A stretch of 26,411 bases of DNA from a virus. The stretch spans positions 1-26,411 of the IMG/VR virus record IMGVR_UViG_3300037169_000182. One strand, 5' to 3'. The notes under the pieces are model-generated. The model saw only the letters and a program-made list of their open reading frames with translations. It had not been told where the DNA came from and ran no database searches. Position 1 is the stretch's first letter. Each line of letters opens with the position of its first letter. Made by a program: the position numbers and the translations under genes. Below are positions 1-26,411 of this stretch, piece by piece.

Positions 1-12
1 CAATACCGGCAT
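1..12 (-). CDS. Start of a gene cut by the window edge, possibly the major capsid protein
   Basis: Only four codons (M-P-V-L) lie inside the window. The start is supported by a strong ribosome binding site, AAGGAG on the minus strand at 20-25, seven bases before the ATG at 12. The gene would follow the scaffold gene and an inserted HNH gene. In scaffold-containing phages the capsid gene usually follows the scaffold gene, so major capsid protein is the natural guess. That identity is inference from gene order; the residues themselves prove nothing. Confidence 0.4.
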
Positions 13-31
13 GACATCGCTCCTTCAAGCA

Positions 32-65
32 GTTTCTAGATGTGCCGGTCAAACACGCTAGAAAC
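32..65. repeat. Inverted repeat between the HNH gene and the next start
   Basis: GTTTCTAG (32-39) and CTAGAAAC (58-65) are perfect 8-bp arms; an inner GTG/CAC pairing can lengthen the stem. It lies between the stop of the HNH gene and the AAGGAG site of the following gene. It could be a transcript structure affecting that gene or a weak terminator. There is no uridine tract. Confidence 0.45.
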
Positions 66-78
66 GTAAATTACAAGT

Positions 79-567
79 TCAGTCTAACCAATCCTGATCG
101 TAAATGCTGCCGCCATACAGCGACAGAATCTCGTGCGCGTACTTCAACTTGTCGGGAATTCGCTGTCCTTTCGGATTTCTAGAACTCCACAACTCCAAAT
201 TATCCTCACGATTGTCTGCACGGTTACCGTTTTTATGGTGAACCGTTTCCTCCGGTAAAAGCGGACGCCCGATCATCTCTGCCATGATGAGCCGATGCTC
301 GCATTCATGCTTGACGCCCCGTTTACCGGAGCTCACGAGCACATACCCATTCTTGTCTAAATATTTTCCGGTACCGAAATTCGTGTTGGCAGATCCACGC
401 TGATGTTTTGCGCGATGAAATGGGCTAACTTTGGCTGCAGCACTGACTTTGGCGCCAAACTCTAATGGGCGCTTCGTTCCTTTTGGCACCGTAGGTTCCT
501 GCAAAGCACGTTTCTCGCGAATCTTCGCGCGATATTCTTCATGCTTGGCTGGATCAAGTGGCAGCAT
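79..567 (-). CDS. HNH homing-type endonuclease
   Basis: This 162-residue protein carries an HNH nuclease core in its second half: a glycine/tyrosine segment GKYLDKNGYVLV (about 67-78), EHRLIMAEMIGRPL (90-103), the His-His pair in ETVHHKNG (107-114) and DNREDNLEL (118-126). This is the arrangement of stand-alone phage HNH enzymes, which cut DNA and spread their own gene. I start it at the ATG at 567, one base after the scaffold stop (TGA-C-ATG). A longer frame to 651 would lie inside the scaffold gene and is not needed. The gene is visibly AT-richer than its neighbours and separates scaffold from the presumed capsid gene, as expected of a mobile intruder. Activity is inferred from the motif. 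Confidence 0.88.
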   Translation of the reverse strand: MLPLDPAKHEEYRAKIREKRALQEPTVPKGTKRPLEFGAKVSAAAKVSPFHRAKHQRGSANTNFGTGKYLDKNGYVLVSSGKRGVKHECEHRLIMAEMIGRPLLPEETVHHKNGNRADNREDNLELWSSRNPKGQRIPDKLKYAHEILSLYGGSIYDQDWLD

Positions 568-568
568 G

Positions 569-1162
569 TCAGTTCGCTTTGCCCGCTCCGAGGCCGGGCA
601 CCTTGCCACTCGCAATCTCGTTCCAGGCCTCGAACGCCTGGCCCATCGCAATCTTATCGAGCGCCGCCTTGTTGCCCAGGCCCTTCCCCCAGACGTCCTT
701 CTCCGGCATGTCGTAGGTGGGCGGGGCGAAGGTGGCCGGCGTCGGCGTCGCGCTCTGACGGGACGCTAAGTACACGCGCGCCGCCGCGTCGTGCGTCCAA
801 TTCACTTCCTTGTCCTCGACCATGAGTGCCTCGACGCCCTCGACATCGGCGTCGGAGAGTTTGTACTTGGCCTTGATCGATGCGCGGCGCTCTTTGACGT
901 TATCGCGCGCGTCGCGTTCCATCATGGCGCGTTCGAGCTTCTGGCGCTCCTCGCGCTCGGTCGCAATCTCGGCGCGCACTGACTGCTTCGCGTCGTATTC
1001 CGGGATCGACAGATCGGGGCGCGCCTTCTTGACGAGACCCTGCCACGCTTCGCGCAGAGCGGGGTCCTTGGCCATCGCGCTCACGAGCTCGGCGGCCGGC
1101 TGCGCGGACTTGGCGTAGGCCAAGAGTTCGTCGACGGTCAGGTCTTCGAGGGTTTTGGCCAT
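569..1162 (-). CDS. Head scaffolding protein (probable)
   Basis: This 197-residue acidic, highly helical protein has a charged coiled-coil-like middle (about 60-95, many E, R and K) and an Ala/Pro-rich stretch (about 138-148, SATPTPATFAPP) before the C-terminal part. No enzymatic motif is visible. Length, charge and position between portal-proximal genes and the presumed capsid gene match phage scaffolding proteins, which guide capsid assembly and then leave the head. Its start at 1162 lies three bases after the TAG of the 60-residue gene, so the two are probably cotranslated. The call rests on composition and order; a capsid accessory protein is the main alternative. Confidence 0.7.
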   Translation of the reverse strand: MAKTLEDLTVDELLAYAKSAQPAAELVSAMAKDPALREAWQGLVKKARPDLSIPEYDAKQSVRAEIATEREERQKLERAMMERDARDNVKERRASIKAKYKLSDADVEGVEALMVEDKEVNWTHDAAARVYLASRQSATPTPATFAPPTYDMPEKDVWGKGLGNKAALDKIAMGQAFEAWNEIASGKVPGLGAGKAN

Positions 1163-1165
1163 GGC

Positions 1166-1348
1166 CTAACTTCGGCCGCCCATGGGCTTGGAAATCGTCA
1201 GCGGATTCTTCTGCGCAATGCGCGCCGGCTTGTCGAGGCCACCGTGTTCGGCGTAGCGCGGCGGATTGATGATCTGGCCGTTATCCTTGGACGGATCGGT
1301 CGGCTTGCGCAGGCCAGCGGTTGAAGGTTCGAGATAACGAGCGGCCAT
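1166..1348 (-). CDS. Small hypothetical head-region protein (60 aa)
   Basis: This short, polar, basic protein has no recognised domain, signal or membrane segment. Its ATG at 1348 has a GAGGAA-like ribosome binding site about seven bases upstream, and its TAG lies three bases before the scaffold gene. It sits inside the portal-scaffold cluster, so a minor virion or assembly role is possible, but nothing in the residues shows it. Confidence 0.65.
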   Translation of the reverse strand: MAARYLEPSTAGLRKPTDPSKDNGQIINPPRYAEHGGLDKPARIAQKNPLTISKPMGGRS

Positions 1349-1362
1349 GTTTCAGTTCCTCT

Positions 1363-1848
1363 TCAAGCGGACGGCGCCGGCTGCTGTTTCGCCTGGGCCA
1401 TCTGTTTCATGATCTGTTGCTGCACCGCCGTTCCACCGCCCATTTGCGGCAAGCGACGCACCATTTGCAATATTTCGGCGGGTACAAGGTCCGAAGTGTC
1501 CTTCTTTCCGATCATCGAAGCAAGGATATTCAAGGCCTTGATGATTTTCGAGCCTTCGGGCGACTCACTGCCGTAGGCGGGAAGCGCCTCTTCGAGCATG
1601 TTCACGGCGATGTGCACGTTGGTCTGAGCGGCGGCTTTGACCCCGCGCTTATCCTGAGGCGTCGACATGGGCGCGGCGGCCGGCGACTGGCCGGGAGGTG
1701 CGCCACCGGGACCTTGAGCGGCGGCTGCGCCAGGTCCACCCGGGCCAGGCATCGCGGAGGGCGGTTGAGCACCACCGCCGGGAGGCGGTGCGCCGCCGCC
1801 CCCGCCTCCCTGCATCATGCGCTGCATGAGTTCCGGGGGTACAGCCAT
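1363..1848 (-). CDS. Gly/Pro-rich head-region protein (161 aa)
   Basis: The first 60 residues are low complexity: a glycine run (about 14-19), Pro/Gly/Ala/Gln clusters, and then a helical domain (about 65-150) with repeated Met and Gln near the end. There is no catalytic motif. The ATG at 1848 overlaps the TGA of the preceding short basic frame by one base (TGATG), which implies translational coupling. Proteins of this build often occur between portal and scaffold genes in phages and may be minor head proteins, but I cannot assign a function. Confidence 0.75.
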   Translation of the reverse strand: MAVPPELMQRMMQGGGGGGAPPPGGGAQPPSAMPGPGGPGAAAAQGPGGAPPGQSPAAAPMSTPQDKRGVKAAAQTNVHIAVNMLEEALPAYGSESPEGSKIIKALNILASMIGKKDTSDLVPAEILQMVRRLPQMGGGTAVQQQIMKQMAQAKQQPAPSA

Positions 1849-1964
1849 CAGACGCTTCGCGGAGTGCGCTTGCCGCGGCGCGGCTTTTTGTAGCCCCGGT
1901 TATTTCGTCCGATTTCCAACATCGCGACCTACTTCCGCTTGTGACGGCGCTTGTGACGAGCCAT
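1848..1964 (-). pseudogene. Short basic reading frame interrupted by an amber codon
   Basis: A strong AGGAG site (minus strand, 1971-1975) lies seven bases before an ATG at 1964. The frame reads MARHKRRHKRK, meets TAG at 1929-1931, then continues in the same frame (including an ATG at 1922) for 24 very basic residues starting MLEIGRNNRGYKK, to a TGA that overlaps the next gene. Both halves have the same Lys/Arg-rich character, so this looks like one small basic protein split by a nonsense codon. Two separate peptides or read-through are alternatives. TAG ends several other genes here, so codon reassignment is unlikely. Confidence 0.45.
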
Positions 1965-2045
1965 TTCGCATCTCCTATTCAGAGCGGCCACTTTTACGAT
2001 GGAGCAGCCATACCATCAGTCAAATCGAACTCTACGCCAAAAAAT

Positions 2046-2204
2046 CTAGCTGCGTGCGCTTTTGCTGCGCGAGCTCTTGGCGCGCGCCATGCGGACCTTG
2101 AACTTGCCGCGCGGCGATTGGTTGAAATCGCGCTTGTACGCGTGGCCCGGCTGGTGGGAGCCTTCGCCGCTCGTCTTGCGGCCGATGCGTGGTAGACCTT
2201 CCAT
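2046..2204 (-). CDS. Small basic protein directly behind portal (52 aa)
   Basis: The ATG at 2204 overlaps the portal stop by one base (TGATG) and the frame closes with TAG at 2046-2048. The protein starts MEGLPRIGRKTSGEGSH and is rich in Arg, Lys and Ser, ending in an RAKSSRSKSARS tail. It has no known domain; the charge suggests nucleic acid or capsid interior contact, which is inference. A competing 70-residue frame (2032-2244) overlaps the portal end by about 40 bases and has no ribosome binding site, so I prefer this one. Confidence 0.65.
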   Translation of the reverse strand: MEGLPRIGRKTSGEGSHQPGHAYKRDFNQSPRGKFKVRMARAKSSRSKSARS

Positions 2205-3904
2205 CAGTGTTTGCCCTTTTTCGGTTTGGCGGGCGCGCCGCCATGTTCCAGTTCCATTTTCTTCGCCTCGAGCTCCTGCTTTTCCAACTTCTTCAAGCGC
2301 TCTTTCAGGTCTTGCAGGTTCGGCGGATCAAACATATCAAGAAGCGTTTCGCGGTCGATCGCGTGGGCTTCGAGCAAAGTGATCGCATCGTGCTTTCGAT
2401 CCTCGACAAAGATCGGGCTCGAGCTGTGCGCGTCGACCTTGACTTCATAATCCCTTGTGAACTGTTCGGCGGTAAAAGTCAACTCGTGCATCCCATCCGG
2501 CGTCTGGATTTGCGCCTGAAAGCGCTGCTCGGAGTGATCTTGCACCAGCCGCAGGATTTGCCCGGCGACCTCTTCGGCGGACTCTTCGACCGCGATGGCG
2601 CGCTCTTTCGGCCGGCTGCTCCCTAAGCGCGCCATCAGGTCCGCCTGGCCGCGCGAGCGCACGCCGGCCTCACCCTTACCCTGCAGCACGTGGCCTAAGC
2701 CCGCGGTGTCGTCGAACATCGCATCGATCTGTGAGAGTTCCGCGAAGATATCGGATGGCATGGTCGGCGCGTGCGTCGTCACTTTCGCGTTGGGCGTGGG
2801 AAATGACACCCGGCCGCCGGCGGCACGCAGGGCGGAGAGCTTCTCCTCGGCGATCCCCACGCCGCCCGTGATTGACATCGGCGGATCGGCTTGCTTAGAG
2901 AGGATCTGGCGAATCTGGATGGTGCGATCGGTGCGCCAGTCCTGCAGCCAGGTCAGTCTCGCGACGAACGAGTCGCCCCAAAAATAATCGTAGAGGTTCA
3001 GCGCCGGCCGGATCACCGAGAACGGCGCGATGCCTTTGACATGGCCCAACCAGTTGGACGGCCGATCGTAGATCGTCACGTCGGGGGCGGCGCGCGTGAC
3101 GACCTGATAGTCCTCGCTGTCATCATCCCAGACGTACAGGTCACACATATCGATCAGTTCGACTTCGATCTTGGGGGCGTAATCGTATTGCGGGCCGCGG
3201 CCACCACCGCCGGTACCGCCATCGATGCCGGACATCTGGCCGGGAAGCGCGATCGATCCCGGGATGCCGCCCACCGGGGAGCCGACGATCAGGCGCGAGA
3301 GCCCTGATGACATCGGCGGCAGCTGCTCGCTCATCGAGCGGCCGACGCGGCTCAAAATCGAGGTCTTACGCGGGTTGCCGGCGAGACTCGCCTCGAGCTG
3401 GGACTTGGTGATCGTGTAGTGGTGCGTGAACGCCTCCTGGTCGGCGAGATCAATGATGTCCTCGCGTAAGACCCCGAACTGGTGCGGCTCGACCAAGTAG
3501 CTGCGGACGCGGTTTTCCTTCCACAGCGTCTTCATCAGCATCACGCCGAACACGTTCGACCAGCGAATGCCAATGCCGAACATGATGTGCGTCTTGCTCA
3601 CCCGCCATTGCTCGGTGACCTCGCGCGAGAGCGGCACGGACTTGGCGATGTCATCGACCGGCGCCTCGGTGCCCAAGTGCAGACTGAAGCGCAGCGTGTC
3701 CGGCGAGTAGATGAAGCTCGAGAGTGTGTCGACGGTCGAGCCGATCTTGTTGTACGGTGCGCCGCGCGCGTCCGCCGAGCCGAACAGGTAATAGTTGCGC
3801 AGCGTCTGATAGACGGTGAAGCGATCGGCGCGGCTCGCGGTGCACTGTCGCACCAACTCCTGACAGAGCCGATTGCGTTCGACGAGGTCGCTTGGGAGTT
3901 TCAC
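2204..3904 (-). CDS. Portal protein
   Basis: This 566-residue protein has the features of phage portal proteins, the dodecameric ring through which DNA enters and leaves the head: a helical N-terminus followed by a YNKIGSTVDTLSSFIYSPD segment, a long alpha/beta body including the DLYVWDDDSEDYQVV and WQ/WRTDR-type crown and stem region, and a helical Lys/Glu-rich C-terminus. A glycine-rich insertion (about 208-240) is probably a flexible loop. It starts with GTG, whose GTGA overlaps the stop of the upstream gene, and it lies two genes after the large terminase, the normal place for a portal gene. Size and order fit a short-tailed phage. Confidence 0.9.
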   Translation of the reverse strand: MKLPSDLVERNRLCQELVRQCTASRADRFTVYQTLRNYYLFGSADARGAPYNKIGSTVDTLSSFIYSPDTLRFSLHLGTEAPVDDIAKSVPLSREVTEQWRVSKTHIMFGIGIRWSNVFGVMLMKTLWKENRVRSYLVEPHQFGVLREDIIDLADQEAFTHHYTITKSQLEASLAGNPRKTSILSRVGRSMSEQLPPMSSGLSRLIVGSPVGGIPGSIALPGQMSGIDGGTGGGGRGPQYDYAPKIEVELIDMCDLYVWDDDSEDYQVVTRAAPDVTIYDRPSNWLGHVKGIAPFSVIRPALNLYDYFWGDSFVARLTWLQDWRTDRTIQIRQILSKQADPPMSITGGVGIAEEKLSALRAAGGRVSFPTPNAKVTTHAPTMPSDIFAELSQIDAMFDDTAGLGHVLQGKGEAGVRSRGQADLMARLGSSRPKERAIAVEESAEEVAGQILRLVQDHSEQRFQAQIQTPDGMHELTFTAEQFTRDYEVKVDAHSSSPIFVEDRKHDAITLLEAHAIDRETLLDMFDPPNLQDLKERLKKLEKQELEAKKMELEHGGAPAKPKKGKH

Positions 3905-4401
3905 ACCGTGAGCGCTTGGGCTTGCGCTTTCGCGCCCGCATCGCCCTTGTGCGCGGAGACCTCATGCGCCTGGGGCAGCCGGCGGCGCGTGATGCCGGCG
4001 ATGGTCGCGGCCTCGCGCATGCCGTTGTTGTGTTTCAGGATCACTTCGCCGCCCGCGCCCGTCAGGGGCTTCGCCGCGATCTGTGTCAACTCCGAGAAAC
4101 TGTGCCCCAGCACTTTCTTCGACTCATCGCCCCACAAGACTTTGGTGCCAATCGTGGGATCCGCGCGGCCCTCGAACGAGGTATCGCCGGCCTTGGCCGA
4201 TTTCCAATCCGAAGCACCATACATGTCGGCGGACTTGCGCATGCCGGCATCGAAGCGCTTGCGAAAATCGGTGCCGATGCCCACGGGCGTGCGAAATTCC
4301 TGGTTCACGTGCTCCGAATCGCAGCCGTAGGAGGGGCAGATCGGGTGCGTCCCGTCGAACTCGCCGTGCTCGAGACAACTCCATTCGCGCATCACGGCCA
4401 A
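3901..4401 (-). CDS. Hypothetical protein with N-terminal zinc-knuckle-like cysteines (166 aa)
   Basis: The N-terminus has REWSCLEHGEF followed by PICPSYGC, three Cys and one His spaced like a small zinc ribbon. The rest is polar and helical without known motifs, ending in an Ala/Gln/Lys-rich tail. The start could be TTG at 4401, seven bases after an AAGGGG-like site, or ATG at 4392; I keep the former. It overlaps portal by four bases (GTGA). Proteins like this lie between terminase and portal in many phages; the function is unknown to me. Confidence 0.75.
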   Translation of the reverse strand: MAVMREWSCLEHGEFDGTHPICPSYGCDSEHVNQEFRTPVGIGTDFRKRFDAGMRKSADMYGASDWKSAKAGDTSFEGRADPTIGTKVLWGDESKKVLGHSFSELTQIAAKPLTGAGGEVILKHNNGMREAATIAGITRRRLPQAHEVSAHKGDAGAKAQAQALTV

Positions 4402-4402
4402 G

Positions 4403-4864
4403 TTATATCCCCTTCAAGCGTGGTCCCAAGGTCGTCATGTCGATGCGCATCCCGATCACCCGCGCATGGGCTTGCGGCCGCGGCGCGGCATCCACTTGCG
4501 CCAGTGTTTGATCTGTTCGGCCGATAATTTGCCACTCACCGCCCACCTGTGCCTTGACCAGTTGCCCGGCCTCGTACGCCTTGAAGAACCGGGACCACTC
4601 TCGCTGCCAGCGCTCCGGCATCGGCGCAGCCTTACTTGGCGGCGGCCGGTCGCGCAAGCGGTGCTGCATGCGGGTCATGGTCGGAAACCACAGGAACACC
4701 TGGTTCTCCGTGGCGCCAATATACCGCGTTATGTCGCGCAGGCGCAAAATGGCATTGTGGGGGTTGTCCGGGGGTAATTCGCGGCGCAGGTGCGCCTCGC
4801 CCTCGCGCACCTGGCTCAAGCGTCGGGAGATCTCGGCGAGCGATAGGACATCAGGTGAGTCCAC
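4403..4864 (-). CDS. Hypothetical protein between terminase and portal (153 aa)
   Basis: This basic, mostly helical protein has a GTG start overlapping the terminase 3' end by 14 bases. The segment ITRYIGATENQVFLWF (about 45-60) looks like a helix-turn-helix recognition region, so DNA binding is possible; a small-terminase role cannot be excluded, but its position after the large subunit is not the usual one. No other motif is visible. Confidence 0.65.
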   Translation of the reverse strand: MDSPDVLSLAEISRRLSQVREGEAHLRRELPPDNPHNAILRLRDITRYIGATENQVFLWFPTMTRMQHRLRDRPPPSKAAPMPERWQREWSRFFKAYEAGQLVKAQVGGEWQIIGRTDQTLAQVDAAPRPQAHARVIGMRIDMTTLGPRLKGI

Positions 4865-6686
4865 GGACGTGGATTCCGTTTTTGGTCAGGTAGTTGATCA
4901 CCGATTTCTCGACCGGCGAGAAGGCCTTCGCCTCCTCGGCGCTGCGATTCTCGCGCGCCCAGGTGCGCTGGTTCGCCTGCATCTCCAGCATGATCCAGTC
5001 ATTCCAGGCCACCGTGGCGATCGCCAATGCGATCACGCGGTCATCCTTCGCCCGGCCCTCGCCGCCGATCTGGTCACCGTTGCGATGGATATTCCTGAAC
5101 TGCGTCAGGCACGCGGGCGAGTTCAGTTCGATGATCTCGCGCTCGAAGTAGCTGCGCAAGGTCGACATCATGCGGATTTTCTCGCGCGGGTTCGTCTGCC
5201 ACTGATACGCAAAGTTACCGTGAATGCTGTCTTGCTTTTTCCAGAGGTAATCACGTATCCGGCCAATAACGTCGAAGGCTCCAGCGCGAGGATCGCCTGG
5301 AGGGAGCGAAGCTGCTTGGCGTTTAAGATTGAGTAATTCATTGAACACCGCGGCGCCGGGCCCCTGCATCTCTAAGTTCAGCATGCAGTCGCCGTACCAG
5401 CCGCACAAGTGCGCGATGGCCCAGGCGAACTGTTGATCCGTCCAGTGGGGCGTGCCGAGCTCGGCCACCTGCACGATTTTATCGGCATAGCAGCGCAGCA
5501 TGCACGCGGCGAACTCATCCGCCCACTCGGAGGAGCCGTAGGCCGGATCGCAGCCCAAGGCATAGGAGCCGGCGCGATCGCCCGCTTTGGCGGCAAGCAC
5601 CGGGGTCTCCCAGATCGTGACCTCCGCGTTCTCCTCGGTTGTCTCGACGAACTGCGTGTCCTCGAAATTGAGGCCAAAGATATACCGGAAGTACAGGCAC
5701 GGCTCTTTCAGCGCACGTTGATACGCGATGTTGACGCGCTCGGCGGAGAAGAACTTCGAGCCGGATAGCTGAAACGCGTATTCCTCGGTCGGCGGCATCT
5801 CCTGAAGAGCCAACATCTCATCGCCCTTCATCTGCTCGGCAACGTACCAGCGCCACCAGGCGATTTGTTCCGGCGCGATCTCGACGCTGTAGCGCTCGTA
5901 AATCTCGCCGATCCACACGCGTTCGTCGCCCGTGGGGCTGCCGTCCCAATAGGTTTTGAACTCAGTCGACTCCGCCGGCCACGAATACAGTTCGTTGCGC
6001 CACCAGCCCACGAAGATGAATTTCTGCGTGTGGCTTTTCTTCGCAACCTCGCACGTCTGATAGAACATGTTGTAGCCGCGCGCGGTCGACTCATACACGT
6101 ACAGGCGATTCGGATTCTTCTGCGCGAGCGTGTTGGTCAACGACAGGAACCCTTCCTCATCGCCCCAGCTCGAGCACTCCGTTGCCAACAGGAAGTTCAC
6201 GTCCTTGGCCCGCCCCAGGCCGCCCGACTTCTTGGTGCCGGCCACCATGTACATGGCTCTTGAACGATTCTTCAATAAGAGCTGCGTGCGGTTGTGCCGC
6301 CCGATCGGCGCCTTCAAATGCTTCGGCAGCGATTGGATGTACTGGTCGACGTAGGAGCGGAACAACTCGCGGTTCTCGTCCGTGTCGGTGACCATCGCGC
6401 CCTTCAACCCTTTGTGCTTGAAAAGCCAATAGATGATCAGCGCGAGCAGCACCGTCGAGATGCCCAACTGGCGGCCCTTCAAGATCACGAAGGTGTGGAT
6501 GCCTTCGGCAATCCCCGCGGCAATCTCCTGCACCACATAGCGCTGCGTGCCTAAGAAGGTCAGCGGCATCTGCCCGAATTCCTTCGAATCGATTTTAAGC
6601 TCGCCGCAAAAGCGCTCGAAGCGCACCGGATCGAATTCGCGCCGCTCCGCCTCGGTCAGGACCGGGCGGATGATGAGGTCGGTCAC
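4851..6686 (-). CDS. terL: Terminase large subunit
   Basis: This is the ATP-driven DNA-packaging motor and headful/cos nuclease of the phage. The 611-residue protein shows a terminase Walker A, LKGRQLGIST (69-78), a Walker B VNFLLATE (163-170) and a coupling motif ESTARG (199-204). An RNase H-like nuclease domain follows, with candidate metal ligands D380 (GCDPAYG), E439 (LNLEMQGPG) and D549 (KDDRVIALAIA). It is full length for the family. Translation starts with GTG at 6686, overlapping the KTSC gene stop as GTGA. It heads the head-assembly genes on this strand. Confidence 0.97.
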   Translation of the reverse strand: MTDLIIRPVLTEAERREFDPVRFERFCGELKIDSKEFGQMPLTFLGTQRYVVQEIAAGIAEGIHTFVILKGRQLGISTVLLALIIYWLFKHKGLKGAMVTDTDENRELFRSYVDQYIQSLPKHLKAPIGRHNRTQLLLKNRSRAMYMVAGTKKSGGLGRAKDVNFLLATECSSWGDEEGFLSLTNTLAQKNPNRLYVYESTARGYNMFYQTCEVAKKSHTQKFIFVGWWRNELYSWPAESTEFKTYWDGSPTGDERVWIGEIYERYSVEIAPEQIAWWRWYVAEQMKGDEMLALQEMPPTEEYAFQLSGSKFFSAERVNIAYQRALKEPCLYFRYIFGLNFEDTQFVETTEENAEVTIWETPVLAAKAGDRAGSYALGCDPAYGSSEWADEFAACMLRCYADKIVQVAELGTPHWTDQQFAWAIAHLCGWYGDCMLNLEMQGPGAAVFNELLNLKRQAASLPPGDPRAGAFDVIGRIRDYLWKKQDSIHGNFAYQWQTNPREKIRMMSTLRSYFEREIIELNSPACLTQFRNIHRNGDQIGGEGRAKDDRVIALAIATVAWNDWIMLEMQANQRTWARENRSAEEAKAFSPVEKSVINYLTKNGIHVRGLT

Positions 6687-6913
6687 TTGAGCCGCGTGTG
6701 CTCGAACTTATCGACGATGTCGGAGGCAATGAACTTGCCCACGCTCGAGGCGCCGATCGCCGCCTCGTACACCTGTTGCGGCACCTCGTGGTAGGCGTAC
6801 ACGTGGCCTGAGCGAAACTCCACCTCCATCGTGCCGCTCGTGCCCGAACCATCGGTCGCCGCTTCCCAGCCGATGCCGGCGATATTCGAGGAGGAGACTG
6901 GGCGGCGGATCAT
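6683..6913 (-). CDS. KTSC-domain protein
   Basis: The 76-residue protein matches the small KTSC fold almost end to end: PVSSSNIAGIGWE (5-17), a TMEVEFRSGHVYAYHEVP strand pair (28-45), VYEAAI and the ASSVGKFIASDI segment (55-66). KTSC domains occur alone in phages and fused to lysyl-tRNA synthetase or helicases elsewhere; nucleic acid binding is suspected. The ATG at 6913 has a GGGAG site eight bases upstream and forms an ATGA overlap with the preceding gene; the stop overlaps terminase likewise. A longer frame to 6970 adds 19 residues that do not fit the domain. Confidence 0.85.
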   Translation of the reverse strand: MIRRPVSSSNIAGIGWEAATDGSGTSGTMEVEFRSGHVYAYHEVPQQVYEAAIGASSVGKFIASDIVDKFEHTRLK

Positions 6914-7104
6914 ATGCCGCTCCCTTCGGTCACCGGGTAAAGGTCGCCTAACCGCGCCGCTCCGTCCCAACCGTGATTGTCCGACTGCCAGTCAAGCCAA
7001 CTCTGCGGCGCGGGCCACGGCCAACTCATCGTTTTCCGCGCGTAATTGCGTATCACTTTTCGGAGTATCTCGCGCCGTAAATCATCAGGACACCAACTTG
7101 CCAT
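6910..7104 (-). CDS. Small hypothetical protein (64 aa)
   Basis: This basic, tryptophan-rich short protein (MASWCPDDLRREIL start; WPWPAPQSWLDWQSD in the middle) has no recognised domain. The ATG at 7104 overlaps the stop of the upstream gene by one base (TGATG), and its own stop overlaps the KTSC gene. A GTG one codon earlier is also possible. Tight coupling on both sides supports a real gene. Confidence 0.65.
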   Translation of the reverse strand: MASWCPDDLRREILRKVIRNYARKTMSWPWPAPQSWLDWQSDNHGWDGAARLGDLYPVTEGSGI

Positions 7105-7466
7105 CACTGCCGCCTCGGCACGAAGTTAGCCGGCACCGAGCCCAACGCCACCGCGGGCTCCGACTGAATCCGCTGCGCCGCCTGATTCTGAAAGACCTGC
7201 ATGCGGATCTGCCGCTCGATGTGCCGCTTGGTGGGCGCGTTCAACTCAGAGTCTTCGGGGAGCGACTTCATGAGGCCGCGCTCCTGCGCCTGGGCGAGCA
7301 GCTCGGTCGCGAGATCGAGCGCCAGTGTCGCGGTCTCCCGCGGGGCGCCGTCGAAGATCGCATCGCCCGACGCTTTCAAGAAATCCACCGCGAGTTTCAC
7401 CCGCAGGTCGAGTTGCACGCCGTTCGCGAACGAGCCCAGCACGTCGCCAAAATAGATATCGGTCAT
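7104..7466 (-). CDS. Hypothetical protein upstream of terminase (120 aa)
   Basis: This mostly helical acidic protein has a central LDLATELLAQAQERGLM stretch and a Gln-rich helix (about 88-103). No catalytic motif, signal peptide or membrane segment was seen. It is in the position where a small terminase subunit might be expected, and its helical make-up does not exclude that, but no HTH is evident. Function unassigned. Confidence 0.65.
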   Translation of the reverse strand: MTDIYFGDVLGSFANGVQLDLRVKLAVDFLKASGDAIFDGAPRETATLALDLATELLAQAQERGLMKSLPEDSELNAPTKRHIERQIRMQVFQNQAAQRIQSEPAVALGSVPANFVPRRQ

Positions 7467-7497
7467 GAATTCGCTCGTCCGTGGGTAGTTGAAAGGA

Positions 7498-8064
7498 TCA
7501 GTTCAGCGCATCGCCAAGCGGTGCACGTGACGCGGGCTTGCGTTTCGGCGCAGCGGCGGTCCGCGGCTCGAAATCGAAGTACAACTGGCCCGACGATTCC
7601 ATCAGCACGCGGGCCTGGCGCACCTCCGGACTCGCCTCCCCGTGGCGCTGCGCGACCTCATCGAACCAGCCGAATTGGTGGTCGTGCTTGCGCAGACCAA
7701 GCTTCGGGCGCCCCAGTGCATCGGATAGCGGCGCATCGCCATTCTCCTCATCAACCTTGCGCGTCAAATGCGTGAGCTCATGGTCCACTAAGGCGTCGCG
7801 CTGGCGCTGCGAAAGGGCAAGCCACGCCACCCGCTCCACCACAATCACCGCATCAGCAACCCCCAAGGTTCGGTCCTTCAAGGGCGTGATACGCACGACC
7901 GCGGCGGCCGGATAGCCTGCGTGAGTCAGCACCGCCTTGCTCGATTCTTCGTCGTCGTAGACGAACAGCGCCGAGACGGTGACGTCCATCAGCTCCCCGT
8001 GGTGGGCCGCCTGGATTTTCTCGATGCAACCGTCGACGTCCGGCGCGTGCGAATAGGTCTTCAT
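7498..8064 (-). CDS. Putative phage metallopeptidase
   Basis: This 188-residue protein carries a zinc-protease signature, DHELTHL at 94-100 (HExxH: H95, E96, H99), after a predicted beta/alpha core with an ITPLKDRTLGVADAVIVV segment. A KHDHQFGWFDEV segment (about 126-137) could supply a third ligand. This matches the phage-borne putative metallopeptidases that are common near packaging genes; the substrate is unknown. GGAG lies about eight bases before the ATG at 8064. The C-terminal 25 residues are basic and Ala/Pro-rich, probably flexible. Confidence 0.8.
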   Translation of the reverse strand: MKTYSHAPDVDGCIEKIQAAHHGELMDVTVSALFVYDDEESSKAVLTHAGYPAAAVVRITPLKDRTLGVADAVIVVERVAWLALSQRQRDALVDHELTHLTRKVDEENGDAPLSDALGRPKLGLRKHDHQFGWFDEVAQRHGEASPEVRQARVLMESSGQLYFDFEPRTAAAPKRKPASRAPLGDALN

Positions 8065-8092
8065 GTGAGTCTCCGTTGGGGTTTCAGGTCCA

Positions 8093-8365
8093 TCACGCCA
8101 CCCTCCAAATTCGTGTCCACCCGGGCCGCATGGCGCGCACCTTGAAGCGCAGCGCCTGATTCCCCCGCTGGCGCACCCGCCAGATGAATTGCGTCGTCGC
8201 CTTCAATGACCGGTTCACATCGAGCGCCTGGCCGCCCGGCTGCATCGCCAGCAACGCGTCGCCCAATGCCGCGTTGCGGCCAGGACGACCACGCGGTGCG
8301 GGCCCCGGTAGCGGCGCATCGACGTACTCGATGAGGATGGCGGTTGGACAGGTCGCGAGCGGCAT
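8093..8365 (-). CDS. Small conserved-type phage protein (90 aa)
   Basis: The C-terminal half is basic (FIWRVRQRGNQALRFKVR, then GWTRIWRVA) and resembles small phage proteins ending in a K/R-F-x-V-R ... R-I-W-R pattern. These are often encoded near regulatory regions; DNA binding is a guess. It is the first gene of the leftward packaging transcript after the noncoding region, with a promoter about 170 bases upstream. Confidence 0.65.
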   Translation of the reverse strand: MPLATCPTAILIEYVDAPLPGPAPRGRPGRNAALGDALLAMQPGGQALDVNRSLKATTQFIWRVRQRGNQALRFKVRAMRPGWTRIWRVA

Positions 8366-8406
8366 CTACTCGTTATACGCCATGTTAGGGAAAAGTAAAA
8401 TATTTT

Positions 8407-8432
8407 AGGGGTGGAGCGTGGGGGTCACCCCT
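8407..8432. repeat. Inverted repeat ahead of the packaging genes
   Basis: AGGGGTG (8407-8413) and CACCCCT (8426-8432) form a perfect 7-bp stem with a 12-base loop. On the minus strand it would lie in the 5' leader of the packaging transcript, followed by an AT-rich stretch. It may be a leader structure or an attenuator; the loop is G/C-rich and no clean uridine run follows. Confidence 0.35.
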
Positions 8433-8537
8433 CTAGACATCGCTGGACCCAAGGAATCCCTTAGAAATCGCATCGCAACACGACATAACGTGACTTTACA
8501 TAATGGCTATTATGCGAAGTACACGCGTAACCTATTG

Positions 8538-8565
8538 ATTATAATAGACTTAGTGTCTCTGTCAT
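8538..8565 (-). promoter_or_regulatory. Sigma70-like promoter for the leftward packaging genes
   Basis: On the minus strand a perfect TATAAT (8543 down to 8538) is preceded by a 16-base spacer and ATGACA (8565 to 8560), five of six matches to the -35 consensus. Transcription would start near 8531 and run into the 90-residue gene and the terminase operon. It is the best promoter match noticed in the window. Confidence 0.6.
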
Positions 8566-8670
8566 AACGCAAACACCGTAAATCATAGGGTTTTTGCATT
8601 ATGTCTCACTGGATTATGTCATGTTGCAGTGCGTATGTTACTGATCGGTACCACTAGCACACGAGTCTAG

Positions 8671-8686
8671 TGTTTCACGTGGAACA
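8671..8686. promoter_or_regulatory. parS: parS centromere site (exact match)
   Basis: The minus strand reads TGTTCCACGTGAAACA, identical to the classic Bacillus subtilis parS and to the widely shared bacterial chromosomal parS (two GTT-CACGTG-AAC half sites). ParB dimers bind this 16-mer and spread as CTP-dependent clamps. A 16-base exact match in about 26 kb is not expected by chance (order of one in 100,000 for both strands). A CACTAG/CTAGTG inverted repeat (8652-8657, 8667-8672) touches its left edge. No parA or parB gene is seen in the window, so any ParB would have to come from the host or from unseen parts of this genome. Confidence 0.85.
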
Positions 8687-8690
8687 CGGC

Positions 8691-8745
8691 TCTTCTGCAC
8701 AATCTTCTGCACAAAGTACGCACAAAGTACGCACAAACTGCACAA
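8691..8745. repeat. Iteron-like direct repeats
   Basis: Five adjacent units end in GCACAA: TCTTCTGCACAA twice (8691-8702, 8703-8714), AGTACGCACAA twice (8715-8725, 8726-8736) and ACTGCACAA (8737-8745). Period 11-12 puts the units on one face of the helix, like the iterons bound by replication initiators in plasmid and phage origins. They start four bases after parS and lie about 100 bases from the end of the RepA-like gene. Confidence 0.65.
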
Positions 8746-8816
8746 TTTACCCCCCTGCACCTGCGCACACTCTCTCTCCCCCTATGTATATAGGGGAGAG
8801 TGTGTGCAGTTTGTGC
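8731..8816. repeat. Large inverted repeat downstream of the RepA-like gene
   Basis: GCACAAACTGCACA (8731-8744) is the exact reverse complement of 8803-8816. Inside lies a second stem, CCCCTAT (8779-8785) with ATAGGGG (8790-8796), which can be extended by imperfect CT/AG pairing. The left arm overlaps the last iterons, so the right arm is an inverted iteron. It could extrude as a cruciform at an origin or act as a terminator for the RepA-like gene; no uridine tract follows. Confidence 0.6.
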
Positions 8817-8838
8817 AGTGGCTGAGCGTGTGCGTGAG

Positions 8839-10008
8839 TTACAGGACGACCAAACCGAAGCGCGGGTTGCGGTTTGAGTACTTACCGACGACGCCGCGTT
8901 TCAGGCGTCCTTCGCCCATGAGCCGGTTCATGGCCTGGGTGAGCTCCTTGCGGGTGTGCTGTTGAGCGAAGCCTTTCGCCATAATCTGTTTTGGCAGATA
9001 ATCGGGCGAGGTGGGGCCATCGGTGGCAAAGATCCCGACTTGGGTGAGCTTCATCAGCGCCTCGAGCACCACGCCGTCAGCGCGATCGAAACGGAACATT
9101 TCACTGACCGGGTTGCCGGAGTCGGTGATCTCCGGAATTAGGACACCATTGTCGAACTTGAGTTTTCGCCAATCCTTGGCGGTGTAGTTGGCTTTGCGCC
9201 GGGCGAGATACACCACATCGCTGTCAGCCGGCTCGTCCTCGGCGGTGATCTCCTGATCTGGCAACGTGGGGCCTACGTACCAGCGCATCCGCACGGCGTT
9301 CTCCCAGGCCGCGGCGCCGGCGAATTCTGAGCCGTGGGCGCGCGCGATGTGGCCAAGCATGACGGGCGCAAAGGGCCGGTCTCGCACCAGACCCGCCATG
9401 GCGTTGACGAAATAGGTCGCCTGATGGGCATCGTTCGCGTTGCCACCGAAGAGTTGCGCGAGATTATCCAGCACCAACACTTCGGCCTTCAAATCGTTGA
9501 CTTGTTCGCGCAGTTGCTCGAGCAGCGGCGTGAACACTGGCTTCCCAAAGGCGACATCCAACAGCGTGTTCTCGAGTCCCTGCCGCGGCACAATGCACAA
9601 ATTACCCAAACTCTCCATCGACAGCGTGAAATAGCGATTGATCGCGAGCTGCTGCCGCCACACTTCGTCGCGCGTCTCCTCGCACAGCCACATCAGCACT
9701 TTTAAGGGTTTGCACTGGGCCTCGAGATAGGGGCGTCCGGTCGCTAACGAGGTCGCAATGGTTTGCCACAGTCGCGTCTTTCCCGCGCCACCTGGCCCCG
9801 ACGTCAAGGTAGGCCACGGCCCTAACCAGTCCTGGATCCACCACGTGCGCGGCGGCGGCTCGCCCTCGAGGGTCGACCAGTCGAGCGGCGGCTCAAGCGG
9901 CGCGCGTTGCTTAGCTTCGGGCCCGCGCCAGTTCGCTTGCCGTTCATTCGCGTACGCCTCGAGCGGCGGCAGCTCCCCGCCGGTGGCATCTTGTTCAAGC
10001 GTCGGCAT
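8839..10008 (-). CDS. RepA-like hexameric helicase ATPase
   Basis: This 389-residue RecA-fold ATPase resembles the RSF1010 RepA/AAA_25 group of replicative helicases. It has Walker A GPGGAGKT (71-78), a WLCEETRDEV segment (107-116) like the catalytic Glu region of that family, Walker B EVLVLDNLAQLFGG (176-189), and the GHIARAHGSEFAGAAAWENAVR segment split over 219-240 that carries sensor and arginine-finger residues. The C-terminal 100 residues look like a winged-helix region with an ARRKANY entry. It would unwind phage DNA for replication. GAGG lies before the ATG at 10008. It borders the iteron region, which supports a replication role. Confidence 0.85.
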   Translation of the reverse strand: MPTLEQDATGGELPPLEAYANERQANWRGPEAKQRAPLEPPLDWSTLEGEPPPRTWWIQDWLGPWPTLTSGPGGAGKTRLWQTIATSLATGRPYLEAQCKPLKVLMWLCEETRDEVWRQQLAINRYFTLSMESLGNLCIVPRQGLENTLLDVAFGKPVFTPLLEQLREQVNDLKAEVLVLDNLAQLFGGNANDAHQATYFVNAMAGLVRDRPFAPVMLGHIARAHGSEFAGAAAWENAVRMRWYVGPTLPDQEITAEDEPADSDVVYLARRKANYTAKDWRKLKFDNGVLIPEITDSGNPVSEMFRFDRADGVVLEALMKLTQVGIFATDGPTSPDYLPKQIMAKGFAQQHTRKELTQAMNRLMGEGRLKRGVVGKYSNRNPRFGLVVL

Positions 10009-10147
10009 AAAACCTCGCTCGCTCGGGCGTGCTGGTGCGCCACTCCCGCCATTCCAACTCCTTGATCCATTGAATGGCGCGGCCGATGCTCACCATGTCG
10101 GCGAGCTCGGGATCGTTGTGCAGCGTGAATAATTCCTCATCGTTCAT
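9995..10147 (-). CDS. Small acidic protein (50 aa)
   Basis: The frame starts MNDEELFTLHNDPELADMV and ends in a helical Trp/Arg/Glu segment (WIKELEWREWRT). The ATG at 10147 overlaps the stop of the preceding HTH gene (ATGA), and its 3' end overlaps the RepA-like start by 14 bases. Such coupling supports expression. No domain is recognised; a partner or loader for the ATPase is possible but unsupported. Confidence 0.6.
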   Translation of the reverse strand: MNDEELFTLHNDPELADMVSIGRAIQWIKELEWREWRTSTPERARFYADA

Positions 10148-10329
10148 GGCTGCGCCACGATGCGCCGCACCTGCTCGACCGACAGGCCGGTAAGCTCCGC
10201 AACGTGGGCGTCGGTCTGATGGCTTTGAATGAGCCGCTTTACCGCTTGGGCTTGCTCCTCCGTGTTGAGCAAATGGAAATAGCGCAAATGCGCGCCCGTG
10301 GGGGCCTTCTGGGCTCGGTACCGCTTCAT
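10144..10329 (-). CDS. Small helix-turn-helix protein (61 aa)
   Basis: The C-terminal half, DAHVAELTGLSVEQVRRIV (41-59), has the spacing of a helix-turn-helix of the kind found in resolvases and sigma-like regulators. The N-terminus is basic. It lies directly behind the 83-residue regulator gene and ahead of the replication ATPase, consistent with a DNA-binding accessory of replication or control. The exact role is not known. Confidence 0.65.
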   Translation of the reverse strand: MKRYRAQKAPTGAHLRYFHLLNTEEQAQAVKRLIQSHQTDAHVAELTGLSVEQVRRIVAQP

Positions 10330-10331
10330 GG

Positions 10332-10583
10332 CTACGGCCGATCCATCCAGCCCGGCTCCAACCCTAGGTTCTGCTCGATACTGCGCGCTAGCTTTTCACC
10401 CATGGCGCGCTTAGGATGATCGCCGCCCAACACCAGCAAAAAGTGGGGCGCCTTGCCGGTCCAACGGGCGAGCTCTTCCCACGAACCAGCCGTTTCTTTG
10501 CAAAAGTTCAGATTCTTGACCCGGGCGCGCTGCACCGCTTCCAGTGCTTTGTTAGCCGCCGCTCGATCGCGTTTGGTTCGCAT
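10332..10583 (-). CDS. Phage repressor-type HTH regulator (83 aa)
   Basis: The C-terminal part, SWEELARWTGKAPHFLLVLGG followed by AMGEKLARSIEQNLGL and GWMDRP, matches the DNA-binding domain of lambda/P22-type repressors, where a helix-turn-helix is followed by KLARxIEQxLGLxxGWMD. Full-length repressors carry a cleavable peptidase domain afterwards; here the protein stops at GWMDRP, so it may be Cro-like or a short repressor. It is transcribed away from 10621, with overlapping divergent promoters between. Confidence 0.75.
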   Translation of the reverse strand: MRTKRDRAAANKALEAVQRARVKNLNFCKETAGSWEELARWTGKAPHFLLVLGGDHPKRAMGEKLARSIEQNLGLEPGWMDRP

Positions 10584-10584
10584 A

Positions 10585-10621
10585 TTGACTTTACCCTAAG
10601 TGGTCAGCGATGATAACAATA
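10585..10621. promoter_or_regulatory. Divergent promoter and possible operator
   Basis: On the plus strand TTGACT (10585-10590), an 18-base spacer and GATGAT (10609-10614) would start transcription at about the A of the ATG at 10621, giving a leaderless message. On the minus strand TTATCA (10616-10611), 17 bases and TAAAGT (10593-10588) would start transcription at about 10582 and serve the HTH gene. ACTT-TACCCT-AAGT symmetry lies between and could be an operator for the neighbouring regulator. All matches are partial. Confidence 0.4.
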
Positions 10622-11001
10622 TGACAGAGCCAAAAGCGAGCGGCGAAGCGCTGAAAGAATACGCCGACAAATTTCTGACCGCGCTTGCTCGCATTGCAGC
10701 AGCCATCGAAGGGAATCGAACCTATGATGCGGTGCGCGGCGCGCCTTCTCAGGATCCCCCTCCACCACCACCACCACCACCGATGATGCAGCCGACGGTG
10801 GCAGTGGCCGTTGACGTTACGCCAGCAACGGCGCACGCCATTACCTACGACCAAATCAGCGCCGCCGTGATGAAGTACTCCGACCGCTTCGGTCACGAGG
10901 CCGGCAAGGCGCTGGTCAAGCGATTCGGCGCGACCTACATCAAAATGATCAAGGTCGAGGACTACCCGGCGGTGCTGGCTGCGATCGAGGCGGGGCCGTG
11001 A
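10621..11001 (+). CDS. Small phage protein with polyproline linker (126 aa)
   Basis: An N-terminal helix is followed by a run of nine prolines (about 45-53) and a C-terminal helical domain (about 75-126) with YDQISAAVMKYSDRFGHEAG and VEDYPAVLAAIEA. This C-terminal pattern is common in phage early proteins of unknown role, often next to recombination genes. I use the ATG at 10621; a GTG at 10600 in frame would add seven residues. Its stop overlaps the next gene (GTGA). Confidence 0.7.
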   Translation: MTEPKASGEALKEYADKFLTALARIAAAIEGNRTYDAVRGAPSQDPPPPPPPPPMMQPTVAVAVDVTPATAHAITYDQISAAVMKYSDRFGHEAGKALVKRFGATYIKMIKVEDYPAVLAAIEAGP

Positions 11002-11801
11002 CGTTTCTGAGCGCGGCGGCGGTCTCGCGCTGGCTCGTCTGCGGCGGATCCGCGGCGCTCGAGGAGACCGAAGCGGCGCCGGCGGAGCGCATCTTGGAAG
11101 CGCTGCCGATCGTCGCCGAACGCAAGGCGGCCCTAGAGGCGCAGGGCGCCGCGGTGCAGGCAGCGCTGGGTGTCCGCGTCGATATCGGCATCATCACCGG
11201 TGAGCGCGGCGCCACAGCGATTATCCAAGGGCTCCTGATCGCTGAGTGGGAAGATCACAGCCGCGTGGAAGTGCACGGGCACGAGCTCGTCGAGGCCCAG
11301 CTGCTGACCCTGGCCGCCCTCATCAAGTACAGCCTGCTGCACAACTTCACCGAGACCAGCGTGGGCAGCGTCGAGGAGTTGTACGCGGTTGGCCAGCGGA
11401 TGACCGAGGCGGCCGCTCTGGCGCTCTCGCTGCGCGGCGATGTGAGCGCGCTCTCGCACCTCACCGAGGGGCCGCAATGCAGCGCGTGCAGCGCCGCCTA
11501 TCGCTGCCCACAACTCTCCAAGGGCGTGTTCGAGGATGTCTTCGGCGAGATCCAGGCGCCCGACGACGTGCACTTGCAGCCGGTGCTGCCGCGCGTGCGG
11601 GTGGGGCCGCCTGAGGATCTACCAGCGCTCATTGCCGCGGCGCTCGAACGTATCCCGATGATTGAGGACTGGTGCGCCTCGGTGCGCGATCACGCCGTGC
11701 TGTTGGGGCTCATTCCCCGAGCAGCCACCGTACCCCGTGTAAAACGACAACGCAAAAAGCGAAGAAAATACACCAAGCGAGCAAAGACGTCGCCACCGTA
11801 A
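10998..11801 (+). CDS. DUF2800-like Fe-S nuclease relative, possibly inactive
   Basis: This 267-residue protein begins like DUF2800 phage proteins, which are RecB/AddB-type nucleases: LSAAAVSRWLVCGGSAAL with C15, later C161, C164 and C170 (CSACSAAYRC). That is the four-cysteine Fe-S pattern flanking the nuclease core. The later PMIEDWCASVRDHAV segment also matches. However, no clear catalytic D...ExK group is visible in the middle (about 55-115), where the family has one, so it may be a binding protein rather than a nuclease. A very basic tail (about 247-267) suggests DNA contact. The GTG start overlaps the previous stop. Confidence 0.6.
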   Translation: MTFLSAAAVSRWLVCGGSAALEETEAAPAERILEALPIVAERKAALEAQGAAVQAALGVRVDIGIITGERGATAIIQGLLIAEWEDHSRVEVHGHELVEAQLLTLAALIKYSLLHNFTETSVGSVEELYAVGQRMTEAAALALSLRGDVSALSHLTEGPQCSACSAAYRCPQLSKGVFEDVFGEIQAPDDVHLQPVLPRVRVGPPEDLPALIAAALERIPMIEDWCASVRDHAVLLGLIPRAATVPRVKRQRKKRRKYTKRAKTSPP

Positions 11802-11815
11802 GTCCGATAATTGTT

Positions 11816-11841
11816 CGCCGCCATGGGTGGAAATGGCGGCG
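11816..11841. terminator. Hairpin between convergent genes
   Basis: CGCCGCCAT (11816-11824) and ATGGCGGCG (11833-11841) form a perfect 9-bp GC-rich stem with an 8-base loop, exactly in the gap between two convergent stop codons (11801 and 11844). The position fits a bidirectional terminator. There is no uridine tract on either side, so it may need Rho or only stabilise 3' ends. Confidence 0.5.
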
Positions 11842-11843
11842 GC

Positions 11844-12158
11844 TCATCGGCCGGCGATCCGCTGACGCACACTTTGCACGTGGTTCATGACGTCCTCGCG
11901 CGTGCGGACCGTGCGTACTGGGCTGCCGCGCCATTGAGCGATAAAGGTGCGCTGCGGCGGTGTGTAATCACCATCCTCAGTTTTGAACTCGACCAGCTCC
12001 GTCGCGCCCACCAACCCGACCACACAATCGGGGAAGCCAAAACCCAGCGCGTGAGTATCGACTGTCGTGCAGCCTAGGTCGCGGTAGAGCTTCATCAACT
12101 CGGCGGCGTTCTCATCAGGCGCGCCCAACGCGGAGCGGTATTTGTCGCGGGCGGCCAT
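11844..12158 (-). CDS. VRR-NUC-like PD-(D/E)XK nuclease
   Basis: This 104-residue protein has the core of small virus-type nucleases: LGFGFPDCVVGL with P43-D44, TELVEFKT with E57 and K59, followed by TPPQRTFIAQW (Q69). This matches the VRR-NUC/Holliday junction resolvase-like PD-(D/E)XK fold, which cleaves branched or flapped DNA. The ATG at 12158 overlaps the upstream regulator stop by one base (TGATG). It is encoded with the regulator on the opposite strand to the recombination operon. Confidence 0.8.
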   Translation of the reverse strand: MAARDKYRSALGAPDENAAELMKLYRDLGCTTVDTHALGFGFPDCVVGLVGATELVEFKTEDGDYTPPQRTFIAQWRGSPVRTVRTREDVMNHVQSVRQRIAGR

Positions 12159-12346
12159 CACTTATTGCGCCGCACATAGACCACCAGCCGCTCAAGCCCC
12201 AGCGCTTTTAAAATCTTGTCGCCGGGCTTCTTGCGATCATTCAGCACGTCAGACAGGTATTGCGGGCTGATCTTAAGCTCGCGCGCAACTTCCGCGTTGG
12301 AACTGCCCTCTACCCGCTCTCGTAATTCGCTGATTGGATTCGCCAT
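12158..12346 (-). CDS. XRE-family regulator (62 aa)
   Basis: The segment SSNAEVARELKISPQYLSDV (17-36) followed by LNDRKKPGDKILKALGL is a typical Cro/C1 helix-turn-helix. The start at 12346 (MANPISEL) gives a complete domain; an upstream extension to 12442 would run through the divergent promoter. It is transcribed opposite to the early operon and probably binds the region 12347-12427 to control it, like Cro or a C2-type repressor. The binding site is inferred. Confidence 0.82.
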   Translation of the reverse strand: MANPISELRERVEGSSNAEVARELKISPQYLSDVLNDRKKPGDKILKALGLERLVVYVRRNK

Positions 12347-12392
12347 AGTGCACACGCTATCACATAAAATATCGAACGTACACAAAATAGAG

Positions 12393-12421
12393 TTGACAGA
12401 CGCTGATTTGCGTATTACGGT
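12393..12421 (+). promoter_or_regulatory. Early operon promoter, apparently leaderless
   Basis: A perfect TTGACA (12393-12398) is followed by a 17-base spacer and TACGGT (12416-12421). The start of transcription would fall at about 12428, the A of the next ATG, so the message would have no leader. The XRE gene diverges from here, which fits a regulated phage early promoter. Confidence 0.55.
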
Positions 12422-12427
12422 GGCAAC

Positions 12428-12601
12428 ATGAATCATCCGCACCGAACCCGCCTCGATTACCTCATCGCCCGGTTGAAGGCCAACGCCGGTAACCGCGATG
12501 TGCTCATCGCAGAAATCGTCAAAGCCTATAATTCACGCCCTGCGCGGCGTGCGAGCGATGCCCGCGTCAAGGGCTGGCATTATGTTGAACCAATTTATTA
12601 A
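12428..12601 (+). CDS. Small basic protein, first gene of the early operon (57 aa)
   Basis: The frame reads MNHPHRTRLDYLIARLKANA and continues to a TAA at 12599-12601. It is helical and basic, with GNRDVLIAEIVKAYN resembling a small DNA-binding helix pair, then an Arg-rich stretch and WHYVEPIY. No Shine-Dalgarno is visible, in line with the leaderless promoter. It faces the XRE gene, so a Cro-like or antirepressor partner role is possible; no family is recognised. Confidence 0.6.
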   Translation: MNHPHRTRLDYLIARLKANAGNRDVLIAEIVKAYNSRPARRASDARVKGWHYVEPIY

Positions 12602-12621
12602 ACCAAGGTAAGGAGTCTCTG

Positions 12622-12900
12622 ATGAGTGAAAAAGTTGTAAGTGGGCCCTGGGTTATCGGGCAAAACTATCTGATTCGCACGGTCACGATGATCGACACGG
12701 GCCGCGTGACCGCGGTGTATGAGCATGAGATCGTGCTTGAGGATGCTGCGTGGATCGCCGATACCGGCCGGTTTCAGGATGCGCTCAAGATGTGCGAGTT
12801 TTCTGAGGTCGAGATGTTTCCGGTGGGCCCCGTTATTCTGGGCCGGGGGTCCATCATCGATGCGGTACCCATCACCACACTGCCCGCGAAGCAAAAATAG
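12622..12900 (+). CDS. Conserved-type phage protein (92 aa)
   Basis: AAGGTAAGGAG lies before the ATG at 12622. The protein starts MSEKVVSGPWVIGQNYLIRT, continues with VYEHEIVLEDAAWIADTGRFQDAL, and ends in a GRGSIIDAVPI strand. This GPW...G-NY-IRTVTM...EIVLEDAAWIADTGRF pattern is one I know from hypothetical proteins of proteobacterial phages; the function is unknown. It ends with TAG, seven bases before the first repeat cassette. Confidence 0.8.
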   Translation: MSEKVVSGPWVIGQNYLIRTVTMIDTGRVTAVYEHEIVLEDAAWIADTGRFQDALKMCEFSEVEMFPVGPVILGRGSIIDAVPITTLPAKQK

Positions 12901-12907
12901 GGTCGCC

Positions 12908-13271
<364 letters not shown>

Positions 13272-13275
<4 letters not shown>

Positions 13276-13346
13276 ACGCCTGCGTGGCCTATGCAGGATG
13301 GTCGCGGTCGTGGTCGTGGTCGCGGTCGCGGTCGCGGCCCCTATGA
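13272..13346 (+). CDS. Repeat cassette reading frame 3, shortened (24 aa)
   Basis: The leader is MNACVAYAG and only seven hexamers follow; the end is CCCCTATGA instead of TCGCCATGA, so the frame ends RPL. The TGA overlaps the ATG of the following ordinary gene at 13343, which itself starts ATGAACGCC. It looks like a deletion product of a longer cassette. Confidence 0.35.
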
Positions 13347-13657
13347 ACGCCGCAAGCTTGCAGAGCGCGGTCGCTCTTCTCGGCGCGACCGCGCTCCAAA
13401 TCAAAGCAGAGCGCGACGCCATGGCTGCTGTGCTCCTGGCCATCGATGAGCTGTGGCGCGAGAATCACCCGAACGGCCCTGGTGACCCCAATCCGTACGT
13501 GCGTATGTCAGCCGACAAGCGAATGATCTGGAGTGACCTGCGGGCCGCCCTCTCCGCGGCCGGTGTGCCACTGTATTCCGAGAGGCTGCCAGAATCCGCA
13601 GACACCAACGCTCTTCGCGACGAACTCATTTCCATCATCCGGAGTCAATGCCCTTGA
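13343..13657 (+). CDS. Hypothetical helical protein (104 aa)
   Basis: After MNAASLQSAVALLGATALQ the protein is helical with a conserved-looking WRENHPNGPGDPNPYV turn (about 38-53) and an acidic C-terminus. No domain recognised. Its start forms an ATGA overlap with repeat cassette 3, and its first nine bases equal the cassette leader. Ordinary codon use from about position 13350 on marks it as a genuine gene next to the array. Confidence 0.65.
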   Translation: MNAASLQSAVALLGATALQIKAERDAMAAVLLAIDELWRENHPNGPGDPNPYVRMSADKRMIWSDLRAALSAAGVPLYSERLPESADTNALRDELISIIRSQCP

Positions 13658-13842
13658 AAATCGCTCTAATCGTTGTCTTCTTTCTGTGCGCCCTTGTGGT
13701 CGTCTTCATCCTCGCGTTCGGGATCTACTGCGCGAAGTGCTCGTACATGGAATGGCGCGAACGCCGTGACATGCACATCCGCAACAAGAACATCAACCGT
13801 TACAACATGGGTGCCTTTCGCGGCACCAAGGACAGGTTCTGA
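13648..13842 (+). CDS. Small membrane protein (64 aa)
   Basis: Residues about 4-28 (KIALIVVFFLCALVVVFILA and on) form one hydrophobic membrane segment, followed by a charged, basic tail (MEWRERRDMHIRNKN). GGAG lies nine bases before the ATG at 13648. It overlaps the preceding gene by ten bases and the following by one. The topology is probably N-out or N-in single span; the role is unknown, possibly superinfection exclusion or host membrane interaction. Confidence 0.65.
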   Translation: MPLKIALIVVFFLCALVVVFILAFGIYCAKCSYMEWRERRDMHIRNKNINRYNMGAFRGTKDRF

Positions 13843-14159
13843 TGAAAATCGCACTGTATAAGGCAGTCGGCGGTGGTTACTTCATGGTGTGGGACGTGAG
13901 CATGGGCGGCGGGAGCGGCATCGTTGAAGGCTACGTCCGCACCAGCGAATGGATCGACGTGGAATTCTCGCCGCGTGAGAGCAAGGAGTCGATCGCGGAA
14001 GAGGTGCACCAACTCGACGTGAAGGCGGACGAGATACGCGCCACCATGGGCCGCCAGCTCATCGCGATCGAGACCGCGAAAGCGAACCTGCTCGCGATCA
14101 GCGATCAGCGCAGCAGCGTGGCCGAAGAGGTCGAGGGCCCGAACGAGTACGTGCCATGA
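13842..14159 (+). CDS. Hypothetical early protein with C-terminal coiled coil (105 aa)
   Basis: An N-terminal beta-rich part (YKAVGGGYFMVWDVSMGGG; GYVRTSEWIDVEF) is followed by a long helix (about 45-95) of coiled-coil character. The ATG overlaps the previous stop (TGATG) and the TGA overlaps the ATG of repeat cassette 4. The IALYK...V...EGYVRTSEWIDVEF pattern is typical of small phage hypothetical proteins. Confidence 0.68.
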   Translation: MKIALYKAVGGGYFMVWDVSMGGGSGIVEGYVRTSEWIDVEFSPRESKESIAEEVHQLDVKADEIRATMGRQLIAIETAKANLLAISDQRSSVAEEVEGPNEYVP

Positions 14160-14341
14160 ACGCCTGCGTGGCCTTTGCAGGATGGTCGTGGTCGCGGTCG
14201 CGGTCGCGGTCGGGGTCGTGGTCGCGGTCGTGGTCGCGGTCGCGGTCGTGGTCGCGGTCGGGGTCGTGGTCGTGGTCGCGGTCGTGGTCGGGGTGGTCGC
14301 GGTCGTGGTCGCGGTCGGGGTCGTGGTCGTGGTCGCCATGA
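14156..14341 (+). CDS. Repeat cassette reading frame 4 ((W/R/G)-Ser repeat, 61 aa)
   Basis: Same leader as copies 1 and 2 (MNACVAFAG), then 26 hexamer units with the shared SWSGWSRSWSRS block, ending in SP and an ATGA overlap with the next gene. It lies about 800 bases from the other three, between two ordinary genes. The downstream gene begins with the same 14 bases (ATGAACGCCTGCGT) as the cassette, so the cassette is flanked by a direct repeat of that gene's start. Confidence 0.45.
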   Translation: MNACVAFAGWSWSRSRSRSGSWSRSWSRSRSWSRSGSWSWSRSWSGWSRSWSRSGSWSWSP

Positions 14342-14607
14342 ACGCCTGCGTCAAAACCGGCGCCATTGTCCACATGCTCGCACATGACCTGGTATTCCAT
14401 GCCGATCTGTATTTGGTCGGCGGCGCCATGGTCGTTCGCGCCAACGGCCCACTCAAGCGCGACAGCAACTGCTGGCCATCGACGGCCGCGTTCTGCCAGG
14501 ACCACAAGCCCACCTACGAATTGCACGACCGGCCGTCGGCCGGTTTCTGGCGCGAGGACCTAGGCATCTTCGTGGTTCCCGCCGATCAACTCAAGGAGTT
14601 ACCATGA
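14338..14607 (+). CDS. Hypothetical early protein (89 aa)
   Basis: After MNACVKTGAIVHMLAHDLVF the protein is a compact mixed domain with WREDLGIFVVPADQLKEL at the end. No motif was recognised. It is coupled to cassette 4 upstream and to the exonuclease gene downstream (ATGA at 14604). Shared first residues MNACV with the cassettes suggest that the cassette arose from, or inserted at, this gene's start. Confidence 0.62.
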   Translation: MNACVKTGAIVHMLAHDLVFHADLYLVGGAMVVRANGPLKRDSNCWPSTAAFCQDHKPTYELHDRPSAGFWREDLGIFVVPADQLKELP

Positions 14608-15425
14608 CCACCGCCGACCAGTACCACGCCGATCCTGCGCCCACAGCGTCGCTCTCATCGAGCATCGCGAACATCCTGCTCACCGAGTCGCCAAAGCACG
14701 CATGGCTCGCGCATCCACGGCTGAATCCCAAATACGTGCGCGAGACCGATTCGCGCTTCGACCTGGGGTCCGCCGCGCACATGATGCTGCTGGAACGGCG
14801 CTCAGATGCGATCGTGCGCGTCGCGGCGGACGATTGGCGCACGAAAGCCGCAAAAGAAGCGCGCGACGCCGCGCAGGCCGAAGGCAAATACGCCGTACTT
14901 GAGCGCCAGTATGATGACATCGTGGCGATGTGCACGGTGGCCCGCGAGTTCGTCGCTGCAAGTGAGTTGGGCGACATCCTTGTCACGGGCGAACCCGAGC
15001 AGACCCTCATCTGGCAGGAGGGCGTGACGCACTTTCGCTGCCGCCCGGACATGCTGTCCCAGGACCGGCGCGTCGTGCTCGACTATAAGTCGACGGGCAG
15101 CGCATCGCCCGAAGCGTTCTCGAAGCAGATCGGCCGCATGAACTACGATCTGCAGGCGGAGTTCTATGTGCGTGGCATCGAGGCGGCGACAGGTATCGCG
15201 CCCGTATTCGTGTTCTTGGCGCAGGAAATCACGCCGCCCTACGCGTGCTCCCTGACGTCGCTGTCGAATGCCTACCGCGCCATCGGCCAAGCGAAGGTTC
15301 AGCACGCTCGGTCGATCTGGGAGCGCTGCATGCGCGATAACGACTGGCCGGCGTACGACAATCAGATCCACTACGTCGAGCCGCCGCCATGGCAGTTGAA
15401 CGAATTAGAGCGGGATTTACTGTGA
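14604..15425 (+). CDS. RecB/exonuclease VIII-like PD-(D/E)XK exonuclease
   Basis: This 273-residue protein follows the phage PDDEXK exonuclease plan: FDLGSAAHMMLLE (52-64) with the His of the first helix, a central HFRCRPDM (143-150) with D149, VVLDYKST (157-164) with D160 and K162, and YDLQAEFYVRG (181-191) with the motif-III Gln. Such enzymes resect double-strand ends for single-strand annealing by a phage recombinase. GGAG precedes the ATG. The next functional gene is a Sak4-like ATPase, separated by an HNH gene that overlaps this one by four bases. Confidence 0.88.
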   Translation: MTTADQYHADPAPTASLSSSIANILLTESPKHAWLAHPRLNPKYVRETDSRFDLGSAAHMMLLERRSDAIVRVAADDWRTKAAKEARDAAQAEGKYAVLERQYDDIVAMCTVAREFVAASELGDILVTGEPEQTLIWQEGVTHFRCRPDMLSQDRRVVLDYKSTGSASPEAFSKQIGRMNYDLQAEFYVRGIEAATGIAPVFVFLAQEITPPYACSLTSLSNAYRAIGQAKVQHARSIWERCMRDNDWPAYDNQIHYVEPPPWQLNELERDLL

Positions 15426-15940
15426 GCCGGCGCACTCATTTCGTGTGCACTGTCGACGGATGTGGACTGCCGCATGACGCGAAGGGCCTTTGCCACTCTC
15501 ATTACAAACGATGGAAACTTCACGGCGATCCATTGGTGGTAAAAGCTGTTCCGCGTGGCAGCGCCCGCATAGACAAGCGTTCCGGGTATCGGATTTTTAA
15601 CAAGACTCCTGAGCATAGGCAGGTAGCAGAAAAGGCTCTGGGCCACCCTTTGCCTCCTGGCGCGATCATTCACCACGCTGATGAAGACAGGAAAAATAAT
15701 GATCCCAGCAACTTGGTAGTTTGCCCGGACAACAAATATCACCGCCTGATACATCAGAGGCTAAATTCTTTCAAAGCAAGTGGACACTACGACTGGAGGA
15801 AATGCCCATATTGCAAGCGCTACGATGATCCTGAAAACATGAAGAAAGAAAGGACGGGGTACGAACCTCGCTTCGTTCACGCGCTGTGTAGAAACTTGCT
15901 ACAAAAAACCATGCGGAACACACGCCATGTTTCAGTTTAA
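15422..15940 (+). CDS. HNH endonuclease with zinc-finger N-terminus
   Basis: I start it at GTG 15422, which overlaps the exonuclease stop (GTGA); an ATG at 15389 is possible. The 172 residues show a zinc module, CTVDGCG and KGLCHSHYKRW (C9, C14, C24), then the HNH core HRQVAEKALGHPLPPGAIIHH (split at 65-85), DPSNLVVC (94-101) and YHRLIHQR (106-113), and a C-terminal CPYC pair. It has lower GC than the genes around it and overlaps the ATPase start by 14 bases. It sits between two cooperating recombination genes like a mobile homing gene. Confidence 0.88.
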   Translation: MSRRTHFVCTVDGCGLPHDAKGLCHSHYKRWKLHGDPLVVKAVPRGSARIDKRSGYRIFNKTPEHRQVAEKALGHPLPPGAIIHHADEDRKNNDPSNLVVCPDNKYHRLIHQRLNSFKASGHYDWRKCPYCKRYDDPENMKKERTGYEPRFVHALCRNLLQKTMRNTRHVSV

Positions 15941-16868
15941 AAGAGCTGTCAGAGAGAATGTAGGTTTACTAATTGGTTTGTGCGGTGGCACTGGCGCTGG
16001 CAAGACGTTTTCCGCTATGCGCTTAGCCTCTGGTATCGCCGCAGAAAAACCGTTTGCCGTGATCGACACAGAGGCCGGTAGAGCAAAGCATTATTCTGAT
16101 CAATTTTTGTTTGATCACGGTGACTTAAAGCCGCCGTTCTCCCCGCAGGCATACGCCGAAGCGATACTCGCGGCTGACGAGGCGAAATATCCTGTGATAG
16201 TGGTTGACTCAACTTCTCTAGAATGGAGCGGCGAAGGTGGAGTGCTCGAGATGCACGAGGCCGAACTCGACCGCATGGCGGGGGACGACTGGAAGAAGCG
16301 CGAGGCCTGCAAAATGGCGGCGTGGATCAAGCCCAAGACGCAGCACAAGAGGATGGTGCAACGATTGCTGCAGGTGCGTGCCCATTTGATCCTGTGCTTT
16401 CGCGCCGAAGAGAAGGTGGAAATGGTGCGCGACGAGGAAACTAAAAAGATGGTAATCGTGCCAAAGAAGTCGCTCACCGGCATCAACGGCTGGATCCCGG
16501 TCTGCGAGAAGAGCCTACCCTTCGAATTGACAGCATCGTTCTTGCTCACCGCCGACGCACCCGGCATGCCGAAGCCCATCAAACTGCAAGAGCAGCATCG
16601 TGTGATGTTCCCGCTCGATAAGCCGATCAACGAGGAGTCCGGCAAGCGAGTCGCGCAGTGGGCGTCCGGCGTGAAGGCGTCACCGATCAGCGACGCCGCC
16701 CTCGACACTCTGTGCATGACGATGGACGTCAAGGAGACCAAAGCGCTCGAAACCGCGTTCGGTAAGGCCTACCGCCAGGCCAAGGCCGCTCAAGACGAGC
16801 GAGCTATGAAGAAGCTCGAGGCGGTGTACAAAGGCCAGAAGGAAGCGATTGCGCTCGGCGATGCATGA
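15927..16868 (+). CDS. Sak4-like RecA-fold ATPase (phage recombinase)
   Basis: The 313-residue protein has Walker A GGTGAGKT (20-27), VIDTEAGRAKHY (45-56), Walker B PVIVVDSTS (89-97) and a WKKREACKMAAWIKPKTQHK segment like those of phage AAA_24/Sak4 proteins, which promote single-strand annealing with the phage SSB. The pairing with an exonuclease supports a recombination function. The first 95 codons are clearly AT-richer than the rest: 16081-16140 has 24 G/C of 60, whereas 16261-16320 has 40 of 60. The low-GC tract continues from the HNH gene and stops near 16215, suggesting it came in with the HNH gene. Confidence 0.85.
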   Translation: MFQFKRAVRENVGLLIGLCGGTGAGKTFSAMRLASGIAAEKPFAVIDTEAGRAKHYSDQFLFDHGDLKPPFSPQAYAEAILAADEAKYPVIVVDSTSLEWSGEGGVLEMHEAELDRMAGDDWKKREACKMAAWIKPKTQHKRMVQRLLQVRAHLILCFRAEEKVEMVRDEETKKMVIVPKKSLTGINGWIPVCEKSLPFELTASFLLTADAPGMPKPIKLQEQHRVMFPLDKPINEESGKRVAQWASGVKASPISDAALDTLCMTMDVKETKALETAFGKAYRQAKAAQDERAMKKLEAVYKGQKEAIALGDA

Positions 16869-16901
16869 CCAGATCAGGACGGGGAATAGAAGGAAATGCA
16901 A

Positions 16902-17159
16902 ATGGTTAACCGTTACAAAATCCCGATGCTCGACGATCCGTTTGACCTTCCTCTCGGCATTCGCAAAGTCGGGACTGAGGTGGTACTGGCATCCGATTAC
17001 GACAAACTTGAGCGGGCAGTGAGTTTGTTCGTCAAGCAATGGAATGCTTGCGGGCCTAACGGCGATTTCGGACGATATTTTCAGAACGTCAAAGATGCTG
17101 TTGATGCGGCGATCGGCTCCGTTTCGATAAAAGAAGCGAATGCAACCGTTAGCGATTGA
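16902..17159 (+). CDS. Small hypothetical early protein (85 aa)
   Basis: AAGGA lies seven bases before the ATG at 16902; an ATG at 16896 is also in frame. The protein has a mixed fold with DDPFDLPLGIRKVGTEVVLA and a helical C-terminus (LFVKQWNACGPNGDF). No domain recognised. It overlaps the methyltransferase start by 20 bases, so both are likely coexpressed. Confidence 0.65.
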   Translation: MVNRYKIPMLDDPFDLPLGIRKVGTEVVLASDYDKLERAVSLFVKQWNACGPNGDFGRYFQNVKDAVDAAIGSVSIKEANATVSD

Positions 17160-17928
17160 TTTGTTCTGCGGTCTTGGCGGATGGACTGAGGGCCTTTTGG
17201 CCGAGGGGTACTACGTGGTCGGATTCGATAACACACAGCACGTCTACGGGGAGCATCGCTATCCCGCGCAGCTTGTCATTCAGGACGTGCTGACGCTTCA
17301 TGGTAGCCAGTTCAAAGATGCCGCCCTGATCGTGGCCTCGCCGCCCTGCCAGGCCTACAGCTACCGCGCTATGCCATGGAAGCGGGCCAAGGCGCTCCCG
17401 CCGCCGGATAACTCGCTGTTCGAGGCATGCTTTCGGATTCAGCGGGAGGCTATTGAGGCGGCGGGGCATTTCATCCCGCTTGTGGTGGAGAACGTCCGCG
17501 GAGCAATCCCCTGGGTGGGCCGCTCGAGGTGGAACTATGGAAGTTTTCACCTGTGGGGCGATGTGCCAGCGCTCATGCCAATGACAAAGCAGGTCACGAA
17601 GAACGATGGTGGCTCGGGGTTCGCGGTATCCCACAATAACGTCCCGTACTCCCGAGGCGATGCGATCAAAGTCACTGGCCACCTGAACAAGCGAAACGGC
17701 CACCGTAGTACCGCGCATCTAACGAATCCCGTCGAGCACATCAAATGCGGCGGTGACTGGTTTGGACCTGGTGAGAACTCCAGCGCCATGCGCCACCAGA
17801 GCTCCCGCTCACCAAAGCGAAAGATGGCATCGGCCATGATCGCGAAGATACCTGAGCCGCTGGCTCGCCACATCGCACGTGTCTATTACCCGGATGCGTT
17901 CGCTCATGCAAAGGAATTTGACCAATGA
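17140..17928 (+). CDS. C5-cytosine DNA methyltransferase
   Basis: The 262-residue protein carries motif I IDLFCGLGGWTEG (6-18), motif IV ASPPCQAYS (66-74) with catalytic C70, and motif VI VVENVRG (115-121), followed by NYGSFHLWGDVPAL and a C-terminal IPEPLARHIARVYYP that packs back on motif I. These are the hallmarks of 5-methylcytosine methylases. It is small, with a short target recognition region (about 145-225) and no obvious QRR motif VIII, as in other phage versions. A partner restriction enzyme is not seen, so self-protection of phage DNA is the likely purpose. Confidence 0.9.
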   Translation: MQPLAIDLFCGLGGWTEGLLAEGYYVVGFDNTQHVYGEHRYPAQLVIQDVLTLHGSQFKDAALIVASPPCQAYSYRAMPWKRAKALPPPDNSLFEACFRIQREAIEAAGHFIPLVVENVRGAIPWVGRSRWNYGSFHLWGDVPALMPMTKQVTKNDGGSGFAVSHNNVPYSRGDAIKVTGHLNKRNGHRSTAHLTNPVEHIKCGGDWFGPGENSSAMRHQSSRSPKRKMASAMIAKIPEPLARHIARVYYPDAFAHAKEFDQ

Positions 17929-18523
17929 TGTGGACCGGATGCGCCTTGCAGTAAGTGCCCGAGATTACGCCAACGACATGATCGACAGGGAGCGTGCCCG
18001 CGTGCAGGCGCTCGCCGCCGAGCTTGCCGAAGTGAAAGCCGACCGCAAGCTATCCGAGGATGCGCGGCAGATCGAAGCGAAGCAGATTCGAGAGGCATGG
18101 GCTCGCATTCGTGCGTTGGAGGCGGCGCTGGGCGAATACGGGAGCCACACTCGAAGCTGCCAGAAGATGGCATTCGCATGGACCAGTGATTGCGACTGCG
18201 GATTCCAAGAAGTTAAGGATTTACTCAAGAACACGTCCCCCAGTGGAGCAATCCGCCCACAATCGGAAACGGAAGATGGGTATAAGCCAGAAGCTGTTGA
18301 GCGAATCTTGGCAGCAAAAAACGCGCCACGCGATCCCAGCGCGCCGACTGACCCCAAGGAGTTCTTGAAGTGGCTGCATGGTGACTCACAGTCCGAACCG
18401 CGGGGTGAGTGTTCCGGCTGCAACGGGCGCGGTGAAGTGGCGGGGCATGATCCCGATGGGTCGTGGGATACGCGCGAGTGTCCGCACTGCAAGGGGTCGG
18501 GGAAGGAAACGGATGGGTTATGA
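17906..18523 (+). CDS. Hypothetical protein with coiled coil and zinc-finger tail (205 aa)
   Basis: The N-terminal 90 residues form a charged coiled coil (RLAVSARDYANDMIDRERAR; AELAEVKADRK). A CQKM...CDCG cysteine cluster follows in the middle, and the C-terminus has two DnaJ-like knuckles, CSGCNGRGEV and CPHCKGSG. The middle part is polar and disordered. Proteins of this build are frequent at the end of phage early operons and probably bind nucleic acid or protein partners. The exact start is uncertain (ATG 17906, or GTG at 17930). Confidence 0.65.
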   Translation: MQRNLTNDVDRMRLAVSARDYANDMIDRERARVQALAAELAEVKADRKLSEDARQIEAKQIREAWARIRALEAALGEYGSHTRSCQKMAFAWTSDCDCGFQEVKDLLKNTSPSGAIRPQSETEDGYKPEAVERILAAKNAPRDPSAPTDPKEFLKWLHGDSQSEPRGECSGCNGRGEVAGHDPDGSWDTRECPHCKGSGKETDGL

Positions 18524-18598
18524 GTGACTACAGGCACCGATTGGTATGAAGGACCATCAGCGGGACGCGCATTCCGCATCGAAAACCAAAGGAGATGT

Positions 18599-19210
18599 TT
18601 AGAGGAAACCGACCTGATCGATTTCCCAAGCCTGCGGCGTCACGCCCTGTTGTTGCACGATGAATTTATAGATCCACCCTGACACGCTGTAATCCGCCAA
18701 CGGAATCGTATATACGTTCCACTGGCCAGCGGCCATCGTCGCAGGACCGTACTTGGCTTGCGAGATGTTCAGCATGGCGCCGAAAGGAATATCGTCCGCG
18801 GTACCTTGCGCTTGGAAGAATTGCATCTGCGCAAGTGCACCCGCGACGCTCGGCTTGATCGCAATCGTGAAATGCGTGAAGCCGCTCAGATTGAAGTTCA
18901 CGCCATTGGAAGCGGGACCGGCCGAATTGGTTTTGGGGTACGGTAGCCAATACTCGAACGCTTGAGTGCCCGGCATGCCAATGACCGGCCCCGAGCCGCT
19001 GACCCCTGCGCCAGCCTGCGCGTAGTTGAACGGAACCGAATTCCAGTCGCCCTGCCACGAAAACTTGCCGCTCATATACACCGGCGACTTGATGGCGTTC
19101 GAAGTGACAGGCGGTGTGGGCGGAGTCACGACAACGGCGGGCCCCTGGAGTGTGACCGGCTTGCCGGCGTTCAGGAGGGCGAGGTCGGCAGCGGAAATCG
19201 AAATGGTCAT
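18599..19210 (-). CDS. Virion-type beta-sandwich protein (203 aa)
   Basis: After a short N-terminal helix and a Thr/Pro linker (VVTPPTPPVTSN), the protein is beta-rich with KFSWQGDWNSVPFNYA, FTHFTIAIKPSVAG, QWNVYTIPLADYSVSGWIYKF and WEIDQVGFL. This resembles jelly-roll carbohydrate-binding modules of cell-surface and tail proteins. It is the last gene of the leftward tail/lysis block and converges with the early operon. A receptor- or glycan-binding role is inference. Confidence 0.65.
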   Translation of the reverse strand: MTISISAADLALLNAGKPVTLQGPAVVVTPPTPPVTSNAIKSPVYMSGKFSWQGDWNSVPFNYAQAGAGVSGSGPVIGMPGTQAFEYWLPYPKTNSAGPASNGVNFNLSGFTHFTIAIKPSVAGALAQMQFFQAQGTADDIPFGAMLNISQAKYGPATMAAGQWNVYTIPLADYSVSGWIYKFIVQQQGVTPQAWEIDQVGFL

Positions 19211-19222
19211 GGGCGTGAGCCT

Positions 19223-19408
19223 CTACGGCGCGAGTGAAGCCACCGTAATGCCGATGGTCGGCTGATACTTAGGCGGTGGGGGCAGGCGGGCGAGAATCCG
19301 CTCGAGCAGGTGGATTTCCCGCTCGAGCAGCCGCTCGATGCGCCATTGGGTGCGCCGGTCCTCCGGCCACCCTTGATTGGCTACGACGGCGTCGTCGATC
19401 AGGTTCAT
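19223..19408 (-). CDS. Small helical protein (61 aa)
   Basis: A charged amphipathic helix (WRIERLLEREIHLLERILAR, about 23-42) is followed by a proline cluster and a hydrophobic tail. The ATG at 19408 overlaps the preceding stop by one base (TGATG). It probably oligomerises through the helix; no function recognised. Confidence 0.6.
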   Translation of the reverse strand: MNLIDDAVVANQGWPEDRRTQWRIERLLEREIHLLERILARLPPPPKYQPTIGITVASLAP

Positions 19409-19773
19409 CAGACTTTGCGCAGGCTCGCAGCCGCAGCAACCGCGGCGGTGACCGGCGTCACGCTGATGGCAGTCGTCGGCAGGAACGCAGGCGGCGTACC
19501 GGCTTCCGTGAAGGCCTGGCTGATGGGCGCACCCAGGGTCGCACCATTGATGTCGAGGTCGGTGGCAACGACTGTGCCGGCGCCGACATTGACGCTGGTC
19601 GAGAAGGCCCAGGCGGTCGGGGTTTCGACGCCGGTCAGAAGCACCGCCGCCTGCGCAACGCCGCTCGAATCGGTGACAACGACGCTGGTCGAGGCGAAGG
19701 CCGCAGCGGTCGGAGTGGGAGTACTCGCGCCTTTGGTGATGGCGACGGTAACGGGGATCAAAGTGGCTGACAT
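19408..19773 (-). CDS. Ala/Thr-rich small structural-type protein (121 aa)
   Basis: The start MSATLIPVTVAITKGAS at 19773 has GGAG at the right spacing. The protein is built of beta-prone Thr/Val/Ala segments (SVVVTDSSGVAQAAVLLTGVETP; VNVGAGTVVATDLDING), like Ig-like or head-decoration domains. No enzyme motif. Its place in the tail/lysis block suggests a virion accessory role; not established. Confidence 0.62.
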   Translation of the reverse strand: MSATLIPVTVAITKGASTPTPTAAAFASTSVVVTDSSGVAQAAVLLTGVETPTAWAFSTSVNVGAGTVVATDLDINGATLGAPISQAFTEAGTPPAFLPTTAISVTPVTAAVAAAASLRKV

Positions 19774-19796
19774 GGAAAGCTCCAAAAAAGGGTGGA

Positions 19797-19811
19797 TTCG
19801 ATCAGATCGAA
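19797..19811. repeat. Perfect short palindrome, possible operator
   Basis: TTCGATC-A-GATCGAA is a 7-bp perfect dyad around one base, placed in the 79-base gap upstream of the 121-residue gene. The loop is too short for a hairpin, so it would act as a double-stranded protein site. A TTGTCA-like -35 lies upstream on the minus strand. Confidence 0.35.
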
Positions 19812-19852
19812 GTAAACGCCTGATTTATGACAAATACAATCAGAAGTTGCCG

Positions 19853-20050
19853 CTACTTGCCGGCAGCGGCAGCGGTGGCTATTGCCGAGGCGAACACAGC
19901 CCGGTCCAGGCCGTATTTGTTAAAAATCGCGGTGATCGTCGCCGCCGGCACGATGCCATTGGTGCCCTGCGCCGCCGTGATCGCGTTCACGATTTCGGGC
20001 GCGGCTTGCAGCAGTCCCATCAGCAATTCCAATACTTGGGCTACGGGCAT
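19853..20050 (-). CDS. Small helical protein (65 aa)
   Basis: This hydrophobic and Ala-rich protein (MPVAQVLELLMGLLQAAPEI; a C-terminal AVFASAIATAAAAGK helix) has one amphipathic and one weakly hydrophobic helix. The ATG overlaps the lipoprotein stop (TAATG). It could be a membrane-associated lysis accessory; this is only suggested by location. Confidence 0.6.
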   Translation of the reverse strand: MPVAQVLELLMGLLQAAPEIVNAITAAQGTNGIVPAATITAIFNKYGLDRAVFASAIATAAAAGK

Positions 20051-20451
20051 TACGGCGTACTCACGGGTGCAAGGCAGGTATCGATCGAGGCTTTCGCCTG
20101 GGCCGCGCTCAGGCAGGCCTGGACGGTCGTTAAGGTCGCGGTGGCCGCCACGATCTGGCTGGTGGCGCTCGCCGTGTTGCCGCCCGCGTAGGCGGTATTA
20201 GCGAGGCTCAGGGCGGTGTTGACCCCATCGGTGATGGTCAGCACCTTCTTTGCCTGCGCGCTCGTGATGGCGCCTGAGTTCAGGGTAGCGGTGGCCGCCA
20301 GCACAATGGCGTCGTCGGCCGCCTCGGCGGTGCTCAGCAGCTGGCTAAAGGTGGGTGCGCCGCTCGTACTCGCGCAGCTGCCAATCCAGCCGCTGGCGAC
20401 GAGCACAATACCAATGCGGCAGATCGTGATTTTTTTCATGGTCATTTTCAT
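20050..20451 (-). CDS. Lipoprotein of the lysis block (133 aa)
   Basis: The start at 20451 overlaps the holin-like gene (ATGA). Residues 1-26 make a lipoprotein signal: positive MKMTMKK, hydrophobic ITICRIGIVLVASGWIG, then SC with the lipid-bearing Cys at 26. The mature part is helical, Ala/Thr-rich with two more cysteines near the C-terminus. A lipobox protein behind holin and endolysin genes could be an outer-membrane spanin subunit, although it lacks the proline richness of Rz1. The signal is clear; the role is inferred. Confidence 0.7.
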   Translation of the reverse strand: MKMTMKKITICRIGIVLVASGWIGSCASTSGAPTFSQLLSTAEAADDAIVLAATATLNSGAITSAQAKKVLTITDGVNTALSLANTAYAGGNTASATSQIVAATATLTTVQACLSAAQAKASIDTCLAPVSTP

Positions 20452-20873
20452 TTCCCCCACGGCTTGCCGGGTATTGGGATGGAAGCGGGCGCGGCGGCCT
20501 GCACAGGCGCCGGCTCCGGCTCCGGTGCAATCGAGACGGACCGCTGCACATCGGCGGCAGCGACGGCCGCGATCGTCGCCGGATGGGCTTCGGCGCTGCC
20601 CTTGGTGAGCGTAAGGGGCTGCAGCTTTGACACAGCGCGATAAGCGATACCGATGATCGGCGCGAGAAAGGCAATGGTGCCGAACACGGCCGTCACGGTC
20701 GCCTGGATCTTATCGAGACTCGTCAGGCCAAAGGTCGAGGCGATCTTCGGGAAGATGGCGACCAAGGCGGAGACCGCGGTGACAACCTGGGCGATCTGGA
20801 CGGACGAGGTGTACCAAGGAGCCGCCGCGCCAGGCAACGTGATGGGGTCGGTAATGGGTGTCGGTACGCTCAT
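20448..20873 (-). CDS. Holin-like membrane protein (141 aa)
   Basis: PWYTSSVQIAQVVTAVSALVAIF (segments about 19-41) and a second hydrophobic stretch (about 56-80, ATVTAVFGTIAFLAPIIGIA) give two membrane spans, followed by YRAVSKL and a long Ala/Pro-rich tail. The WYTS entry, two spans and RAVSKL exit resemble phage holins that permeabilise the inner membrane. It overlaps the neighbouring membrane protein and lipoprotein genes by four bases. Confidence 0.7.
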   Translation of the reverse strand: MSVPTPITDPITLPGAAAPWYTSSVQIAQVVTAVSALVAIFPKIASTFGLTSLDKIQATVTAVFGTIAFLAPIIGIAYRAVSKLQPLTLTKGSAEAHPATIAAVAAADVQRSVSIAPEPEPAPVQAAAPASIPIPGKPWGK

Positions 20874-21085
20874 GTTTTCATCTCTTTGTCATGCTCGCTC
20901 TTCACACCTTTGGCAAAACTCGCCTCGCGCACCTCTTGAATGAAGGCTTCCATTTTGCCATCGGTGGACTCTTGCACCCGGACGATCTTACGCGAATTGC
21001 GCAGCGAGACAAGCACACCGCCGATCGACGTGATCAGGGTCGCAAGCGCGGTGATGAACACGGCCAATCCCGCGAGATTGCTCAT
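20870..21085 (-). CDS. Single-span membrane protein of the lysis block (71 aa)
   Basis: One hydrophobic segment (about 5-27, AGLAVFITALATLITSIGGVL) is followed by a positive stop (RNSRKI) and an alpha-helical charged tail (STDGKMEAFIQEVREAS). It could be a second holin, an antiholin or an inner-membrane spanin. Stop and start overlap the neighbours as ATGA. Confidence 0.68.
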   Translation of the reverse strand: MSNLAGLAVFITALATLITSIGGVLVSLRNSRKIVRVQESTDGKMEAFIQEVREASFAKGVKSEHDKEMKT

Positions 21086-21495
21086 GGCAGCAGCGCGGCC
21101 TCTGCCTGCCGGCGCAGCCGTAGCCCCGGAATGACGACGCCGTTGCTATGGTCCCACTTGAGGATTTCGACTTTCGCGGCCGGCCAATTATCCGCGTTCA
21201 CGAGCGTACAGAGAGTGCTCGTCCGGTAATTTCCGGAGCCTAAGTTGAAGACGAAATCGGTGAGCGCCGCGAGGGCGCCCGGATCGATGATCGCCGGGGA
21301 ATAGCGCAGCAGGAGCGCCTGCGCTTCGGCAATATCATGCACGCGCGCCTCGTCGGCCTGCACTTGAGTCCAGATGAGCCCCGCATATACCTCTTTGCCT
21401 GTGTGGCCCCAGCCAATAGTCCAGACGCCCGCGCCGTCCTGATAGGCGGTGAGGCGACAACCTTCGAATTGACGGACGAGGTCGGTGGCGTTCAT
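21082..21495 (-). CDS. Endolysin, T4-type lysozyme (GH24)
   Basis: The 137-residue muramidase hydrolyses peptidoglycan between MurNAc and GlcNAc. The catalytic triad is at the T4 lysozyme positions: E11 (VRQFEGCRL), D20 (AYQDGAG) and T26 (VWTIGWGHT). The C-terminal helical part has ALTDFVFNLGSGNY and GLRLRRQAEAALL. No signal peptide, so release needs the neighbouring membrane proteins. The start lies one codon after the TAA of the spike gene and reads ATGAACGCC, the same nine bases as the cassette leader. Confidence 0.96.
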   Translation of the reverse strand: MNATDLVRQFEGCRLTAYQDGAGVWTIGWGHTGKEVYAGLIWTQVQADEARVHDIAEAQALLLRYSPAIIDPGALAALTDFVFNLGSGNYRTSTLCTLVNADNWPAAKVEILKWDHSNGVVIPGLRLRRQAEAALLP

Positions 21496-23889
21496 TTAGA
21501 CGGGCAAATTTCGGGACGGATAGCTGTAATCACGCTCGTCGTAACCTTCGCGCATGACTTTGACACTTGCTTCATCCCAATAACAGTTCTGACTCTGGTT
21601 AGTGATAACTCGTAGGTTGAACTGCGTCACCCCGGCCGGCAGGTAGCCGCCGATCTTGAGCAGCCGCGCACCTCCGCCAGGGTGCTGAACAACAGTAGAA
21701 AACAGCGCGCCCCCGTTATAGAAAGCGGTGATGGCCGCATTGCCAGGAGCAAGCGAATAGCCCACCACAGAGATTTCGAACCAGCAATCTTGTGCGTAGG
21801 AAAGGCCGCCCGTGATGAGTACACCGTCGCCGCTCGCGCTCGCGGCCGAACCGCCCGCGAGCGCGAGCGCGCCCGGGCTGAATAGAGCGGCGCCCGCCGT
21901 GGTAAAGTATGTTGCAGATGCACCCGTTGGAAGCGTGTATTGCCAGCTCGTGCCCGATCCGGTCGATGCGTCCCACGAGGGGTTGGCGAGCAATTCAATC
22001 GAGGTTTGCATGTTGCCGTTGTTGATGACGTTTTGACCGTTAGCCAAATAGCCTGACATCGTCTTGTAACCCGTAAATCCGTAGACACCGGGCAACTGCC
22101 CGAAGCCATCAATATCGACGGTCGCGGTACACCCATTGTCAAAGAAGCAGCCGTTGTGCTGCGTACGCTGCGAGATGTACCAACCGACCGCGATGCTCGC
22201 AAGGGTCACGCCATTATTGGGCAGCGTCGCCAGTGTCACCGTTTGGCTCGATTCCGCGGTGACCATCGCGTATCCCTGAAACACCATGGAGGCATTATAG
22301 AGCGCCACTTTTGGATAATCGGCGAGCGTTCCATCAACCCAATTCGCGGTCGCAAAGTTAGGGTTCGAGGCTACCGTGATCGCGCACAGTTGACGATCAT
22401 CGTAGGCCTTCGCGCGCACGCGAATCCCAATAGACCCGGCAGCGAAGTAAATCCCGTTCGTATAGCTTGAGGCCATTGCCTGCGAGCCGACCAAACGTCC
22501 GTTGTTGTAATAACGTCCGCCGTCGACCGTGACGTTGTACACCGGCACATAGGCGGCGAGCCCCGAACTCCAATTGTTATAGGCTTCGCAATCGACGTAC
22601 TCGATATCGTAGGGCGACTCCGAGTTGCCGGGCGTCCCAGGCGAGGTGTTGTCCGCCGCGAGCGTGAAGCCGCCGTCGCCGTTCATCCAGGAGAGGCAGC
22701 CGATGAACTTCACAGCGTAGCTACCCTGGTTCACGTTCATGCCATCGCGCCCGTTCTGTAGGGCCTCGCAGTTGACGAACCCGATGTGGTGCGAGCGGAA
22801 GCGCATGGCGAAACCGAACGCGGCAAACGTATTGGTCGCGAGCGTCTGCTGGAATCCGTACCCGTTGTAATTGAAGGTGCAGTTCGTGAACTTCAGGTAG
22901 CTCGAGGTGACGAACTGCGCGCCCAGATTGCAGTTCGAATCAAAGTGGCAGTTGACGAACCGGCCTTTGGACACGGAGGACAGCTGCAGCCCGACGAGCG
23001 GACTTGCGGTCAGGCTCACGCTGTCGAGCAGCACGTCACTGCCCGAAAGGCTCAAGAGTTGTCCGGTTGGCTGGGCGGAGAAGGCGAACTGGTTGCCGTT
23101 GATCGTGAGCTCGTAGCATCGAAAGCCTGTACCCGTGACACTCACGTGGCTGCTGGAAGACCATGAGTTTGCCTTCACCAAGATCGTGGACCACATGGTC
23201 CAAGTAAAATTGGCAACTGTGATCGCATTGAGGGGCGAACACAGGAAGGTGAGAAACGACGGCCAGAAGGACGTGGGATTGGTACTCGCGTTCACCACAG
23301 CGACCCACCGATTCAGGGCCGCCGTGTCGTCGGTCACTCCATCCCCGATCGCGCCATAGCGGCGAGGATCCAGGAAATCTGAATTGATGGCGTAATTGCT
23401 CGGCGTGACGCTGGCCGCTATTTCCGCTGCGGTCCGTGGATAGATGACAGGACCTATACCCGCCTGAGTCAGTAGTTCGTTGAGGAGCGCAACGGTCGAG
23501 GGTGTGAGAATTTGCCAGGCCGTGCCGTTGTACATGAGCTCGATCGGCTGCGCCTGAATCTCAGTCCCAGTGAGTGCAGCACCCAACGGATTGACGATCG
23601 ACACTGCGCCCGTGCCGGCGAAATTAAGTGTCGAGGGCCCCGTACTCGGATGCGTTGGGATGAATCTGACAGGAATCCCCGCCACCAGCGTTGGGGCCAC
23701 TGCCGGTTGCGGCTGCAATGTTGCGAGTGCCACCACATACGCATTGGCAGCGCCGGAGTCGACACCAAAGAACGCGGCCTTCGAATAGAGTTCTGTGGAA
23801 TTCGTATTGAACGCATTCCAGGGCACCTGGCCGCGCGCACCCGTGCCATCGCCCGTAACGGTTCCTACGAAGACAACCTGCTGGGTCAT
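21496..23889 (-). CDS. Tail spike with pectate-lyase-like beta-helix (797 aa)
   Basis: The N-terminal part (to about 170) carries a virion-attachment type domain with FVGTVTGDGTGARGQVPWNA. A canonical opening of right-handed beta-helix spikes follows, DPRRYGAIGDGVTDDTAALN (174-193), and a long ladder of short strands rich in Asn, Gly and Ser. The last 170 residues (SYAQDCWFEISVVGY onward) look like a carbohydrate-binding beta-sandwich. Such proteins bind and often cleave capsule or O-antigen. Enzymatic residues cannot be assigned by eye. Confidence 0.87.
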   Translation of the reverse strand: MTQQVVFVGTVTGDGTGARGQVPWNAFNTNSTELYSKAAFFGVDSGAANAYVVALATLQPQPAVAPTLVAGIPVRFIPTHPSTGPSTLNFAGTGAVSIVNPLGAALTGTEIQAQPIELMYNGTAWQILTPSTVALLNELLTQAGIGPVIYPRTAAEIAASVTPSNYAINSDFLDPRRYGAIGDGVTDDTAALNRWVAVVNASTNPTSFWPSFLTFLCSPLNAITVANFTWTMWSTILVKANSWSSSSHVSVTGTGFRCYELTINGNQFAFSAQPTGQLLSLSGSDVLLDSVSLTASPLVGLQLSSVSKGRFVNCHFDSNCNLGAQFVTSSYLKFTNCTFNYNGYGFQQTLATNTFAAFGFAMRFRSHHIGFVNCEALQNGRDGMNVNQGSYAVKFIGCLSWMNGDGGFTLAADNTSPGTPGNSESPYDIEYVDCEAYNNWSSGLAAYVPVYNVTVDGGRYYNNGRLVGSQAMASSYTNGIYFAAGSIGIRVRAKAYDDRQLCAITVASNPNFATANWVDGTLADYPKVALYNASMVFQGYAMVTAESSQTVTLATLPNNGVTLASIAVGWYISQRTQHNGCFFDNGCTATVDIDGFGQLPGVYGFTGYKTMSGYLANGQNVINNGNMQTSIELLANPSWDASTGSGTSWQYTLPTGASATYFTTAGAALFSPGALALAGGSAASASGDGVLITGGLSYAQDCWFEISVVGYSLAPGNAAITAFYNGGALFSTVVQHPGGGARLLKIGGYLPAGVTQFNLRVITNQSQNCYWDEASVKVMREGYDERDYSYPSRNLPV

Positions 23890-24419
23890 GGGACGGGCTT
23901 CGGCACGTTGGGCTGATTGATGACGGTAAATCCTGAGACGGTGATCGTCACTTGTGTTTGCTGCGTAAACTGCGTGCCCGCCGCGATCGACTGCGAAATC
24001 ACGTATTGCGGCAACACGGTCGAGGACAGCACCCAGGTGGGCGGTGCAATCAAAAATCCCGCCTGCAACAAGATCAGCTGCGCATCGTAGTAGAAGCGTC
24101 CCACCACATTCGGCACCGTGATGGTCGTCGGAGTAGGTGCAGGTCCCAGCGAAATGACGAGGGGAACGTACGATCCGGGAACGGCTGATAGCAGCAGAGG
24201 CACATAGCCCGTGATCACAAATCCTTCTGGTACCAGCGCGTCATAGACGTAGGTGAGCTGTCCCACATTGGCGCCCGCAGTCGCAAAGGCGGTAACGGCG
24301 GCAGCAAGAGTGGTCGGCTCGTAGCCGTCGGCGGTCCAACCGTAGAAGCCGTCAGCGGTCCACTGATTAAATCCGTCAGCGGTCCATTCAGGGTTCGTGT
24401 TAAGGGGAGCGGCGGGCAT
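23886..24419 (-). CDS. PASTA-domain protein with WTADG repeats (177 aa)
   Basis: I start it at the ATG at 24419, with AGGATG upstream. Residues 11-34 contain three 8-residue units WTADGFNQ, WTADGFYG and WTADGYEP, encoded by 24-base repeats. A middle part has YVPLLLSAVPGSYVPLVIS, and residues 101-163 form a PASTA-like domain (TVPNVVGRFYYDAQLILLQAGF ... QYVISQSIAAGT ... VTITVSG). PASTA domains bind peptidoglycan in bacterial kinases and penicillin-binding proteins; here it may help the tail contact the cell wall. Its gene overlaps the 797-residue spike gene by four bases. Confidence 0.82.
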   Translation of the reverse strand: MPAAPLNTNPEWTADGFNQWTADGFYGWTADGYEPTTLAAAVTAFATAGANVGQLTYVYDALVPEGFVITGYVPLLLSAVPGSYVPLVISLGPAPTPTTITVPNVVGRFYYDAQLILLQAGFLIAPPTWVLSSTVLPQYVISQSIAAGTQFTQQTQVTITVSGFTVINQPNVPKPVP

Positions 24420-24420
24420 C

Positions 24421-26280
24421 CTATGACATCCTCGCCCAGAACATCGTGCCGCCATTGTTCATGGCGATCAGGAAGGCGTTAGTGTTGGCCGCAACGGTCG
24501 TGGTGAGTGTCAGCGTGCCGTTGTAGTTGATGTTCTGCGCGGCCGATGAGACCACGACCGCATTGGCTTGGGGGTTTGCGATGCGAACCTCCCAGCCCAC
24601 CATATTGGTGTTCAGCGCCGGCAGCGTCAGCGTCCCGCCCGCGGCGGTCGTGAAGGCCATGTTGTTGCCGTTGCCCACGGCGATGGTAGCGCCCGTTGCG
24701 ATGGATCCCGTGTTAAGAGCTATCGGGAAATTCCACACCAGTGTGTTGAAAAAGTTCCCGCTTGCGGTGAGGTCGGGCCCCTGGCCGCGGATCGACAGTT
24801 GCCCAAAGCCGGAGACGCCGTTCGAGGTAAAACCAATGCCCTGGTAATTGGCATTGAAGATCGTCGGCGCCGCGCCATACATCTGCACGCGCTGGGCAGT
24901 CGAGTCGAAGTCGCACACCACACCAACGTTCTGCAGGTTGATGCGGATGCCCTGCTGACCAAATAGACCACGGATGCAAATGTCAGCGGCTGATATCGCC
25001 GAATGGGTGATTCCGGTCTCCAAGTCGAAGCCGTTCAAGCCCTGCAGGACGATGTGGGCCGTGCCACCGTTCTCAAGATCGCTCGCGCCCTTGACCGAAC
25101 AGTACGTGATGACCGACCCGGCGTCCGCCGTGCCCGCCTCGAAGACTGGCCAGCCATGATGGGTGATGTTGACCGCCGTGCTGCCGGTGGCAACGAGCGC
25201 GACCGAGCCCGATGCACCGCCAATGGAGTTGGCTACCGTGATCGAGCCCGCACCGGAGGCGCCCGACACGGAGAGCACGAAATAGATTTGCGTCGCTACA
25301 AAACCATTCACGCTCGCCGAGAAGATCACCGGCATCCCGACCCCGTACTGCGTCAGATCTGTTACGCCGATCGTGCTCGAGGAAGCGCTCATCGTCGCGG
25401 CTTGGGTATTCGTCATCGTCGCACCGGAGCCGCCCAAGTCGAAGACCGAGAGATTATTCTGGTTCGAGCTTGCGCGCGCCGACAATTGCAATACGCGGCC
25501 CGAGCCTTGCGCCGTATTATCGCCGCCGGTGATCTTCGAGAAATGGGAGTTGCCCATATTCCACAAGGTTGTGCCGGACGCGGTGACCATCATCCCGTGA
25601 GCATTGAAGTAGTAACTGATCCGCTCGAACGAGCACTGCGCGATGTTCTCCATCCACATGCCCCAGGCGGTACAGTTTTGGATGAACAGGTTGTGGAAGT
25701 AACCGTACTCGCAGCCGCCCTGGTACAGCGCACCACACTTGATGCCGTAGCTGCCGTTGGAGAGCCCCATGTTGGATACTTCTGGGCAATTGATCCACGA
25801 GTTAAGGAGTTGCGCCTGGGTCGTGTACGGAACGCCTAAATCGGTGGAATTGGCGGCGAACAGCGGGAAGGTGCCATTGCCTTGGATGATCGTTCCGCCG
25901 GTGAGCACCGGCGAGCCAGAATTAGACAGGTTATAGCCGCAGCCGTTGTAGGTCACGCCACTCAAGAGCGGTAGCGATTGCGTGAGCGTGAGCGTCCCCG
26001 GAGGAAGCTGCACGATCGCACCGCCCACGACAGATGCGGCTTGAGCTGCGGCAATCACCGCCGCGGTCGTCATGGAGGTCGGGATGAAAAATATCTGCGA
26101 AAGCGCGTCATCGAACATGATTGGCGATGACTGCCAGGTGAGACCATTCGAGTACTGCACGCCCAGATCGCTCGTCGCCGCAGGCGTGCCGATGGGGTAC
26201 GCGGAAGCAGCCGGCAGGTTCGCGGAAGAATACGAGCCCTGCAGGGGCATCGGGTACGCGAGACTTTGGGCGAGAGTCAT
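24421..26280 (-). CDS. Second beta-helix tail spike or fibre (619 aa)
   Basis: The N-terminal 90 residues (PMPLQGSYSSANLPAAS; GLTWQSSPIMFDDALSQIFF) look like an attachment region. Residues about 90-500 have the repeated Asn/Gly/Ser-rich strand pattern of right-handed beta-helices, with LPPGTLTLTQSLPLLSGVTY as an opening turn. The C-terminus (GGTLTLPALNTNMVGWEVRI; NGGTMFWARMS) is a small beta domain. It has no DGVTDD-type opening, so it may be a fibre without enzymatic activity. It neighbours the other spike gene. Confidence 0.78.
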   Translation of the reverse strand: MTLAQSLAYPMPLQGSYSSANLPAASAYPIGTPAATSDLGVQYSNGLTWQSSPIMFDDALSQIFFIPTSMTTAAVIAAAQAASVVGGAIVQLPPGTLTLTQSLPLLSGVTYNGCGYNLSNSGSPVLTGGTIIQGNGTFPLFAANSTDLGVPYTTQAQLLNSWINCPEVSNMGLSNGSYGIKCGALYQGGCEYGYFHNLFIQNCTAWGMWMENIAQCSFERISYYFNAHGMMVTASGTTLWNMGNSHFSKITGGDNTAQGSGRVLQLSARASSNQNNLSVFDLGGSGATMTNTQAATMSASSSTIGVTDLTQYGVGMPVIFSASVNGFVATQIYFVLSVSGASGAGSITVANSIGGASGSVALVATGSTAVNITHHGWPVFEAGTADAGSVITYCSVKGASDLENGGTAHIVLQGLNGFDLETGITHSAISAADICIRGLFGQQGIRINLQNVGVVCDFDSTAQRVQMYGAAPTIFNANYQGIGFTSNGVSGFGQLSIRGQGPDLTASGNFFNTLVWNFPIALNTGSIATGATIAVGNGNNMAFTTAAGGTLTLPALNTNMVGWEVRIANPQANAVVVSSAAQNINYNGTLTLTTTVAANTNAFLIAMNNGGTMFWARMS

Positions 26281-26288
26281 TTACTGAC

Positions 26289-26411
26289 CTAACTCATATC
26301 CACGCCGAAAACATACACGTCCGCCGTGCAGGCGGCGGTGGATCCGGTGGTGAGCGAGAGGATCAAGTTTGTGGTTCCAAGCGTCGCCGTGAGGGCAATG
26401 ACCGCGGGCAC
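26289..26411 (-). CDS. C-terminal part of a gene running off the window
   Basis: The last 40 codons read PAVIALTATLGTTNLILSL and TAACTADVYVFGVDMS and end in TAG at 26289-26291, just upstream of the spike gene. The beta-prone, Thr-rich character suits a tail or adhesion protein. The start is outside the window. Confidence 0.55.
   Translation of the reverse strand: MPAVIALTATLGTTNLILSLTTGSTAACTADVYVFGVDMS

Follow-up and report, generated by a model that had tools for sequence, protein, structure and literature searches.

A host-type parS site beside a dif-like site and RepA-associated iterons in a tailed-phage control region: probable use of host segregation machinery

The window, meaning the whole stretch of 26,411 nucleotides analysed here (positions 1 to 26,411 of IMG/VR virus record IMGVR_UViG_3300037169_000182), holds part of the genome of a tailed phage. 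Read along the minus strand, a RepA-like AAA_25 ATPase/helicase gene (8839–10008; PF13481, E = 3.6e-25) is followed by a long hairpin and TTTGTGC iterons, a parS site, a dif-like site, a conserved block, small genes that include a metallopeptidase, the terminase, and the portal. The terminase large subunit (4851–6686, minus strand) serves as the family marker; a small HTH regulator is also encoded. parS lies in a noncoding gap of 473 bp (8366–8838), flanked by small genes upstream of the terminase on one side and by the RepA-like gene on the other, with a GC content of 0.47 versus 0.61 for the window. Elsewhere in the window are long (TGGTCG)n hexamer arrays (12935–13337 and 14183–14336), several copies of which have shared flanks and for which blastn found no counterpart in L123, a 75% relative, and HNH-type endonuclease genes at 79–651 (PF13392) and 15389–15940 (the latter recognized by eye from its translation).

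The parS site, a predicted docking site for host ParB, occupies 8671–8686, reads TGTTTCACGTGGAACA on the plus strand and TGTTCCACGTGAAACA on the minus strand, and matches the 16-bp chromosomal-type consensus TGTTYCACGTGRAACA exactly. From base composition, 1.2e-5 exact matches to any of the four standard parS forms would be expected in the window; no second place lies within three mismatches of parS, and dinucleotide shuffles gave a mean of 0.13 such matches. A first-pass annotation had described an exact parS on the minus strand, in noncoding DNA between replication and packaging genes and four bases from iteron-like repeats, and each of these statements was borne out: the 12-bp repeat TCTTCTGCACAA begins at just that distance. 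It occurs at 8691–8702 and 8703–8714, and GCACAA repeats run on to about 8745, so that the iteron-like stretch (TTTGTGC / GCACAAAGTAC; 8691–8745, minus strand) adjoins parS. The end of the RepA-like gene lies just upstream of hairpin and iterons. The hairpin is at 8762–8808 on the minus strand (z = -4.05 for the whole 179-nt stretch), and a similar hairpin, as well as comparable repeats after the RepA-like gene, is present in the relatives L123–L127 and L156.

About 150 bp from parS, in the same gap, lies a feature that the first-pass annotation did not record: a 28-bp dif-like XerCD site, ACTTCGCATAA-TAGCCA-TTATGTAAAGT (8493–8520, minus strand), identified by pattern match and conservation. 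The pattern, itself partly drawn from this phage family, has one zero-mismatch match in the window and none in 100 shuffles. The arms of the phage site differ by one base from ACGTCGCATAA-NNNNNN-TTATGTAAAGT. An independent check of the pattern drew 398 genomes from the phylum to which the betaproteobacterial MAG G134 belongs: at a tolerance of one mismatch to the pattern, 30 of the 398 held a single such site per genome, ACGTCGCATAATGNATATTATGTAAAGT, and none matched the reversed control, as would be expected of a chromosomal dif. The site is kept in the same gap of L145, L146, L147/L149/L150/L152, and L151. Beside it stands a conserved block of about 70 bp (8397–8465, minus strand; AAGG(G/A)ATTCCTTGGG...GGTGACCCCCAC), 78–80% identical in L143, L145, L147, L149, L150, and L152, which is a possible accessory site. 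In this phage family the site has several central hexamers (TAGCCA, TCGTTA, TAACCA, TCGCTA), and TAGCCA of the window phage differs from the host-type hexamers TGGATA, TGTATA, and TGAATA; recombination or resolution between phage copies therefore appears at least as likely as integration at a chromosomal dif.

Scanning of terminase relatives and RepA relatives traced how far parS extends through the family. Four loci (L122, L141, L142, and L158) represent the same phage as the window or nearly so. Three others with a terminase 73–74% identical (L147, L149, and L152) carry CGTTCCACGTGGAACC, the exact 14-bp parS core, in the same gap, 2,108 bases before the terminase start as against 1,999 in the window phage. 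L156, with a RepA only 38% identical, has the one-mismatch core AGCTCCACGTGGAACA immediately after TGTGCGG iterons; in L145 and L129 an exact core falls within a predicted gene, outside the gap. The site is not absent from all related phages: the exact core was present in 5 of the 33 relative loci of the control test, in three independent lineages, and 300 permuted palindromes gave a mean of 0.01 and a maximum of 1. In P. aeruginosa, a variant two mismatches off TGTTCCACGTGGAACM was insufficient (PMC5098823), so parS specificity varies. parS was not found in L143, L151, L154, L155, or L159. L123 (RepA 75% identical) keeps the iterons and lacks parS in its gap, its one-mismatch core lying within a Cas4-like gene; in L151 the dif-like site is present and parS is not; several relatives have neither. 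The site is therefore not obligatory, and the pattern reads as one in which parS is kept or regained among relatives, though not in every member.

No gene for a partition protein was found with the site. Six-frame searches of the window with ParB_N (PF02195) and ParA-type AAA_31 (PF13614) gave no match, in agreement with the first-pass annotation, and longer relatives (35–40 kb) were likewise blank, among them those of 37.7, 38.2, and 40.2 kb; PF13614 was found in none of 18 records, and the same search matched 14 of 14 control genomes. Since the window covers a fragment of 26.4 kb, and the relatives with a strong dif-like site are contigs of 6–24 kb, absent genes could lie in unsequenced parts. 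At the left end, near-identical DNA reaches 2.1 kb farther, into a gene that is capsid-like by place and translation (judged by eye), so the missing part of the genome looks structural. A terminase scan of genome contigs for a prophage or host returned only five distant MAG contigs (46–47% relatives), and the phage and plasmid collections held only distant RepA and terminase relatives.

Integrases show a distribution of their own. No PF00589 tyrosine integrase was matched in the 26.4-kb window, in L143, or in any strong-dif contig searched, all of them partial, and matches were obtained in L123, L156, L124, L126, and L128. In L123 and L156 the integrase is present and a strong dif absent, and the L123 integrase maps, by neighboring alignment, near 17–18 kb of the window, where the window phage has a DNA methylase. 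These few partial contigs suggest that dif and integrase may replace each other. L156 combines a near-parS with an integrase, and parS is accordingly not tied to an integrase-free life. L123 (about 9170–9230), L156 (about 8290–8360), and L151 have AATAGACC(G/A)GCCTATTA in common, and L123 and L156 also share ATCCATATGGATCAAAGGA, where the window has other DNA; this is a possible integrase attachment region.

Beyond this family, the exact parS 16-mer is widespread in viral contigs: at least 120 stretches carry it, as compared with 1 carrying the reversed pattern and 7 carrying a control sequence in which CACGTG and composition were preserved. The commonest families among the longest ORFs of the listed parS-bearing contigs are terminases and portals. 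ParB_N (E <= 0.001) was found in 5 of the 97 parS-bearing viral records tested and in none of the other 92, a count that underestimates ParB where records are fragmentary, as many are, though most long records lack it too. Sites within predicted ORFs make up 77 of the 134 listed (57%), versus a mean coding fraction of 0.85, and the coding copies read as VPRET, VSRGT, FHVKH, FHVEH, or FTWN, that is, in five frame and strand combinations; because of both, the distribution speaks for parS being selected as DNA rather than as peptide. The pairing of parS with dif is another matter. Among dif-bearing viral contigs, one of 120 dif loci had parS, an 8.4-kb contig that agrees in size and site position with L141 of this phage, and dif was absent from all listed loci of the exact-parS search; the pair is therefore special to this phage family, not a general association.

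Two arrangements among the parS-bearing contigs may be recorded separately. L045, a GC-rich phage contig of 116.7 kb, has 11 exact parS copies in 5 kb (8906–13878), its only isolate match being 102 bp of Streptomyces phage Yara; L008 has two exact copies head to tail without a spacer (6863–6894), with TGTTTCACGTGAAACA roughly 0.2 kb upstream. Neither Streptomyces phage Yara nor phage DSL-LC04, the isolates nearest L045 and L012, respectively, has parS within two mismatches.

An isolated phage with a known host offers the closest comparison. Bacillus phage phi29 is virulent, with a small linear protein-primed genome; it reportedly uses host Spo0J, on which its entry into spores is said to depend. 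Its genome (EU771092) has four exact parS sites in 19.3 kb and no ParB_N, and sites are present as well in its relatives Goe1, B103, Goe6, BSP11, and Chedec 11, the first of which (Bacillus phage Goe1) is L011 among the parS-bearing contigs. The likeness to the window phage is direct: the identical 16-mer without a ParB_N of the phage's own, so that host ParB would be the user; in the window fragment, as in the longer relatives, an exact host-type parS likewise stands without phage ParB. The two differ in that phi29 is linear with several sites and spore entry, whereas the window phage has one site, beside RepA/iterons and dif, and no link to sporulation. Capture of host parS by phages is thus a phenomenon of known kind, and probably much more widespread than has been described.

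What, then, might the site do? The phage probably relies on the segregation machinery of its host for keeping and positioning phage DNA. In the fuller scheme, to which we give roughly an even chance, parS is functional: host ParB would load on it once the phage genome is inside the cell, CTP clamps of ParB would spread into the flanking DNA, and loaded ParB would recruit host ParA and/or SMC, so that a circular extrachromosomal phage genome, whether prophage or pre-lytic, would be segregated and placed, and multimers would be resolved by host XerCD acting on the dif-like site. The likeliest role is to segregate or place a circular genome because parS stands beside RepA/iterons and a dif-like site, with neither ParAB nor integrase seen. 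ParB binding and a circular or episomal state are what we infer, as is the outcome; the sequences, their recurrence in relatives, and the lack of ParB and ParA in the longer relatives are what was seen. A further argument comes from P. aeruginosa, in which a parS must lie within about 650 kb around oriC to serve segregation (PMC5098823): since integration at dif would put the phage copy in the terminus, and so in the wrong place, the extrachromosomal state may be the one to expect.

Several other accounts bear on the same observations. Host ParB might tether the DNA near the host origin or pole for replication, protection, or carriage into daughter cells during a purely lytic or delayed infection, with no stable episome, a phi29-like placement. 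Virulent phi29 with its four sites and no ParB_N, the sites kept by its relatives, and the ordinary tailed phages that terminase and portal genes reveal among other parS-bearing contigs all point that way; the company that parS keeps here, with RepA/iterons and a dif-like site, is instead of plasmid or prophage type, and the phage has a small HTH regulator; such placement seems unlikely, if a serious contender. A regulatory site is rather improbable: spreading ParB clamps, acting as KorB does, would repress RepA, early or late promoters, or adjust origin firing. parS has the iterons on one side and the late operon on the other, so that spreading would reach both, and silencing over distance by KorB clamps is established for RK2 (PMC11790492), but the sites of relatives lie at differing places, some inside genes (L145, L123, and L129), unlike a fixed operator.

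The remaining accounts fare worse. That the cognate ParB is encoded in an unsequenced part of the phage gains something from the fragmentary window and from the few parS-bearing viral records that do have ParB_N; the blank searches of the 37.7-, 38.2-, and 40.2-kb relatives and the extension of the left end into a capsid-like gene make it very improbable. The same low standing belongs to a decoy role, in which the site would titrate host ParB and upset segregation in the host, since one site per genome would soak up little of a clamp protein that is abundant. Chance, or a functionless relic of captured host DNA, is the least probable account: parS is indeed missing from the gap of L123 and of several others, but the negligible number of matches expected in the window and the recurrence in independent relatives, set against the control mean, speak against it. 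The first-pass annotation had suggested that the phage may recruit host ParB, leaving partition, placement, and titration as options. Its core, a host-type parS without phage ParB, is strengthened by recurrence, over-representation in viruses, relatives devoid of ParB and ParA, and phi29; among the options, RepA/iterons and the predicted dif-like site favor partition or placement over titration.

Comparison with known elements helps to delimit what is new. Phage-plasmids with their own ParABS (P1, N15, and some mycobacteriophages) resemble the window phage in that a centromere of parS type lies close to a Rep gene and a circular prophage is presumed to be partitioned; they differ in that neither parA nor parB was found in the window or the longer relatives and that the site of the window phage is the one used by host chromosomes and not a centromere private to the phage. 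The 28-bp dif-like site that marks an IMEX or Xer-dependent element is present in the window phage, which shares with IMEX elements and plasmid Xer sites (CTXphi/VGJphi/TLCphi, cer, and psi) a dif-like XerCD site with no integrase seen. The IMEX phages named in a review are, however, vibriophages, among them CTXphi and VGJphi, which are filamentous (PMC5357621), whereas the window phage is tailed and its TAGCCA hexamer departs from the host type. The literature found links no IMEX phage or plasmid Xer site to parS, and a search of open-licence papers returned nothing on phages using host parS. New here is that a tailed phage in which no integrase was seen combines parS, dif, and RepA/iterons within a single control region; neither parS, dif, and RepA in one control region nor a spread over unrelated phages was found described in open-licence papers.

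More broadly, and tentatively, some tailed phages could be regarded as chromosome mimics that hand over to the host both the centromere (parS, served by host ParB/ParA/SMC) and dimer resolution or integration (dif, served by host XerCD) and keep only their own initiator, host-parS capture without ParB being a general strategy of unrelated phages and phi29 one case. If this is true, ParB/parS would be a docking point shared by many phages, beyond its chromosomal use, so that ParABS and SMC would bear on where phages are placed and how they are inherited, and a mini-replicon made up of RepA, iterons, parS, and dif would need host ParB and XerCD for its stability. Searches for parS in metagenomes, meanwhile, will match phages.
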